The position numbers and the translations under genes were made by a program. 64,000 bases of DNA from Microbacterium sp. JZ31 (GTDB taxonomy: Bacteria > Actinomycetota > Actinomycetes > Actinomycetales > Microbacteriaceae): NCBI RefSeq assembly GCF_016805985.1, contig NZ_CP017661.1, positions 1,364,001-1,428,000 of the forward strand. The letters are read 5' to 3'. This document shows, piece after piece, positions 1 through 64,000 of this stretch (positions are counted from its first letter, which is position 1; each line of letters starts with the position of its first letter). The notes under the pieces were generated by a model. The model searched no databases and was not told the origin of the DNA. It saw nothing but the letters and a program-made list of their open reading frames with translations.

Positions 1-1296
1 CGCGGCGTCAAGTTCGTGCGCCTCTGGTTCACGGACGTCGTCGGAACGCTGAAGTCCGTCGCGATCGCCCCCGCGGAGGTCGAGGGCGCGTTCAGCGAGG
101 GCATCGGCTTCGACGGATCGGCGATCGAGGGCCTCACGCGCACGTACGAGTCCGATCTGCTCGCGCACCCGGATCCCACGACCTTCCAGATCCTGCCGTG
201 GCGCGGCGAGATCGACCCGACCGCCCGGATGTTCTGCGACCTCACCACGCCGGATGGGCAGCCCGCCGTGGCGGACCCGCGCAACGTCCTCAAGCGCACG
301 CTCGCCAAGGCCGCGGACGCCGGCTTCACGTTCTACACGCACCCCGAGATCGAGTTCTACCTGCTCAAGTCGGCGACGCCGGGCGAGGACGGGCTCGAGC
401 CGGTCGACCGCGCGGGCTACTTCGACAACGTCCCCGGCGGAACGGCGCACGACTTCCGCCGCCGTTCGGTGCGGATGCTCGAGGACCTCGGCATCTCGGT
501 CGAGTACAGCCACCACGAGGGCGGCCCGGGGCAGAACGAGATCGACCTGCGCTACGCGGACGGCCTCACGATGGCCGACAACATCATGACCTTCCGCACG
601 GTCGTGAAGGAGGTCGCGATCGAGGAGGGCGTGCACGCCACGTTCATGCCGAAGCCGCTCCATGGCGAGCCCGGCAGCGGCATGCACACCCACATGTCGC
701 TGTTCGAGGGCGACACGAACGCGTTCTACGAGGAGGGCGCGGAGTACCAGCTCTCCAAGATCGGCCGCCGGTTCATTGCGGGCCTGCTGCGCCACGCGAA
801 CGAGATCTCGCTCGTGACGAACCAGTTCGTCAACTCGTACAAGCGCCTGTGGGGCGGCGACGAGGCGCCGAGCTACATCACGTGGGGTCACAACAACCGC
901 TCGGCGCTCGTGCGCGTGCCGATGTACAAGCCGGGCAAGAGCCAGTCGGCGCGCATCGAGCACCGCGGCATCGACTCGGCGGCGAACCCGTACCTGGCGT
1001 ACGCGCTCATGCTCGCCGCGGGTCTGAAGGGCATCGAGGAGGAGTACGAGCTTCCCGCCGAGGCCGAGGACAACGTGTGGGCCCTGAGCGACTCCGAGCG
1101 CCGCGCACTCGGATACCGCCGCCTGCCCTCCAGCCTGTACGACGCCATCGGGCACATGGAGGACAGCGAGCTCGTGGCCGAGACGCTCGGCGAGCAGGTG
1201 TTCAGCTACGTGCTGAGCAACAAGCGCCGCGAGTACGAGCAGTACCGTGCGCAGGTGACGCCGTTCGAGCTGAAGCACAGCCTCGACATCATCTGA
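1..1296 (+). CDS. glnA2: Type I glutamine synthetase GlnA2, 5'-truncated by the window edge
   Basis: The protein joins ammonia to glutamate with ATP to make glutamine in the cytoplasm. The reading frame is open from base 1, so the true start lies upstream. About 431 residues are visible against roughly 445 for the family. Visible landmarks are the beta-grasp core GFDGSAIEG, the metal and glutamate site NEIDLRYADG, and the ATP-binding stretch MPKPLHGEPGSGMHTHMSL. The usual adenylylation-site tyrosine (NLYDLP in adenylylated enzymes) is replaced here: the aligned stretch reads NVWALS. This copy therefore probably escapes GlnE control, although glnE follows only 10 bp downstream and is likely cotranscribed. 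Divergence from the second copy at 12408-13832 (474 aa, site tyrosine kept) supports calling this one GlnA2 rather than the main enzyme. Its role in bulk assimilation is uncertain. Confidence 0.93.
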   Translation, partial: RGVKFVRLWFTDVVGTLKSVAIAPAEVEGAFSEGIGFDGSAIEGLTRTYESDLLAHPDPTTFQILPWRGEIDPTARMFCDLTTPDGQPAVADPRNVLKRTLAKAADAGFTFYTHPEIEFYLLKSATPGEDGLEPVDRAGYFDNVPGGTAHDFRRRSVRMLEDLGISVEYSHHEGGPGQNEIDLRYADGLTMADNIMTFRTVVKEVAIEEGVHATFMPKPLHGEPGSGMHTHMSLFEGDTNAFYEEGAEYQLSKIGRRFIAGLLRHANEISLVTNQFVNSYKRLWGGDEAPSYITWGHNNRSALVRVPMYKPGKSQSARIEHRGIDSAANPYLAYALMLAAGLKGIEEEYELPAEAEDNVWALSDSERRALGYRRLPSSLYDAIGHMEDSELVAETLGEQVFSYVLSNKRREYEQYRAQVTPFELKHSLDII

Positions 1297-1306
1297 GCCC
1301 CGCTCC

Positions 1307-4300
1307 ATGACCCCGGATCGCGCGTCGTCGCTGACGCACCTCGCACGACTGGGCTTCTCGCGCTTCGACGAGGCGGACGACCAGCTCGCCGAGCTCGGGC
1401 AGCTCGTCGGGATGGATCGTCAGACGCTGCTGGCGGATGCCGCGCAGGCGGCGGATCCGGATGAGGCGCTCGCGGGACTCGTGCGCATCGCGCGTCGCGA
1501 CGAGCGGGCGGTGCGCGACGTGCTGCACCACGCGCGCGGGCGTGAGGTCGCCTGGCGGTTGCTCGGCGCCTCGCGGGGCTTCGCCGACTTCTACCTGCGC
1601 CGACCGGAGCGGCTCGCCGACCTGCCGGGGGCGGGACGCCGGCTGCCCACGGGGGAGGAGCTGCGCCGCACGCTCGGCGCCGCGATCGGCGCCGATGAGG
1701 CCGGCTTCGCGGCATCCGGCGACGACACGTCCTGGATCGCCCTGCGGGTCGCCTACCGCTCGGTCATCGCGGAGATCGCCGCCTACGACCTGACCCACCC
1801 CGACCCGGTGTCAGTGGTCGACGCGGTCTCGGCCGCGCTGGCGGACGCCGCCGGCGCGGTGCTCGAGGCGTCTCTCGCCGTCGCGCGGGCGAAGGTCGCC
1901 GGCACGACGGGCTTCGGCGGATTCGGCCGCGACGAGGTCGCGCAGACGCGGCTCGCGGTCATCGGCATGGGGAAGTCGGGGGCACGGGAGCTGAACTACG
2001 TCAGCGACGTCGACGTGATCTTCGTGGGCGAGCCCGCCGAGGGGTCCGAGCTGTCCGAACCGCGCGCGATCGAGATCGCGACCCGGTTGGCGATCCAGAC
2101 CATGCGCGGCATCGACGGCATCGAGGCCGAGCCGCCGCTGTGGGAGGTCGACCCCAATCTGCGCCCGGAGGGCAAGCAGGGCGCGCTCGTGCGCACGTTC
2201 GAGTCGCACATCGCGTACTACGACCGCTGGGCCAAGAGCTGGGAGTTCCAGGCGCTGCTCAAGGCGCGTCCGCTCGCGGGCGACATCGCGCTCGGGGACG
2301 CGTACGTCGCCGCCACGCAGCCGAAGGTGTGGGCGAGCTCGGGCCGCGAGGACTTCGTCGACAACGTGCAGCGGATGCGCGAGCGCGTCATGGAGCACAT
2401 CCCCGCCGCGGACGTGCCGCATCAGGTGAAGCTCGGCCCCGGCGGCATCCGCGACATCGAGTTCGCCGTGCAGCTGCTGCAGCTCGTGCACGGGCGCTCG
2501 GACGAGTCGATCCGCCAGCGCGGCACGCTCGCGGCGATCGCGGCGCTCGAGGAGGGTGGCTACATCGGGCGGAGCGAGGCCGCGGCGTTCGCGCGCGACT
2601 ATCGCACGCTGCGGCTGATCGAGCACCGCCTGCAACTCGTCGGCCTCTCCCGCACACACCTGATGCCGCGCACCGAGGAGGGCCTGCGCGCGCTCGCCCG
2701 GGCCACGGCGCTCGCGGAGTCGGCCGACGGCATCGGGGAGGTGTGGGAGGACATCAAGCGCGAGGTGCGCGAGATCCACGTGCGCCTGTTCTACCGGCCG
2801 CTGCTGGCCGCCGTCGCGCGCCTGCCGCAGGACGAGGCGTCCCTCACGGAGGAGCAGGCCCGCGACCGGCTCGCCGCGATCGGCTTCCGCGAGCCCGCCG
2901 TCGCGCTGCGGCACATCCGATCCGTCACGAGCGGCCTGAGCCGCAAGGCGACGATCCAGCGGCACCTCATGCCCGTGATGCTGCGCATGTTCGCGGACGG
3001 GGCGGATCCCGACTACGGGCTCGTGGCCTTCCGCCGTATCAGCGAGCGGCTGGGGGAGACCCCGTGGTTCCTGCGGATGCTGCGCGATTCGTCGGGCGCG
3101 GCGGAGCGGCTGACGCGCCTGTTGTCGGCGTCCCGCTACGCGGGCGAGCTCATGGAGTGGATCCCCGAGTCGGTCGCGTGGCTGGACAGCGATGAGCAGC
3201 TGCAGCCGCGCGCGGTCGCCGCGCTCGAGGAGGAGGCGCGCGCGATCCAGGATCGGCACGAGACGATCGAGGACGCGATGCGCTCCGTGCGGGCGCTGCG
3301 GCGCCGCGAGATGCTGCGCACCGCGATGGGCGCGGTGCTGGGCGTCACGACGCTCGATCAGCTGAGCGCCGCGCTCACGACCATCACCGAGGTGACACTG
3401 CGGGCGACACTGCGCGCCGTCCGGCGCGACGTCGTGACGGATGCGGACGAGACGCTCGACTTCGCGATCGTGGGGATGGGGCGCTTCGGCGGGGCGGAGC
3501 TGGGCTTCGGGTCCGACGCGGACGTCCTGTACGTGTACCGTCCCGAGGAGGTCGAGCCGCACCGCGCCGAGAACCTCGCGCTGAAGATCGTCGCCGAGGT
3601 CCGGCGGGTGTCGGAGGACTTCCGGCTGCCCCTCGATCTCGACGCCGACCTGCGTCCGGAGGGGCGCAAGGGGCCGATCGTGCGCTCGCTCGACGCGTAT
3701 GCCGAGTACTACCGCCGCTGGTCGGTGTCGTGGGAGGCGCAGGCGCTGCTGCGGGCGCGGGGTGTGGCCGGATCGCACAAGCTGCTCGATGCCTTCACCC
3801 GGCTGGCCGACGACGTGCGCTACCCGGTCGATCCCGACGCCCAGACGGTGCGCGAGATCAAGCGGATCAAGGCGCGCGTGGAGACCGAGCGCCTGCCACA
3901 GCGGATCGATCCGACCCGGCACCTCAAGCTCGGCCCCGGCGGCCTGAGCGATGTCGAGTGGCTCGTGCAGCTGCTGCAGCTGCAGCACGCGCACCGGGTT
4001 CCGGGCCTGCGCACCACGTCGACGCTCGATGCGCTGTCCGCCGCGGTCGAGGCGGGCCTGGTGGAGCACGAGGACGCGGACCGGCTACGCGCGGCGTGGC
4101 TGCTCGCGGCGCGCCTGCGCTCGGCGAACACGCTCCTGTCGGGCCAGACGAGCGACGTGCTGCCGACCGACCGGAGACTGCTCGACGGCATCGGCCGCAT
4201 CCTCGAGTACCCGCCGCACAGCGCCACGCAGGTGGAGGACGACTGGCTCGGCACCGCGCGGCGCGCGCGCCGCGTCTTCGACCGCCTGTTCTACGGCTGA
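1307..4300 (+). CDS. glnE: Bifunctional glutamine synthetase adenylyltransferase / adenylyl-removing enzyme GlnE
   Basis: GlnE adds AMP to, and removes it from, a tyrosine of glutamine synthetase, which tunes its activity to nitrogen supply. At 997 aa it has the normal length of the two-headed enzyme. Each half carries a nucleotidyltransferase signature: GMGKSGARELNYVSDVDV near residue 217 and GMGRFGGAELGFGSDADV near residue 718. Each is followed by a repeated LRPEG.(Q/K)G motif and a LGPGG(I/L).D.E helix. By family knowledge the N-terminal half removes AMP and the C-terminal half adds it. It starts 10 bp after glnA2 and is probably translated from the same mRNA. Its likely substrate is the GlnA1 encoded at 12408-13832, since GlnA2 lacks the target tyrosine. 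Confidence 0.97.
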   Translation: MTPDRASSLTHLARLGFSRFDEADDQLAELGQLVGMDRQTLLADAAQAADPDEALAGLVRIARRDERAVRDVLHHARGREVAWRLLGASRGFADFYLRRPERLADLPGAGRRLPTGEELRRTLGAAIGADEAGFAASGDDTSWIALRVAYRSVIAEIAAYDLTHPDPVSVVDAVSAALADAAGAVLEASLAVARAKVAGTTGFGGFGRDEVAQTRLAVIGMGKSGARELNYVSDVDVIFVGEPAEGSELSEPRAIEIATRLAIQTMRGIDGIEAEPPLWEVDPNLRPEGKQGALVRTFESHIAYYDRWAKSWEFQALLKARPLAGDIALGDAYVAATQPKVWASSGREDFVDNVQRMRERVMEHIPAADVPHQVKLGPGGIRDIEFAVQLLQLVHGRSDESIRQRGTLAAIAALEEGGYIGRSEAAAFARDYRTLRLIEHRLQLVGLSRTHLMPRTEEGLRALARATALAESADGIGEVWEDIKREVREIHVRLFYRPLLAAVARLPQDEASLTEEQARDRLAAIGFREPAVALRHIRSVTSGLSRKATIQRHLMPVMLRMFADGADPDYGLVAFRRISERLGETPWFLRMLRDSSGAAERLTRLLSASRYAGELMEWIPESVAWLDSDEQLQPRAVAALEEEARAIQDRHETIEDAMRSVRALRRREMLRTAMGAVLGVTTLDQLSAALTTITEVTLRATLRAVRRDVVTDADETLDFAIVGMGRFGGAELGFGSDADVLYVYRPEEVEPHRAENLALKIVAEVRRVSEDFRLPLDLDADLRPEGRKGPIVRSLDAYAEYYRRWSVSWEAQALLRARGVAGSHKLLDAFTRLADDVRYPVDPDAQTVREIKRIKARVETERLPQRIDPTRHLKLGPGGLSDVEWLVQLLQLQHAHRVPGLRTTSTLDALSAAVEAGLVEHEDADRLRAAWLLAARLRSANTLLSGQTSDVLPTDRRLLDGIGRILEYPPHSATQVEDDWLGTARRARRVFDRLFYG

Positions 4301-4333
4301 CGGGACCGCATCTGGGCGTTTCCGGGGTGTTGG

Positions 4334-4345
4334 TATGTTCGCGGC
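4334..4345 (+). promoter_or_regulatory. Leaderless-type -10 element for the PAP2 gene
   Basis: TATGTT lies 6 nt before the ATG at 4346 and there is no Shine-Dalgarno sequence. This TANNNT-N6-start arrangement recurs at many genes in the window and predicts a leaderless mRNA. Confidence 0.5.
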
Positions 4346-5302
4346 ATGACGCCGATGGACGAACTCCCGAACCGTCTCGCGACGACGCCCGCCCACGATG
4401 GGCGGCGGTGGCTCGTCGGCGCGGCGATCGGGGCGGCGGTGCTGATCGCGACGTATCTGATCGCGGTGTGGACCGTGGGCGGGCAGGTCGTCGAGAACGC
4501 GGCCCTGCGCGGCGCCGACCAGGTGCGGCCGGACGAGCTGGACACGGCCAATCAGGCGCTCGGCGACATCACGGTCTGGTCGCTCGCGATCGCCGCGGTG
4601 CTCGTCGCCGCCGTCGGACTGCTGAGGCGTCGCCTCGATCTCGCGATCGCCGGCGTCGGGGTGATCGTGCTCGGGCAGCTGATCACGCAGACGCTGAAGC
4701 GATTCGTGCTTCCCCGTCCTCCGCTGGTCGAGGTGGTCGGCGATTACACGCAGAACAGCTTCCCGAGCGGCCACACGACGATCGCCATGACGGTCCTGTT
4801 CGCCGCGCGCATCGTCGTGCCCTATCGGTGGCGCGGCGTGACGATGCTCTTCGCCCTGACGTGGGCCATCGGCATCGGCGCCTACACGGTGACCGCCAAG
4901 TGGCACCGCTTCAGCGACACGCTCGGGGGCGACGCCGTAGCCCTGGTCTGCGGATGCCTGGCCGCATGGTGGCTCTCACGCCGCGGCGCGATCACCCCGT
5001 ATCGGGGCAGGCCGCACCGCGCGCGGGTCGTGTTGGCAGTGCTGGTCGGCGTCGGAGCGGTGGGTTCTCTCGCACTGGGTGCGCTGCTGCTGTGGGGGAT
5101 CCCGCTGGCACGAGGAACCGACCTCGCGATCGCGAATGAGGCGCAGGACTACACCGCCTACCTCGGCGCCCACTCGCTCGCCGCCGGAGCGTCGGGCGTG
5201 ACGGCCCTCGTCTTCTGGGCGCTCTGGCATCGCCTCGAGGTCGCCGGCCGGCCTCGGCCGCAGGGCGATGCTCTCGAGGCCCCGAACGCGCGCGCGTCCT
5301 AG
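4346..5302 (+). CDS. PAP2-family membrane phosphatase
   Basis: This 318-aa multi-spanning membrane protein belongs to the type 2 phosphatidic acid phosphatase family, which removes phosphate from lipid phosphates such as undecaprenyl pyrophosphate. A hydrophobic segment begins near residue 25 and several more follow. Three motifs can be traced: KRFVLPRPP near residue 118, PSGHTT near residue 139, and WHRFSD near residue 184. The last supplies the His and Asp of the third motif, but its leading Ser-Arg is not in the classical position. The C-terminus has two further membrane segments. The gene appears leaderless. Its stop codon overlaps the convergent glycosyltransferase stop by a few bases. 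The exact substrate cannot be told from sequence, but undecaprenyl pyrophosphate is plausible. Confidence 0.88.
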   Translation: MTPMDELPNRLATTPAHDGRRWLVGAAIGAAVLIATYLIAVWTVGGQVVENAALRGADQVRPDELDTANQALGDITVWSLAIAAVLVAAVGLLRRRLDLAIAGVGVIVLGQLITQTLKRFVLPRPPLVEVVGDYTQNSFPSGHTTIAMTVLFAARIVVPYRWRGVTMLFALTWAIGIGAYTVTAKWHRFSDTLGGDAVALVCGCLAAWWLSRRGAITPYRGRPHRARVVLAVLVGVGAVGSLALGALLLWGIPLARGTDLAIANEAQDYTAYLGAHSLAAGASGVTALVFWALWHRLEVAGRPRPQGDALEAPNARAS

Positions 5303-6936
5303 AGCGGGCGTGCTCCGGCTCGCCGCAGCCCGCGCCTCGCGTCGCGCAGTCGCGCCCGCAGGCGCCGCGCCACGCGGGCGGTGACGTCGCGCGCACGGCC
5401 GGCGGGGTAGGACCGCTGCAAGGCGACCGTGCCGTCGTCGAGGACGATGAGCCGGCAGCGGCGACCCGCGAGCCACGGCGCGCGGCCGATGCCCTCGAGG
5501 ACGGACGGATCGGCGCGGAGCGGTGCCGAGATGTCCCAGCCCGCGTGCAGCGCATGCACCGTGACACGGCCGCCCTCGGAGGAGTCCCGCCATGGGAACA
5601 CGCTCAACGGCTCGACGACGACGGTGGCGCCCGCCATCCGGCGCGCGTCGCGCCCCGGCATCCGGCGTTCCCGGCGACCCGCTTTCAGGTGCAGCCGGAT
5701 CCTGTCGCCGCGGAGATCGCGCGTCGCATCCAGCGTGCTCTCGTCGAGGTCGCCGATGCCGATCGCCGCGGGAGGTCGCCAGACCGCCGATGAGCCGTCG
5801 ATCCCGGGCAGAGCGGCGGCGCTCTCCGTGCGGTGCCCGATCGTGGCGTCGAGCGTCACCACGAGCGCTCCATCCCGGCGCCATCGGGCCGACCGCAGCT
5901 CGGCCCGGCACTCCAGGCCGCTCTCGAACTCCGCCAGCCGGAGCAGATCGTCCCGCCGACCCGCGCGCAGCAGCGCCGAGCGCACGCGCATGGGCATCGG
6001 CAGTCCGGCGTCCACGGCTTCGCCGAACCAGCGTCGCGCCAGCGGCTCGACAGCGTCGAGGAAGCGCGCGCGGTAGTCCTCGGGATAGCGCAGCAGTCTG
6101 CGGGTGTCGAGCCGCTTCAGGATCTTCCCGCGGTACCAGTGGCGCAGCAGCGTGTCGCGCAGCGGACCGGGATCGGTGTTGCGCTCGACGATCTCGAGCA
6201 CCCGCTCGAGATGCGGGAAGTAGGTGCCGGGGTCGATGCGCGATGAGCTCGCGCTGCCCTCGTTCTTGAGCCAGGCATAGCACGGACGGCTCGCGAGGAT
6301 CGAGATCGTCCTGGCGGCGAAGTACGCCTGCATGACGAACTGGTGATCCTCCAGCCGCACGCGGCCGTCCGGGAAGCGGATGCCGTTGTCCCGGACGAAC
6401 GACGTCCGGAAGAGCTTGTGCGGAGTCAGCAGCTCCAGCAGCGGGTCGCGCCCCAGCACCGCGGAGGGGACGTCGCGGCGGAAGATCGCCCCGGGGATGG
6501 CGCGGCCGACGCCCACCACCTTCCCGACGACGACGTCCGAGCCGTGCGCGTCGGCGAACGCCGCCATGTCGCGCAGACCGTTCGTGAACACGCGGTCGTC
6601 CTGATCCGCGAAGAACAGGTACGCGCCTCTCGCGGCGTCGATCCCGTGGTTCCGGGGCGTCCCCGGCCAGCCGGTGCGCTCGAGCTCCAGCACGCGCACG
6701 TGCGGACGGGAGGAGGCGATCCGGCGCAGGCGCTCGCGCGTGGCCTCATCCGAGCCGTCGTCACAGAGCAGCACCTCGAGCCGGTGTCTGCCGAGCGTCT
6801 GCTTATCGAGCGAGGCGATGAGATCGTCCAGCCCCGGCCCGGGGTTGTAGACGGGGACGATCACGCTCACCCGGATGGAGCTCGTCCGCCTGCGGCCGGA
6901 GGAAAGGACAGCGGTCGCGGCGAAGCGGGCTCTCAT
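5299..6936 (-). CDS. Family 2 glycosyltransferase with C-terminal extension
   Basis: A GT-A fold sugar transferase, probably acting on cell-surface glycans or teichoic-acid-like polymers. The N-terminal catalytic domain has the family start VSVIVPVYNPG, the nucleotide-binding CDDGSDEAT, the metal-binding FFADQDDRV and GTPRNHGIDAARG. About 250 residues follow with no family I recognise; they resemble the beta-rich tails seen on TagF-like or capsule transferases. I chose the ATG at 6936 (545 aa). An ATG at 6975 would add 13 residues, and a GTG just before VSVIV would shorten it; none has a strong ribosome site. It converges on the PAP2 gene. The right-hand neighbour is the terminator that originally belonged to glnA1. 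The acceptor sugar is unknown. Confidence 0.85.
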   Translation of the reverse strand: MRARFAATAVLSSGRRRTSSIRVSVIVPVYNPGPGLDDLIASLDKQTLGRHRLEVLLCDDGSDEATRERLRRIASSRPHVRVLELERTGWPGTPRNHGIDAARGAYLFFADQDDRVFTNGLRDMAAFADAHGSDVVVGKVVGVGRAIPGAIFRRDVPSAVLGRDPLLELLTPHKLFRTSFVRDNGIRFPDGRVRLEDHQFVMQAYFAARTISILASRPCYAWLKNEGSASSSRIDPGTYFPHLERVLEIVERNTDPGPLRDTLLRHWYRGKILKRLDTRRLLRYPEDYRARFLDAVEPLARRWFGEAVDAGLPMPMRVRSALLRAGRRDDLLRLAEFESGLECRAELRSARWRRDGALVVTLDATIGHRTESAAALPGIDGSSAVWRPPAAIGIGDLDESTLDATRDLRGDRIRLHLKAGRRERRMPGRDARRMAGATVVVEPLSVFPWRDSSEGGRVTVHALHAGWDISAPLRADPSVLEGIGRAPWLAGRRCRLIVLDDGTVALQRSYPAGRARDVTARVARRLRARLRDARRGLRRAGARPL

Positions 6937-7008
6937 CGCCCCATTCCACCCGAGTGCCGTGCGGGACTCAAGCATTGCGCGACATGTGAGCCCGTAAAGG
7001 ACGACGAA

Positions 7009-7038
7009 GGCCCCGCCACCTCGAAGGGTGGCGGGGCC
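7009..7038 (-). terminator. Original glnA1 rho-independent terminator, displaced from its gene
   Basis: A perfect 12-bp stem (GGCCCCGCCACC with GGTGGCGGGGCC) closes a 6-nt loop and is followed on the minus strand by a T-rich run (TTCGTCGTCCTTT). It lies 15 bp beyond a displaced copy of the glnA1 3' end (7054-7080). It was therefore most likely the glnA1 terminator before the island inserted. Confidence 0.75.
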
Positions 7039-7053
7039 TCGTGCGGGTTCGGG

Positions 7054-7080
7054 TCAGACGCCGAAGCACAGCTCGAACTC
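7054..7080 (-). repeat. attL: displaced glnA1 3' end (left attachment site)
   Basis: Read on the minus strand, this 27-nt segment encodes EFELCFGV and a TGA stop. That is the C-terminus of glutamine synthetase without the rest of the gene. It matches 12408-12434 at 23 of 27 positions, with 13 consecutive identical bases (7068-7080, ACAGCTCGAACTC). Together the two copies bracket a phage-like island, as expected for attL and attR of an element that integrated in the 3' end of glnA1 and rebuilt it with its own sequence. Confidence 0.75.
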
Positions 7081-7184
7081 CGCCACTGAAGATGGCGGAT
7101 GATGTGGTCGCAGGACTTCCGCGTAATCCCGCGGAACTAGGTGATGGAGCGTGATGTGAGATGACGGGCCGGAACGGGCTTTCT

Positions 7185-7202
7185 GCGGACTCGCTGCGGA
7201 CT
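7185..7202 (+). repeat. Left copy of an 18-bp integrase arm-type repeat
   Basis: GCGGACTCGCTGCGGACT holds two GCGGACT heptamers 11 bp apart (start to start). A copy with 17 of 18 bases identical and in the same orientation is at 12364-12381, beside the other attachment site. Paired short repeats flanking an attachment core are typical of tyrosine-recombinase arm-binding sites. Confidence 0.55.
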
Positions 7203-7213
7203 GAGGGCGCAGG

Positions 7214-7453
7214 ATGAGCGCTCACGTCACGTGGCTCGGACACGCTGCGGCCGCGAAGCGTGTTCGCCGGTCCGTGCAGACCATCCGGAGCTGGGGTCGC
7301 GCCGGTATGCCGATGGGATGGGCGATCATCGACGGGCCACGGGCTCGAGTGGTCCGCGAGGACGTGCTGCTCGCCTGGTACGGGCAGACCCTCGCGAACG
7401 ATTCGATTCACCAGCAGCGGATGCGTCAGCGCGCGAGGCTGTGCGCCGCATAG
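7214..7453 (+). CDS. Small helix-turn-helix (excisionase-like) protein in the island
   Basis: This 79-aa protein has a compact N-terminal helix-turn-helix in which LGHAAAAKRVRRSVQTIRSW reads as a MerR or excisionase type recognition unit. It is followed by a short wing with GRARVVREDVLLAWYG. Phage and integrative-element proteins of this shape bind DNA near attachment sites or act as small repressors. It begins 11 bp after the arm-type repeat and about 130 bp from attL, which suits a recombination directionality factor, although a repressor role is equally possible. An AGGG-like ribosome site lies upstream. It is the only island gene on the plus strand near attL. Confidence 0.6.
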   Translation: MSAHVTWLGHAAAAKRVRRSVQTIRSWGRAGMPMGWAIIDGPRARVVREDVLLAWYGQTLANDSIHQQRMRQRARLCAA

Positions 7454-7694
7454 CGCGGCCGGGGCCTTTCCCGCCTTCCCCTCCTTGCGGGGTGCGAATG
7501 CGCCGCATCCGGGCGCACAGGGCCGGAGGGAGGCTCTCGGCGTGGATGACCTCGAGGTGCAGCCGCGGTGCCCATCCTGGGGGTCGTAACGCGTCCCCCG
7601 CCCGGGGTAATGGGGCCCGGACTGCGGGCGTCTCGAACCGTACTTTGACGCAGAGCCGCCTCAGTTCGGCGGGCCGTCGCTCCCGGGACACTGA

Positions 7695-7975
7695 CTAGGT
7701 CGTGTGGCGGATGCCCCTGCGCTTCCGCCCGACCCGCACCCACTCGTGCGCGCCTGGGATCCCGAGCAGCGCGCTCCTGACTGGCTGCATGTACTCATCG
7801 TGCTCGTGGTACCCCGCCCACATACCGACCTCCCGGCGACGACCTTGTCGCGGCCACGAGACATCGCGAGCGACTCCTCGACGACCGGGCGCCGCTCAGT
7901 CGTGAACTGGTTGCGGGTGAGGATCGCGGCGAGCTTCACACCGAGAGCAGCGTCGGGCGGGAGCGGCTCGGTCAT
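7695..7975 (-). pseudogene. Small island gene of unknown function, apparently split by a frameshift
   Basis: The minus strand opens with MTEPLPPDAALGVKLAAI at 7975, preceded by TAATCT and a 6-nt gap, so the start looks genuine and leaderless. Around 7824-7832 the natural-looking sequence jumps frame. After GRDKVVAG it continues as VGMWAGYHEHDEYMQPVRSA and ends IRHTT with a stop at 7695. The first frame runs on as low-complexity Ser/Gly/Thr sequence to 7661. A two-base insertion near 7830 would explain this. Alternatively the second part is a separate 42-aa gene starting at 7823 behind GGGAGG. No family recognised. Confidence 0.5.
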
Positions 7976-8013
7976 GCGGGCAGATTACGCCGGCGCTCGG
8001 ACATTGCTCCTCC

Positions 8014-8181
8014 CTATGAGGCTCTGAGCTCTTCGATCTGGTCGACGAGGATGCGCAGCACACGCACTAGTTTGCGGGTCGCAGCGTCGGGCGCACCGTC
8101 CTCCGGCGTCGCCGCATCGACTTCGTTGATGAGCTGCTTCGCCTGATCGAGGTCGTCCGAGGAGAAAGCATCATGCGCCAT
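8014..8181 (-). CDS. 55-aa unknown island protein
   Basis: This short gene encodes MAHDAFSSDDLDQAKQLI and then an acidic hinge and a second helical stretch (ATRKLVRVLRILVDQIEEL). It probably folds as two amphipathic helices, so a helical bundle or dimer is likely. The start is supported by TAGCCT exactly 6 nt before the ATG, the leaderless pattern seen throughout this chromosome. It lies between the frameshifted gene to its left and the DnaA-box-like region to its right. I do not recognise a family. Similar small helical proteins are common in phage and integrative-element accessory regions. Confidence 0.55.
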   Translation of the reverse strand: MAHDAFSSDDLDQAKQLINEVDAATPEDGAPDAATRKLVRVLRILVDQIEELRAS

Positions 8182-8341
8182 CTCGGCAGGCTATCGACGG
8201 CGTGCCAACCTACGCGAGAACTTACTCACACCACCGTCGGAGCCCTTGCGGACCATCAAACCTTCAAGTCGTTGTTCAATCACACCACACTCACAAGCTG
8301 TGAGACGGCGCGATCCCAAGCGGGACAAGGGAACGCCGTAG

Positions 8342-8429
8342 GTGTCCACACGCTGTGGACGAAGTTCTCCACAGCAGTTGTCCCCACTTCAGCGGCGTGT
8401 CGCGCGCGCCTTCCACAGGGCTTTCCACA
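8342..8429. other. Cluster of DnaA-box-like nonamers (candidate replication origin or DnaA-binding site of the element)
   Basis: In 88 bp I count six near matches to the actinobacterial box TTNTCCACA: GTGTCCACA (8342), an inverted TGTGGAC (8354), TTCTCCACA (8365), TTGTCCCCA (8378), CCTTCCACA (8409) and CTTTCCACA (8421). The first two form an inverted pair. The surrounding 8182-8576 stretch has no convincing gene. No replication initiator gene is visible in the remnant. Confidence 0.45.
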
Positions 8430-8503
8430 GGCAGGTTTGCGGCGGTGACGGAGGGGTGCTGTTGTATGAGCGCAGGCGAAGAGCTCGCCTGACGAACATG
8501 AGA

Positions 8504-8550
8504 ATGCGACACGGCTCCCGGGCCGGCAAGCACAAGGAGCCGTGTCGCAT
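8504..8550 (+). repeat. 15-bp perfect inverted repeat upstream of the 105-aa gene
   Basis: Arms ATGCGACACGGCTCC (8504-8518) and GGAGCCGTGTCGCAT (8536-8550) match perfectly around a 17-nt loop. No T-run follows and no plus-strand gene lies before it, so it does not look like an ordinary terminator. It ends 26 bp before the next start codon, which suits a regulatory hairpin or a protein-binding site. Confidence 0.6.
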
Positions 8551-8576
8551 AGCAACACCGCGTCCAGGAGGAAGCA

Positions 8577-8894
8577 ATGAGCTCAGACGAGCGTAACGGC
8601 ACGCAGGAAACGATGGAGCTTTTTCTCGAGCTCTCCGCTCGAGATGCGCGCGTCGCATACGCCACGGCGCAGCGGAACGCGCGGCTCATGGCGGATCGTG
8701 GGTTCGATCGCCGACGCATCATCGAGATCCTCGACATCGACGACGTGACGCTGCAGCGGATGCTCGCCGTTGACGGTCGACTCATGGATCCCGGATGCGC
8801 GCAGAACAAACATCGCGGCTGCCTCGGGTGGATGCACGACGACGCGACCCGCTCGGACCATCGCTGCGCCTGTGAGTGTCACGACGGCCATTAA
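8577..8894 (+). CDS. 105-aa island protein with Cys/His-rich tail
   Basis: A strong ribosome site (AGGAGGAAGCA) sits directly before the ATG, so this gene is probably translated. Residues 1-70 are helical, with an ARDARVAYATAQRNARLMA helix and a DRRRIIEILDIDDVTLQRML segment that could be a winged or simple helix-turn-helix unit. The last 35 residues contain four cysteines and four histidines (CAQNKHRGC, then CACECHDGH), a spacing that could bind zinc. No named family recognised. Phage or integrative-element origin is likely from its position between DnaA-box-like sites and prophage remnants. DNA binding is an inference from the helix and the Cys/His tail. Confidence 0.65.
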   Translation: MSSDERNGTQETMELFLELSARDARVAYATAQRNARLMADRGFDRRRIIEILDIDDVTLQRMLAVDGRLMDPGCAQNKHRGCLGWMHDDATRSDHRCACECHDGH

Positions 8895-9036
8895 GGTGCT
8901 TTTCCGGTCCGTCGCCGTCGACGCCTACCAGGGCTAGCCCTATGGATGCGCGGTACGATCGACGCTGCGCCGGGCGTTCCTCGCTGAGAAGTGGGGGGCA
9001 ACGCCCGGCGTCTTCGTCTTTCGCGTCGAGCTGTGG
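8895..9036. other. Short island spacer without a supported gene
   Basis: A frame open from 8938 to 9366 reads plausibly (RRAFLAEKWGATPGVFVF) but has no start codon before an internal ATG at 9064. It also overlaps a better minus-strand candidate, so I do not call it. Confidence 0.4.
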
Positions 9037-9180
9037 CTACGCGGCTTCGGCGATTTCGTCCGGATGCTCCGGGCACCCAGAAGGGTCGCCGAAACTCCGA
9101 TCGGGGACGTAGAAGTGCTCGCCAACCTCGCACCAGGCGAGTCGGGACGGACGGCGGTGGTAGCGGTTACGCTGATTCAT
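9037..9180 (-). CDS. 47-aa unknown island protein
   Basis: The minus strand encodes MNQRNRYHRRPSRLAWCEVG and continues with EHFYVPDRSFGDPSGCPEHP before a stop at 9037. A TTGGAG ribosome site is about 5 nt before the ATG, and the start overlaps the stop of a 32-codon frame (9177-9275) as ATGA. The sequence mixes aromatic, acidic and two cysteine residues and does not read like random high-GC shadow. The Cys and His spacing could suit a small metal-binding fold. No family recognised; it is probably a phage accessory protein. Confidence 0.45.
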   Translation of the reverse strand: MNQRNRYHRRPSRLAWCEVGEHFYVPDRSFGDPSGCPEHPDEIAEAA

Positions 9181-9495
9181 GGGGCTCCAAGCGAATCGGG
9201 GAGTTTCGGAGCGGGATCGCTCCGAGGTCGCCGGAGTCTAGGCCCTTCAGGTAGGCACTTCGGGGACTTGCCCATCGAAACTGCCGAGGGTCGCCTCAGG
9301 TGCAGGACCAGAGCCCACACGAGCACCACCACGAGGCACCCGGCACCCCCTCAGTGCAGTCTTTGAACCCGCTTTCGGTGTCCGCCGCCCCCCGGCGGTC
9401 CGGAGGCTGGGGACGTTGGGTGCATCCCCCGTCCTTGGATTTCCCCGGTTGAGTCGAGGTGCAAGAGTTGCCTGCAGATCCGCTGGATTGTCTGC
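9181..9495. other. Island spacer, 315 bp
   Basis: It holds only a possible 32-codon minus-strand frame (9177-9275) that would be translationally coupled to the 47-aa gene, and a short GGAGC/GCTCC hairpin near 9208. Nothing else is supported. Confidence 0.4.
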
Positions 9496-10134
9496 TCAAT
9501 CGGGCTCGTGTGTGACTACGACCGTGGGCGTCGGCTGAGGCTGCATTGTGGCGACTGCGGACAGCCCGGCGATGACGAGCGAGAGGACAGCCACCGCGAG
9601 GGAAGCCCATGTCATCCTCCGAGTGAAGGTCTGTGCACGCTCCGCGTTGGCCTGCTGGTCGTGGGACATCTGCAGGTTGGCGTTCGTCAGGCGCACCAGG
9701 TCTGCGGTTACCGTGTGCACGTCGGTAAGAACGTCGACCATGCGCTCGGTGGCCTCCGCGGTGCGGTGCATCGGAGTATCGGACATGTCGGGCAGTTCGT
9801 ACGGTTGGGGCAGCGAAGCGACAACTTCGGGCGACAGCTTCGGCATGCGTCGGAGAAGCGAGTCAGCTGCGGTGCTGGGCGGCAGCCTCAGCTGCTTGAG
9901 ACGCTCCCGGGCTTCCTCGATGCCGCTGAAGTCCATCGCCTTCAGCAATGAGGCGCTGACCTTCGTCGGGTTGATGCCGAGGCGCCTGTACGCTTCGCGG
10001 ACGGTCTCCCGATCGTGCTCCGACTCGATGCGCTCCAGCTGCTCGAAGTCGATGGGCGGGTCCTGGTCTCCCGTGGCTGCGTACTGGTCGAAATTGACGA
10101 CAGACGGCTCAGGCGTGGGATCTTCCTTCGTCAC
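9496..10134 (-). CDS. Unknown C-terminally membrane-anchored island protein
   Basis: A 212-aa protein starting at a GTG (MTKEDPTPEPSVVNFDQY). Residues 25-110 are charged and helical. Residues 115-180 form a likely coiled coil (ATERMVDVLTDVHTVTADLV onward). A single hydrophobic segment near residues 183-205 (WASLAVAVLSLVIAGLSAVA) is followed by a short tail, QPQPTPTVVVTHEPD. This gives a tail-anchored membrane protein with the bulk in the cytoplasm, or a signal-less type II arrangement. I do not recognise a family. Its position among prophage remnants suggests element origin, and the intact frame suggests it may still be expressed. Confidence 0.65.
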   Translation of the reverse strand: MTKEDPTPEPSVVNFDQYAATGDQDPPIDFEQLERIESEHDRETVREAYRRLGINPTKVSASLLKAMDFSGIEEARERLKQLRLPPSTAADSLLRRMPKLSPEVVASLPQPYELPDMSDTPMHRTAEATERMVDVLTDVHTVTADLVRLTNANLQMSHDQQANAERAQTFTRRMTWASLAVAVLSLVIAGLSAVATMQPQPTPTVVVTHEPD

Positions 10135-10282
10135 GAATGCATGGTGCCACGAAGAACAGGCAGCGCGGAGGTCAGGGCCGGTGTGCTGCCCGGCCGCCGG
10201 CGCTGCGATTTCAGCGGGCGTGCTCGGTCCGGTGTCGAACGGCGAAGCCTGCTGTCGCTAGCTGAGGGACGGGTTAATCCGT

Positions 10283-10598
10283 TCAAGGTTGGGTGGTGAT
10301 GGCTTCGGCGACACGAAGCTCGTGCAAGAGCTTCGTGTAGCGGCGCATGATGTCGAGTACCTCACCCCGGCGTTGTGTCTGCGAGGAAGCAGTAGTCCTG
10401 CACGAGCGACAGCGCGCGGTGGACGATCATCCTCATGTACCCGGGTGACTGCGTACGGTTGCGGATGCTGAACATCCGCACGACCGCGTCGAAGCGTCGG
10501 CCCGGGTCCGGCGTGAGCACTCTCCGGGCGGGGTCGTGCGCGTCGGTCTCCGCGACGTCGGAGTCGAGGATGAAGAGCTCGTCACCGAACTGGAACAT
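10283..10598 (-). pseudogene. Unknown small island gene, probably frameshifted near its end
   Basis: The frame from 10598 encodes MFQFGDELFILDSDVAETDA and continues to a stop at 10362 (78 aa). The next frame carries a natural-looking continuation, GEVLDIMRRYTKLLHELRVA, ending at 10283. A single base change near 10370 would join them into about 103 residues. Either the gene is frameshifted or a 21-aa peptide is encoded separately. No family recognised. A 32-codon frame (10630-10728, VTFHSSGNFRSDLNRLDHEL) lies just upstream and may be a further fragment of the same transcript. Confidence 0.45.
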
Positions 10599-10748
10599 CC
10601 CTCGCGTCTCCGGTTGACGTGGCTGGTCATCAATTGCGCCCTCCTCTGCCTTCGCGCGCGTAGTGCCTCAGCTCGTGGTCGAGCCGGTTGAGGTCGCTGC
10701 GGAAGTTGCCCGACGAGTGGAACGTCACGAGCCGACCAGCGGGCCTTG

Positions 10749-11345
10749 CTACGCGGGAGCGGCGGTGGCCGGCGCGGATGCGAACATCGAGGGCTGATGC
10801 CAGGCGCCGAGCCGGAAGCCGACCTCCTCGTGAATCGCGAGGTTGCGGTTCCGGTGCTTCGGGTCGAGGGTGATGTACGCCTCGTCAAACTCCTCCGCGA
10901 ACTTGTGGATCCCTCCCGACGTGTACGGGTAGATGCCCAACGCCCAGCCGCAGGCGGAGAACGCGAGGGGCTTGCCGCCGACATACAGGTTGACCGTCGC
11001 GTTGTTGTCGGACCCGCGCTCGAGGTTTCGCGGGATGCCGTCGGTCGTGATCCCGATGTCCAGCGTTGGCGCGTGGAGGTTGTTGAGGTACTCCTGGAAC
11101 GCCGCTGCACGGCGCAACGCCTCGTTTGTGTCGGCAATTGCCTTCCACTGTGTCTCGGTCGGGATCTTGAAGATCTCGTCGGCCAACGCGGTCGCTGCGT
11201 CCCCGTTGCCGGTGAGGTCGGTGATCCGGTCGATCAGCGACTGGCGTGAAGCTTCGAGCGTCTGGCGGTACGCCTCGGTGTTCCCGTCGAGGGCGTACTG
11301 CGCCTCCGCGGCCTCCTGTGCTTTGCCGGCGAGCTCCGCGAACAT
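10749..11345 (-). pseudogene. C-terminal remnant of a phage tail tape-measure protein
   Basis: The 198-aa frame begins inside a protein. Its first half (AELAGKAQEAAEAQYALDGN through TDLTGNGDAATALADEIFKI) reads like the helical repeat region of siphophage tape-measure proteins. After a stretch with ITTDGIPRN comes GGIHKFAEEFDEAYITLDPK, resembling the typical tape-measure C-terminus with its GG...E..EAYI motif. Intact tape-measure genes encode a thousand or more residues, so nearly all of it is missing. The 5' end stops abruptly at the junction with the integrase fragment (11343-11360), which lies head to head with it. This is the clearest evidence that the island descends from a temperate phage. 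Confidence 0.75.
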
Positions 11346-11348
11346 GGC

Positions 11349-11554
11349 GAGGTGACCTGGGGCACTACTTCGCGAGCCTGCTGATCTCGGCCGGCCTCGA
11401 CCTCAAGACCGTGCAGGCGAGGCTGCACGCCTCCGCGAAGACCACGCTCGACACCTACGGGTACATGTGGCCCGACCGTGACGAGTCCTCCCGCCAGGCA
11501 GTGGCGCAGGTGTTGCGTGCGACCAGCCCAGGCTCAGGCGTACGCGAAGCTTGA
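11349..11554 (+). pseudogene. C-terminal fragment of a tyrosine-recombinase integrase
   Basis: About 68 codons keep the end of the catalytic domain: HYFASLLISAGLDLKTVQAR, then LHASAKTTLDTYGYMWPDRD. The family pattern is H-x-L-R-H...(L/R)-x-H-A-S...T-x-x-x-Y. Here the conserved LRH arginine reads as glycine, the residue before the HAS histidine is lost, and the nucleophile tyrosine in TLDTYG remains. Everything upstream, including the first catalytic arginine and the DNA-binding domain, is absent, so the protein cannot be active. It points toward attR. Its loss would strand the element in the chromosome. Confidence 0.85.
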
Positions 11555-11923
11555 CGCTTCCGAATTGACCTCCACGTCGACTCCCTTTACGGCAAAGTGG
11601 GACTTGCGACGGCCTGTGTACTTGATCTTGAACATGCCCATCGACATGTCGGAGTTCAAGTGATCCGTGGATTCCTCGGAAGCATCGACCGCGGTCATTG
11701 CCTTCGTGATGGTGAAGATTGAGAACCGCTTCACCTCTGCCAGGGCTACGTTGGCGCTGCCTCCGACGGCGTCGACGCGCACCAGCACGTCACTGAGGTA
11801 CTCGGCGGGGGTCGCAACTACCAACGGCTGAGACCCGTCAGGCGCAACATAAGGCAGACCGACCTCTTGCGGGCCGAACGCGATAGCGGCGACGACACGA
11901 CGGGTCGCTTCGTGACGATTCAT
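11534..11923 (-). CDS. 129-aa unknown protein, second gene of a two-gene unit
   Basis: The start codon overlaps the stop of the upstream gene (ATGA at 11920-11923), so the two are translationally coupled. The protein (MNRHEATRRVVAAIAFGPQE onward) looks alpha/beta with a central ATPAEYLSDVLVRVDAVGGS segment and a C-terminal half rich in beta-prone residues (MGMFKIKYTGRRKSHFAVKG). No motif or membrane segment stands out and I do not recognise a family. The tail overlaps the integrase remnant by 21 bp. The intact frame beside broken phage genes suggests it is kept by selection. Toxin-antitoxin or anti-phage cargo is possible but unproven. Confidence 0.6.
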   Translation of the reverse strand: MNRHEATRRVVAAIAFGPQEVGLPYVAPDGSQPLVVATPAEYLSDVLVRVDAVGGSANVALAEVKRFSIFTITKAMTAVDASEESTDHLNSDMSMGMFKIKYTGRRKSHFAVKGVDVEVNSEASSFAYA

Positions 11924-12294
11924 TTCAATGGGTCCTGTCCGGTCAGGATGAGGTAGACCGAGTACACCTCATCATAGGAGTCCGCGAAGGATGATTGAAC
12001 ATCGGCCTGAGATTGGATCGGCCGGATCTCGTCCCAGCTCGTGTGATCACCGTCTCTGTGCCGATGCACGCATCCGTGGTGCTTCGTGTCGATGGAGTGA
12101 ATCTCCACCCACGCTTCGTCCACCGACTCGCGAAAAGACAACACCACGGCGTACTCAACGAGTTGGCCATTCCATGTAACACGCCGGACGTTGAGCAGGT
12201 ACTGCTCCTCTAGCGCGACGGGCATTCGCTGCTCCGCGCACTCATCCCGCGGGGGAGGCGTCCACATGGCGTCCGAGGCGCTGCTCTGCGTCAC
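11920..12294 (-). CDS. 124-aa unknown protein, first gene of a two-gene unit (DUF6516/DUF7718-like by eye)
   Basis: I chose the GTG at 12294 because TAGGAT lies 7 nt upstream (leaderless pattern); an ATG at 12267 is the alternative. The core is beta-rich: EEQYLLNVRRVTWNGQLVEY, then YAVVLSFRE, then HSIDTKHHGCVHRHRDG. The latter has an Asp and six histidines over about 15 residues. A closing helix contains SYDEVYSVYLIL. The general shape, a small beta-sheet with a His-rich D..HG..H.H strand, resembles small DUF6516/TumE or DUF7718 type proteins, some of which are toxins. I cannot confirm this without a profile search. It is coupled to the 11534-11923 gene and lies against attR. Confidence 0.6.
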   Translation of the reverse strand: MTQSSASDAMWTPPPRDECAEQRMPVALEEQYLLNVRRVTWNGQLVEYAVVLSFRESVDEAWVEIHSIDTKHHGCVHRHRDGDHTSWDEIRPIQSQADVQSSFADSYDEVYSVYLILTGQDPLK

Positions 12295-12319
12295 AGTCCC
12301 GATCCTAAGGTGATGAGAA

Positions 12320-12352
12320 GAGCCCGCCAGGGCCGACCTGACGGGCTCTCTC
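12320..12352. terminator. GC-rich hairpin between the island and glnA1
   Basis: AGAGCCCGCCAGG and CCTGACGGGCTCT pair over 12 of 13 positions around a GCCGA loop. It lies 56 bp beyond the present glnA1 stop and probably serves as the element-supplied glnA1 terminator on the minus strand. T-richness is weak. Confidence 0.5.
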
Positions 12353-12363
12353 CAAGAAATCTC

Positions 12364-12381
12364 GCGGACTCCCTGCGGACT
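12364..12381 (+). repeat. Right copy of the 18-bp integrase arm-type repeat
   Basis: GCGGACTCCCTGCGGACT matches 7185-7202 in 17 of 18 bases, same orientation, 41 bp from the attR core. See the left copy for interpretation. Confidence 0.55.
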
Positions 12382-12407
12382 ATGTCCCGGAACTCCGCGG
12401 AATCTCC

Positions 12408-12434
12408 TTACACTCCGAAGTACAGCTCGAACTC
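12408..12434 (-). repeat. attR: present glnA1 3' end
   Basis: The last nine codons of glnA1 (EFELYFGV and TAA) are duplicated imperfectly at 7054-7080. The identical 13-bp core ACAGCTCGAACTC is at 12422-12434. The present end differs from the displaced one at four bases, including the stop codon, so the element likely brought its own 3' end. Confidence 0.75.
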
Positions 12435-13832
12435 GAACGGGTGCGGGCGCTGGGCCATCGGACGGATCTCGTTCTCGAGCTTGTAGTCGATCCACGTGTC
12501 GATCAGCTCGTCGGTGAACACGCCGCCGGCGGTGAGGAACGCGCGGTCCTTGTCGAGCGCCTCGAGCGAGTCCTGCAGCGAGTTCGGCACCTGCGGGATC
12601 TCCTTGGCCTCCTCGGGCGGAAGCTCGTAGAGGTCCTTGTCGACGGGCTCGTGCGGCTCGATGCGGTTCTTGATGCCGTCGAGGCCGGCCATCAGCTGCG
12701 CCGCGAAGGCGAGGTACGGGTTGCCGGAGGCGTCGGGCGCGCGGAACTCGATGCGCTTGGCCTTCGGGTTCGAGCCCGTGATCGGGATGCGGATCGCCGC
12801 CGAGCGGTTGCCCGCCGAGTAGACGAGGTTGACCGGCGCCTCGAAGCCCTTCACCAGGCGGTGGTAGCTGTTCAGCGTGGGGTTTGTGAAGGCGAGCACG
12901 GCGGGAGCGTGCTTCAGGATGCCGCCGATGTACCAGCGCGCGATGTCGGAGAGCTGGCCGTAGCCCTTCTCGTCGTAGAAGAGCGGCTTGCCGTCGTTCC
13001 ACAGCGACTGGTGGGTGTGCATGCCCGAGCCGTTGTCGCCGAAGAGCGGCTTCGGCATGAAGGTCGCGACCTTGCCCCACTGCTCGGCGACGTTCTTCAC
13101 GATGTACTTGAACTTCAGGATGTCGTCCGCCGCGTGCACCATGGTGTCGAAGCGGTAGTTGATCTCCTGCTGGCCGCCCGTGCCCACCTCGTGGTGCGCG
13201 CGCTCGAGCTTCAGGCCGGCCTCGATGAGGTGGAGGCTGATGTCGTCGCGCAGGTCGGCCGTCTTGTCGACGGGCGAGACCGGGAAGTAGCCGCCCTTGT
13301 ACGGGGTCTTGTTGGCGAGGTTGCCGCCCTCCTCGGCGCGGCCGGAGTTCCACGCGCCCTCCTCGGAGTCGACCGAGTAGAAGCTCGCGTTCTGCTTCAC
13401 CTCGTAGCGCACGTCGTCGAAGATGTAGAACTCCGCCTCGGGCGCGAAGAACGCGGTGTCGGCGATGCCGGTGGAGGCGAGGTACTTCTCGGCCTTCTTG
13501 GCGACCTGACGCGGGTCCTTCGAGTAGATCTCGCCGTTGCGCGGGTTGTAGATGTCGAAGACCATGACCAGCGTCTTGGCCTCGCGGAAGGGGTCGAGGT
13601 AGGCCGTGGTCACGTCGGGGATGAGCTGCATGTCCGACTCATGGATGTTCGCGAAGCCCCGGATCGAGGAGCCGTCGAACAGCTGCCCCACCGTGAAGAA
13701 CTCCTCGTCGACAGTCGACGCCGGGATGTTGAAGTGCTGCTGGACACCGGGGAGGTCGGTGAAACGGATGTCGAGGAACTTGACATCGTTGTCCTTGATG
13801 AACGCCAGCACCTCGGATGAATCGTTGAACAT
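12408..13832 (-). CDS. glnA: Type I glutamine synthetase GlnA1
   Basis: The main ATP-dependent glutamine synthetase, 474 aa, forming a cytoplasmic dodecamer. Landmarks run in order: FDGSSIRGF near residue 52, the NYRFDTM region, [20 protein letters not shown] near residue 260, and NRSAAIRIP. The adenylylation motif DLYELPPEE near residue 400 keeps the tyrosine that GlnE (1307-4300) would modify. The ATG at 13832 has GGAGCC upstream. A GlnR-type box lies about 95 bp before the start, so transcription is probably nitrogen-controlled. The last nine codons form attR of the neighbouring island: the original C-terminus was replaced by FELYFGV, differing from the displaced FELCFGV, and the original terminator now sits 5.4 kb away. 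Activity should be unaffected because the swapped residues are conservative. Confidence 0.98.
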
Positions 13833-13926
13833 TGAGGCTCCAGATTGGTGGGACTAGTGGGATCGCCTGGAACGCAGGTGACGCCACGACCGTAGCCGCA
13901 GGGCATTGCCCGAGGGTGTCCCTCAT

Positions 13927-13942
13927 GTTTCCGGGATGTTAC
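13927..13942 (-). promoter_or_regulatory. GlnR-type binding box upstream of glnA1
   Basis: The minus strand reads GTAACATCCCGGAAAC, an exact fit to the actinobacterial GlnR consensus GTnAC-n6-GnAAC. The same pattern occurs before amt at 53659-53674. Confidence 0.7.
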
Positions 13943-13988
13943 GCGGACCCTGAGAGGCGCGCGTTTCCGCGCCACTTAGGCTGGAGCG

Positions 13989-14384
13989 ATGAGCACCTCC
14001 GCCGACGCGTATCCGGGACAGCGACTGGGCCTGCCGGCGACCGGGAAGGGGAGCGTCGCACGCCTCCCGCGCCGGATCCTCGGCATCGCGATCGACTGGA
14101 CCGCCTCCGTCGTGATCTCGATCGCCTTCTTCGACTACGACCCGCTCGCGACGCTCGCGGTGTTCGCCGTCATCCACGTCCTGTTCATCCCGACCATCGG
14201 CGGCAGCCCGGGTCACCGCATCGCCGGCATGCGCCTGCAGGTCGAGGGCGGGGGATGGACTGGCGTGTGGCGCCCGATCGTGCGCACCCTGCTGCTCGTC
14301 CTGCTGATCCCCGCCGTGGTGTGGGATCCGGACCAGCGCGGACTCCACGACCGCGCCGCGCGCACGATCCTGATCCGCGCTTGA
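13989..14384 (+). CDS. RDD-family membrane protein
   Basis: A 131-aa protein with an RDD domain. After a short N-terminal tail, the arginine-rich LPRRILGIAIDWTASVVISI opens a first membrane segment. A second hydrophobic stretch (ATLAVFAVIHVLFIPTI) leads to GGSPGHRIAGMRLQ, the most conserved RDD feature. A third hydrophobic segment (IVRTLLLVLLIPAVV) precedes DRAARTILIRA. The family is of unclear biochemical role and some members may be transporters. It is divergent from glnA1 with 156 bp between, and converges on DUF4191. Genes for RDD and DUF4191 proteins commonly flank glnA in this family. TAGGCT lies 6 nt before the ATG. Confidence 0.88.
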   Translation: MSTSADAYPGQRLGLPATGKGSVARLPRRILGIAIDWTASVVISIAFFDYDPLATLAVFAVIHVLFIPTIGGSPGHRIAGMRLQVEGGGWTGVWRPIVRTLLLVLLIPAVVWDPDQRGLHDRAARTILIRA

Positions 14385-14394
14385 GACGACGAAC

Positions 14395-14416
14395 GCCCCG
14401 CCGAAAGGCGGGGCGC
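14395..14416. terminator. Bidirectional terminator between RDD and DUF4191 genes
   Basis: CGCCCCGCC and GGCGGGGCG form a perfect 9-bp stem around a GAAA loop between two convergent genes. Confidence 0.7.
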
Positions 14417-14430
14417 TCGTCACATCCGGC

Positions 14431-15138
14431 TCAGCGAGGACGCGGAGCGCGCGCCTTCGTCGGATCGATGCCCTTCGGGATCGGCAGCGACGCGAGCGAC
14501 TGCGAGACCGACTCGATCCGCTGGACGACGGCGCCCATGGTGGCGCGGTCGATGGCCTTGGGGTAGCTCTTGATCGTCTTCGCGAGCTGCGAGATCGGCA
14601 CCTCGTCATCGCCGTGGCCGACGTACAGCTCGTGCACGGGCACGCCCGCGGCGACGCGGCTGACCTTCATCCGCTCGTCGCGCATCAGGCGCGTGAGGCG
14701 TCCGCGGGCGCCCTCGCCGACGATCACGACGCCGCCGCGTCCGACGGCGCGGTAGACGGCCTCCTGGGTCTTCGGGTTGACGCCGACGGGCATCTCGCTC
14801 GAACGCCAGCTGCGGCCGAGCATCGTCGACAGCACGTGCCCCGTGGCGCCGGGCATTCCGTCGATCTTGCGGTACATCGCCTTCGTCGAGACACGCGTGA
14901 GGGTCATCATGGCGGCGAGCAGGCCGAGCATGAGGCCGGCGAGGCCCCACAGGATCACGCCCCACACGGACGGCTGGAGGAGGAAGCCGAGCAGGATGCC
15001 GATGGCGATGCCGGCGACCAGGATCCCGAGCAGCAGCCAGCCGAGCCAGGGGTACACCTCACGCGTGAAGGTGAACAGGGACCTGATCTGCTTGAAGAAT
15101 CCCGGGCGCTTCTCTGCCTCGGGGGTGCGTGCTGCCAT
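14431..15138 (-). CDS. DUF4191 membrane protein
   Basis: A 235-aa protein with a basic N-terminus (RTPEAEKRPGFFKQIRSLFT) and two adjacent membrane segments near residues 32-52 and 58-78. The rest is cytoplasmic and holds the DUF4191 signatures: MYRKIDGMPGATGHVLS, then VNPKTQEAVYRAVGRGGVVI and GEGARGRLTRLMRDERMKVS. The family is restricted to actinobacteria and its role is unknown. Conserved placement beside glnA and RDD genes suggests an envelope or lipoate-neighbourhood function, but no lip genes are in this window. It converges on the RDD gene. Confidence 0.85.
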   Translation of the reverse strand: MAARTPEAEKRPGFFKQIRSLFTFTREVYPWLGWLLLGILVAGIAIGILLGFLLQPSVWGVILWGLAGLMLGLLAAMMTLTRVSTKAMYRKIDGMPGATGHVLSTMLGRSWRSSEMPVGVNPKTQEAVYRAVGRGGVVIVGEGARGRLTRLMRDERMKVSRVAAGVPVHELYVGHGDDEVPISQLAKTIKSYPKAIDRATMGAVVQRIESVSQSLASLPIPKGIDPTKARAPRPR

Positions 15139-15280
15139 GCTTCCAGCCTACCGAGTCGACGGGCACGCGCCGACCCGTCGCGTGCGCGGGGACTCGTCCA
15201 CAGGCGCTCTCATCTCGGCTGCGCCGCCACATCGCCGCCCGCCCCGGCACGGCCCACAGAGGAGCGCGCAGGATGACGTC

Positions 15281-16654
15281 ATGGTCAGTGCGCGTCCTCC
15301 TGCCGAAGTCCCGGAGACCGACGGTGCGCCGGCGCCCACCGATCCCGCCGCGGGGCCGCTCACGAACGCGTATCGACCGATCCGCCGGCTCGGCCCGCCG
15401 CAGGCGCCGCTCGAGGGCGTCCTCGCGGCCGCGGGGGAGCGCCGCGTGGTGCTCGCCGACACGGTCGCCTCGGCCGACCGCGTGTTCGTCGGCCGCGCGC
15501 ACCCGCCGCAGCACCTTCTCGCGCCGATGGATCTCGTGCGTCGCCACGACGGGCACGACTTCGAGCTGCCGTGGTGTCGCGAACCCGTCGCGCGGCTGCT
15601 CGACGTGCGCACGGCGGGATCGCGGCCGCTCGGCGGGGGCGAGCTGGTGACCCTCGTCGTGAGCCTCCTGCGCGGCACGCGCGAGGCGTGGGAGGACGTC
15701 GCGCCCGAGACCGAGCCGGTCGCCGGGCGGTGGTGGCTCGATGACGACGGCCGGCCGCTGTTCGCACCCGCCGAGGACGGTGGCCCGGTCGCGGGGGAGG
15801 CGAGCGCGCTGCTCGGTCAGGCAGTCGGCCACACGAAGGACCGCGTCCTGCTGCGCCTGATCGAAGAGGCGCGCGACGCGCTGCAGCGGCCCCGGCGGCT
15901 GCGTCGTGCGCTCGAGCCGCTCGAGGACGCGCTGTTCGAGGCGTGCGCTCCGCGGCCGATCGAGCGGATGGGCGACCGGTCCCCGGGGCGCACGACGACA
16001 GCCGCCGACGACGCACCCGACGTCGCTGGGGCGGATGCGCCGGGCAGCGCCGGGTTCGTGGGCCTGATCGAGCGCTTCACCGACGCGGGGTTCGCCGAGA
16101 CGATGGGGGACGCGGTCGACCGCACGCGCACGGCCGCTCGGCGCGCCCTCGCGGGCGGGCGACGGCTGCCCATGCTCGCGGGGGCGGCCGCGGCGGCGGC
16201 CGTGATCGCGGTCGGGCTGCTGTGGCCGTCGGAATCCGAGCCGGCGGACGCGCACGCGCGCGACATCGCGAAGCCGTCCCCGACGGCGACATCGCCGAGC
16301 CCCACGGCCGCGCCCTCCCGGCCGGCGACGCCCGCGCCCACGCCGTCCGGGTCGCCCGGCCCCGAGGACGCGCAGACCGCCGCGGTCCGGCTGGTCGGCG
16401 CCGTCGCGGAATGCGCGGCCCACGGCGATCCGCTGTGCGCCGGGGTGCGCGACGAGACCGCCGAGCCGTTGCCCGACGCGGCGCTGCGGCTCGCCGCGAC
16501 CGCCGAGCCCGTGCTGCTCGACGACTACGGCGACGTGGCGGTCGTCCGGCTGGAGGATCCGTCTCGTACGAGCGAGGTTGTGCTGCTGCAGCTCGTGCGG
16601 CCGGCGGAGACGTGGCTGCTGCGCAGTGCACAGGCGCTGCCGGGGTCGGGATGA
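15281..16654 (+). CDS. Unknown protein with cytoplasmic domain, one membrane segment and extracellular Thr/Pro/Ala-rich linker
   Basis: I place the start at the ATG with AGGA upstream (457 aa). Residues 1-280 form a globular cytoplasmic region: ERRVVLADTVASADRVFVGR near residue 55 and LLDVRTAGSRPLGGGELVTL near residue 107. A membrane segment lies near residues 300-318 (PMLAGAAAAAAVIAVGLLW). An outside linker rich in Pro, Thr and Ser follows, ending in a small domain (residues 365-457) with VRLVGAVAECAAHGDPLCAG. The layout recalls single-pass actinobacterial proteins that link cytoplasmic signalling to the envelope, but no kinase motifs are present. Family unknown. Confidence 0.75.
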   Translation: MVSARPPAEVPETDGAPAPTDPAAGPLTNAYRPIRRLGPPQAPLEGVLAAAGERRVVLADTVASADRVFVGRAHPPQHLLAPMDLVRRHDGHDFELPWCREPVARLLDVRTAGSRPLGGGELVTLVVSLLRGTREAWEDVAPETEPVAGRWWLDDDGRPLFAPAEDGGPVAGEASALLGQAVGHTKDRVLLRLIEEARDALQRPRRLRRALEPLEDALFEACAPRPIERMGDRSPGRTTTAADDAPDVAGADAPGSAGFVGLIERFTDAGFAETMGDAVDRTRTAARRALAGGRRLPMLAGAAAAAAVIAVGLLWPSESEPADAHARDIAKPSPTATSPSPTAAPSRPATPAPTPSGSPGPEDAQTAAVRLVGAVAECAAHGDPLCAGVRDETAEPLPDAALRLAATAEPVLLDDYGDVAVVRLEDPSRTSEVVLLQLVRPAETWLLRSAQALPGSG

Positions 16655-16665
16655 GCGCGAACGCC

Positions 16666-16705
16666 GGAAGGGCCCGGCCGGCGAGACGCCGGGCCGGGCC
16701 CTTCC
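16666..16705. terminator. Bidirectional terminator before sucB
   Basis: GGAAGGGCCCGGCC pairs perfectly with GGCCGGGCCCTTCC. It lies between the convergent unknown membrane gene and the E2 gene. Confidence 0.75.
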
Positions 16706-16720
16706 GTGACTACTGCGTGA

Positions 16721-18511
16721 TCAGATGCCGAGGTCGCCCTGGAACGCGGCCTCCTCGAGGCGCGACTTCACGGCGCTCAGGAAGCGCGCCGCGTCGGCGC
16801 CGTCGATCGTGCGGTGGTCGTACGACAGGGCGAGGTAGACGTACGACCGGATGCCGATCGCCTCCACGCCGTCGACCTTCACGACACCGGGGCGCTTGTA
16901 GACGATGCCCGTGCCGAGGATGGCCGACTGGGGCAGGAACACGACAGGCGTGTCGAACAGCGCGCCGCGCGAACCGGTGTTGGTCAGCGTGAACGTGCCG
17001 CCGGCGAGCTCGTCGGGCTTCAGCTTGTTGTCACGCGTGCGGGCCGCCAGATCGGCGATCTCGTGCGCGATCTGCGCGAGGTTCTTCGAGCCCGCGTCGC
17101 GCACGACCGGCGTGAGCAGGCCACGCGGCGTGTCGACGGCGATCGAGAGGTTCTCGCTCGGCGGGTACACGATGTTCTCGCCGTCGAGCGTCGAGTTGAC
17201 GATCGGGTACGCCTGCAGCGCCTCGGCGGCGGCCAGCGCGAAGAACGGCAGGAACGACAGCTTGTCGCCGGTCTTCGACTGGAACTCGCCCTTCACCTGG
17301 TCGCGGAAGGCCGACAGCTTGGTGACGTCGACCTCGACCACGGTGGTGAGCTGAGCGGTCGACTGCATCGACTCGACCGCGCGCGATGCGAGCACCTTGC
17401 GCAGGCGCGACATCGGCTGCGTCGTGCCGCGCAGCTCCGAGACCTCGAGCTTCGTGGCGGGAGCCGACTGCGTCGGGGCGGAGGTGCCCGCGGCAGCCGG
17501 AGCCGCGGCGGCCTCGGCGGCCTTCAGCACGTCCTCCTTGCGGATGCGACCGCCCACGCCCGTACCCGTGACCGACGCCAGATCGACGCCGTTCTGCGCG
17601 GCGAGGCGACGCACGAGCGGCGTCACGTACACCTTGTCGTCCTCGGCCGACGGGGCCTCGGGCTCTGCCTTCGGGGCCTCCTGGGCCGGAGCGGCGGCCG
17701 GGGCCTGCTGCGCCGGAGCCTCCTGCGCCGGGGCGGCCGGGGCCTCCTGCACGGGGGCGGCCGGGGCTTCCTGAGCCGGAGCGGCCGGGGCCTCCTGAGC
17801 CGGAGCAGCCGGGGCCTCCTGAGCCGGAGCAGCCGGGGCCTCCTGTGCCGGCGCGGCGGCGGGCGCGCCGCTGCCGACGCGCGCGAGCACGGAGCCGACC
17901 TCGACGGTCTCGTCCTCCTGGACGAGGATCTCCTGGATCACGCCGGCGACGGGCGAGGGGATCTCGGTGTCAACCTTGTCGGTGGAGATCTCGAGCAGGG
18001 CCTCGTCGACGGCGATCTCGTCGCCGACCTTCTTCAGCCAGCGGGTGACGGTGCCCTCCGTGACGCTCTCGCCGAGCTCGGGCAGGACGATGTCGGTCGC
18101 GTCGCCGTCGGGCTGCGTCTCGGCGGTCGGAGCGGCCGCGGGCGCGTCCTGCTCGGTCGAGGGAGCCTCGGCCGGGGCCGCGGCGGGCGCCTCCGCCTGC
18201 TCCTCGGGCGCCGGTGCCTGCTCGGCGGCCGGCTGCTCGGCGGCGGGGGCGTCGTCCGACGAACCGCTGCCCGAGCCGTCGCCGATCTTCGCGAGAACAG
18301 CGCCGACCTCGACGGACTCGTCCTCCTGAACGAGGATCTCCTCGATCACACCCGCGACGGGGGACGGGATCTCGGTGTCGACCTTGTCGGTCGAGATCTC
18401 CAGCAGGGCCTCGTCGACGGCGATCGTGTCGCCGACCTTCTTCAGCCAGCGGGTGACCGTTCCCTCGGTGACGCTCTCGCCGAGCTCGGGGAGGACCACG
18501 GAAGTACTCAT
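16721..18511 (-). CDS. sucB: 2-oxoacid (2-oxoglutarate) dehydrogenase E2 component, two lipoyl domains
   Basis: The dihydrolipoyl acyltransferase core of a 2-oxoacid dehydrogenase complex, 596 aa. Two near-identical lipoyl domains carry the lipoylated lysine in [14 protein letters not shown] (K43, and again near residue 180). They are joined by Ala/Pro/Glu/Gln-rich swinging linkers with a six-fold QEAPAAPA repeat. An E1/E3-binding domain follows ([20 protein letters not shown]), then the catalytic domain with the active-site motif SYDHRTIDG near the end. In actinobacteria this protein serves as E2 for pyruvate dehydrogenase and often for 2-oxoglutarate dehydrogenase as well. The next gene downstream (lower coordinates) is convergent. 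The E3 gene at 18587-19960 lies upstream on the same strand, 75 bp away, so cotranscription with pepA and lpdA is likely. Confidence 0.93.
17697..17855 (-). repeat. 24-bp tandem repeats in the sucB linker
   Basis: About six copies of a unit encoding QEAPAAPA lie inside sucB. Copies differ at third positions and in one residue (V for A). They lengthen the flexible lipoyl arm and may vary in number between strains. Confidence 0.8.
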
Positions 18512-18586
18512 GTCGGAGTCTCCTTCAGGATTCGATGACGTTTACAGCTTAGTGACGTGGGGTGCGCGAAGCTCACCGCCGGACGC

Positions 18587-19960
18587 TCAGACGGCGTGCA
18601 GCGGCTTCCCGGCGAGGGCGAGGAAGGCCTCGCCGAGCGCCTCGCTCTGGGTGGGGTGCGCGTGGATGAGCGGGGCGATGTCCTCGGGGTGCGCCTCCCA
18701 GGCGACCGCGAGCTGCCCCTCCGTGATGAGCTCGCCGACCCGGTCGCCGAGCAGGTGCACGCCGAGCACGGGGCCGTCGGCGACGCGCACGACCTTCACC
18801 AGGCCGCCCGTGCCGATGATCTCGCTCTTGCCGTTGCCGGCCAGGTTGTACTCGTAGGTGCGCACGGCGTCGGCACCGTGCTCCGCGACGGCCTGCGCCT
18901 CGGTGAGCCCGACGGATGCGGCCTCGGGGTGCGAGTACGTGACCTTCGGGATCTGCGTCTCCGGCACGGGCACGGGCTTCAGCCCCGCGATGGCCTCGGC
19001 GACGAAGGTTCCCTGCTGGAAGCCGCGGTGCGCGAGCTGCAGGCCGGGCACGATGTCGCCGACGGCCCACACGCCCTCCGCGGTCGTGCGCAGCTGCTCG
19101 TCCACCGTGACGTATCCCCGGTCGAGCGTGACGCCGGACTCCTCGAACCCCAGGTCGGCCGTCACGGGACCGCGTCCCACCGCGACCAGGAGGTAGTCGG
19201 CGCGGATCTCCGAGCCGTCCTCGAGAGCGACGGTGACGCCGCTGGCGTCCTGCGTCGCCGAGGCGAACCGGACGCCCAGGCGCGCCTGGATGCCGCGCTT
19301 GCGGTACGCCCGCTCCAGCCCCTTGCTGAGGGCGATGTCCTCGTTCGGAACGAGGTGATCCAGCGCTTCGACGATGGTCACCTCGACGCCGAACGAGCGC
19401 CACACGCTCGCGAACTCCACGCCGATCACGCCGCCGCCGAGGATCACGACGCTGCCGGGCACCTCGTCCAGCGCGAGCGCGCCCTCGCTCGTGAGGACAC
19501 GGCCGCCGATCTCTAGGCCCGGGAGGCTGCGGCTGTAGGAGCCCGTCGCGAGCACGACGTGCTGCCCCCGGTACGTGTCGTCGCCGACGCGCACGGTGCG
19601 TCCTGCCTCGAGTCGTCCCTCGCCCGCGACGACGGTGATCCCGCGGCGGGCGATGAGGCCCTCGAGGCCCTTGAACTTCTTGGCCACGATGCCCTCGCGG
19701 TAGGCGCGCAGAGCCGCCGGGTCGATGCCGCCGAAGGATGCGGTGACGCCGTAGGACGACGACTCGCGGACCGAGTCGGCGATCTCCGCCGCGTGCAGGA
19801 GCGCCTTGGTCGGGATGCACCCGCGGTGCAGGCACGTGCCGCCGAGCCGATCCTTCTCGATCAGCGCGACGCTCTTGCCGAGCTCGGAGGCGCGCAGGGC
19901 CGCGGCGTAGCCCCCGCTGCCCCCGCCCAGTACGACGAGGTCGAACTCGTGCGCGGTCAC
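18587..19960 (-). CDS. lpdA: Dihydrolipoyl dehydrogenase (E3)
   Basis: This FAD flavoenzyme reoxidises the dihydrolipoyl arm of the E2 protein using NAD. The 457-aa sequence has an FAD-binding GGGSGGYAAA near residue 12, the redox disulfide LGGTCLHRGCIPTK with cysteines 43 and 48, and a second nucleotide-binding fold (VVILGGGVIGVEFASVW). The C-terminal dimer-interface region contains IHAHPTQSEALGEAF, whose His-Pro-Thr-x-Ser-Glu is the catalytic dyad motif. The GTG start overlaps the pepA stop by 4 bases (GTGA), so translation is coupled. The gene order pepA-lpdA-sucB on the minus strand is shared by many actinobacteria. Confidence 0.96.
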   Translation of the reverse strand: MTAHEFDLVVLGGGSGGYAAALRASELGKSVALIEKDRLGGTCLHRGCIPTKALLHAAEIADSVRESSSYGVTASFGGIDPAALRAYREGIVAKKFKGLEGLIARRGITVVAGEGRLEAGRTVRVGDDTYRGQHVVLATGSYSRSLPGLEIGGRVLTSEGALALDEVPGSVVILGGGVIGVEFASVWRSFGVEVTIVEALDHLVPNEDIALSKGLERAYRKRGIQARLGVRFASATQDASGVTVALEDGSEIRADYLLVAVGRGPVTADLGFEESGVTLDRGYVTVDEQLRTTAEGVWAVGDIVPGLQLAHRGFQQGTFVAEAIAGLKPVPVPETQIPKVTYSHPEAASVGLTEAQAVAEHGADAVRTYEYNLAGNGKSEIIGTGGLVKVVRVADGPVLGVHLLGDRVGELITEGQLAVAWEAHPEDIAPLIHAHPTQSEALGEAFLALAGKPLHAV

Positions 19961-21444
19961 TGCACCTCACCGCCCGCTGCGACGAAGTCGATCAGCGCAC
20001 GCACCGTGGCACCCGTCGGGCCCTTGTCCGTGAAGCCGAAGGCGCTGCTCGCGCTCATTGCGGAGCCCGCGATGTCGAGGTGTACCCACGGGATGCGCGG
20101 GGCGTCGTCGCCCTCACCCGTGCGTCCGACGAAGCGCTGCAGGAACAGGCCGGCGAACAGCGAGCCGCCGTTGCGGTTGCCCATGTCGGCGTTGCGCATG
20201 TCGGCGATGCGCGAGTCGAGCTGCTCCGCGATGTACTCGGGAAGCGGCAGCGCCCAGGCGAGCTCGCCCGTGCGGTCCGCGGCGCGCAGGAACGCGTCGA
20301 CCGCGTCGCCGTGGCCCATCACGCCCGTGTGGCGCGTGCCGAGGGCGACGAGGATCGCCCCCGTCAGGGTCGCGACGTCGACGATCACGTCGGGGTTCTC
20401 GCGGCTCGCCGCGACGAGGCCGTCGGCGAGCACGAGCCGGCCCTCGGCGTCGGTGTTGGTGACCTCGACGGTCGTGCCGTCGAGCATCGTCAGCACGTCG
20501 CCGGGGCGCGTCGCGCGGCCCGACGGCATGTTGTCGGCGATGCACATCCACGCCGTGACGCGGACGGGGAGGTTCAGCTGCGCCGCGGCGCGGACGACCG
20601 CGAGCACCTCGGCGGCGCCCGTCATGTCCTCGTTCATGCCGAGCATGGACGCCGCGGGCTTGAGCGACAGCCCGCCCGTGTCGAACGTGATGCCCTTGCC
20701 CACGAGCGCGACGTGGCGCTCGGCGCCCTCGGGGGCCCATTCGAGCCGCACGAGGCGGGGCGGACGGTCCGAGCCCTTACCGACGCCGAGGATGCCGCCG
20801 AAGCCGCCCTCCTCGAGCGCGGCCTCGTCGTACACCGTGACGTCGATTCCCAGGCCGTCGGTCGCTGTCACGGCCGCGTCGGCGAGCTGCTCGGGGCTCT
20901 GCCGGTCGGCGCTCGTCGAGACGAGGTCCTTCACGAGGGCGACCGCCTCCGCGCCCGCCCGCACGACCGCGAGCTCGGCGTCGTCCACGGGACCGGGGAC
21001 GTGCACGAGCACACGCGACGCCCGTCGCTTCTTCCGCGCCTTCTCGAGATCCCGCGTCTTGTAGGAGCCGAACGTGTACGCACCCAGCGCGGCGCCCTCG
21101 GCCGCCGCCCGCCACGCGTCGTCGATGTCGGCGGCGACGTGGACCGCGACGGTGTCGAAGCCGACGAGCTGACGCGCCGCGGTGCCCACCGCCTCGCGCA
21201 CGGCCGCCGTGTCGGCGTCCGGTCCGAGGCCCACGACCGCGAGCGGCAGCTGGGTGACCTCCGGGGCGTAGACGCGGGTGAAGGCGTTCTTCGCGCCCGT
21301 GAAGCCGACGGCGTCGAGCGCGGGGCGCAGGCCCGGGATGTCGAGCTCGTCGTCCTCGCCGAACGAGGGGATGGCCAGGATGGCCGCCTCCGCGCCTTCG
21401 GTGGGGAATCGATCGTCGGTCAGCGCGAGAACGGGAATCGGCAT
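19957..21444 (-). CDS. pepA: Leucyl aminopeptidase (M17)
   Basis: A cytoplasmic hexameric dimetal peptidase that removes N-terminal residues from peptides, 495 aa. The C-terminal catalytic domain shows the metal-binding start VGKGITFDTGGLSLKPAASM, then EDMTGAAEVLAVV, then the family signature NTDAEGRLVLADGLV. The less conserved N-terminal domain occupies roughly the first 160 residues. It is the first gene of the pepA-lpdA-sucB unit, coupled to lpdA by a 4-base overlap. The divergent PAC2 gene begins 69 bp away. Confidence 0.96.
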   Translation of the reverse strand: MPIPVLALTDDRFPTEGAEAAILAIPSFGEDDELDIPGLRPALDAVGFTGAKNAFTRVYAPEVTQLPLAVVGLGPDADTAAVREAVGTAARQLVGFDTVAVHVAADIDDAWRAAAEGAALGAYTFGSYKTRDLEKARKKRRASRVLVHVPGPVDDAELAVVRAGAEAVALVKDLVSTSADRQSPEQLADAAVTATDGLGIDVTVYDEAALEEGGFGGILGVGKGSDRPPRLVRLEWAPEGAERHVALVGKGITFDTGGLSLKPAASMLGMNEDMTGAAEVLAVVRAAAQLNLPVRVTAWMCIADNMPSGRATRPGDVLTMLDGTTVEVTNTDAEGRLVLADGLVAASRENPDVIVDVATLTGAILVALGTRHTGVMGHGDAVDAFLRAADRTGELAWALPLPEYIAEQLDSRIADMRNADMGNRNGGSLFAGLFLQRFVGRTGEGDDAPRIPWVHLDIAGSAMSASSAFGFTDKGPTGATVRALIDFVAAGGEVQ

Positions 21445-21512
21445 TCCTCCATCCTAGGTACGCGCTGAGCGGAACCGGGCCTCGCCGTTCCGTCGGCTCG
21501 TAGCATGGAGGC

Positions 21513-22445
21513 ATGCCCTCGACTGGTGACATCTATGATCGGGTCGCGAACGGCCCGGTCGTGCCCGACCGCCTTCCGCTGGTCATCCTGATGACCGGCT
21601 TCACGGACGCCGGCGGGGCCGTGTCGAACCTCATCGACTTCGCGCGCAACGAGCTGAACCCGCGACCGGTCGCGGTGTTCTCGAACGACACGCTGCTGGA
21701 CTATCGCGCGCGCCGCCCCATCGTCACGTTCGAGCAGGACCACCTCAGCGACTACCGACCGCCGCGCCTGGAGCTGTCGCTCGCGCGCGACGCGCTCGGC
21801 CAGCCGTTCCTGCTGCTGTCGGGCTACGAGCCCGACTTCGCGTGGGATGCGTTCGTCGAGGCGGCGATCGACTTCGCGGACGAGTTCGCGGCCAAATCCG
21901 TCACGTGGGTGCACGCGATCGCGATGCCGGTGCCGCACACGCGCACCCTGGGCGTGACGGTCAGCGGCAACCGGGCCGACCTGATCGAGGCGCACTCGAT
22001 CTGGCATCCGCGCACTCAGGTGCCGGCGACCGTCGGCCACCTGCTCGAGTACCGCTTCATCGAGGCCGGCTTCGACACCGCGGGCTTCGTGCTGCTCGTG
22101 CCGCACTACCTCGCCGAGACCGACTACCCGGCCGCGACCATCGCCGCGCTGGACAAGCTGATGGCGGCCACCGGGCTCGTCTTCACGCTGGACGAGCTGT
22201 ACGGCGAGAACCGCGAGTACCTCGGGAAGGTCGAGGATCAGATCGCGGGCAACGAGGAGCTGGGCCGGATGGTGCAGGGCCTCGAGGAGCGGTACGACGC
22301 GTACGCCGCGGGACTCGCAGGCGGCGGCGAGCCGACCGTCGGCGGTCTGCGGGAGCGGGAGCTGCCGAGTGCCGACGAGCTCGCGGCCGAGCTCGAGCGC
22401 TTCCTCGCCTCGCGCCCCACGGGCGACGACGACAAGCGGGGCTGA
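21513..22445 (+). CDS. PAC2-family protein
   Basis: A 310-aa protein of the PAC2 (proteasome assembly chaperone-like) family, which is conserved in actinobacteria and has no settled function. Characteristic stretches are PLVILMTGFTDAGGAVSNLI near residue 22 and PRPVAVFSNDTLLDYRARRP. Further stretches are LLSGYEPDFAWDAFVEA and the C-terminal TIAALDKLMAATGLVFTLDE. The tail (residues 285-310) is charged and probably disordered. TAGCAT lies 6 nt before the ATG, and the gap also contains GGAGG. It is followed after about 250 bp by sigA. Proteasome genes are not in this window, so a link to protein degradation is not supported here. Confidence 0.85.
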   Translation: MPSTGDIYDRVANGPVVPDRLPLVILMTGFTDAGGAVSNLIDFARNELNPRPVAVFSNDTLLDYRARRPIVTFEQDHLSDYRPPRLELSLARDALGQPFLLLSGYEPDFAWDAFVEAAIDFADEFAAKSVTWVHAIAMPVPHTRTLGVTVSGNRADLIEAHSIWHPRTQVPATVGHLLEYRFIEAGFDTAGFVLLVPHYLAETDYPAATIAALDKLMAATGLVFTLDELYGENREYLGKVEDQIAGNEELGRMVQGLEERYDAYAAGLAGGGEPTVGGLRERELPSADELAAELERFLASRPTGDDDKRG

Positions 22446-22621
22446 TCCCGCGCCTGCGGGACGCCGCGGAAGGGAATAACGACGCGCCCGCGCGGGTTGA
22501 CTGAGAGTGCGCGAAAGCGGCGCCGCCGCGCCGCACGAGGGCCTGGGCGTAGTGCCGCTCGACGTATGAGAGAATGGGTGTCCGACCCGTTGTCGAGACG
22601 CCGCATGCGGATGCGCCGGAC

Positions 22622-22651
22622 TTGACAAGGGTCTTACTAGTGCCCGAATAC
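22622..22651 (+). promoter_or_regulatory. Candidate sigA promoter
   Basis: TTGACA (22622-22627) is followed 18 bp later by GAATAC, about 45 bp before the sigA GTG. The -10 match is weak. The stretch 22446-22694 has no gene. Confidence 0.4.
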
Positions 22652-22694
22652 ACCCGGGGGCGCGGCGCGCGGCGCCGCCGGTGAAAGGCGAAAC

Positions 22695-24071
<1,377 letters not shown>

Positions 24072-24078
24072 TCCGTCG

Positions 24079-24777
24079 ATGACCGCCGCAGCCAACGAGG
24101 GCAAGGCCCTCGAGGTCGAGGTCGACGGCGAGCGCGTGCAGCGGATCCCGCTGCGCACGCGCGTCGTCATGCCGGATGACGACCTGGATCAGATCATCAC
24201 CGAGTACGCCAAGGACGCGGTGCAGCCGGGTGACCTGCTGTTCGTGACCGAGAAGATCGTCGCGATCACGCAGGGGCGCTCGTACCTGCTCAGCGACATC
24301 CGCGTGCGTCCGCTCGCCCGCTTCCTGTCGAAGTACGTGCAGAAGACGCCTTACGGCATCGGGCTCGGCATGCCCGAGACGATGGAGATGGCGCTGCGCG
24401 AGTGCGGGACGCCGCGGATCCTCCTCGCCGCCGCCGTCGCCGCCGTGACGAAGGCCCTCGGGCGCAAGGGCGACTTCTACCGCATCGCGGGCGACAAGGC
24501 ACGCGCGATCGACGGCCCCACGAGCGGCACCATCCCGCCGTACAACCAGGCGGTCGTGCTCGGACCCGCCAAGCCTCGCGCGGTCGCGCACCGCGTGCAG
24601 GCCCTGGTGGGCTCCGGCGTCGACGTCGCCGTCGTCGACATCAACGACATCGGCGGCAACATTCTCGGGTCGACGCTCGACAAGGCGGGGGAGAAGCGCC
24701 TCGTGCGCATCCTGCGCGACAACCCGCTGGGGCAGGGACACCAGTCCACGCCACTGGGGATCGTCCGCCCCATCTGA
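24079..24777 (+). CDS. CofE-like (coenzyme F420-0:L-glutamate ligase family) protein
   Basis: A 232-aa protein with the fold of CofE, which adds glutamate to F420-0 in a GTP-dependent amide ligation. Visible family features are PLRTRVVMPDDDLDQII near the start, PGDLLFVTEKIVAITQGRSY near residue 55, and the late motif VDINDIGGNILGST with its conserved Asp. No other F420 biosynthesis gene is in this window, so the true acceptor may be something other than F420. It shares a transcript with sigA (7-bp gap) and converges on an ATP-grasp gene, beyond which are two racemase-like genes. I read these four as one functional neighbourhood. Confidence 0.82.
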   Translation: MTAAANEGKALEVEVDGERVQRIPLRTRVVMPDDDLDQIITEYAKDAVQPGDLLFVTEKIVAITQGRSYLLSDIRVRPLARFLSKYVQKTPYGIGLGMPETMEMALRECGTPRILLAAAVAAVTKALGRKGDFYRIAGDKARAIDGPTSGTIPPYNQAVVLGPAKPRAVAHRVQALVGSGVDVAVVDINDIGGNILGSTLDKAGEKRLVRILRDNPLGQGHQSTPLGIVRPI

Positions 24778-24793
24778 CCCGCGCCCTCACGCA

Positions 24794-24821
24794 GAAACGC
24801 CCCTCCTCGGAGGGGCGTTTC
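24794..24821. terminator. Bidirectional terminator
   Basis: GAAACGCCCCTCC and GGAGGGGCGTTTC are perfect complements separated by only TC, and the stem ends in T-runs on both strands. It lies between convergent genes. Confidence 0.85.
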
Positions 24822-24832
24822 CGCGTCTGGCG

Positions 24833-25855
24833 TCAGAAGCCGATCGCCTTGCGGTAGCGCGGCTTGTGACCCGTGCGGATACCCGTGACGCTGGGCTTGT
24901 TCTCGTAGACGCCGGCGCCCCAGTTGCCCTCGACCAGCACGGGGCCGTCTGGGCTGACGACCACGTCCCAGCCGACGTACGGCACCTCGGGCACCACGCG
25001 GGCCACCTCGTCGATGAAGGCCTTGACCTCGTCGATGAGGGGCAGGCGGAAGTCCGCGATCGGGAAGTCCGTGTCGGGGTGCTTCTCGTGCACGTGGTTG
25101 TGCGAGTCGTAGCCGGGGCCGAACGCCCGCCCGTCGTCGTGCAGCATCGTGTAGAAGCCGCCGTACGACATCTGGTCGCTCACGGCGCCGCGGCCGAACT
25201 TCTGCGCGATCGCAAGGAGGTGCACGTCCGTGCCGTCGAAGAACGCCGTGATGCGCGTGGTGTTCACCGTGCCGGGGCACACCGCGGCGAGGTCGTCGTG
25301 CTGGCGGATGACCTCCTCCAGCAGCAGCTCGTCGCGCTCGAGCAGACCGCGGTGGAAGGCGTCCCAGTCCGAGACGTCCTTCGCGTGGTAGCGGCGCACG
25401 CCCAGCCCCATGTGGCTGACGGGCACCTTCGCGATGAACGTGCCGTGCTTTTCGGCGAAGGAGCGCACGGCGTCGGCGTTGCCCGCCTCGACGATCAGCC
25501 ACTCGCGCTTGAGGAAGCGGTCGAACAGCTTGTTGAACTCGATCTTGTTCTCGAACAGGACGCGCTTGTCCTTCTGCGCGAACCGCTGCGCGAGCTGCAT
25601 CGAGACCGGGTGGGTCATGTACGTCGCGCGCTCGTCCTTCGACAAGATCGCGAAGTCGTAGTCGACGTAGTCCTGGAACGCCACGTCGTGCCGGGCGGCC
25701 GACCACAGCATGTCGGCGAACACCTTCGGCGTCCACGTGCCGTGCTGCTCGTGCACCTCCCTGGCGCGCTCCGCGACCGACTTGACGTCGATGCGGCGGG
25801 CGCGCTCGGCGAGGTAGCGGAACTTGCCGGCGAGGCCGAGGCGGTTGTCAGACAT
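24833..25855 (-). CDS. Sugar-transfer associated ATP-grasp domain protein
   Basis: A 340-aa ATP-grasp enzyme of the group named for its frequent place beside glycan genes. The N-terminal helical part (FRYLAERARRIDVKSVAERA) leads to the ATP-grasp core: HGTFIAKVPVSHMGLGVRRY holds the nucleotide-binding loop, LLEEVIRQHDDLAAVCPGTV the central strand, and VLVEGNWGAG the metal-binding glutamate-asparagine pair near the end. Such enzymes typically make an amide or peptide-like bond via an acyl phosphate. The acceptor here is unknown. It lies between a CofE-like ligase and two racemase-like genes, with a divergent promoter of about 52 bp shared with the racemase pair. Confidence 0.85.
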   Translation of the reverse strand: MSDNRLGLAGKFRYLAERARRIDVKSVAERAREVHEQHGTWTPKVFADMLWSAARHDVAFQDYVDYDFAILSKDERATYMTHPVSMQLAQRFAQKDKRVLFENKIEFNKLFDRFLKREWLIVEAGNADAVRSFAEKHGTFIAKVPVSHMGLGVRRYHAKDVSDWDAFHRGLLERDELLLEEVIRQHDDLAAVCPGTVNTTRITAFFDGTDVHLLAIAQKFGRGAVSDQMSYGGFYTMLHDDGRAFGPGYDSHNHVHEKHPDTDFPIADFRLPLIDEVKAFIDEVARVVPEVPYVGWDVVVSPDGPVLVEGNWGAGVYENKPSVTGIRTGHKPRYRKAIGF

Positions 25856-25895
25856 TCACACTCCGAGGGTCATCGGGGCCGATCGGCCCTCGGGT

Positions 25896-25907
25896 TAGTC
25901 TAGGTCG
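25896..25907 (+). promoter_or_regulatory. Leaderless-type -10 element for the half-racemase operon
   Basis: TAGTCT lies 6 nt before the GTG at 25908, with no Shine-Dalgarno sequence. Confidence 0.5.
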
Positions 25908-26591
25908 GTGACCTGGCCGAACCCCCGGCGGGCGACCCCCGTCGCACGCGTATCGCGCTCGGCCCTCCTCTCCAACGCGCGGCTTCTCGCGCGCGATCCG
26001 GGCGCGGTCGCCGACCTGCGGCGCGATGCCTGGGGGCACGGGATCGAGCTCGTCGCGGCGGTCGTCGCGGAGGCGGGCATCCGGTCGGTGGCGGCCGACG
26101 AGCGGGATGCGGCCGCCGTCACGTCGACCGGTCTGGCGCTCGTCCAGCGGGAACCGTCCGCCGGCGAGCTGCTCTACGGCATGCCCGGATCGGGCGGTGA
26201 GCCCGCACTGACGCTCGCGGCGCCGGTGCTGTCCACCAAGCGCCTGCTGGCCGGCGAGGGCGTCTCGTACGGATACACGCATCGGGCGCAGGCCGATACG
26301 CGCGTGGCGCTGATCGCCGGCGGGTATGCGGAGGGCGTCGTGCGCGCGCTCGGGAACCGGGTCGGCGTCGAGCTCGCGGGCGACGTGCGGCCGATCGTCG
26401 GGCGCGTGGCGATGGACGTGTGCGTGATCGACATCGGCGACGCCCCGGTGCAGCCGGGCGACGAGGCCGTCTACTTCGGCTCCGGCCTCGTGCGCGACGG
26501 GCTCGCCGCCTGGACGACCGCGACCGGTCTGACCCCCGCCGAGCTCGTGTGCGCGGTCGGGCTGCACGTCGAGCGGGAGGTGTCCGGATGA
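25908..26591 (+). CDS. Alanine racemase-like protein reduced mainly to the C-terminal domain
   Basis: A 227-aa protein, about 140 residues shorter than alanine racemase. The start keeps a trace of the first strand, LRRDAWGHG, in which the PLP-binding lysine of VVKADAYGHG is replaced by arginine. Most of the barrel is then missing. From about residue 95 the C-terminal domain is complete, with VSYGYTHRA containing the catalytic tyrosine position and VGRVAMDVCVIDIGD. On its own it should not bind PLP. The next gene has the opposite deficit, with its start codon overlapping this stop (ATGA). The arrangement looks like a split or heteromeric racemase. GTG start, leaderless pattern. Confidence 0.8.
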   Translation: MTWPNPRRATPVARVSRSALLSNARLLARDPGAVADLRRDAWGHGIELVAAVVAEAGIRSVAADERDAAAVTSTGLALVQREPSAGELLYGMPGSGGEPALTLAAPVLSTKRLLAGEGVSYGYTHRAQADTRVALIAGGYAEGVVRALGNRVGVELAGDVRPIVGRVAMDVCVIDIGDAPVQPGDEAVYFGSGLVRDGLAAWTTATGLTPAELVCAVGLHVEREVSG

Positions 26592-27619
26592 CGAGCGAGC
26601 TGCGGATCTCCCGCGCGCGCCTTGCGGCGAACATCGAGGCCGTGCGGACGCGCATCGCACCCGCCGAGCTGCTCATGGTCGTGAAGGACGACGCGTACGC
26701 GCACGGGGTCGAGGCGGTCACGGCGGTCGCGCTCGACGCGGGCGTGCGCTGGTTCGGTGCGATCGACGTCCGCAGCGCGCTGCGTGCGAAGGTTGTCGCG
26801 GGCGACGCGGCGCGCGTGTTCTGCTGGCTCACGCTCGGCGCCGAGGACGCCACCACCGCGCTGGCGGGCGGTCTCGAGCTCGGTGTCGGGGACGCGGACT
26901 ACCTCGAGCGGATCGCCGATGTCGCGCGGGAGGTGGCCGTCGTGCATCTGAAGATCGACACGGGGCTGCACCGCAACGGCGTGCGACCCGAGGACTGGCC
27001 CGCGTTCGTGGCGCGCGCCGCCGAGCTCGAGCGCGAGGGCCGCATCCGCGTCGCGGGCATCTGGAGCCACATCTCCGAGGCGAGCGACGAGGACGACGAC
27101 GTCGCTCGCGCCGCGTTCGACGCCGCGGTCGAGGTGGCTCGCGCGGCGGGGCTGAACCCGGAGGTGCGTCACCTCGCCGCGAGCGCGGCCGGCTGGGCGC
27201 GCGCGGAGTTCCGGTACGACCTCGTGCGCGTCGGGGCTTTCTGCTACGGCATCCGCTCGGCCGACGGGCCCGAGCTCCCGGGCATCGCGCCCGCCGCGAC
27301 GCTTGTGGCGCGCGTCGCCGCCGTGCACGACGGCGAGGCGGAGATCGGCCTCGGCTCCCTCGACGGCCTGCCGTCGTCGCTGAGCGGTGCGGCGTCCGTC
27401 GGGACGCCGGCGGGGGCGCGGGCGCTGCGACGCGTCGGCCTCGCGTCGAGCGTCGTGCAGGCCTGGCCCGGCGCCGCCGTGGGCGATGAGGTCGCGGTCT
27501 TCGGCCCGGGAGCGTCGGGCGAGTCGTCGTCCACGACCCTCGCCGAGGCGATCGGCACGGTCGGCGAGGAGCCTGTTCTGCGCGTGTCGCCGCTCATCCC
27601 GCGTCGCATCGTCGACTGA
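26588..27619 (+). CDS. Alanine racemase-like PLP barrel protein lacking the catalytic tyrosine motif
   Basis: A 343-aa protein with a recognisable racemase barrel. VVKDDAYAHG near residue 30 holds the PLP lysine, HLKIDTGLHRNGV near residue 120 the phosphate-binding region, and HLAASAAGW and DLVRVGAFCYGI the later barrel strands. The C-terminal part reads EIGLGSLDGLPSSLSGA and lacks the SYG-type catalytic tyrosine motif that the neighbouring 227-aa protein has. An ATGA overlap with that gene means coupled translation. Substrate is unknown; alanine or another amino acid such as ornithine, lysine or glutamate is possible. The ORF extends upstream of this ATG, but overlap and protein start favour 26588. 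Confidence 0.8.
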   Translation: MTSELRISRARLAANIEAVRTRIAPAELLMVVKDDAYAHGVEAVTAVALDAGVRWFGAIDVRSALRAKVVAGDAARVFCWLTLGAEDATTALAGGLELGVGDADYLERIADVAREVAVVHLKIDTGLHRNGVRPEDWPAFVARAAELEREGRIRVAGIWSHISEASDEDDDVARAAFDAAVEVARAAGLNPEVRHLAASAAGWARAEFRYDLVRVGAFCYGIRSADGPELPGIAPAATLVARVAAVHDGEAEIGLGSLDGLPSSLSGAASVGTPAGARALRRVGLASSVVQAWPGAAVGDEVAVFGPGASGESSSTTLAEAIGTVGEEPVLRVSPLIPRRIVD

Positions 27620-27646
27620 GCCGCGATTCGCGGCGGGCACCGGCCC

Positions 27647-27714
27647 GCGAGACCTCAACTCCGTGACGAGACATCACCGCACGGCGATGAGTCGTGCCGG
27701 ACATGAGGTCTCGC
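27647..27714. repeat. Nested inverted repeat after the racemase genes
   Basis: Outer arms GCGAGACCTCA (27647-27657) and TGAGGTCTCGC (27704-27714) are perfect. The interior contains further imperfect palindromes around CACCG and CGGCGATG. It may be a small palindromic intergenic element rather than a plain terminator. Confidence 0.5.
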
Positions 27715-27749
27715 GCCGGATGGCCGCACCCCGCGCGCACAGAACGCGC

Positions 27750-27779
27750 CCGCGGCCCCGAAGGGCGGCGGGCGCGTGA
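27750..27779. terminator. Likely bidirectional terminator
   Basis: A GCGCCCGC-type stem pairs with GCGGGCGC around CCGAAGG, between the racemase gene and the convergent DUF7455 gene. Confidence 0.55.
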
Positions 27780-27794
27780 AGCCTGTGGCTGCGG

Positions 27795-28010
27795 TCAGTC
27801 GGCCTCGTTCAGGCGCGACGTCTCGTCGTGCCACGACGTGGCGACGGCGCGCAGCTTCTCCTCGTACTTGCGGCCGTGGTGGGCGCAGAACAGCAGTTCG
27901 CTGCCGTTCACCTCGGCGGCGATGTAGGCCTGCGCTCCGCAGGAGTCGCAGCGATCCATCGCCGAGAGGCGGTAGGAGGGGGCGGGAGCTTCGGTCGTGG
28001 TCGTCATCAT
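27795..28010 (-). CDS. Small zinc-ribbon protein (DUF7455-like)
   Basis: A 71-aa protein with CDSCGAQAYIAAEVNGSELL and then FCAHHGRKYEEKL, giving a CxxC...CxxH zinc ribbon. The start is set by a strong GGAGG site just upstream of two consecutive ATGs at 28010 and 28007, so the longer frame (to 28058) is unlikely. The family is common and conserved in actinobacteria but its role is unknown. It stands alone between the racemase cluster and parE, converging on the racemases. Confidence 0.8.
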   Translation of the reverse strand: MMTTTTEAPAPSYRLSAMDRCDSCGAQAYIAAEVNGSELLFCAHHGRKYEEKLRAVATSWHDETSRLNEAD

Positions 28011-28191
28011 GTCTGCCTCCTCGTTCATCCATCCGTGCACGCTTGCGGGATGCATCACATATAACCACCCGGGGCTGGCAATCCTGCCCGGCGGGCGGCA
28101 TGTTTCGCTCAGCGCGTACGCCGGAGCCGTTCCGCCCAGACGGGAGTAGGGGAGAAGGGAGTGTCAGCGGGGCGATGTCCGCTGCCGCGGT

Positions 28192-28205
28192 TAGCATCGA
28201 AGATT
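28192..28205 (+). promoter_or_regulatory. Leaderless-type -10 element for parE
   Basis: TAGCAT is 8 nt before the parE GTG, without a Shine-Dalgarno sequence. Confidence 0.45.
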
Positions 28206-30302
<2,097 letters not shown>

Positions 30303-30411
30303 CCGACCGCTGGTGATCAGTTCGCGCTTAGCGCGGTAAGGCGGGAGTCGTATGCGGACGCCCTTGTGCTGAACGACCCGGCGATCGGATGGCGAGCGCG
30401 GGATCCGGTGC

Positions 30412-30990
30412 TCAGCCACGTCCGTCGCGGCCGGCGAAGGAGTCTCTCGGTCGGATGAGCCGGGGCGCCGCAGGATCGGTGTTGTCGATGACATGCGTCG
30501 CGCGCGTCCACGGACGCGCGGCCGCGAAGTACAGCCGCTGGCCTTCGACATAACGTCGCATCGAGGGGTGATCAGGATCGGGATGTGTTCCGTCACGGAC
30601 CGCCATCCGCCGCGCCGTTTCGGCGAAAGGGACGTCGAGGAAGACCGACAGGTCCCACAGCCCGGCAAGACCGTCGCGTTGGAGGAACATGCCCTCGACG
30701 ATCGCGAGCGTGTCACGCGGCGTCTCCGCTATGCGCCGACGGAATGCCGGGTAGTCGTAGGTGTCGAGCCAGAAGCCGAGCGGTGACCAGCGCCCGCGCG
30801 CGTGACGGATCCCGGGCGGATTGAGGAAGTCGTCGAGATGGATGATGCTGGAGCGCCGTCTCACGAGACGATCGCGCAGTTCGCGGGCGAACGTCGTCTT
30901 TCCACTGCCATCGACGCCGTCGATCGCCACGATGGCGGGAGGCGCTGTCGCCGACATGATCTCCGCGACGAGCGCGTCGAGGGCGTCCAC
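30412..30990 (-). CDS. Uridine kinase-like P-loop kinase
   Basis: A 192-aa P-loop NTPase. The Walker A motif GVDGSGKTTFARELRD is near residue 23, and HLDDFLNPPG near residue 50 is the equivalent of the uridine kinase switch region. FVLD-like ending strands and DPDHPSMRRYVEGQ follow. This fits the nucleoside or small-molecule kinase group of uridine kinase relatives; the true substrate is unknown. It follows the TauE gene after 6 bp on the minus strand and is likely cotranscribed with it and parC. The parE gene converges from the left. Confidence 0.82.
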   Translation of the reverse strand: MDALDALVAEIMSATAPPAIVAIDGVDGSGKTTFARELRDRLVRRRSSIIHLDDFLNPPGIRHARGRWSPLGFWLDTYDYPAFRRRIAETPRDTLAIVEGMFLQRDGLAGLWDLSVFLDVPFAETARRMAVRDGTHPDPDHPSMRRYVEGQRLYFAAARPWTRATHVIDNTDPAAPRLIRPRDSFAGRDGRG

Positions 30991-30996
30991 GTTCGT

Positions 30997-31752
30997 TCAG
31001 CCCGCGATCAGGGCGGCGACGCCGGACCAGAGCACGGAGATTCCGCCGAGCAGCGAGATCAGCAGGATGATCGCGCGCGCGGTGCGCTCCGGGAGCCGGC
31101 CTGCCAGCCGGTCGCCGAGGAACACGCCCGCGACAAGCGGAGCGCTGACCACCAGCCACGCCCACCACGGCCACGGCAGCGCGCCGGCGGGATCGAGGAG
31201 CGTCTTGCTCACCACGGTCGTGACGCTGAGCACGAAGAAGAACGGCTGAAGCGCGGCGGCATAGGCGCGCTGCGGCCAGTCGCCGACCGCGCCGTACAGG
31301 CCGAGCACCGGGGCGCCCACGCCCACGGAGCCGTTCAGCAGGCCGGCGACCGCACCGGTCACGGCGACCGGGACGTCGCCCTCGAGGGGTCTCTCGCTGC
31401 GGCGCATCCACACGGACAGCGCGACGCCCGCCAGGATCAGCACGCCCACGACCGTCTTCAGCACCGCGTCGTCGGCCGACGTCGCGATGAGGATGCCCGG
31501 CACGACGCCGGCGAGCGCCGGAAGCAGCAGCCAGATCAGGCGTCGCCACTGGACGAGCCGCCATACCTGCGCCAGCACGATGATGGACGTGAGCGCGCCC
31601 AGCACGTTCACCGCCGTGACCGCCGGGAGCGGGCCGAGCACGAGGACCAGCACGGGCACCGTCACCAGGCCGAAGCCCATGCCGAGCGCACGCTGCCCCA
31701 CGGCGCCCACGAGGGACGCGACGCAGATCGCGACGAACCCGAGCAGCTCCAT
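30997..31752 (-). CDS. TauE/SafE-family membrane transporter
   Basis: A 251-aa integral membrane protein with about eight hydrophobic segments. The family moves sulfur oxyanions or related small anions across the membrane. Features are the opening ICVASLVGAVGQRALGMGFG, the repeat GAVAGLLNGSVGVGAPVLGL near the middle, and FLGDRLAGRLPE near the end. The substrate is not readable from sequence; sulfite and sulfonates are only family-wide guesses. It starts 10 bp after parC on the same strand, so all three minus-strand genes may share an mRNA. Confidence 0.88.
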   Translation of the reverse strand: MELLGFVAICVASLVGAVGQRALGMGFGLVTVPVLVLVLGPLPAVTAVNVLGALTSIIVLAQVWRLVQWRRLIWLLLPALAGVVPGILIATSADDAVLKTVVGVLILAGVALSVWMRRSERPLEGDVPVAVTGAVAGLLNGSVGVGAPVLGLYGAVGDWPQRAYAAALQPFFFVLSVTTVVSKTLLDPAGALPWPWWAWLVVSAPLVAGVFLGDRLAGRLPERTARAIILLISLLGGISVLWSGVAALIAG

Positions 31753-31762
31753 GAGAGGCGGA

Positions 31763-34216
31763 TCAGCGCAGCGTGCGCCCGATGGATCCGATCACGGCTT
31801 CGAGCGGCTGACCCGACGCGTCGCGGCGGGCGAGGGACTCGGGGAGCTTGCGCACCGCGCCCGTGGGGTCGACCGCGCGGGCCGGATCCGGGCCCACCCA
31901 GGCGAGCGTCAGCCGGTCCTCGCCCTTCAGGAACGCGTGTGCGCGGACGCCGCCGGTCGCGCGGCCCTTCGCGGGGAACTCGGAGAAGTCGGTGATCTTC
32001 GCCCGACCGGTGTCGGTGCCCGGGATCGCCGCGGTCGAGCCCGACACGGTCACGACGATGTTCTCGTCACCGGTCGCGGCGCCGAAGAAGATCGCCTCGG
32101 CCTTCGCCCCGAGCTTGACCCCCGCCATGCCGCCGGCGGGCGCGCCCTGCGGACGCACGGCCGACGCTGCGAAGCGCAGCAGCTGCGCGTCGGACGTCAC
32201 GAACACCAGCTCGGCGTCATCCGCCGCCGGCGCGGAGCCGACGACCGTGTCCCCGGCCTTGAGCCCGATGATCTCGAGCTCCGGCTTGGGGGGAAGCGCC
32301 GAGGGCACGATGCGCTTGACGATTCCCTGCGCCGTGCCGAGCGCGAGCGGGGTGTCGTCGTCGAGCCGCACGAGCCCGACGATCCGCTCGTTCCTGTCCG
32401 TGAGACCGATGTAGTCGTGCAGCTTCACGCCGACGCCGAGCTGCACCGAGTTCGCGGGGACGGACGGCAGGTCGACCGGGTGGAAGCGCACCAGGCGACC
32501 CTTCGAGGTGATCGCGCCGGCCTCGCCGCGGATCGTCGCGGTGACGGTCGCGAGGATCGCGTCGTGCTTGCTGCGGCGCGCGGGTGCCTGCAGCAGCTGG
32601 CCCTCGGGGACCTCGACACGCACCGCACGTCCGGTCGTCGACAGCGCGATCGTCGTCGGCCCGTCGGCGATCTGCAGATCCGGCTCGCCCTTGCGCGGGC
32701 GGGGAGCTGCGGGCTTGCCGTTCATGAGCAGCGTGCGGCGAGGGGTGGCGTGCTTCTCGGCCGTCTCGTCGAGCTCGAGCGCGACCTGCTTGCGCAGCAG
32801 CACGTCCGAGCCGAGCAGCTCCTCGAGCGCCGCGATCTCGGCCAGCAGAGCGTCGCGCTCCTGCTCCAGCTCGATGCGCGAGAACTTCGTGAGGCGGCGC
32901 AGGCGCAGCTCGAGGATGTACTCCGCCTGGACGTCGTCGAGGTCGAACACCGTGCACAGGCGCGTGCGCGCCTGCTCGGACGTGTCGGACGAGCGGATGA
33001 CCTGGATCACCTCGTCGATGTCCAGGATCGCGATCAGCAGACCGGACACGAGGTGCAGCCGCTCGCGGCGGCGGTCCAGGCGATAACGGCTGCGGCGCGT
33101 GACGACCTCGAGGCGGTGGTCGATGTAGACGCGCAGCAGCTCCTTGAGCCCGAGCGTGCGCGGCTGCCCGTCGACGAGCGCGACGTTGTTGATGCTGAAG
33201 GAGTCCTCCAGCGGCGTGAGCTTGTACAGCAGCTCGAGCACGGCGTTCGGGTCGAAGCCCGTCTTGACGCCGATCACGAGGCGTAGGCCGTTGTTGCGGT
33301 CGGTCAGGTCGGCGACGTCGCTGATGCCCTGCAGCTTCTTGGACTGCACGGCGTCCTTGAGCTTCTCGATGACGCGCTCCGGGCCGACCATGTACGGCAG
33401 CTGCGTGACGACGATGCCGGTCTTGCGCGGCGCGATCTGCTCGATCGACACCTTGCCGCGCAGCTTGAACGCGCCGCGCCCGGTCTCGTACGCATCGCGC
33501 ACGCCGTCGAGCCCGACGAGGATGCCGCCCGAGGGGAAGTCAGGTCCGGGCACGAACTCCATGAGCTCGGCCGTCGTCGCCTCGGGGTGCTCGAGTAGAT
33601 GCGTCGCAGCCGCGACGACCTCGCTGAGGTTGTGCGGCGCCATGTTCGTCGCCATGCCGACCGCGATGCCGCTCGCGCCGTTCACGAGCAGGTTCGGGTA
33701 GGCGGCGGGTAGCACGGACGGCTGCTGGAACTGGCCGTCGTAGTTCGGGATGAAGTCGACGACGTCCTCGTCGAGGTTCTCCGTCAGCGACAGGGCGGGG
33801 GAGGCGAGGCGCGCCTCCGTGTACCGCGCGGCCGCGGGCCCGTCGTCGAGCGATCCGAAGTTGCCGTGCCCGTCCACGAGCGGCACGCGCAGGGCCCAGT
33901 TCTGCGCGAGACGCACGAGCGCGTCGTAGATCGCGGTGTCGCCGTGCGGGTGGAGCTTTCCCATCACCTCGCCGACGACGCGCGCGCTCTTGACGTGGCC
34001 GCGGTCGGGCCGCAGGCCCATCTCGGCCATCTGGTACAGGATGCGCCGCTGCACGGGCTTGAGACCGTCGCGCGCGTCGGGGAGGGCGCGCGAGTAGATG
34101 ACCGAGTAGGCGTACTCGAGGTACGACCCCTGCATCTCCTGCTCGAGGTCGATGTCCTCGATGCGCTCGTCGACCGGTTCCGTCGAGCTCGGGGAGGCGG
34201 AGGACTTTCGGGCCAT
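31763..34216 (-). CDS. parC: DNA topoisomerase IV subunit A
   Basis: The DNA-cleaving subunit, 817 aa. The N-terminal winged-helix and tower region contains [18 protein letters not shown] near residue 42 and the catalytic tyrosine in AARYTEARL near residue 128. The C-terminal half is a beta-propeller. I see no GyrA-box (QRRGGKG), which argues for topoisomerase IV rather than gyrase. The partner ParE is encoded on the opposite strand at 28206-30302. ATG at 34216. Sister-chromosome separation is the family role. Convergent parE and parC with TauE and kinase genes between them is unusual compared with the close parE/parC order in many genomes. Confidence 0.93.
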
Positions 34217-34311
34217 GCTTCTCTTTCTCGGAGCGCCTCCGTGCGGAGGAGCGGCGGGCTCCGGGCTCGGGCCCCGGAGCGGGCGAAGCGCGTTGTGCGA
34301 GACTTGCCCGG

Positions 34312-35436
34312 ATGCCCCCCATCGTACCGACGGCGCCCGCTTCGGCCCGGAGCCTCACCGGAGTTGCGCCGGAGATCCTGCGGTCGCTGTCCGGCACGTC
34401 CGACTGGCTGCGCCCCGCCGGATCCGCGGTGCTGTTCGTGATCGACGGGCTGGGTGCGCAGCAGCTGCGGACGCACGCGGGGCACGCCCGGCGGCTGTCG
34501 TCCCTCGGCGGGCGGAAGGACGTCGCGCGCACGGTGTTCCCGTCGACGACGGCCGCCGCGCTGTCGTCCATCCTGACGGGATCGGATCCGGGGCAGCACG
34601 GGCTCGTCGGCTACCGCGTCATGGACCCGGATCGCGGACGGCTCGCGAATCAGCTGAACGGCTACGAGCGGGACGGGCTCGACCCCGCGACGTGGCAGCG
34701 GCGCCCGACGGTGTTCGAGCGCGCGGGCGCGGAGGGCCGCCGGGCGTTCGCCGTCGGGCTCGCGGAGTACGCGACGACGGGCCTGACGGCGGCGATCCTG
34801 CGGGGCGCCGAGTACGTCGCGTCGGACGACGTCCGGATGCGCGTGCGACTCGCGTACGAACTCGCGGCGCGGGAGCCGGGCTCGCTCGTGTACTGCTACC
34901 TCCCGGAGGTCGACAAGGCAGGTCACCGGCGCGGCGTCGACTCGGAGGCGTGGATCGCGGCGCTCGAGGACATCGACGCGGCGTTCGCAGCCCCCGTGCC
35001 GCCCGGCGTCGGGGCCGTCGTGACGGCCGATCACGGCATGGTCGACGTGCCGCGCCACCGGCACGTCCTGCTGGGCGAGAAGGACCCGCGGCTGGACGGC
35101 GTCGCGCACCTGGGTGGCGAGCCGCGCCTGCTGCACGTGTATCTGGAGGACGGCGTGGACATCCGGGAGGCCGCCGCCGTGTGGGAATCGGTGTCGGGAC
35201 GGACGGCCGATGTCGCGACGCGCGACGAGGCGATCGCCGGCGGGCTGTTCGGCACGGTCGCCGACGACATCCGGCCGCGGATCGGCGACCTCCTCGTGGC
35301 CGCGCGCGGCACGTGGGCGTTCTACGACGACCGGCTCGAGGACAAGCGCGCACAGGACATGGTCGGCCAGCACGGCTCGGTCACGCCCGAGGAGCTTATG
35401 GTCCCGCTGCTGCGGCTCGGCGCCTACGCCGGCTGA
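34312..35436 (+). CDS. Alkaline phosphatase-superfamily phosphodiesterase
   Basis: A 374-aa member of the nucleotide pyrophosphatase/phosphodiesterase type of the alkaline phosphatase superfamily. The first metal-binding Asp is in [12 protein letters not shown] near residue 44, the nucleophile threonine in [11 protein letters not shown] near residue 78, and the second metal site in [10 protein letters not shown] near residue 240. It has no obvious signal peptide, so it is probably cytoplasmic. Substrate unknown; nucleotides or phosphodiesters are typical. It is divergent from parC with 95 bp between, and converges on sepH. This gene and sepH are often adjacent in related genomes, which suggests a shared cellular context. 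Confidence 0.87.
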
Positions 35437-35475
35437 GCGCCGCGCCGCGATCGCGCGGCCGGCACCGCGGGGACG

Positions 35476-36531
35476 TCAGTCGTCGCTGCGCGCGCCGAAG
35501 ACGATCTCATCCCAGGACGGCATCGAGGCCCGGCCGCGACGGCGCGGGGTCTCCTCGCTCTCGGCCGGGGTCTCGTCCTGGCCCTGCGTCTGCTCGGGGG
35601 TCGCATCGAACAGCGCGACGGGCGCGCGGCGCTCGCCCTCGGCCGCACCGCCTGCCGGGTGATCCGACGTGCGGTCGACGAGCTCCGTGTCGAACGCGGG
35701 GGCGGGCTCGCGCTGACCGCGCCGACGGCGCAGGGCCTCGAGCAGGTCGGCCGTGTCGGAGCTGGCGCTCTGCGATGCCGGCGCCCGCTTGGTGGCGAAG
35801 TCGCGGACCGTGGGGGAGGACTCGTGCTCCGGCTGCGGCTCGGGCAGACGACGTGGGCCGAACGCGCCCGAGTCGAAGCGGTCCTCCTCCCTCTCGTCCT
35901 CCGAGCCGTTCCCCTGCAGGGGAGCGACCGTGTCGAGAGCGCGCAGGCGCGGGATCAGCCCCTCGGGCATCGGTCCCTGGCGGGACAGCTGCGTCGCGTC
36001 GCCGTTCAGCGGCGACAGCGCGCTGCGGCGCGGCTCGAAGCTCCAGCGCGCGTCGTGGTCGACGTCGTTCGCCGTGAACTCGAGTTTGACGATCCAGCCC
36101 GAGGACTCCTTCCAACTCGTCCAGCGCTCGCCCGTCGCGCCCAGCTCGGCGAGCTTGGCGCGGATCGCGATGCCGAACGTGGGGTTCTCGTCCTGCTCCA
36201 GCTCGATGCCCATCAGCACCGGCACCGCGAGCGCCTGGCCGACGACGTGCTCGCGCTCGGCGAGCACGGGTCCCTCGAAGCGCCGGATGTCCTCCACACG
36301 CGCGCCGAGCAGCGCGGCGACGTCCTCCGCCGACATGCCGGATCGGATGTGCGCCTGGATCTCGCGCGGGCTCGGCAGCGGAGCGCGCGGCTCGGCGGGC
36401 GCCTGATCGCGCTGGGCCCGGCGGATCTCGGAGCGCAGCACGTCGTCGATCGCGAGCGTGAAGCGCTGCCCGGCCTCGGTGGCCAGGACGAGCCGGCCGT
36501 CCTCGTGTCCGATGATGGTGAGCGATTCCAT
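35476..36531 (-). CDS. sepH: Septation protein SepH (DUF3071)
   Basis: SepH helps assemble the FtsZ ring in actinobacteria. This 351-aa protein has the DUF3071 start LTIIGHEDGRLVLATEAGQR. A helix-turn-helix-like core with SPREIQAHIRSGMSAEDVAA near residue 65 is the part shown in the family to act on FtsZ. A later conserved stretch is WSFEPRRSALSPLNG. The remaining 170 residues are a disordered charged tail ending in a conserved MPSWDEIVFG motif. The start at 36531 is set by GAGGAGG seven bases before the ATG; an upstream in-frame ATG would leave no spacing. It converges on the phosphodiesterase gene. Confidence 0.94.
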   Translation of the reverse strand: MESLTIIGHEDGRLVLATEAGQRFTLAIDDVLRSEIRRAQRDQAPAEPRAPLPSPREIQAHIRSGMSAEDVAALLGARVEDIRRFEGPVLAEREHVVGQALAVPVLMGIELEQDENPTFGIAIRAKLAELGATGERWTSWKESSGWIVKLEFTANDVDHDARWSFEPRRSALSPLNGDATQLSRQGPMPEGLIPRLRALDTVAPLQGNGSEDEREEDRFDSGAFGPRRLPEPQPEHESSPTVRDFATKRAPASQSASSDTADLLEALRRRRGQREPAPAFDTELVDRTSDHPAGGAAEGERRAPVALFDATPEQTQGQDETPAESEETPRRRGRASMPSWDEIVFGARSDD

Positions 36532-36772
36532 GCCCATCCTCCTCTGGCTCGCCCCTGTCGCCGCTGCAGGACAGCGGCCCGCCGCTGCATCACGACGTCG
36601 CCATGGTTTCACGGGCGGGGCCGAACGGCGGGAATAGAACGGGCGTGCCGCGAGTTTCGACACCAGCACGCCGACGCATTTGCATAACGCGCGACGGCCG
36701 TGCAGACTATCGCCGCTCCGCCGCACGGCGGAGACCGCACCACAGCTGATGAAAGAAGCGTGACCCACTCAC

Positions 36773-37069
36773 ATGGCAACCGATTACGACGCCCCGCGCA
36801 AGACCGAGGACGACGGCAATGAGTCGATCGAGGCGCTGAAGGCGCGTGTCCCCGACACCATGTCGGGTTCGGTGGACGTGGAGGACGCGGACAACCCCTC
36901 CAGCTTCGACCTCCCGGGCGCCGACCTCTCGAACGTCGAGCTCGACGTCGTCGTGCTCCCGCCGCAGGAGGACGAGTTCACCTGCATGAACTGTTTCCTG
37001 GTGAAGCACCGCTCGCAGATCGATCACGAGGACGCCGCGGGCCCGATCTGCCGCGACTGCTCGCACTGA
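36773..37069 (+). CDS. DUF4193 zinc-binding protein
   Basis: A 98-aa actinobacteria-specific protein. The acidic N-terminal half contains DDGNESIEALKARVPD. The C-terminal half carries a four-cysteine zinc knuckle: TCMNCFLVKHRSQIDHED then GPICRDC. AAAGAAG precedes the ATG. The family often lies between sepH and dut in this order. It is thought to be related to cell-envelope or transcription functions (RbpA-like in shape), but no function is proven. It is convergent with DUF3093, their ends meeting at 37069/37070. Confidence 0.88.
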   Translation: MATDYDAPRKTEDDGNESIEALKARVPDTMSGSVDVEDADNPSSFDLPGADLSNVELDVVVLPPQEDEFTCMNCFLVKHRSQIDHEDAAGPICRDCSH

Positions 37070-37579
37070 TCAGGGGCGCGCGCTCTGCGCGTGACGCACC
37101 GCCGCCGCGAGGCGGTCGGGCGTCCGCGACGAGAGCGTCCACGACGACACGGGGTCGTCGGGATCCACGTCCGGGAGGACGACGATCCCGGCGACCCCGC
37201 CGCGTATCAGGTGCCAGCCGCGCGCATCCAGGCGTGAGCCGCGCGCGGCGCGCGCCTCCTCGCCGGTGAGCGCGACGGGCTCGCCGAGCAGCGCGACGTC
37301 GATGTGCGCGCGGCCCGCGCGCAGCTCGTCGCCCGTCACCTCGATGACGGGCGAGGACAGGATGAGCGCCGAAACGACGAGCACGGCGACGGCGATGCCG
37401 ATCACCAGTGAGAGCGTCCTGTCGTACTGCACGAACACCAGGGCGGCCATGGGGGCGACGACCGCGGCGCCGCCGAGGATCCACAGCGAGGGCGAGAGCC
37501 GCTCGCGGTACAGGGGGCGTCGCGCTGAGCCCGGCGACGTCGCGCGATCGCGCGGAGCGGGCGGTGATGTGTTCTGCAT
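37070..37579 (-). CDS. DUF3093 membrane protein
   Basis: A 169-aa protein starting at the ATG at 37579. The hydrophilic N-terminus leads to two membrane segments near residues 30-50 and 55-75 (SLVIGIAVAVLVVSALILSS). The cytoplasmic or external remainder holds the family pattern VIEVTGDELRAGRAHIDVAL and LDARGWHLIRGGVAGIVV. The family is conserved in actinobacteria next to dut and has no known role. It is divergent from dut with a 12-bp gap, so promoters must overlap. Confidence 0.87.
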   Translation of the reverse strand: MQNTSPPAPRDRATSPGSARRPLYRERLSPSLWILGGAAVVAPMAALVFVQYDRTLSLVIGIAVAVLVVSALILSSPVIEVTGDELRAGRAHIDVALLGEPVALTGEEARAARGSRLDARGWHLIRGGVAGIVVLPDVDPDDPVSSWTLSSRTPDRLAAAVRHAQSARP

Positions 37580-37591
37580 TACCCTCGTGGA
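37580..37591 (+). promoter_or_regulatory. Leaderless-type -10 element for dut
   Basis: TACCCT lies 6 nt before the dut GTG and overlaps the start codon region of the divergent DUF3093 gene. Confidence 0.45.
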
Positions 37592-38044
37592 GTGACCGAA
37601 ACCGTGGACGTCCCCATCATCGCATCGGCTCCGCCGGTGTACGCGCACCCGGGGGACGCGGGCGCCGATCTGACGGCGGCCGAGGCGGTCCGCCTCGAGC
37701 CCGGCGAGCGTGCGCTCGTCGGCACGGGCGTGCGCATCGCCCTGCCGGACGGCTACGCCGCCTTCGTGGTGCCGCGCAGCGGCCTCGCGGCGAAGCACGG
37801 CATCACGATCGTCAACGCGCCCGGCACGATCGACGCGGGCTACCGGGGCGAGATCAAGGTGGCGCTGCTGAACACGGACGCGCGCGAGGCGTACGAGATC
37901 GCCGTCGGCGACCGGATCGCCCAGCTGATCCTGATGCCCGTCCCGCAGGCGCGCTTCATCCCGGTCGACGAGCTTCCCGAGCACGTGCGCGGCGAGGGCG
38001 GCTTCGGATCGACGGGCTACCAGACCCAAGGAGACAGCAAGTGA
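37592..38044 (+). CDS. dut: dUTP diphosphatase
   Basis: Hydrolyses dUTP to dUMP and keeps uracil out of DNA, 150 aa, trimeric. The five dUTPase motifs are visible: HPGDAGADL near residue 16, PRSGLAAKHG near residue 63, GTIDAGYRGEI near residue 80, RIAQLI near residue 108, and the C-terminal EGGFGSTG arm. GTG start. The stop overlaps the next gene's GTG (GTGA at 38041), so translation is coupled to DUF3710. Confidence 0.97.
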   Translation: MTETVDVPIIASAPPVYAHPGDAGADLTAAEAVRLEPGERALVGTGVRIALPDGYAAFVVPRSGLAAKHGITIVNAPGTIDAGYRGEIKVALLNTDAREAYEIAVGDRIAQLILMPVPQARFIPVDELPEHVRGEGGFGSTGYQTQGDSK

Positions 38045-38628
38045 GCGACGAGCTCGAGATCGGTCGCAAGGCGGCCCCCGGCGACCGCGCCACCGCGGGA
38101 CCGCTCGACGAGAGCGAAGCGAACCCCGTCCGCCCCTACATCGATCTCGGTGGCATCAAGGTGCTGCCGCGGGAGGGGCTGAACCTCCGTCTCGAGGTGG
38201 AGGAGCAGACCAAGCGCATCGTGGCGGTCGGACTCGACTACGCCGACTCGACCCTGCAGGTGCAGCCGTTCGCCGCGCCCCGCACCACGGGGCTGTGGGA
38301 CGAGACGCGCGCGCAGATCCGCGACCAGGTGCGCCAGCAGGGCGGACGCGTCGAGGAGCGCGAGGGCCCGCTCGGCGCCGAGCTGCTGGCCGAGGTCCCT
38401 GTCGTCGCCGGCCAGGACGCGCAGATGCGTCTGGCCCGCTTCGTCGGGGTGGACGGCCCGCGCTGGTTCCTGCGCGGCGTGATCGGCGGCGCCGCGGCGT
38501 CGGACCCCGCGGCCGCGGAGCAGGTCGAGGACCTGTTCCGCTCGATCGTCGTCGTGCGTGGGGGCGCGCCCATGCCGCCGCGCGACCTCATCCCGCTCAA
38601 GATGCCGTCGACGCCCGCGTCGGCGTGA
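38041..38628 (+). CDS. DUF3710 protein
   Basis: A 195-aa cytoplasmic protein, conserved in actinobacteria directly after dut. GTG start, coupled to dut by overlap. Family stretches are YIDLGGIKVLPREGLNLRLE near residue 38 and TGLWDETRAQIRDQVRQQGG near residue 88. GVDGPRWFLRGVIGG near residue 140 and PMPPRDLIPLKMP close to the end follow. There are no membrane segments. Function unknown; the constant gene order (dut-DUF3710-DUF3159) is the only clue. Confidence 0.9.
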   Translation: MSDELEIGRKAAPGDRATAGPLDESEANPVRPYIDLGGIKVLPREGLNLRLEVEEQTKRIVAVGLDYADSTLQVQPFAAPRTTGLWDETRAQIRDQVRQQGGRVEEREGPLGAELLAEVPVVAGQDAQMRLARFVGVDGPRWFLRGVIGGAAASDPAAAEQVEDLFRSIVVVRGGAPMPPRDLIPLKMPSTPASA

Positions 38629-38632
38629 CGCG

Positions 38633-39361
38633 ATGAGCTCGCAGGACGGGGGCGGCACCCGCCCCGACAGCAGGCCCGAGCCCTCGGCGTCCGAGGTCGT
38701 CGGCGCCGCGATCGGCGGTGTCGCGCGCCGTGCGGGAATCGATCCCGCCGAGGAGGCCACCACGGGCGACGTGGTGTGGAAGGCCATGGGCGGCGTGCGC
38801 GGCGTGCTCGAGTCGATCCTGCCGAGCCTCGTGTTCGTGATCGTCTACACGCTCTGGCCGGAGCCGCTGGTGCTGTCGCTCGGGCTCTCCGTCGGGATCG
38901 CGGCCGTGTTCACGATCGTGCGCCTCGCGCAGAAGTCGCCTCCCGCCGCCGCGATGGGCGGCCTGCTCGCGGCCGCGGCCGCCGCGGCGCTCGCGCTGTT
39001 CACGGGCCAGGGCCGCGACAACTTCGTGATCGGTCTCGTGACGAACGCGGTGTACGGCACGGCGTTCCTCGTCTCGGCCGTGATCGGCTGGTCGCTGATC
39101 GGGCTCGCCGCCGGCTTCCTCACAGGGGAGGGCACGGCCTGGCGAGAGGATCGTCGCAAGCGCCGCGTGTTCCGCTGGCTGGCCCTCGCGTGGGCCGGGC
39201 TCTTCTTCGCGCGGCTCGCCGTGCAGCTGCCGCTGTACCTCGCGAACGAGACGACGCTGCTGGGCACGCTCAAGCTCGTGATGGGGCTGCCGCTGTTCGC
39301 GCCGCTGGTGGCCGTGACGTGGCTCGCCGCGCGGGCGCTGTATCCCGCACGACGCGGCTGA
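38633..39361 (+). CDS. DUF3159 membrane protein
   Basis: A 242-aa integral membrane protein, start at the ATG 38633, 4 bp after DUF3710. After a hydrophilic N-terminus and an amphipathic stretch (AMGGVRGVLESILPSLVFVI), six hydrophobic segments follow. The charged loop EGTAWREDRRKRRVFRW is the typical DUF3159 signature. Function unknown. Operonic with dut and DUF3710. Confidence 0.9.
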   Translation: MSSQDGGGTRPDSRPEPSASEVVGAAIGGVARRAGIDPAEEATTGDVVWKAMGGVRGVLESILPSLVFVIVYTLWPEPLVLSLGLSVGIAAVFTIVRLAQKSPPAAAMGGLLAAAAAAALALFTGQGRDNFVIGLVTNAVYGTAFLVSAVIGWSLIGLAAGFLTGEGTAWREDRRKRRVFRWLALAWAGLFFARLAVQLPLYLANETTLLGTLKLVMGLPLFAPLVAVTWLAARALYPARRG

Positions 39362-39403
39362 CGCCACTGCGCACGCGCGCATGCGCCGGTTCCGTGCGTG
39401 GTA

Positions 39404-39429
39404 GATTTATCTCGATGTCAAGATAAATC
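39404..39429. promoter_or_regulatory. Palindromic operator-like site upstream of aconitase
   Basis: Arms GATTTATCTC and AAGATAAATC are inverted with one mismatch, around GATGTC. The AT-rich palindrome stands out in GC-rich DNA 120 bp before the acn start and is a likely repressor or activator binding site. The regulator is not identifiable here. Confidence 0.6.
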
Positions 39430-39548
39430 GCGCACCCCGCGGACCCGTTCCGCACCCTCCGCCTGTTAGGCCCGCCTTGCTGGCCTCGCCGGTCGAGGTG
39501 GGGGCAAGATGGGGAGCGCAAGCGCGGTCGACCAGGAGGAGACAGCCC

Positions 39549-42419
<2,871 letters not shown>

Positions 42420-42432
42420 CGCACTCCACCGA

Positions 42433-42460
42433 ACGGCCCCCGGGACTTCCCGGGGGCCGT
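42433..42460 (+). terminator. acnA terminator
   Basis: ACGGCCCCCGGGA and CCCGGGGGCCGT pair around a short loop, followed by TCGTCGTTCGTC. Confidence 0.8.
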
Positions 42461-42492
42461 TCGTCGTTCGTCGGAATCCCAGACGACGCGCG

Positions 42493-42504
42493 TAGGCTCG
42501 GGGC
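42493..42504 (+). promoter_or_regulatory. Leaderless-type -10 element for dxs
   Basis: TAGGCT is 6 nt before the dxs ATG, without a Shine-Dalgarno sequence. Confidence 0.45.
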
Positions 42505-44460
42505 ATGAGTCTTCTCGACGGGATCCGTGCTCCGCGCGACCTCGACGCACTCACGCCGGAGCAGTTGACGGATCTCGCCGCGGAGATCCGGGAGTTCCTC
42601 GTGCAGAACGTCGCGCGCACGGGCGGCCACCTCGGCCCCAACCTGGGCGTCGTCGAGCTGACGATCGCCCTGCACCGCGTGTTCTCGTCGCCGGACGACC
42701 CGATCATCTTCGACACGGGTCACCAGTCGTACGTGCACAAGCTGCTCACGGGCCGCCAGGACTTCTCCGCGCTGCGCGCGCGCGGCGGCCTCGCCGGTTA
42801 CCCGCAGCGTGCCGAGAGCCCGCACGACGTCGTGGAGTCCTCCCACGCCTCGAGCTCCCTCAGCTGGGCCGACGGCATCTCGCGCGCGTTCAGCCGCACG
42901 GGCCGCAGCGACCGGCACGTCGTCGCGGTCGTGGGCGACGGCGCGCTGACGGGCGGCATGACGTGGGAGGCGCTCAACAACATCACGGACGACAACGACC
43001 GCAACCTCGTGATCGTCGTGAACGACAACGGCCGCTCGTACGCGCCGACGATCGGTGGCATGGCGCGTCATCTGAACCGCGTGCGCACGACGGAGGCCTA
43101 CCGCGACCTGTCGCGGCGCTCGTCGCGCATGGCGGGCCGCTTCGGCGCGGTGGGGCGCGCGCTGTACCGCGGCGTGCGCGGCGGCACCCATGGCTTCCTG
43201 TCGCGCTTCACGAACAACTCGTCGCTCTACTCGAACCTCGACGTGAAGTACCTCGGTCCCGTCGACGGGCACGACCTCTCCGCCCTGATCGAGACCCTCG
43301 CGCTGGCGAAGTCGTACGGCGCGCCGGTCATCGTGCACGTCATCACGGAGAAGGGCCGCGGCTACCAGCCCGCGCTCGACGACGAGGCGGATGCGTTCCA
43401 CGCGGTCGGCCGCATCGACCCCGCGACCGGGGGAGCGCTCGGCGCGTCCTCCCCGGGCTGGACCGATGTGTTCGCGGAAGAGCTCGTGCGCATCGGCGAG
43501 GAGCGCCCCGACGTGATCGCCATGACGGCCGCGATGCTGCGCCCGACGGGGCTCGCGCCGTTCGCCGAGCGGTTCCCGGAGCGCGTGTACGACGTCGGCA
43601 TCGCCGAGCAGCACGCCGTCGCGTCGGCCGCGGGCCTGGCGTACGGCGGCCTCCATCCCGTCGTGGCCCTGTACTCGACGTTCGTGAACCGCGCGTTCGA
43701 CCAGGTGCTGATGGATGTCGCACTGCACCGCGCGGGCGTCACGTTCGTCCTCGACCGCTCGGGCGTCACGGGGCCCGACGGTCCCAGCCACCACGGCATG
43801 TGGGATCTCGCGCTGCTGCACATCGTTCCGCGGATCCGGATCGCCGCACCGCGCGACGAGACGCGTCTGCGCGAGGAGCTGCACGAGGCCGTCGCGGTGC
43901 GTGACGCGCCCACGGTCGTCCGCTTCCCGAAGGGCTCGGTCGAGGAGGACATCCCCGCGCTCGAGCGTCTGGAGGACGGCGTCGACGTGCTGGCGCGCGA
44001 CGAGGTCGAGGACGTGCTGATCGTCGGCATCGGCCCGTTCGCGCGGCTCGGCCTCGATGTGGCGTCGCGTCTGCGCGCTCAGGGCATCGGCGCCACGGTC
44101 GTCGACCCGCGCTGGGTCGTGCCGGTGCCGGCGTCCATCGTCGAGCTCTCCGCGCGTCACCGCCTGGTCATCACGCTCGAGGACGGCATCCGTGTCGGCG
44201 GCATCGGCACGCGGGTGCGGCAGGTGCTGCGCGAGGCGGGCATCGACACGGCCGTCGACGAGCTCGGCCTGCCGGACGCGTTCCTCGACCACGCGTCCCG
44301 TGAGCAGATCCTCGAGGATGCGGGCCTCACGCCCGCCAAGATCGCGCAGGATGTCGTCGCCCAGGTGCTGGGCACGCGCGTGCCGATGGCACGCCGCGAC
44401 ACCGGTCGCGGTCTGCCGTCGGTCACGGGGGAGTTCAAGCTGCCCGCGCCGCGCGGCTGA
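42505..44460 (+). CDS. dxs: 1-deoxy-D-xylulose-5-phosphate synthase
   Basis: First step of the MEP isoprenoid pathway, joining pyruvate and glyceraldehyde 3-phosphate with thiamine diphosphate, 651 aa. TPP-binding motif GDGALTGGMTWEALNN near residue 148; active-site region VVESSHASSSLSWADGISR near residue 113; the transketolase-like pyrimidine domain with VYDVGIAEQHAVASAAGLAY near residue 365; and DRSGVTGPDGPSHHG near residue 418. TAGGCT is 6 nt before the ATG. It is probably monocistronic between two terminators. Confidence 0.97.
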   Translation: MSLLDGIRAPRDLDALTPEQLTDLAAEIREFLVQNVARTGGHLGPNLGVVELTIALHRVFSSPDDPIIFDTGHQSYVHKLLTGRQDFSALRARGGLAGYPQRAESPHDVVESSHASSSLSWADGISRAFSRTGRSDRHVVAVVGDGALTGGMTWEALNNITDDNDRNLVIVVNDNGRSYAPTIGGMARHLNRVRTTEAYRDLSRRSSRMAGRFGAVGRALYRGVRGGTHGFLSRFTNNSSLYSNLDVKYLGPVDGHDLSALIETLALAKSYGAPVIVHVITEKGRGYQPALDDEADAFHAVGRIDPATGGALGASSPGWTDVFAEELVRIGEERPDVIAMTAAMLRPTGLAPFAERFPERVYDVGIAEQHAVASAAGLAYGGLHPVVALYSTFVNRAFDQVLMDVALHRAGVTFVLDRSGVTGPDGPSHHGMWDLALLHIVPRIRIAAPRDETRLREELHEAVAVRDAPTVVRFPKGSVEEDIPALERLEDGVDVLARDEVEDVLIVGIGPFARLGLDVASRLRAQGIGATVVDPRWVVPVPASIVELSARHRLVITLEDGIRVGGIGTRVRQVLREAGIDTAVDELGLPDAFLDHASREQILEDAGLTPAKIAQDVVAQVLGTRVPMARRDTGRGLPSVTGEFKLPAPRG

Positions 44461-44489
44461 TCCGCGGGCTTGCCGCGCCCGCACAGCGG

Positions 44490-44531
44490 AACGGGGTGAC
44501 CCCTGCCGTGGCAGGAGTCACCCCGTTCGCG
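44490..44531. terminator. Bidirectional terminator between dxs and fadB
   Basis: AACGGGGTGAC pairs with GTCACCCCGTT, with an inner CCTGCC/GGCAGG stem, between two convergent genes. Confidence 0.8.
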
Positions 44532-44547
44532 TCCGGTCGCCGGGCGC

Positions 44548-46704
44548 TCAGCCGCGGTGCGCGGCCCCGCGCAGCGGCGGAGTGTGGAACGTGCCCCCGG
44601 CGGCGCGCTCGGAAGCGCCCGACCGGTCGAGGTAGGCCGATGCACCGCCGTCGATGAACGGCCAGCCGGCGCCGAGGATGAGGCACAGGTCGATGTCCTC
44701 GACCTCGGGCACGACGCCCTCGTCCAGCATCAGCCTGATCTCGCTCGCCAGGCCGTCCTCGACGCGGCGCAGGATCTCCTCCTCCGACGCCGGCGACTTC
44801 CCGGTGTCGAGGACCTTCTGCGCCTGCTTGGTCCAGCCCGTGACCTTGCCGCTCTTGTCCTTCTCGACGACGTCGCCGACCTCGGCGAGGCGGTGCAGGT
44901 TCTCCGAGGCGAAGAAGCGCTCGGGGAAGTGCCGCACCATCGTGTCCTGCACGTGCGCCGCGACCTTCCAGCCGACGAGGTCGATCAGCTGGAACGGGGT
45001 CATCGGCAGCCCGAGCGGCGCGAACGCCTTCTCGACCGTGAGCAGCGGCGTGCCCTCGTCGACGGCGCGCGCGGCCTCGCCCATGACCTTCGCCAGCAGG
45101 CGGTTGACGACGAAGCCCGGCGCATCCGCCGTCAGGACGGCGTTCTTGCGCAGGTTCTTCGCGACCACGAACGCGGTCGACAGCGCCTCGTCGCTCGACT
45201 GCGGCGTCTTCACGATCTCGATCAGCGGCATGACCGCGACCGGATTGAAGAAGTGGAAGCCGACGAGTCGCTCGGGGTGCGCGAGCACCGAGCCGATCTC
45301 CTCGACCGACAGCGACGACGTGTTGGTGGCGAGGATGGCGTCGGGCGCGATGATCTGCTCGATCTCGCGGAACACCTGCTGCTTGACGCCCGTCTCCTCG
45401 AACACCGCCTCGATCACGAAGTCGCAGTCGGCGTACTCGCTCTTGTCGACCGTGCCGCGCACCAGGGCGCGGAGGCGATTCGCCGTGTCGGCGTCGATGC
45501 GTCCCTTCGCCTCGAGCGCGGCGATCTCGTCGCGGATGTACGACAGGCCCTTGTCGACGCGCGCCTGGTCGATGTCGGTGATGAGCACCGGCACCTGCAG
45601 GCGGCGCACGAACAGCAGCGCGAACTGGCTCGCCATCAGGCCCGCGCCGATCACGCCGACCTTCGTGACCTTCTTCGCCAGTCCCTTGTCGGGAGCGCCC
45701 ACGGGACGCTTGGCGCGCTTCTGCACAAGGTCGAACGCGTACATCGACGCGACGAACTGGTCGCCGGAGATGAGCTCGGCCAGTGCCTCGTCCTCGCGCG
45801 CGAAGCCCTCCTCGACCGTGCCGCTCTTGGCCTTGTCGATGAGGTCGAGCGCCATGTACGGCGACCGCGGGACCGTGCCGATGCGGCTCTCGAGCATGTT
45901 GCGCGCGACCTTGACCGCGATGGGCCACTTGGTGAGGCGCTCGATCTTGCCGGGCGCGTTCTTGCGCTCGACCTTGATCGTGCCCGCCAGCACGCCGTCC
46001 GCCCAGCGCAGCGAGTCCTCGAGGAAGCTCGTCGGACTGAAGATCGCGTCGAACATGCCCAGCTCGTACGCCTGCTGCGGCTTGAGCGTGCGGTTCTGCT
46101 TGAGCGGGTTGGAGATGATCACCTCGAGCGCGTTCTCGATGCCGATCAGGTTCGGCAGCAGTGTCACACCGCCCCACCCGGGCACGAGGCCCAGGAAGAC
46201 CTCGGGGAGCGCGATCGCCGCGGCCGAGGAGTCGACCGTGCGGTACGTCGAGTTCAGCGCGATCTCGACGGCGCCGCCCAAGGCGAGGCCGTTCACAAAC
46301 GAGAACGACGGCACGCCGAGGTGCGAGAGCTTGCCGAGCACGTGGTGGCCGAGCTGGGCGATCAGACGCGCGATGTCCTTCGACGGCAGGTCGCCCACAT
46401 TCGACAGGTCAGCGCCGGCGGCGAAGATGTACGGCTTGCCCGTGACCGCGACGGCGTCGATCTCGCCAGCCGCGGCGCGCTGCGCGAGCTCGTCGAGCCG
46501 CTCGCCGAGCTCCGTGAGGGTGGCGGGGCCGAGCGTGTTCGGCCGCGTGTGGTCCTTGCCGTTGTGCAGCGTGATCAACGCGATCGTGCGGCCGCTGGCC
46601 AGGCGCACGTCGCTGACCAGCGAGCGCGTGACGACCTCGCCCTCCGTCAGCGCGAGCAGCGGGGAGTAGTCGATCTTCGAGTAGTCGGTCACAGCCACGC
46701 TCAC
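44548..46704 (-). CDS. fadB: Fatty-acid oxidation complex alpha subunit (enoyl-CoA hydratase / 3-hydroxyacyl-CoA dehydrogenase)
   Basis: Performs the hydration and NAD-dependent dehydrogenation steps of beta-oxidation, 718 aa from the GTG at 46704. The N-terminal hydratase domain has the oxyanion-hole region NGLALGGAVEIALNSTYRTV near residue 125 and GLVPGWGGVTLLP. The dehydrogenase part has the dinucleotide fold VGVIGAGLMASQFALLFV near residue 350 and FHFFNPVAVMPLIEIV near residue 478. C-terminal 3HCDH domains follow. The start overlaps the stop of the thiolase gene (GTGA), so translation is coupled in a fadA-fadB operon. Confidence 0.94.
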   Translation of the reverse strand: MSVAVTDYSKIDYSPLLALTEGEVVTRSLVSDVRLASGRTIALITLHNGKDHTRPNTLGPATLTELGERLDELAQRAAAGEIDAVAVTGKPYIFAAGADLSNVGDLPSKDIARLIAQLGHHVLGKLSHLGVPSFSFVNGLALGGAVEIALNSTYRTVDSSAAAIALPEVFLGLVPGWGGVTLLPNLIGIENALEVIISNPLKQNRTLKPQQAYELGMFDAIFSPTSFLEDSLRWADGVLAGTIKVERKNAPGKIERLTKWPIAVKVARNMLESRIGTVPRSPYMALDLIDKAKSGTVEEGFAREDEALAELISGDQFVASMYAFDLVQKRAKRPVGAPDKGLAKKVTKVGVIGAGLMASQFALLFVRRLQVPVLITDIDQARVDKGLSYIRDEIAALEAKGRIDADTANRLRALVRGTVDKSEYADCDFVIEAVFEETGVKQQVFREIEQIIAPDAILATNTSSLSVEEIGSVLAHPERLVGFHFFNPVAVMPLIEIVKTPQSSDEALSTAFVVAKNLRKNAVLTADAPGFVVNRLLAKVMGEAARAVDEGTPLLTVEKAFAPLGLPMTPFQLIDLVGWKVAAHVQDTMVRHFPERFFASENLHRLAEVGDVVEKDKSGKVTGWTKQAQKVLDTGKSPASEEEILRRVEDGLASEIRLMLDEGVVPEVEDIDLCLILGAGWPFIDGGASAYLDRSGASERAAGGTFHTPPLRGAAHRG

Positions 46705-47933
46705 TTTTTCTTCTCGCCGGAGCGGACGCCTGCGGCGGCCTTCTTCGAATAGTGGGGGTTCTCCCAGATGACGCTGCCGCCCTGGCCCAGGCCGACGCAC
46801 ATCGCCGTGAGGCCGTACCGCACCTCGGGATGCTCGGCGAACTGCGCCGCGAGCTGGATCATCAGACGCACGCCGGACGCCGCGAGCGGGTGGCCGAGCG
46901 CGATCGCGCCGCCCCACGGGTTGACGCGCGGGTCGTCGTCGTCGATGCCGAAGTGGTCGAGCAGCGAGAGCACCTGGATCGCGAACGCCTCGTTCAGCTC
47001 GAACAGGCCGATGTCGTCGATCGTGAGGCCGGCCTTCGCCAGCGCCTTCTCGGTGGCCGGGATCGGGCCGATGCCCATGATCTCCGGCTCGACGCCGGCG
47101 AACGCGAACGAGACGAGCTTCATCTTGGGCGTGAGGCCGAACTCCTTCACCGCTGCGCCGCTCGCCAGCAGGCTCACGGTCGCGCCGTCGGTCAGTGGCG
47201 ACGACGTGCCCGCGGTCACGCGGCCGTGCGGGCGGAACGGCGTCTTGAGGTTCGCGAGGCCCTCCATCGTCGTCTCGGGGCGGCGGCCCTCGTCCTCGGT
47301 CGCGAGGCCCCACTGGCCGTCCGCGCCGGTGACGGCGACGGGCACGAGGTCGGGCTGGAGCTTGCCGGCCTCGTAGGCCGCCTGCACCTTCTGCTGGCTG
47401 CGCATGCCGAAGCGGTCTGCGCGCTCCTTCGTGAGCTGGGGGAATCGGTCGTGGATGCGCTCGGCCGTGACGCCCATGTTCAGCGCGCCCGGGTCGACGA
47501 GTTTCTCGGCGACGAAGCGCGGGTTGGGGTCGGCGTTGGCGCCGATTGGGTGGCGGCCCATGTGCTCGACGCCGCCCGCGATCGCGACGTCGTACATGCC
47601 GACACCGATCGAGGCGGCCATGGTCGTGACGCTCGTCAGCGCGCCGGCGCACATCCGCTCCACGGCGAGACCGGGCACGGTCATGGGCAGACCCGCCAGG
47701 ATCGCCGACGTGCGTCCCAGGGTCAGGCCCTGGTCGCCCGTCTGCGACGTCGCGGCGATCGCGACATCGTCGACCCGGTCCTTCGGGATCTCGGTGTTGC
47801 GCTCGAGGAGACCCTTCATCGCCTTGACGACGAGGTCATCCGCTCGCGTGTTCCAGTACATGCCCTTCTCGCCCGCGCGCCCGAAGGGCGTGCGTACTCC
47901 GTCGACGAAATAGACATCAGCCAGCTCGGCCAC
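46701..47933 (-). CDS. fadA: Acetyl-CoA acyltransferase (thiolase), beta subunit
   Basis: Cleaves 3-ketoacyl-CoA with CoA in the last step of beta-oxidation, 410 aa. The acyl-binding cysteine is in VERMCAGALTSV near residue 90. The second active-site set is GHPLAASGVRLMIQLA near residue 358 and CVGLGQGGSVIW near residue 388. The lysine-rich C-terminus overlaps the fadB start by 4 bases, so the two subunits are made in equal amounts. It follows RNase D by 111 bp on the same strand. Confidence 0.95.
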   Translation of the reverse strand: MAELADVYFVDGVRTPFGRAGEKGMYWNTRADDLVVKAMKGLLERNTEIPKDRVDDVAIAATSQTGDQGLTLGRTSAILAGLPMTVPGLAVERMCAGALTSVTTMAASIGVGMYDVAIAGGVEHMGRHPIGANADPNPRFVAEKLVDPGALNMGVTAERIHDRFPQLTKERADRFGMRSQQKVQAAYEAGKLQPDLVPVAVTGADGQWGLATEDEGRRPETTMEGLANLKTPFRPHGRVTAGTSSPLTDGATVSLLASGAAVKEFGLTPKMKLVSFAFAGVEPEIMGIGPIPATEKALAKAGLTIDDIGLFELNEAFAIQVLSLLDHFGIDDDDPRVNPWGGAIALGHPLAASGVRLMIQLAAQFAEHPEVRYGLTAMCVGLGQGGSVIWENPHYSKKAAAGVRSGEKKK

Positions 47934-48044
47934 TCTGCCTCCAGTCCTTGGGCACGCCGGCGCACGGCCGGGCGGCCCCTGAGTAGGTTCGGCTTCAGCC
48001 TAGGGAGGCCCGCATAAGGGCAAGAACCGGTTGGTCCGGATCCA

Positions 48045-49247
48045 CTAAGCCGGTTCGTCGGCCTCGTCGGACGTTTGCACTGCCTGCACAAACGCGTCGG
48101 CGATGATCTGTGCAGTCTGTGCAATCTGCCACTCGCGCGCACCCAGGCGCCGGAGTGCGGCGCCGATCGCGGACGCGTCGGCGGGCACGGGCGGCTCCCA
48201 CGCCACGCGACGCAGCGTCTCGGGCGTGAGCAGGTTCTCGGTCGGCATCGACAGCGCGGCGGCACGCTCCTCGACGGCGGGGCGCGCCTGCTTCAGCCGG
48301 GCGTCGGCCTCGGGATTGCGGTCGGACCAGGCGCGCGGCGGCGGCAGGGTGTCGCTCGGCACGCGTTCGACGGGCAGGTCGCCGCTCTCACGGCCCGCCA
48401 CGATCGCGTTCCACCAGCGGTCGAGCTGCGAGCGGCTCGCCCGGCCGTTGAACGCCTTGAGCGCGGCGAGCTCGCTCTTGGACGCGGGAGCCGCGATGAC
48501 CGCGGCGACCAGCGCGCGATCCGGCACGAGACGGCCGGGGGAGATGTCCTGCTGCATCGCGTACTCCTCGCGCGCCAGCCAGAGCTGACGGGCGACGGCG
48601 AGGTTGCGGCGGCCGCGCACCGTGTGCAGGCCGCTCAGGCGACGCCACGGCTCGGCGCGCGGCGGCTTCGCCTCGCGCACGCGGGTCGCCTCGAACTCCT
48701 GCGCGGCGTAGTCGGTCTTGCCGGCCTCCGCGAGCGCGTCGACCAGCGCGTCGCGCACGTCGACGAGGTGCTCGACGTCCAGCGCGGCATACTCGAGCCA
48801 CGCCTGCGGCAGGGGACGGGTCGACCAGTCCGCGGCGGAGTGCTCCTTCTTCAGCACGACGCCGAGCGTCGCCTCGACCACGGCGGCGAGGCCGACGCGC
48901 TCCCAGCCGAGCAGGCGCGCGGCGAGCTCGGTGTCGAAGATGCGCGGCGGCATGAGGTCGAGCTCGCGCAGCGACGGCAGATCCTGGCTCGCGGCGTGCA
49001 GGACCCATTCCTCGTCGCCGATCGCCGCCTGGAGGGGAGCGAGGTCGTCGAGGGCGGGCGGGTCGAACAGGAACACGCCGGCGCCGCGCCGGAACACCTG
49101 CACCAGGTAGGCGCGCTGCGAGTAGCGGAAGCCGGACGCGCGCTCGACATCGACCGCGACGGGGCCCGTGCCGCCCGCCAGGGCGGCGCACGCCGCCGCG
49201 AGCTCCTCGGCCGTGTCGATCACGTCGTACTGGGCGGCCTCAGCCAT
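48045..49247 (-). CDS. rnd: Ribonuclease D (DEDD exonuclease with HRDC domains)
   Basis: A 3'-to-5' exoribonuclease of the DEDDy class involved in tRNA and RNA trimming, 400 aa. The exonuclease domain has VAVDVERASGFRYSQRAYLV near residue 31 (first Asp and Glu), FDTELAARLLG near residue 105, and YAALDVEHLVDVRD near residue 150. HRDC helices follow from about residue 220, with AVARQLWLAREEYAMQQDIS. It overlaps the end of DUF3000 by 8 bp upstream, so they are operonic. Confidence 0.92.
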   Translation of the reverse strand: MAEAAQYDVIDTAEELAAACAALAGGTGPVAVDVERASGFRYSQRAYLVQVFRRGAGVFLFDPPALDDLAPLQAAIGDEEWVLHAASQDLPSLRELDLMPPRIFDTELAARLLGWERVGLAAVVEATLGVVLKKEHSAADWSTRPLPQAWLEYAALDVEHLVDVRDALVDALAEAGKTDYAAQEFEATRVREAKPPRAEPWRRLSGLHTVRGRRNLAVARQLWLAREEYAMQQDISPGRLVPDRALVAAVIAAPASKSELAALKAFNGRASRSQLDRWWNAIVAGRESGDLPVERVPSDTLPPPRAWSDRNPEADARLKQARPAVEERAAALSMPTENLLTPETLRRVAWEPPVPADASAIGAALRRLGAREWQIAQTAQIIADAFVQAVQTSDEADEPA

Positions 49248-49821
49248 TCAGGAACCTCCGCTCTCCGAGGACCGCGATGCCCTCGGACCCCGGCGGGAGT
49301 CCCGCCAGCATGCACACGAGCTCGGCCCACGCCTCGAGGTGCGCGCCGAACGAGCCGTCCGGCGACCACGACGCACGCAGCTCGATCTGCGCGCCGTCGC
49401 CCTCCTCGGCGAGCGACCCGAACCCCTTGGACAGGATCTTGGTGGCCGTGCCGGAGGCCGAGTGGTACTCGGCACGCCGCGAGTCGAGCGCGTCGACGAG
49501 CCAGGACCACGTCACGTCCGCCAGCAGCGGGTCCGTGCCGATCTCCGGCTCGAGCGGTGCCTGCGCGAACGCGACGATGCGCCACGCTCCGCCCCACGCG
49601 TCGGGCTCGGCCGGGTCGTGCAGCAGGATGAATCGCCCGGTGCCGTAGGGCGACTCGCCCTCGGACGTGGGACGCACGTCACCCGCGAGCGCGAGGCTGA
49701 ACGGCGCCACGCCCTGCGGCGACGGGATCTCGTGCACGACGAAGTCGCTGCGGAACGACGCGGCCCGCAGCTGCTCCTCCGCGGCGGCGAACGCGTCGTC
49801 CGGGCCTCGTCGTGCACTCAC
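49240..49821 (-). CDS. DUF3000 protein
   Basis: A 193-aa actinobacterial protein of unknown function, GTG start at 49821. Family features are the middle GRFILLHDPAEPDAWGGAWR near residue 75 and TWSWLVDALDSRRAEYHSAS near residue 108, plus the closing helix. There is no membrane segment. It overlaps the rnd gene by 8 bp and shares its transcript; this pairing is common in the phylum. Confidence 0.88.
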   Translation of the reverse strand: MSARRGPDDAFAAAEEQLRAASFRSDFVVHEIPSPQGVAPFSLALAGDVRPTSEGESPYGTGRFILLHDPAEPDAWGGAWRIVAFAQAPLEPEIGTDPLLADVTWSWLVDALDSRRAEYHSASGTATKILSKGFGSLAEEGDGAQIELRASWSPDGSFGAHLEAWAELVCMLAGLPPGSEGIAVLGERRFLNG

Positions 49822-49846
49822 GCTGTCAGATTAGAGTGGAGGGGTC

Positions 49847-51043
49847 ATGAAGCACCTCAGGCGCGCCGCTTCCCCTGCCGCCGCACCCGCGTCCGCGGGC
49901 TCCGCGATCCTGTCGATGGTCGGTCTCGGCGTGCTGCTGACGGGCGTCGCCACCGCGCTGAGCGTCCGGATCGCGGGCGTCGCACGGCGCGTCGTGACTC
50001 CGGCTCCCCGGGTCGCGGACGTGGAGATCCTCGGGATCGACCGCGCGGCCCAGACGATCACGCTCACGCGCACGCCCGACACCGTGCTGCCGGGGCGCTA
50101 CGGCATCTTCACCAACGGGGCCGGCTACGTGAAGCTCGGCGCCGTGCTCGCGCAGGACGACGCCGGCGTGACGCGCAAGCTGCTCAGTCACATCGACGCC
50201 GCCACGCGCGTCGGCCCGCACGGCTCGTTCAGCGGCTGGTACTACGACGAGCCGGCGCAGCTGCACCTGCCTCACCACGAGGAGCTCATCGAGACGCCTG
50301 TCGGGCTCGCGCCCGCGTGGGTGTTCTCGGCGGGACGCGGCGACGTGTGGGCCGTCCTCGTGCACGGCCGCGGCACGACCCGCGCCGAGACGCTGCGCGC
50401 GGTGCCCACGCTGCACGCCGCCGGCATCTCGACGATCGTCGTCTCGTACCGCAACGACGGCGAGGCGCCCCGCAGCCGCAGCGGCCTCTACGGACTCGGC
50501 GCCACCGAGTGGCGCGACGTCGACGCCGCGATCGAGTGGGCGCGCGGTCGGGGCGCCGCGCGGATCCTGCTGATGGGCTGGTCGATGGGCGGCGCGATCG
50601 TGCTGCAGACCGCGGTCCGCTCCGCGCACCGCGATCTGATCGACGGGCTGATCCTCGAGTCGCCCGTCGTCGACTGGCGGATCGTGCTCGATTACCACGC
50701 GCGCGAGCTCGGCGTGCCCGCCTTCGCCGCCCGCGCCGCCATGGAGACGCTCGAGTCGCCGTGGACGGCGCGCGCCGCGCGCGCCGGTCGGGGGGTCCCG
50801 TTCGACGAGCTGGACATGGTGGCGCGCGCGGGTGAGCTGACCGTGCCGATCCTGCTGCTGCACAGCGACGACGACGGGTTCGTGCCCTCGGATGCGTCGC
50901 ACGCGCTGGCGGCGGCACGCCCCGACCTCGTCACGATGGAGGTGTTCTCGGTCGCACGCCACACGAAGCTGTGGAACTACGACGAGCGCCGCTGGACGAC
51001 CGCGATCAGCGACTGGCTGCGCGAGCGCGGCTTCTCCCGCTGA
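49847..51043 (+). CDS. Alpha/beta hydrolase (serine aminopeptidase type), membrane-anchored
   Basis: A 398-aa protein. A single hydrophobic segment near residues 20-45 (GSAILSMVGLGVLLTGVATA) probably anchors it with the catalytic domain outside or at the membrane. The alpha/beta hydrolase domain has AVLVHGRGTTRAETLRAVPT near residue 168 and the nucleophile elbow LLMGWSMGGAIV near residue 243. A catalytic acid (HSDDDGFVPS) and His (ARHTKLWNYD) complete the triad. It is the right fold for an esterase, lipase or peptidase, substrate unknown. It is divergent from DUF3000 and its end meets sufE. Confidence 0.85.
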   Translation: MKHLRRAASPAAAPASAGSAILSMVGLGVLLTGVATALSVRIAGVARRVVTPAPRVADVEILGIDRAAQTITLTRTPDTVLPGRYGIFTNGAGYVKLGAVLAQDDAGVTRKLLSHIDAATRVGPHGSFSGWYYDEPAQLHLPHHEELIETPVGLAPAWVFSAGRGDVWAVLVHGRGTTRAETLRAVPTLHAAGISTIVVSYRNDGEAPRSRSGLYGLGATEWRDVDAAIEWARGRGAARILLMGWSMGGAIVLQTAVRSAHRDLIDGLILESPVVDWRIVLDYHARELGVPAFAARAAMETLESPWTARAARAGRGVPFDELDMVARAGELTVPILLLHSDDDGFVPSDASHALAAARPDLVTMEVFSVARHTKLWNYDERRWTTAISDWLRERGFSR

Positions 51044-51046
51044 GCG

Positions 51047-51499
51047 TCAGCGCGCGTCGAGGCGCGCCTGCACCTGCCGCTTGGCGCGCATCAGCATACC
51101 GGTCATGCCCGCGATGCGCAGCGGCGAGACGGCCCGCGTGAGGCCGAGCGACTGCGGGTAGTCGGCCGGGATCGCGAGCACCTCGCTCGCGGGCAGTCCC
51201 GAGATGCCCTGCGCGAGGATGCTCGCGAAGCCGCGCGTGGTGGGCGCCTCGGCCGGCGCGACGGCGTGCATCGTCACGGTGTCGTCGTCCGCCACCTCGA
51301 GCACGATGAACACGGGCGACTGGCACTCCGCGACGCGCTCGGTGAGCTCCGGATGGTCCGCATACGACGACGGCACATCGGGCAGCTCGCGCGAGAACTC
51401 CAGCAGCAGCTGCAGGCGCTCAGGCTCCTCGAGCTCGAGGAACTCGTCGCGGATCTCCGCGAGCGCGGCCGGAAGCGTGTCGGACGTCATGTCCTCCAT
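51047..51499 (-). CDS. sufE: SufE-family sulfur acceptor protein
   Basis: A 150-aa SufE-like protein that passes sulfur from a cysteine desulfurase. The family core is RVAECQSPVFIVLEVADDDT near residue 50, holding the persulfide cysteine, then GFASILAQGISGLPASEVLA near residue 92. It sits 25 bp downstream of a sulfurtransferase gene on the same strand, so both probably act in sulfur mobilisation. An alternative start (MTSDT, 51490) is possible. Confidence 0.9.
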   Translation of the reverse strand: MEDMTSDTLPAALAEIRDEFLELEEPERLQLLLEFSRELPDVPSSYADHPELTERVAECQSPVFIVLEVADDDTVTMHAVAPAEAPTTRGFASILAQGISGLPASEVLAIPADYPQSLGLTRAVSPLRIAGMTGMLMRAKRQVQARLDAR

Positions 51500-51524
51500 T
51501 CTCCCACTGCGGACGCCTGCGGGA

Positions 51525-52424
51525 TCAGCGCGCCGGGACCTCGCCGGGCTCGGCGCCCGTCACGATCGGCACGCGCACGGACGAGCCCCACTCGGTCCAG
51601 GAGCCGTCGTAGTTGCGCACATCCGGGTAGCCGAGCAGATGCTTGAGCACGAACCACGTGTGGCTGGACCGCTCGCCGATGCGGCAATAGGCGACGATGC
51701 GGTCCGCGTCGCCGAGGCCGGCCTGGTCGCGGTAGATCGCCTCGAGCTCGGCACGGGGCTTGAAGCCGCCGTCCTCGCCGACGGCCTTCGCCCAGGGCAC
51801 GTTCTGCGCGCTGGGGATGTGGCCGGCGCGCAGCGCGCCCTCCTCCGGGTACGCCGGGGCCGACGTGCGCTCGCCCGAGAACTCCTCAGGAGAGCGGACG
51901 TCGATGAGCGGATCGCCCAGGTGCGCGAGCACGTCCTCCTTGAAGGCGCGCAGCGTGGCGTCGTCGCGCTCGACGACGGGGTACTCGGTCGCCGGGCGCG
52001 CGGCGGGCTCGGTCGTCACCGGGCGGCCCTCCGAGATCCAGCGGTCGCGACCGCCGTCGATCAGGCGCACGTCCTCGTGGCCGAAGAGCGAGAACACCCA
52101 CAGGGCGTAGGCGGCCCACCAGTTGTTCTTGTCGCCGTAGATCACGACCGTGTCGTCGCGCGAGATGCCCTTGGCGCTCAGCAGCCTGGCGAAGCCCGCG
52201 CCGTCGACGTAGTCGCGCACGACGGGGTCGTTGAGCTCGGTGTGCCAGTCGATCTTGACCGCGCCCGGGATGTGCCCCGTCTCGTACAGCAGCACGTCCT
52301 CATCCGACTCGACGATCACCAGACCCGGGGCGCCGAGGTGCTCCTCGACCCACGCGGTCGAGACGAGCCGGCCGGGCTCGGCGTACTCGGCGAACTGGGG
52401 CGACGGGTCGAACTCCACGGTCAC
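51525..52424 (-). CDS. Sulfurtransferase with two rhodanese domains
   Basis: Moves sulfane sulfur from thiosulfate or mercaptopyruvate to an acceptor, 299 aa. GTG start with AGGAGGAACC directly upstream; a longer frame upstream lacks support. The N-terminal rhodanese fold is inactive-type. The C-terminal fold carries the catalytic cysteine in [19 protein letters not shown] near residue 250. [10 protein letters not shown] and [11 protein letters not shown] are typical rhodanese motifs. The gene is followed by sufE. Confidence 0.92.
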
Positions 52425-52572
52425 GGTTCCTCCTGGGGATCTGTGGGCGGCCGTGCTCGGGTGCACAGGCGACGCAACTAGGCTGAAAGGGCTCCGGTTC
52501 GAGCGTATGCGCCCCCGCGCACGCCGGCACCGGCGATCCGCTCCACGCGTAACGATCGGAAACCTCACGTCC

Positions 52573-53592
52573 ATGACCTCCACCGCGACCGGCATCGTCC
52601 ACCTGACCGAGCGGCAGCCGCAGCTGAGCGGCGAGGAGATGCTCGCGAGCCTCGTGCCTCCGCCGCAGTTCGACGACGCGACGTTCGACTCCTACCGGGC
52701 CGATCCGGAGTATCCCTCGCAGGACGATGCGAAGCAGCTGCTCACGACCTTCGCGGTCGGCGCGCCGGAGCCCAAGCGCGGCGGGCTGTTCTCGCGCAAG
52801 CCCAAGGCACCCGAGATGAAGCCGGGCGTGTACCTCGACGGCGGGTTCGGCGTGGGCAAGACCCACCTGCTCGCGGCGATCTACCACGCGGTCCCGGCCC
52901 GCCGGAAGTACTTCGGCTCGTTCATCGAGTACACCGCGCTCGTCGGCGCGATCGGCTACAAGCAGACCGTCGACCTGCTGCGCGGATCCGCGCTGCTGTG
53001 CATCGACGAGTTCGAGCTGGACGATCCCGGCGACACGATGGTCATGACCCGGATGCTGGGCGAGCTCGTGGCGAGCGGGACCCGGCTCGCGGCGACGAGC
53101 AACACGCCGCCCAACGCGCTCGGCGAGGGCCGGTTCGCGGCGCAGGACTTCCTGCGCGAGATCCACGCCATGGCCGACAGCTTCCAGACCGTCCGGATCG
53201 ACGGCGTCGACTTCCGTCAGCGCTCGTTCGACGGTCACGCTCCCGTGCTGGACGCGAAGGCCTATGAGAAGGAGCTCGCGGCCTTCCGCACCGCGAGCGA
53301 CGACGGGTTCGACGAGCTGATCGGGCACCTCGCGCGCGTGCACCCCTCCAAGTACATCCGCCTGATCGACGGCGTGCAGGCGGTCGGCCTGCGCGACGTG
53401 CGGCAGCTCACGGATCAGTCGGAGGCGCTGCGCTTCGTCGCGTTCGTCGACCGCGTGTACGACGCGGAGCTGCCGATCCGCGCCACGGGCGCGCCGCTGG
53501 ACGAGGTCTTCGGCGCCGATATGCTCGCCGGCGGCTACCGGAAGAAGTACCTGCGCGCGATCTCGCGCCTCGTCGCCTCGACGCACGCCTGA
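52573..53592 (+). CDS. zapE: Cell division ATPase ZapE (AFG1-like)
   Basis: A 339-aa P-loop ATPase of the AFG1/ZapE family, linked to cell division under stress and to protein turnover. Walker A is [16 protein letters not shown] near residue 95. Walker B-like [15 protein letters not shown] is near residue 140, and [20 protein letters not shown] near residue 178 is the sensor region. A weakly conserved N-terminal 80 residues precedes it. It is divergent from the sulfurtransferase. The TAGGCT at about 52478 is 95 bp upstream, so this gene has a normal leader. Confidence 0.9.
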
Positions 53593-53658
53593 GCACGTCC
53601 GCGGCCGCGGCGCGATCCGGCTCGCGCGAAATGGGATGTTTACAGAAGTGAGCACTGC

Positions 53659-53674
53659 GTAACGCCCCCGAAAC
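53659..53674 (+). promoter_or_regulatory. GlnR-type binding box upstream of amt
   Basis: GTAACGCCCCCGAAAC fits GTnAC-n6-GnAAC exactly, 95 bp before the amt start. It is a second copy of the site upstream of glnA1 and supports shared nitrogen control. Confidence 0.7.
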
Positions 53675-53768
53675 ACGCTTCGAACTGTCTGTGAAACGGG
53701 GCAGGTCGACACTGAGGGAACCCGACGCTTCACACCCTGCGTCCCAGCAGAGAGGTTCCCGCTCGATC

Positions 53769-55028
53769 ATGGATCAAGGCAACACAGCATTCATGCTCAT
53801 CGCAGCAGCACTGGTGCTGCTCATGACGCCCGGACTGGCGTTCTTCTACGGCGGCCTGGTCAAGGCCAAGAGCGTCATCAGCATGATGATGCTCAGCTTC
53901 GGCGCACTCGGCCTCATCGGCGTGCTCTGGGTCCTGTACGGCTACGCCATCGCGTTCCCGGGCGCTGAGGGCCTGCTCGCCCCGTGGTCGATCGACACGA
54001 CGGCCCTCGGCCTGAACAGCCTGCTCGAGACCCCCGAGGATGCCGCGTACCCGCCGCTCGCGTTCGTGGCGTTCCAGGCGACGTTCGCCATCCTCACGGT
54101 CGCGCTGGTGTCGGGTGCCATCGCCGACCGCGCCAAGTTCGGCGGCTGGATGGTCTTCGCCGGCCTCTGGGCGACGATCGTCTACTTCCCGGTCGCGAGC
54201 TGGGTGTTCAACTTCGGCCTCGCCGAGGACGGCAGCTTCGCGTACGGCGGATGGATCACCTACGGCCTGCAGGAGACCTTCGGCGTCGGCGCCATCGACT
54301 TCGCCGGCGGCACCGCCGTGCACATCAACGCCGGTGCGGCGGCCCTCGCGCTCGCCCTGGTGCTCGGCAAGCGCGTCGGCTTCCAGAAGGGCGTGCACGT
54401 CCCGCACAACCCGCCGTTCGTCCTGCTCGGCGCCGGCCTGCTGTGGTTCGGCTGGTTCGGCTTCAACGCCGGCTCGGAGCTCGCCGCCGACGGCACTGCC
54501 GCCCTCGCGTTCGTCAACACGATCGGCGCGCCCGCCGCGGCCCTGCTCGGCTGGCTGATCATCGAGAAGGTTAAGGACGGCAAGGCCACCTCGGTGGGCG
54601 CCGCCTCGGGTGCCGTCGCGGGTCTGGTCGCCATCACCCCGGCCTGCGCCTCGCTGCACCCGATCTGGGCCCTGCTGCTCGGCTTCATCGCCGGTGTCGT
54701 CTGCGCCTTCGCGATCGAGCTCAAGTGGAAGCTCGGCTTCGACGACTCCCTCGACGTCGTGGGCATCCACCTCGTCGGCGGCCTGATCGGCACGCTGTAC
54801 CTCGGCTTCTTCGCCAACGGCACGGGCCTGTTCATGGGCGGCGGCATCAACCAGCTGCTGGTGCAGGCGATCGCGGCCATCGCGGTGCTGGCGTACTCCT
54901 TCGTGCTCGCCCTGGCGATCGGCTTCGCGGTCGAGAAGACCATCGGCTTCCGCGTCAAGAACGAGGACGAGCTGGCCGGCATCGACACCGTCGTGCACGG
55001 CGAGGCGGGCTACACGCTCGCCGACTGA
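53769..55028 (+). CDS. amt: Ammonium transporter
   Basis: An 11-segment trimeric ammonium channel, 419 aa. The start MDQGNTAFMLIAAALVLLMT is the first membrane segment and MTPGLAFFYGGLVKAKSV is the family signature. Further markers are NFGLAEDGSFAYGGWITYGL with DFAGGTAVHINAG, the phenylalanine gate region, and pore histidines in GTAVHINAG and DVVGIHLVGG. An exact GlnR-type box lies 95 bp upstream. No glnK gene follows; the next gene is a PemK-like protein after a terminator. Confidence 0.96.
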   Translation: MDQGNTAFMLIAAALVLLMTPGLAFFYGGLVKAKSVISMMMLSFGALGLIGVLWVLYGYAIAFPGAEGLLAPWSIDTTALGLNSLLETPEDAAYPPLAFVAFQATFAILTVALVSGAIADRAKFGGWMVFAGLWATIVYFPVASWVFNFGLAEDGSFAYGGWITYGLQETFGVGAIDFAGGTAVHINAGAAALALALVLGKRVGFQKGVHVPHNPPFVLLGAGLLWFGWFGFNAGSELAADGTAALAFVNTIGAPAAALLGWLIIEKVKDGKATSVGAASGAVAGLVAITPACASLHPIWALLLGFIAGVVCAFAIELKWKLGFDDSLDVVGIHLVGGLIGTLYLGFFANGTGLFMGGGINQLLVQAIAAIAVLAYSFVLALAIGFAVEKTIGFRVKNEDELAGIDTVVHGEAGYTLAD

Positions 55029-55062
55029 CCCCACCACGCCCCGACACGGGGCACCCCACCAT

Positions 55063-55091
55063 GGGGCGTCGCGGCATCGCCGCGGCGCCCC
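55063..55091 (+). terminator. amt terminator
   Basis: GGGGCGTCGCGGC and GCCGCGGCGCCCC form a 13-bp stem with one mismatch and a 3-nt loop, followed by GCTTTCGTC. Confidence 0.7.
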
Positions 55092-55103
55092 GCTTTCGTC
55101 TCC

Positions 55104-55149
55104 GGCCCCGGCGACGCCCGGGATCCGGCCCCGGCGACGCCCGGGCTCC
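55104..55149. repeat. Two tandem 23-bp repeats
   Basis: The unit starts GGCCCCGGCGACGCCCGGG and occurs twice (55104-55126, 55127-55149), differing at one base. It lies in the leader of the PemK-like gene. Confidence 0.7.
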
Positions 55150-55182
55150 GGCCCCGGGGATCGTCGTCGGTAGGCTCTCGGC

Positions 55183-55752
55183 ATGGCACGAGGGGTCCTG
55201 GGGACGATCGCGCAGCTGGCCGTCGGAGCGCTGGAGGCGGCGACGCGGCGCCCCGCACGGCGCCGTGACGAGCGTCGCACCTCGCGCGTCGACAGCGTCC
55301 CGCGCGTCGAGGTCATTCCCGGTGCGGGCTCGCGGGCGAGCGTCGAGACCCTCGAGGTCCGACCGGAGGACGTGGCGGATCTGCGGCTGTCTTACGCCCC
55401 GCAGCGCGACGGAGAGCCGGATGCCGGCGAGATCGTGTGGACCTGGGTGCCGTACGCCGAGAACGACGGGCGGGGCAAGGACCGCCCGGTGCTGGTTCTC
55501 GGTCGGCACAGCGCGCAGCGTGTGTACGCGGTGAAGCTCACGAGCAGGTCGCGGGACGGCGACCGGGAGTACCTCTCGATCGGCGCCGGGGCATGGGACG
55601 GCGCGGGACGCGAGTCCTGGGTCGACCTCGATCAGCTCTACAGCGTGCACGTGGACGGCATGCGCCGCGAGGCGGCCGCGCTCGACAGGGGCCGATTCGC
55701 TCGCGTCGCCGCGGCGCTGCAGCGCCGCTACGGCTGGACCGCGGAGGCCTGA
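55183..55752 (+). CDS. PemK/MazF-like protein without a recognisable antitoxin
   Basis: A 189-aa protein. Residues 70-189 form the MazF/PemK-like fold: GEIVWTWVPYAENDGRGKDR matches the pattern around the catalytic region, and RPVLVLGRHSAQRVYAVKLT is the second strand region. The first 70 residues are basic and probably disordered. MazF-type toxins cleave RNA, but no antitoxin gene is beside this one, so it may have lost toxicity or act as a regulator. TAGGCT lies 6 nt before the ATG. Confidence 0.75.
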   Translation: MARGVLGTIAQLAVGALEAATRRPARRRDERRTSRVDSVPRVEVIPGAGSRASVETLEVRPEDVADLRLSYAPQRDGEPDAGEIVWTWVPYAENDGRGKDRPVLVLGRHSAQRVYAVKLTSRSRDGDREYLSIGAGAWDGAGRESWVDLDQLYSVHVDGMRREAAALDRGRFARVAAALQRRYGWTAEA

Positions 55753-55843
55753 GCGCCACGCCCGATGCGGTCGTGGTTCGGGAAGCGGCGCGCGATCGGG
55801 TAGTATCGGTTCTCGGCCCGCAAGGGCGACAACTCCACAACAT

Positions 55844-55916
55844 GGGCGATTGGCGCAGTTGGTAGCGCGCTTCCTTCACACGGAAGAGGTCATCAGTTCG
55901 AGTCTGGTATCGCCCA
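55844..55916 (+). tRNA. tRNA-Val (CAC)
   Basis: A 73-nt cloverleaf. The 7-bp acceptor stem GGGCGAT pairs with ATCGCCC. The anticodon stem CTTCC/GGAAG encloses TTCACAC, giving anticodon CAC for GTG codons. The T-loop GTTCGAGTC is present. CCA is not encoded. Confidence 0.93.
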
Positions 55917-55922
55917 CGCAAG

Positions 55923-55948
55923 AAGGCCCCCGGTTCGCCGGGGGCCTT
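55923..55948 (+). terminator. Terminator after tRNA-Val
   Basis: AGGCCCCCGG and CCGGGGGCCT form a perfect stem with a TTCG loop, followed by TCGTCGTTCG. Confidence 0.8.
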
Positions 55949-55979
55949 CGTCGTTCGCGCGGCGCGGGATGCGTGGGGA

Positions 55980-56171
55980 TCAGCTCTCGCGCGGCTCGGC
56001 GGTCGGATCGCCCGGGCGCACGGGAGCGTCCTCCGCGATGTCGATGCGCTTCACGCCGTCGTGCTCCGACACCACGATCCGGGGCCGGGCGTCCTCCTCG
56101 GTGGCGTCCGGCGCCGTCGTTAGCTGGTCGCGGCGCTTCTCTTCGTCGGTCATCTCGTTCTCGGTGCCCAT
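55980..56171 (-). CDS. 63-aa acidic unknown protein
   Basis: A short hydrophilic protein (MGTENEMTDEEKRRDQLTTA through VSEHDGVKRIDIAEDAPVRP). It has no membrane segment or motif and is probably disordered except for a short strand. It lies among tRNA genes on the opposite strand. Similar small acidic proteins are annotated next to tRNAs in related genomes. Function unknown. Confidence 0.6.
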   Translation of the reverse strand: MGTENEMTDEEKRRDQLTTAPDATEEDARPRIVVSEHDGVKRIDIAEDAPVRPGDPTAEPRES

Positions 56172-56335
56172 GTCGCCACGATAGGCGCTGACGCGGCTGT
56201 CCGGCGGCGGCTTGACACGGTCGGGGAGCGGTTCGGCCCGCGTCGCGTGGACACGCCCGACAGCGGGTCGCGGTTTGGATCCGGGGCGGTCGTCGGCTAA
56301 TGTGTAACAAGTGCCCGGAGCGATCGGGGCGCGAT

Positions 56336-56408
56336 GCGGATGTAGCGCAGTTGGTAGCGCATCACCTTGCCAAGGTGAGGGTCGCGAGTTCGAGTCTCGT
56401 CATCCGCT
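56336..56408 (+). tRNA. tRNA-Gly (GCC), copy 1
   Basis: A 73-nt cloverleaf. Acceptor GCGGATG pairs with CATCCGC (one G-U or wobble position). The anticodon stem TCACC/GGTGA encloses TTGCCAA, giving GCC for GGC codons. Identical to the copy at 56651-56723. Confidence 0.93.
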
Positions 56409-56457
56409 CGAGTGCAGAGATCCATCAGGTTCTCGGCATGCGGGTCTCAATCCCCGT

Positions 56458-56528
56458 GGTGGCGTGGCCGAGTGGCTAGGCACCGGCCTGCAAAGCCGTT
56501 TACACGGGTTCGAATCCCGTCGCCACCT
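56458..56528 (+). tRNA. tRNA-Cys (GCA)
   Basis: A 71-nt cloverleaf. Acceptor GGTGGCG pairs with CGCCACC. The anticodon loop CTGCAAA gives GCA for cysteine codons. T-arm CGGGTTCGAATCCCG is perfect. Confidence 0.93.
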
Positions 56529-56555
56529 CGACATAATTGAATACAGCTCTCATGA

Positions 56556-56627
56556 GCGCGATTGGCGCAGCGGTAGCGCGCTTCCCTGACACGGAAGAGG
56601 TCACTGGTTCGATCCCAGTATCGCGCA
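56556..56627 (+). tRNA. tRNA-Val (GAC)
   Basis: A 72-nt cloverleaf. Acceptor GCGCGAT pairs with ATCGCGC. The anticodon loop CTGACAC gives GAC for valine codons GTC and GTT. Its arms resemble the Val(CAC) gene at 55844. Confidence 0.92.
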
Positions 56628-56650
56628 CGAGCCGGACGAGATCCGGCTCT

Positions 56651-56723
56651 GCGGATGTAGCGCAGTTGGTAGCGCATCACCTTGCCAAGGTGAGGGTCGC
56701 GAGTTCGAGTCTCGTCATCCGCT
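56651..56723 (+). tRNA. tRNA-Gly (GCC), copy 2
   Basis: The sequence is identical to 56336-56408, so this is a duplicated gene within the same cluster. Confidence 0.93.
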
Positions 56724-56733
56724 CCAGATGCAC

Positions 56734-56757
56734 AAAGCCCCGGCCATCGCCGGGGCT
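56734..56757 (+). terminator. Terminator of the tRNA cluster
   Basis: AAGCCCCGGC and GCCGGGGCTT form a perfect 10-bp stem with a CATC loop, followed by TCGTCGTTG. Confidence 0.8.
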
Positions 56758-56787
56758 TCGTCGTTGTGCGGGTGGTTGACTTGTCGC

Positions 56788-57153
56788 ATGACGGATGACG
56801 CCCAGGCCTTCGCCGCCCGCCTGTTCGACCTCGCCCGCACGGGCGACACGGCCGCCCTGCTCGATCAGATCGACGCGGGCGCGCCCGTGGACCTTGCCGA
56901 CGCGCAGGGGAGCACGCTGCTCACGCTCGCGGCGTACCACGGCCACGCCGACCTGGTCGCGGGTCTGGCGCAGCGCGGTGCCGACGTCGACCGGATCAGC
57001 GGGCGCGGCCAGACGCCGCTCGCGGGCGCGGTGTTCAAGCAGCACGACGACGTGATCCGCGTGCTGCTCGCGGCCGGGGCCGACCCCGACGCGGGCGCGC
57101 CGTCCGCGCGGCAGACGGCCGAGATGTTCGGCCGCGCGCTGCCCGAGGACTGA
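56788..57153 (+). CDS. Ankyrin-repeat protein
   Basis: A 121-aa cytoplasmic protein made almost entirely of ankyrin repeats. Three are clear: GDTAALLDQIDAGAPVDLAD, then GSTLLTLAAYHGHADLVAGL and GQTPLAGAVFKQHDDVIRVL with GADPDAG endings. Such proteins bind partner proteins; the partner is unknown. It lies just after the tRNA terminator. Confidence 0.9.
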   Translation: MTDDAQAFAARLFDLARTGDTAALLDQIDAGAPVDLADAQGSTLLTLAAYHGHADLVAGLAQRGADVDRISGRGQTPLAGAVFKQHDDVIRVLLAAGADPDAGAPSARQTAEMFGRALPED

Positions 57154-57175
57154 CGCACCCGCCCCGGAGCGCTCC

Positions 57176-57940
57176 TCAGGGGCGCGCGGCGTGTGGGTCT
57201 GTCGCGTTCAGCATGCCGACCACCTGGTCGTAGTCGCCGCGCACCTCGGCGTAGCGCAGGAGCTTCACCCGCTCCACGAGGATCTCGTGCGCCTCGGGGT
57301 CGCTCTCGAGCAGGCTCATCACCTCGTCCGCGAACACGTCGAGCGGCATCGCCTGGTCGTTGTCCTCGTGGCCGGGCATGAGCGCCGTGCGCACGGACGG
57401 CGGCACGAGCTCGGTGACCCGCAGGCTCGTGCCGGCGAACTGCAGCCGGATCGACTCGCTGAGCAGGTGGATGAACGCCTTGCTCGCGTTGTACGTCGGC
57501 GTCGGCCGCAGCGGCACCGACGCCAGGCCGCTCGACACCGTGACGATCGTGGCATCCGGCTTCGCGAGGAGGTGCTCGACGAAAGCCGCGATGAGACGGA
57601 TCGGACCCAGGACGTTCGTGGTCACGATCGACTCGGCGGTCGGCAGGAAGGCGGGGGAGCGCCAGTCCTCGGCGACCATGATGCCCGCCATGAGCACGAC
57701 GGCGTTCACGTCGGGCCAGCGGCGGATGACCTCCGCCGACGCCTCGCCGATGCTCGCGGCATCCGTGGTGTCGATCCGCACGGTGCCGAAGCCGTGCGTC
57801 TCGGCGAGCTCGTCGAGCAGCTCCTGGCGGCGCCCGCCGACGATCACGGTCGCGCCGCGGGCCCGCAGACGGAGGGCGAGAGCGAGGCCGATGCCGCTCG
57901 TCGCGCCCGGGATGAAGACGGTGTCTTGTGTGATGTCCAT
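57176..57940 (-). CDS. SDR-family oxidoreductase
   Basis: A 254-aa short-chain dehydrogenase. The NAD(P)-binding glycine motif is GATSGIGLALALRLRARG near residue 12. The NAG-type motif is VLMAGIMVAED. The catalytic tyrosine and lysine are in PTYNASKAFIHL near residue 152. A serine is at VTVSSGLASV. Substrate unknown. It is divergent from an XRE-type regulator with 102 bp of palindrome-rich spacer, so that regulator probably controls it. Confidence 0.92.
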   Translation of the reverse strand: MDITQDTVFIPGATSGIGLALALRLRARGATVIVGGRRQELLDELAETHGFGTVRIDTTDAASIGEASAEVIRRWPDVNAVVLMAGIMVAEDWRSPAFLPTAESIVTTNVLGPIRLIAAFVEHLLAKPDATIVTVSSGLASVPLRPTPTYNASKAFIHLLSESIRLQFAGTSLRVTELVPPSVRTALMPGHEDNDQAMPLDVFADEVMSLLESDPEAHEILVERVKLLRYAEVRGDYDQVVGMLNATDPHAARP

Positions 57941-57970
57941 GGCCCCAGCCTGCGGGCGCCCCGCCTCCGG

Positions 57971-57986
57971 CGGGAGAGACCTCCCG
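57971..57986. promoter_or_regulatory. Palindrome in the SDR/regulator spacer
   Basis: CGGGAGAGACCTCCCG has 6-bp perfect arms. A possible operator for the divergent regulator. Confidence 0.5.
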
Positions 57987-57990
57987 ATCG

Positions 57991-58007
57991 AGGGATCGGC
58001 GATCCCT
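57991..58007. promoter_or_regulatory. Second palindrome in the SDR/regulator spacer
   Basis: AGGGATCGGCGATCCCT has 7-bp perfect arms around GGC. With the preceding palindrome it likely forms the operator region. Confidence 0.5.
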
Positions 58008-58042
58008 GGCTCCGCCGCGGCGCAGCGGCGCAAGATGGAGCG

Positions 58043-58924
58043 ATGAACGCCGACCGTGCCGCCCTGGCCGAGTTCCTGCGCGCGCGCCGCGCCGCCCTGC
58101 AGCCGGAGGACGTCGGGATGCCGGTGGGCGCCCGTCGCCGTGCCGCGGGCCTGCGGCGCGAGGAGGTCGCGCAGCTCACGGGCATGTCCGTCGACTATTA
58201 CACCCGCCTCGAGCAGGCGCGCGGGCCGCAGCCGAGCGAGCAGATGCTCGCGGCCCTGGCGCGCGCCCTGCGGCTGAGCGCCGACGAGCGCGACTACCTG
58301 TTCCGGGTCGCGGGCCACGCCGCGCCGGATCGCATCGGCGCCGGCACGCACGTCGCGCCGGCGCTGCTGCGCGTGCTGGACCGGCTGGGGGACACGCCCG
58401 CGCTCATCCTGTCGAGCCTGGGGGAGACGCTCGTCGCGAACCGGATGGCGGTCGCGCTGTTCGGCGACCCCACGGCGCGCACCGGGCTCGCCCGCAGCGA
58501 CGTGTACCGCTGGTTCACGGATCCCGCGGCGCAGGAGGTGTATCCCGCCGAGGACCGGGCGCGGAACGCGCGGGCGCTCGTGGCGAACCCGCGCGCGGCT
58601 TACGGCGCACAGGGCGAGCGGTCCCGCGCCGGCGAGCTCGTGCGCGAGCTGGCCGCGCGCAGCCCCGAGTTCGCGCAGCTGTGGGAGCGCCACGAGGTCG
58701 CGCGGCGGTTCGAGGACCACAAGACGCTGATCCACCCGGAGCTCGGTCCCATCGAGGTCGACTGCCAGGTGCTGTTCACCGAGGATCAGTCCCAGGCCCT
58801 GCTCGTGCTGACGGCGCCGCCGCGCACCGAGGGAGCGGAGAAGCTGCGGCTGCTGTCGGTGCTCGGCCCGCAGCGCTTCGCCGCGACGGACGGCGCCGAG
58901 CTGTCCGACGAGGGCGTGCGCTGA
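58043..58924 (+). CDS. XRE-family regulator with MmyB-like C-terminal domain
   Basis: A 293-aa transcription factor. The N-terminal helix-turn-helix is RRRAAGLRREEVAQLTGMSV followed by DYYTRLEQARGPQPSEQML. From about residue 100 comes the MmyB-like ligand-binding domain: DTPALILSSLGETLVANRMA and VYRWFTDPAAQEVYP. FEDHKTLIHPELGPIEVDCQ follows. Members respond to fatty acids or other small ligands and often control a divergently encoded oxidoreductase, as here. Confidence 0.93.
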   Translation: MNADRAALAEFLRARRAALQPEDVGMPVGARRRAAGLRREEVAQLTGMSVDYYTRLEQARGPQPSEQMLAALARALRLSADERDYLFRVAGHAAPDRIGAGTHVAPALLRVLDRLGDTPALILSSLGETLVANRMAVALFGDPTARTGLARSDVYRWFTDPAAQEVYPAEDRARNARALVANPRAAYGAQGERSRAGELVRELAARSPEFAQLWERHEVARRFEDHKTLIHPELGPIEVDCQVLFTEDQSQALLVLTAPPRTEGAEKLRLLSVLGPQRFAATDGAELSDEGVR

Positions 58925-58944
58925 CGGGTCCTAAGGTCGTTCCC

Positions 58945-59721
58945 ATGAGCAGGCAGGACAGGCGAGGCGTCGCGGTCATCACGGGGGTCGGTCGTCGTCG
59001 CTCGATCGGAGCGGCTCTCGCCCTCGGCCTGGCGCGGGACGGCTGGGATCTCGCGCTCAGCCACTGGCAGCCGTACGACGATCGCGTCGGGCTCGAGCGG
59101 AGCCCCGATGACCCGCGGTCCATCGCCGCCGAGTGTCGCGCCTTCGGCGTCGACGTCGAGCTCATCCCCGGGGACCTGAGCCGAGCGGACACCCCGGCCG
59201 AACTCATCCGCGCCGCGCAGTCGATCGGACCCGTGACGGGGCTCGTGATGTCGCACGCCGAGTCGGTCGACAGCTCGATCCTGACCACGAGCCTGGAGAG
59301 CTGGGATCGTCACTTCGCCGTGAACGCGCGCGCTGCCTGGCTGCTGATCAGGGCCTTCGCGGAGCAGCTCCCCGCCGCTCGGACAGATGAGCCGAGCGGT
59401 CGCATCGTTGCGCTCACGAGCGACCACACGGTGCACAACCTGCCCTACGGCGCCAGCAAGGGCGCGCTCGACCGCATCGTCAAGGCGGCCGCCGTGGAAC
59501 TCGGCGATCGCGGGGTGCGTGCGAACGTCGTGAATCCGGGGCCCGTCGACAACGGCTGGATGAGCGATGAGGTGCGCGCCTGGGGGACCGATGCCACACC
59601 CGCCGGCAGGCTCGGCACGCCCCAGGACGCGGCGAACCTCGTGCGATTCCTCTTCTCACCGGAAGGCTCGTGGATCAACGGCCAGCTCCTGCACAGCAAC
59701 GGCGGCTTCAACGTCGGTTGA
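58945..59721 (+). CDS. SDR-family oxidoreductase
   Basis: A 258-aa short-chain dehydrogenase. The cofactor motif is [19 protein letters not shown] near residue 14, unusual in having charged residues after the first glycine. The catalytic tyrosine and lysine are in [14 protein letters not shown] near residue 172, preceded by a serine in ALTSDH. The substrate-loop [10 protein letters not shown] is typical. TAAGGT lies 7 nt before the ATG. It is close in fold to the SDR at 57176 but only distantly similar in sequence. Confidence 0.92.
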
Positions 59722-59823
59722 CGGGCGTCGTCCGCGCCGAGGGCCCGGGGCGGCGGGCGGAGCACGTCGGCTTCCGGCCGCAGTGCCGGATCGCGCGCGA
59801 GCGGTCCGCTTCGCCGCGCGCAA

Positions 59824-59836
59824 TAGGATTGGTCGG
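59824..59836 (+). promoter_or_regulatory. Leaderless-type -10 element for thrS
   Basis: TAGGAT is 7 nt before the thrS GTG and no Shine-Dalgarno is seen. I saw no T-box in the ~115-bp upstream gap, which is also too short for a typical one. Confidence 0.5.
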
Positions 59837-61813
59837 GTGACCACCGGATTCGATCTGCACCCCGAGAAGAACGTCGTCGCCATGCGCGTCGACGGTGAGC
59901 TGAAGGACCTCTCCGCCGAGGTCACGGAGGGGCAGACGACGGAGCCGGTCACCATCGACAGCCAGGACGGCCTGAACATCCTGCGACACTCGACCGCGCA
60001 TGTGCTCGCCCAGGCCGTGCAGAAGCTGCGTCCCGAGGCCAAGCTCGGCATCGGACCGTTCATCACCGACGGCTTCTACTACGACTTCGGCGTCGACGAG
60101 CCCTTCACGCCCGACGACCTGAAGGCGATCAAGAAGGAGATGCAGCGCATCGTGCGCGACGCCCAGCGCTTCCGCCGCCGCGTTGTGACCGACGACGAGG
60201 CGCGCGCCGAGCTGGCGGACGAGCCGTTCAAGCTCGAGCTCATCGGACTCAAGGGCGGCAAGAAGGAGGCGGCCGAGGGCGCCGGCGTCGAGGTCGGCGA
60301 GGGCGAGCTGACGATCTACGACAACATCGACGGCCGCACGGGCGAGACCGCCTGGAAGGACCTCTGCCGCGGCCCCCACGTGCCGACGACCCGCATGGTC
60401 GGCAACGGCTGGGACCTCCTGCGCGTCGCGGGCGCCTACTGGCGCGGCAGCGAGAAGAACCCGCAGCTGCAGCGCATCTACGGCACCGCGTGGCCCACGA
60501 AGGACGAGCTGCGCGCATACCAGGAGCGCCTCGAGGAGGCCGCGCGCCGCGACCACCGCAAGCTCGGTCGCGAGCTCGACCTGTTCTCGTTCCCGGATGA
60601 GATCGGTTCCGGCCTGTCGGTGTGGCACCCGAAGGGCGGCCTGGTGCGCGGCGAGATGGAGCAGCACGCGCGTCGCCGCCACATCGCCGAGGGCTACAGC
60701 TACGTCTACACGCCGCACATCACCAAGCGGGATCTGTTCGTCACCTCGAACCACCTCGTGACCTACGCCGACGGCATCTGGCCGCCGATCCGGATGGACG
60801 AGGAGCGCGACGACGAGGGCAACGTCACCAAGCAGGGCGTGGACTACTACCTGAAGCCCATGAACTGCCCGATGCACATCCTGATCTACAAGGAGCGTGC
60901 ACGCAGCTACCGCGATCTGCCGCTGCGCTTCGCGGAGAACGGCACCGTCTACCGCAACGAGCTCTCGGGCGCGCTGCACGGCCTGACCCGCGTGCGCGGC
61001 TTCACGCAGGACGACGCGCACCTGTTCGTGACCCCCGATCAGCTCGAGGCCGAGACCACCAAGGTGCTCGAGTTCGTGCTGTCGCTGCTGAAGGACTTCG
61101 GCCTGACCGACTTCCGCCTCGAGCTGTCGATGCGCGACGACGAGAAGGACAAGTGGATCGGCGACGAGGCGGTGTGGGAGACCGCGACCGACGCGCTGCG
61201 GCGCGTCGCCGTCGCCACGGGCCTCGAGCTCATCGAGGAGCCGGGCGAGGCGGCGTTCTACGGTCCGAAGATCGACTTGAAGGTCACGGACGCGATCGGC
61301 CGCTCGTGGCAGCTGTCGACCGTGCAGCTGGACTTCAACCTGCCCGAGCGGTTCGAGCTCGAGTTCACCGACCGCGACGGCTCCAAGCAGCGCCCGATCA
61401 TGATCCACCGGGCCCTGTTCGGCTCGATCGAGCGCTTCTTCGCGATTCTGCTCGAGCACTATGCGGGCGATTTCCCGCTGTGGCTCGCGCCCGTGCAGGT
61501 GATGGGCGTGCCGGTCGCCGACGAGTACAGCGAGTACCTCGACGGCGCCGTCGCCCGGCTGCGCGGAGCGGGCGTGCGCGCCGAGGTCGACCACTCGGAC
61601 GACCGGATGCAGAAGAAGATCCGCACCCACACCACGTCGAAGGTGCCGCTGCTGCTGATCGCGGGCGAGCAGGATCGCGCCGCCGGCACCGTCTCCTTCC
61701 GCTTCCGCGACGGCACGCAGCGCAACGGCGTGCCGATCGACGAAGCGGTCGCGCTCGTGACGAAGGCGATCGATGCGAAGGCGCTGGTCCTGACGGCGGA
61801 CGACCTCGCGTGA
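59837..61813 (+). CDS. thrS: Threonyl-tRNA synthetase
   Basis: Charges tRNA-Thr and edits mischarged serine, 658 aa from the GTG at 59837. A reduced TGS-like start leads to the editing domain with [11 protein letters not shown] near residue 55 and CRGPHVPTT near residue 180. The class II core has PMNCPMHI near residue 340 (a zinc-binding cysteine), [11 protein letters not shown] near residue 390, and [20 protein letters not shown] near residue 480. The anticodon-binding domain begins near residue 555 ([12 protein letters not shown]). A HIT-family gene follows after 16 bp. Confidence 0.97.
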
Positions 61814-61829
61814 GCGCCGAGTCCGCCCG

Positions 61830-62366
61830 ATGACCGAGATGGAGAGCGCCGCGGAGTTCGCCGCGGTCCCCGACGCGTTCCAGCGACTCTGGACGCCGCA
61901 CCGCATGGCGTACATCTCGGCGGGCGCGGACGTGAACCGCGGCTCCGGATGCCCGTTCTGCGCGGCTCCCGAGCGGGACGACGAGTCGGCGCTCATCGTG
62001 CACCGCGGGACGCACGCCTTCGTGCTGCTGAACCTGTTCCCGTACAACTCCGGTCACCTGCTCGTGTGCCCGTACCGGCACGTCGGACTGTATGACGAGG
62101 CGACGCCCGAGGAGACGACCGAGATCGCCGCGCTCACGCAGACGGCGATGCGCGTGCTGCGTCAGGTGTCGCGCTGCGACGGGTTCAACATCGGCATGAA
62201 CCAGGGCCACGTGGCGGGAGCCGGCGTCGAGGAGCACCTGCACCAGCACGTGGTGCCGCGGTGGGGGAGCGACGCGAACTTCTTCCCGATCATCGCCAAG
62301 ACCAAGGCGCTGCCGCAGCTGCTGGGCGACGTCCGGCGGAGCATCGCCGACGCCTGGCCCGCCTGA
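61830..62366 (+). CDS. HIT-family nucleotide hydrolase or transferase
   Basis: A 178-aa protein of the histidine-triad family. GCPFCAAPERDDESALIVHR near residue 34 is the start of the fold. The catalytic triad is in GVEEHLHQHVVPRW near residue 132 (HxHxH pattern). The family acts on diadenosine or other nucleotide phosphates. It follows thrS by 16 bp and is probably cotranscribed; this pairing is common in actinobacteria. Confidence 0.92.
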   Translation: MTEMESAAEFAAVPDAFQRLWTPHRMAYISAGADVNRGSGCPFCAAPERDDESALIVHRGTHAFVLLNLFPYNSGHLLVCPYRHVGLYDEATPEETTEIAALTQTAMRVLRQVSRCDGFNIGMNQGHVAGAGVEEHLHQHVVPRWGSDANFFPIIAKTKALPQLLGDVRRSIADAWPA

Positions 62367-62399
62367 CGCTCGCCTTCCCGACTCCGGCGGACGGGTCGG

Positions 62400-63737
62400 T
62401 CATCCGGCAGCGGAGATGGCGGCCGCGAGGTCGGCCACGAGCGCATCCGCCTCGGCCTCGCTCAGGTCGTGAACCGTGAGGCGCACGTGCGGATCGGCCT
62501 GCGCGTCGCCCAGGAAGAACTCGTCGCCGGGGCGGGCGATCCATCCGCGACGGCGCAGCTCGTCGGTTACGCGGCCGGCGGGCGCGCCGACCGGCACCCA
62601 CATGCTGAGGCCGTCGCCGGGGACGACCGGGATGCCGACCGACGCGAGCCGCGCGGCGAACGCGTCGTTGCGCGCCGCGTAGTGCTTCCCGGCCCGCCGG
62701 ATGAGATCTCGTGCGTCGGCATCCGTGAGGATCGCGTGCGCGAGCCGCTGCAGCAGGTGGCTGACCCACGTCGTGCCGGAGCTGAGGCGCAGACCGAGGC
62801 GATCGGCGGTGTGCGGATCGGACGCCGTCACGGCGAGGCACATGTCGGGACCGAGGAACTTCGACACCGAGCGGACGAGCGCCCAGCGGCGATGCTCAGG
62901 TCCGACGATCGAGCGGAACGGCTGCCGGGACAGCAGCGAGAAGTGGTCGTCCTCGATCACCAGGACGAACGGATGATCCGCCAGCACGGCGCGCAGCTCG
63001 CGGGCCCGGCGCTCGGACAGCCCGGCCCCGGTCGGGTTCTGCGCGCGCGGCGTGCAGATCACGGCGCGCACGCCGTGAGCGAGCGCCGCACGCAGGCCCT
63101 CGACCGTCATGCCCTCGGCGTCGACGGGCACGGGCACCGCGCGATACCCGGCCAGCCGGACGGTGTGGATGTTCGCGAGCCAGCACGGGTCCTCGAGCGC
63201 GATCGCATCGCCGCGGGTCAGCGCCTGCGCCAGCAGCCGCTCGACGGCGTCCACCGCGCCGCTCGTGAGCGTGAGGCGCAGCTCGGCGGGTGCCGTGTCG
63301 GCGGACATCCACGCGAGGGCCGTCGCCTCCAGCTCGGGGTCGATCACCGGCTCGCCGTACAGGACCGGGCGGCCGGCGAGCGCGGAGAGGTAGCGGGCGG
63401 GCTGCGGAATCCACGCCGGATCCGGGTTGCCTGCGCCCACGTCGCGCGCCGCCTCGCCCCCGCCGTCGCCCGCGCTCGCGAAGCCCTCCAGCGCGACGGG
63501 CTCGGGGTGCGCGATGCGCGTGCCCGCGCGCCCGCCCGCGACGACGATCCCCGAGCGGCTCAGCAGCCGGTACGCCGCCACGGCCGTGTTGCGGTTGACG
63601 CCGAGCCGGTCCGCGAGCGCGCGCACCGGGGGGAGCGCGTCGCCCGGAGACAGCGCGCCGCGCTCCAGCAGGGCACGCACGCTCGCCGCGATCTCGGCGG
63701 CCGTGCGTCCCTCGATCCCGATCGCGACGTCATCCAT
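62400..63737 (-). CDS. pdxR: MocR/PdxR-type regulator (GntR helix-turn-helix fused to aminotransferase fold)
   Basis: A 445-aa protein. The N-terminal winged helix reads DALPPVRALADRLGVNRNTA near residue 38. From about residue 105 it has a type I PLP aminotransferase fold: NPTGAGLSERRARELRAV and the PLP-lysine region VRSVSKFLGPDMCLAV near residue 288. Members placed divergently from pdxS activate the pyridoxal phosphate synthase genes and sense PLP. Here the divergent gene is pdxS, 93 bp away, so PdxR is a well supported guess. TACACT is 7 nt before the ATG. Confidence 0.92.
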   Translation of the reverse strand: MDDVAIGIEGRTAAEIAASVRALLERGALSPGDALPPVRALADRLGVNRNTAVAAYRLLSRSGIVVAGGRAGTRIAHPEPVALEGFASAGDGGGEAARDVGAGNPDPAWIPQPARYLSALAGRPVLYGEPVIDPELEATALAWMSADTAPAELRLTLTSGAVDAVERLLAQALTRGDAIALEDPCWLANIHTVRLAGYRAVPVPVDAEGMTVEGLRAALAHGVRAVICTPRAQNPTGAGLSERRARELRAVLADHPFVLVIEDDHFSLLSRQPFRSIVGPEHRRWALVRSVSKFLGPDMCLAVTASDPHTADRLGLRLSSGTTWVSHLLQRLAHAILTDADARDLIRRAGKHYAARNDAFAARLASVGIPVVPGDGLSMWVPVGAPAGRVTDELRRRGWIARPGDEFFLGDAQADPHVRLTVHDLSEAEADALVADLAAAISAAG

Positions 63738-63764
63738 CCCGACGAGTGTACGGTGCCGTGCTAC

Positions 63765-63800
63765 CTTTTGGCCTAGGCCGAAGATAGGCCTATGCCAAAG
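63765..63800. promoter_or_regulatory. Inverted repeat in the pdxR/pdxS spacer
   Basis: CTTTTGGCCTAGG (63765-63777) and CCTATGCCAAAG (63789-63800) are near-complements and overlap the likely promoters. A probable PdxR binding site. Confidence 0.55.
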
Positions 63801-63830
63801 CCCATCGGGCCAGACAGGAGGAGCACGGCA

Positions 63831-64000
<170 letters not shown>

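What the first reader, a model, noticed from the sequence alone, without database searches (positions are those of the whole stretch)
7054..12434. A decayed phage-like element is integrated in the 3' end of glnA1 and rebuilt its C-terminus
The last nine codons of glnA1 occur twice, at 12408-12434 (in the gene) and at 7054-7080 (orphaned). The match is 23 of 27 bases and includes a 13-bp perfect core. The orphan copy sits 15 bp from a strong terminator with a T-run on the glnA1 strand, so it is the original gene end. Between the copies are an integrase tail, a tape-measure tail and small unknown genes. Most actinobacterial elements use tRNA genes; use of a glutamine synthetase gene as target is unusual to my knowledge, and I cannot check the literature.
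Basis: partly seen in the sequence, partly recalled or inferred. Interest (0 to 1): 0.82.

Follow-up and report, generated by a model that had tools for sequence, protein, structure and literature searches.

The report
Dead prophage at glutamine synthetase gene end
The window holds the wreck of a virus that once inserted itself into the very end of a bacterium's glutamine synthetase gene and repaired the gene as it did so, and the same landing site turns out to be used by a family of viruses and small virus-like elements in many actinobacteria.

Summary
The 27-bp end of glnA (12408-12434) recurs once in the genome, at 7054-7080 (23/27, 13-bp perfect core). An unreported second repeat, AGTCCGCNNNNAGTCCGC, occurs exactly twice in the 3.19-Mb genome, just inside each end, at the spacings of related elements: probable integrase arm sites. 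The region is a decayed prophage: the integrase is reduced to a C-terminal fragment without its HxxR motif, joined by deletion to a tape-measure C-terminus. In 18 of 21 other same-genus glnA ends examined the gene is uninterrupted (TGA, then a hairpin 6-21 bp on). The orphan copy looks like that; the in-gene copy does not. The element supplied the last codons, the stop and apparently a terminator.

The target is not a one-off. Of the 80 best related integrases from a genome collection, 63 end within 2.5 kb of a glnA 3' end, in many actinobacterial families. Elements run from 1.7-kb remnants through many of 8-10 kb to a 37-kb prophage. Two viral contigs carry the predicted unintegrated attP. 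Ten literature searches listed no paper on glnA as an attB. New variant of a known kind.

The parts
12408..13832 (-). glnA (474 aa), whose last codons, stop and downstream hairpin are element-derived
   Evidence: orthologues up to 93% identical in same-genus genomes
12408..12434 (-). in-gene attachment copy (attL): GAGTTCGAGCTGTACTTCGGAGTGTAA; 13-bp perfect core 12422-12434
7054..7080 (-). orphan attachment copy (attR): GAGTTCGAGCTGTGCTTCGGCGTCTGA, the displaced original gene end
12364..12381 (-). arm-type repeat on the glnA side, 26 bp after the glnA stop
7185..7202 (-). arm-type repeat on the distal side, 122 bp before the orphan copy
12315..12352 (-). strong hairpin supplied by the element, probable replacement glnA terminator
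   Evidence: stretch folds at -32.4 kcal/mol, z -3.6; such a hairpin in 18 of 18 occupied loci examined
7009..7038 (-). probable original glnA terminator hairpin, 15 bp beyond the orphan copy
11354..11554 (+). tyrosine integrase pseudogene: C-terminal fragment; HxxR motif lost (His position at the break, Arg to Gly), one codon missing, Tyr kept (motif roles recalled)
10749..11345 (-). C-terminal fragment of a tail tape-measure gene; its broken 5' end meets that of the integrase fragment at about 11346-11354
11920..12294 (-). small possible cargo gene, first of a coupled pair (ATGA overlap)
   Evidence: homologues in 3 of 197 other same-genus genomes
11534..11923 (-). small possible cargo gene, second of the pair
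7214..7453 (+). 79-aa HTH-type protein near the distal end
   Evidence: weak: PHROG excisionase/regulator 0.0013; terminase small subunit 0.0088
9496..10134 (-). 212-aa ORF, function not assigned, possible cargo
8577..8894 (+). 105-aa ORF, function not assigned

Best explanation
A temperate phage of a tyrosine-integrase group that mostly targets the 3' end of glnA recombined its attP with the last codons of glnA in an ancestor of this bacterium (a Microbacterium by GlnA similarity). Strand exchange within the 13-bp core (GAGTTCGAGCTGT) left the host's original end, TGA and terminator at the far side (attR, 7054-7080 plus 7009-7038). It gave glnA a new end from the phage: last codons for the same residues, a TAA, an arm-site pair and a hairpin that can end the glnA transcript. 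The prophage then decayed. A large deletion brought the integrase C-terminus next to the tape-measure C-terminus, removing what lay between. The residue should be immobile, while glnA is intact. Shown here: both att copies, both arm pairs, the family layout, relatives without the island, attP in viral contigs, the truncated integrase. Inferred: that the repeat is bound by the integrase arm domain, that the hairpin terminates transcription, that one deletion made the joint, and that the ancestor was a phage of roughly 37 kb.
For: The att copy and the arm pair each occur exactly twice in the genome, at the two ends. Arm-to-core spacings match relatives: the distal pair begins 120-123 bp before the orphan copy in all 24 of 37 rows that have one; the proximal pair begins 26, 36-37 or 47-48 bp after the stop in the 30 of 37 rows that have one (nine of the twelve G rows had been picked by a pattern that asks for the proximal pair, the 25 L rows had not). 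18 of 21 other same-genus genomes have an uninterrupted glnA end with TGA and a hairpin at +6 to +21, like the orphan copy. The integrase tail is 82% identical to intact integrases that sit convergent to and beside glnA. 16 of 398 family genomes, in 12 of 85 genera, match the occupied-end pattern; reversed-pattern control 0. Tape-measure fragment, and a 37-kb relative with terminase, major head protein and tape measure. attP with ...ELYYGV* between two arm pairs in two viral contigs.
Against: No relative with the same chromosomal flank and an empty site was found. Of nine other island ORFs compared with 18 relatives' regions, none had a tblastn match at E 0.01, so the link to phage rests on the tape measure and the integrase. 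The two coupled ORFs between the integrase tail and glnA are not standard for the family, so later insertion or two successive elements is possible. Seven of 37 rows lack the proximal and 13 the distal arm pair under the pattern used. Neither hairpin is called by the T-run-based scan.
Confidence: 0.95

Rival explanations
1. Two or more elements entered the glnA site in succession, and the present island is the fused residue of both; the coupled ORF pair at 11534-12294 and its hairpin came with a different element than the integrase/tape-measure residue.
For: The integrase tail lies about 0.85 kb from glnA, whereas 57 of 80 genome integrases lie within 500 bp. Other members also have extra DNA between integrase and glnA (6 of 80 at 501-2500 bp).
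Against: Only one arm pair at each end, and no third exact att copy or arm pair in the genome.
Confidence: 0.25
2. The island is a remnant of a small (about 9-10 kb) satellite-like element rather than of a full phage.
For: 20 of 34 distinct two-ended elements measure 8.0-10.4 kb; at least three of them carry a tape-measure gene (L088, L096, L130).
Against: The size count is biased because the L loci were cut 10 kb upstream of the integrase. The tape fragment resembles that of a complete phage, and too little is left to decide.
Confidence: 0.3
3. The repeat is a coincidence or a gene-end duplication without any mobile element.
For: Repeats of similar length at 70-80% identity occur between unrelated places in this GC-rich region.
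Against: Only this pair matches the gene end in register, with arm repeats, an integrase fragment and many homologous elements at the same codon position.
Confidence: 0.01

Closest known systems
dusA-associated integrases and islands (Farrugia et al. 2015, PMC4482086; 12 passages seen)
   Same: One tyrosine-integrase family for one conserved protein gene in many hosts; mixed cargo including prophages; imperfect direct repeats; the element replaces the end of the gene with its own sequence.
   Different: dusA islands replace the 5' end of dusA in Proteobacteria; here it is the 3' end of glnA in actinobacteria, with codons, stop and apparently a terminator supplied. The two integrase families were not compared by sequence.
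HE-PICI integrase clade (Tommasini et al. 2023, PMC10111431; 7 passages seen)
   Same: Integrase clades unified by attB; a repeat motif with a co-oriented second copy 132 +/- 2 bp from the att centre, perhaps bound by integrase arm domains.
   Different: HE-PICIs interrupt prophage late genes and carry no replacement end; neither glnA nor glutamine occurs in the held main text.
Actinobacterial prophages and mycobacterial PICIs (PMC10023795: abstract, outline, 4 passages; PMC10654092: 11 passages)
   Same: Tyrosine-integrase prophages, remnants, and small elements suspected to be satellites.
   Different: Sites described: near tRNA genes for at least 15% of loci (PMC10023795); 16 of 23 tyrosine-integrase attB sites of M. 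abscessus overlap tRNA or tmRNA genes (PMC10654092). The word glutamine occurs in neither held main text.
Microbacterium phage Footloose (MZ150789)
   Same: Tape-measure C-terminus 40% identical to the window fragment; annotated tyrosine integrase.
   Different: Its integrase is 27% identical over 247 residues to the group's, and bases 1-32668 of 39738 hold no glnA core with fewer than 4 mismatches in 21.

Membership tests
Integrated temperate phage / prophage remnant | flanking att repeats overlapping a host gene end | tested here: met
Integrated temperate phage / prophage remnant | site-specific integrase at one end | tested here: met
   as a C-terminal fragment only, HxxR lost:
Integrated temperate phage / prophage remnant | phage structural gene | tested here: met
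   tape-measure fragment:
Integrated temperate phage / prophage remnant | packaging, head, lysis and repressor genes (needed for an active prophage) | tested here: not met
   none among nine ORFs scanned by Pfam and PHROG apart from weak hits of the 79-aa HTH protein; hence remnant
glnA-targeting integrase element group (defined here) | insertion at the last codons of glnA | tested here: met
glnA-targeting integrase element group (defined here) | AGTCCGCNNNNAGTCCGC pair inside both ends at family spacing | tested here: met
glnA-targeting integrase element group (defined here) | integrase of the group, convergent with glnA | tested here: met
   tail 82% identical to P0001 over 57 residues
dusA-associated integrase family | target in dusA | tested here: not met
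   target is glnA
cf-PICI-like capsid-encoding satellite | terminase/portal/capsid present, tail genes absent | tested here: not met
   the window has a tail gene fragment and no head gene among the ORFs scanned; relatives L136 and L164 meet it among the 9 and 10 ORFs scanned
ICE / conjugative island | relaxase or conjugation genes | tested here: not met
   none in the Pfam scan of nine island ORFs

The most novel reading that the evidence does not exclude
A single docking system found across actinobacteria: one tyrosine-integrase group reads the codons for the conserved glutamine synthetase C-terminus as its attB and carries a complete replacement 3' module (codons, stop, arm sites and a terminator; in many members the arm site is part of the terminator hairpin and of the integrase's own 3' coding end). 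It is shared by full-length phages and by tail-less, capsid-encoding elements of about 9.5 kb that would compete with their possible helpers for one chromosomal seat. The window is a fossil of this system.
Probability: 0.5. Interest if true: 0.68.

Novelty: new variant of a known kind. Interest (0 to 1): 0.52.

Why it matters
It points to a conserved, protein-coding integration site and matching integrases for actinobacteria. Practically, that suggests site-specific integration vectors for Microbacterium, Arthrobacter, Nocardioides and relatives that should leave glnA intact. It also lets glnA-borne prophages and small elements be found and bounded by a simple pattern, and makes it testable whether satellites and phages exclude each other at one seat and whether an important metabolic gene tolerates having its terminator replaced.

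Tried and rejected
Chance repeat: rejected. Defence cargo: PADLOC found nothing among 8 island ORFs. Isolated phages with this integrase: 38 of 50,697 records match at E 1e-20, all below 60% identity, the 25 listed at 28-32%. Plasmids: no match at E 1e-40. A tRNA near integrases without an adjacent glnA: none in the 21 loci scanned, each holding at most 10 kb per side. Six such Nocardia loci instead face a gene whose protein ends ...HSYAGLN, and a seventh (L147) shows the same neighbouring gene; the name cytochrome c biogenesis-like is recalled, no profile was run. Footloose as a glnA phage: no core with fewer than 4 mismatches in the fetched stretch. A syntenic empty site through the flanking glycosyltransferase: not found. 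Literature: ten searches; none of the listed titles or abstract openings, and no passage read, reports glnA as an attachment site. The lists were capped and supplements could not be read, so a catalogue entry is not excluded. PMC8270828 was opened for its one mention of glutamine synthetase, which is a reference title.
Full report
OBSERVATION. The last 27 bases of glnA (12408-12434, minus strand) recur at 7054-7080 with four mismatches and a 13-bp perfect core. In the 3.19-Mb genome an end pattern allowing 3 mismatches has exact hits only at these two places, and three hits with 3 mismatches. Between them lie 5.3 kb at 64.9% GC against 68.4% for the 13.9-kb stretch around them, island included. 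Weaker repeats of 70-80% identity are common in this region, so length and percent identity alone would not convince; position in the gene end and what follows do.

A SECOND REPEAT. Just inside each end is GCGGACTCNCTGCGGACT (on the glnA strand AGTCCGCNNNNAGTCCGC): 12364-12381 and 7185-7202, exact. The AGTCCGC form has only these two hits in the whole genome, and none for the reversed-pattern control. In the circularised element the two would flank the core, as integrase arm sites do (general knowledge of lambda-type integrases).

EMPTY SITES. Of 38 genomes searched, 22 besides the window's own are of the same genus; one has only a partial glnA, and the other 21 were examined. In 18 of 21 the gene ends in TGA and a hairpin of -31 to -47 kcal/mol begins 6-21 bp later, with no arm repeat. 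Two (G007, G012) have the arm repeat and a second att copy 10.1 and 4.1 kb away. One (G021) has TAA and no intact arm repeat. The orphan copy in the window (TGA; stem 15 bp on, or 9 bp on if the outer pairs of the predicted fold are counted) fits the empty pattern. The in-gene copy (TAA, arm pair, hairpin at about +55) fits the occupied one. So glnA's present end most likely came from the element.

THE FAMILY. A pattern 'glnA end, 14-44 bases, arm pair' hits 16 of 398 family genomes, the window's included, in 12 of 85 genera, with no reversed-pattern hit. Intact relatives carry a tyrosine integrase of about 360 aa, convergent with glnA and directly beside it. Using six of them as query, the genome collection gave 92 relatives, of which the best 80 were returned. 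In 57 of 80 the integrase ends within 500 bp of a convergent glnA 3' end, in 6 at 501-2500 bp, in 2 farther; 13 show no such glnA although the contig goes on, and 2 run off the contig. Hosts of the near ones include Microbacteriaceae, Micrococcaceae, Cellulomonadaceae, Demequinaceae, Intrasporangiaceae, Geodermatophilaceae, Nocardioidaceae, Streptosporangiaceae, Micromonosporaceae, Nocardiaceae and Mycobacteriaceae. The window's GlnA is 93% identical to those of Microbacterium dauci and Microbacterium sp. oral taxon 186. A tree was built of 85 sequences: 76 of the 80 genome hits and 9 chosen viral ones. Seventy-nine form one group (100/100). The glnA label is strongly clustered (11 changes against a shuffled mean of 21.8, 0 of 500 shuffles as low) but is not a single clade: rows without an adjacent glnA lie inside, among them six Nocardia integrases (one clade, 100/99) that face another gene. 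So target shifts or intervening insertions occurred.

ATT ANATOMY. Second att copies were found in 34 distinct elements (37 rows, three elements being seen twice), with 0-5 mismatches in 27. The search window was 154 bp before the orphan copy and 129 bp after the stop. The distal arm pair begins 120-123 bp before the orphan copy in all 24 rows that have one, the window's at 122. The proximal pair begins 26, 36-37 or 47-48 bp after the stop in the 30 rows that have one, the window's at 26; the steps are near one helical turn. Thirteen rows lack a distal and seven a proximal pair under this pattern. Nine of the twelve G rows were picked by the proximal pair, so for them it is not independent; the 25 L rows were found through the integrase. 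Over all 37 rows the in-gene copy ends TAG 23, TGA 12, TAA 2, and the orphan copy TGA 23, TAG 9, TAA 5.

REPLACEMENT TERMINATOR. In 18 of 18 occupied loci examined, a hairpin within 140 nt after glnA is stronger than in any of 20 shuffles each (0 of 360). In 11 of the 31 loci printed the second arm repeat is itself one side of the best hairpin; where the integrase frame is known this lies in its 3' coding end. In the window the hairpin is 12315-12352. That it ends transcription is inference; a T-run-based scan does not call it.

FREE attP. A pattern for arm, core, arm found two viral contigs. Each has one core, coding ...MFELYYGV* or ...EEYELYYGV*, between two arm pairs 196 or 186 bp apart, beside an integrase of the group. 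This is the predicted unintegrated form. A third contig, L170, has arm pairs 175 bp apart but a different core, and 283-bp near-identical ends, suggesting a circle of about 9.7 kb.

STATE OF THE WINDOW ELEMENT. Only the C-terminus of the integrase remains (11354-11554); compared with intact relatives its HxxR motif is lost (Arg to Gly, His position at the break) and one codon is missing (motif roles recalled). Its broken 5' end meets the broken 5' end of the C-terminal part of a tape-measure gene (aligned to residues 718-878 of 931 of Footloose gp17, 40% identity) at about 11346-11354. In the 37-kb relative these two genes lie some 19 kb apart in the same relative orientation, so one large deletion is the simplest account (inference). 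No other integrase of the group was found in the genome; two hits at 28% identity are distant. The element should therefore be immobile. Two coupled ORFs (11920-12294 and 11534-11923, ATGA overlap) sit between the integrase tail and glnA; the pair is conserved in three of 197 other same-genus genomes, function unknown, probably cargo.

RANGE OF ELEMENTS. Two-ended sizes run from 1.7 to 37.2 kb; 20 of 34 are 8.0-10.4 kb, a count biased because the L loci were cut 10 kb upstream of the integrase. G163 (37.2 kb) has terminase, major head protein and tape measure. L136 (9.95 kb, Arsenicicoccus) and viral contig L164 (9.5 kb) have excisionase-like, primase/helicase-like, HNH, terminase, portal and major head genes, with no tail gene among the 9 and 10 ORFs scanned, which had been chosen for conservation; they resemble capsid-encoding satellites. 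Other elements of this size have a tape measure instead (L088, L096, L130) or tail-fibre-like genes (L066), so the size class is not uniform.

NOVELTY. The nearest precedent is the dusA integrase family (PMC4482086, passages seen): one integrase family, one protein gene, imperfect repeats, element-supplied gene end. What differs is the gene, the gene end, the host group and the supplied hairpin. Ten literature searches listed nothing on glnA as an attachment site (numbers under Tried and rejected); supplements could not be searched. I file it as a new variant of a known kind.

Noticed in passing
L136:1133-11312; L164:1-9534; L170 (about 9.7 kb, near-identical 283-bp ends): Elements of about 9.5-10 kb with an integrase of this group plus terminase, portal and major head genes but no tail gene among the ORFs scanned (profiles run for L136 and L164; L170 by blastp homology only): candidate capsid-encoding phage satellites of actinobacteria. 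About a quarter of the 37-kb relative's length.
   Followed up: partly
L140, L141, L151, L152, L153, L158 (and L147): Related integrases in Nocardia face the 3' end of a different protein gene (protein ending ...HSYAGLN in six; L147 shows the same neighbouring gene), suggesting a target switch within the group.
   Followed up: partly
window 11534-12294: Coupled two-gene cassette with homologues in three other same-genus genomes; no Pfam, PHROG or PADLOC hit; possible toxin-antitoxin or other cargo pair.
   Followed up: partly
L056:118-1194 and relatives: The arm repeat and a terminator-like hairpin are written inside the coding 3' end of the integrase (...DESARAAV...ADSVRT...), so one stretch may serve as protein code, recombination site and terminator.
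   Followed up: partly
G145, G100 (1.7 and 2.0 kb elements), G021: Very small remnants at glnA: G145 has no integrase hit and G100 only an integrase fragment, both with the glnA-side arm pair; G021 has a TAA end and no intact arm pair.
   Followed up: no
L089, L113, L114, L124, L132, L159: Extra DNA of 0.6-2 kb between integrase and the glnA end, as in the window; may be a cargo slot or a second insertion.
   Followed up: no
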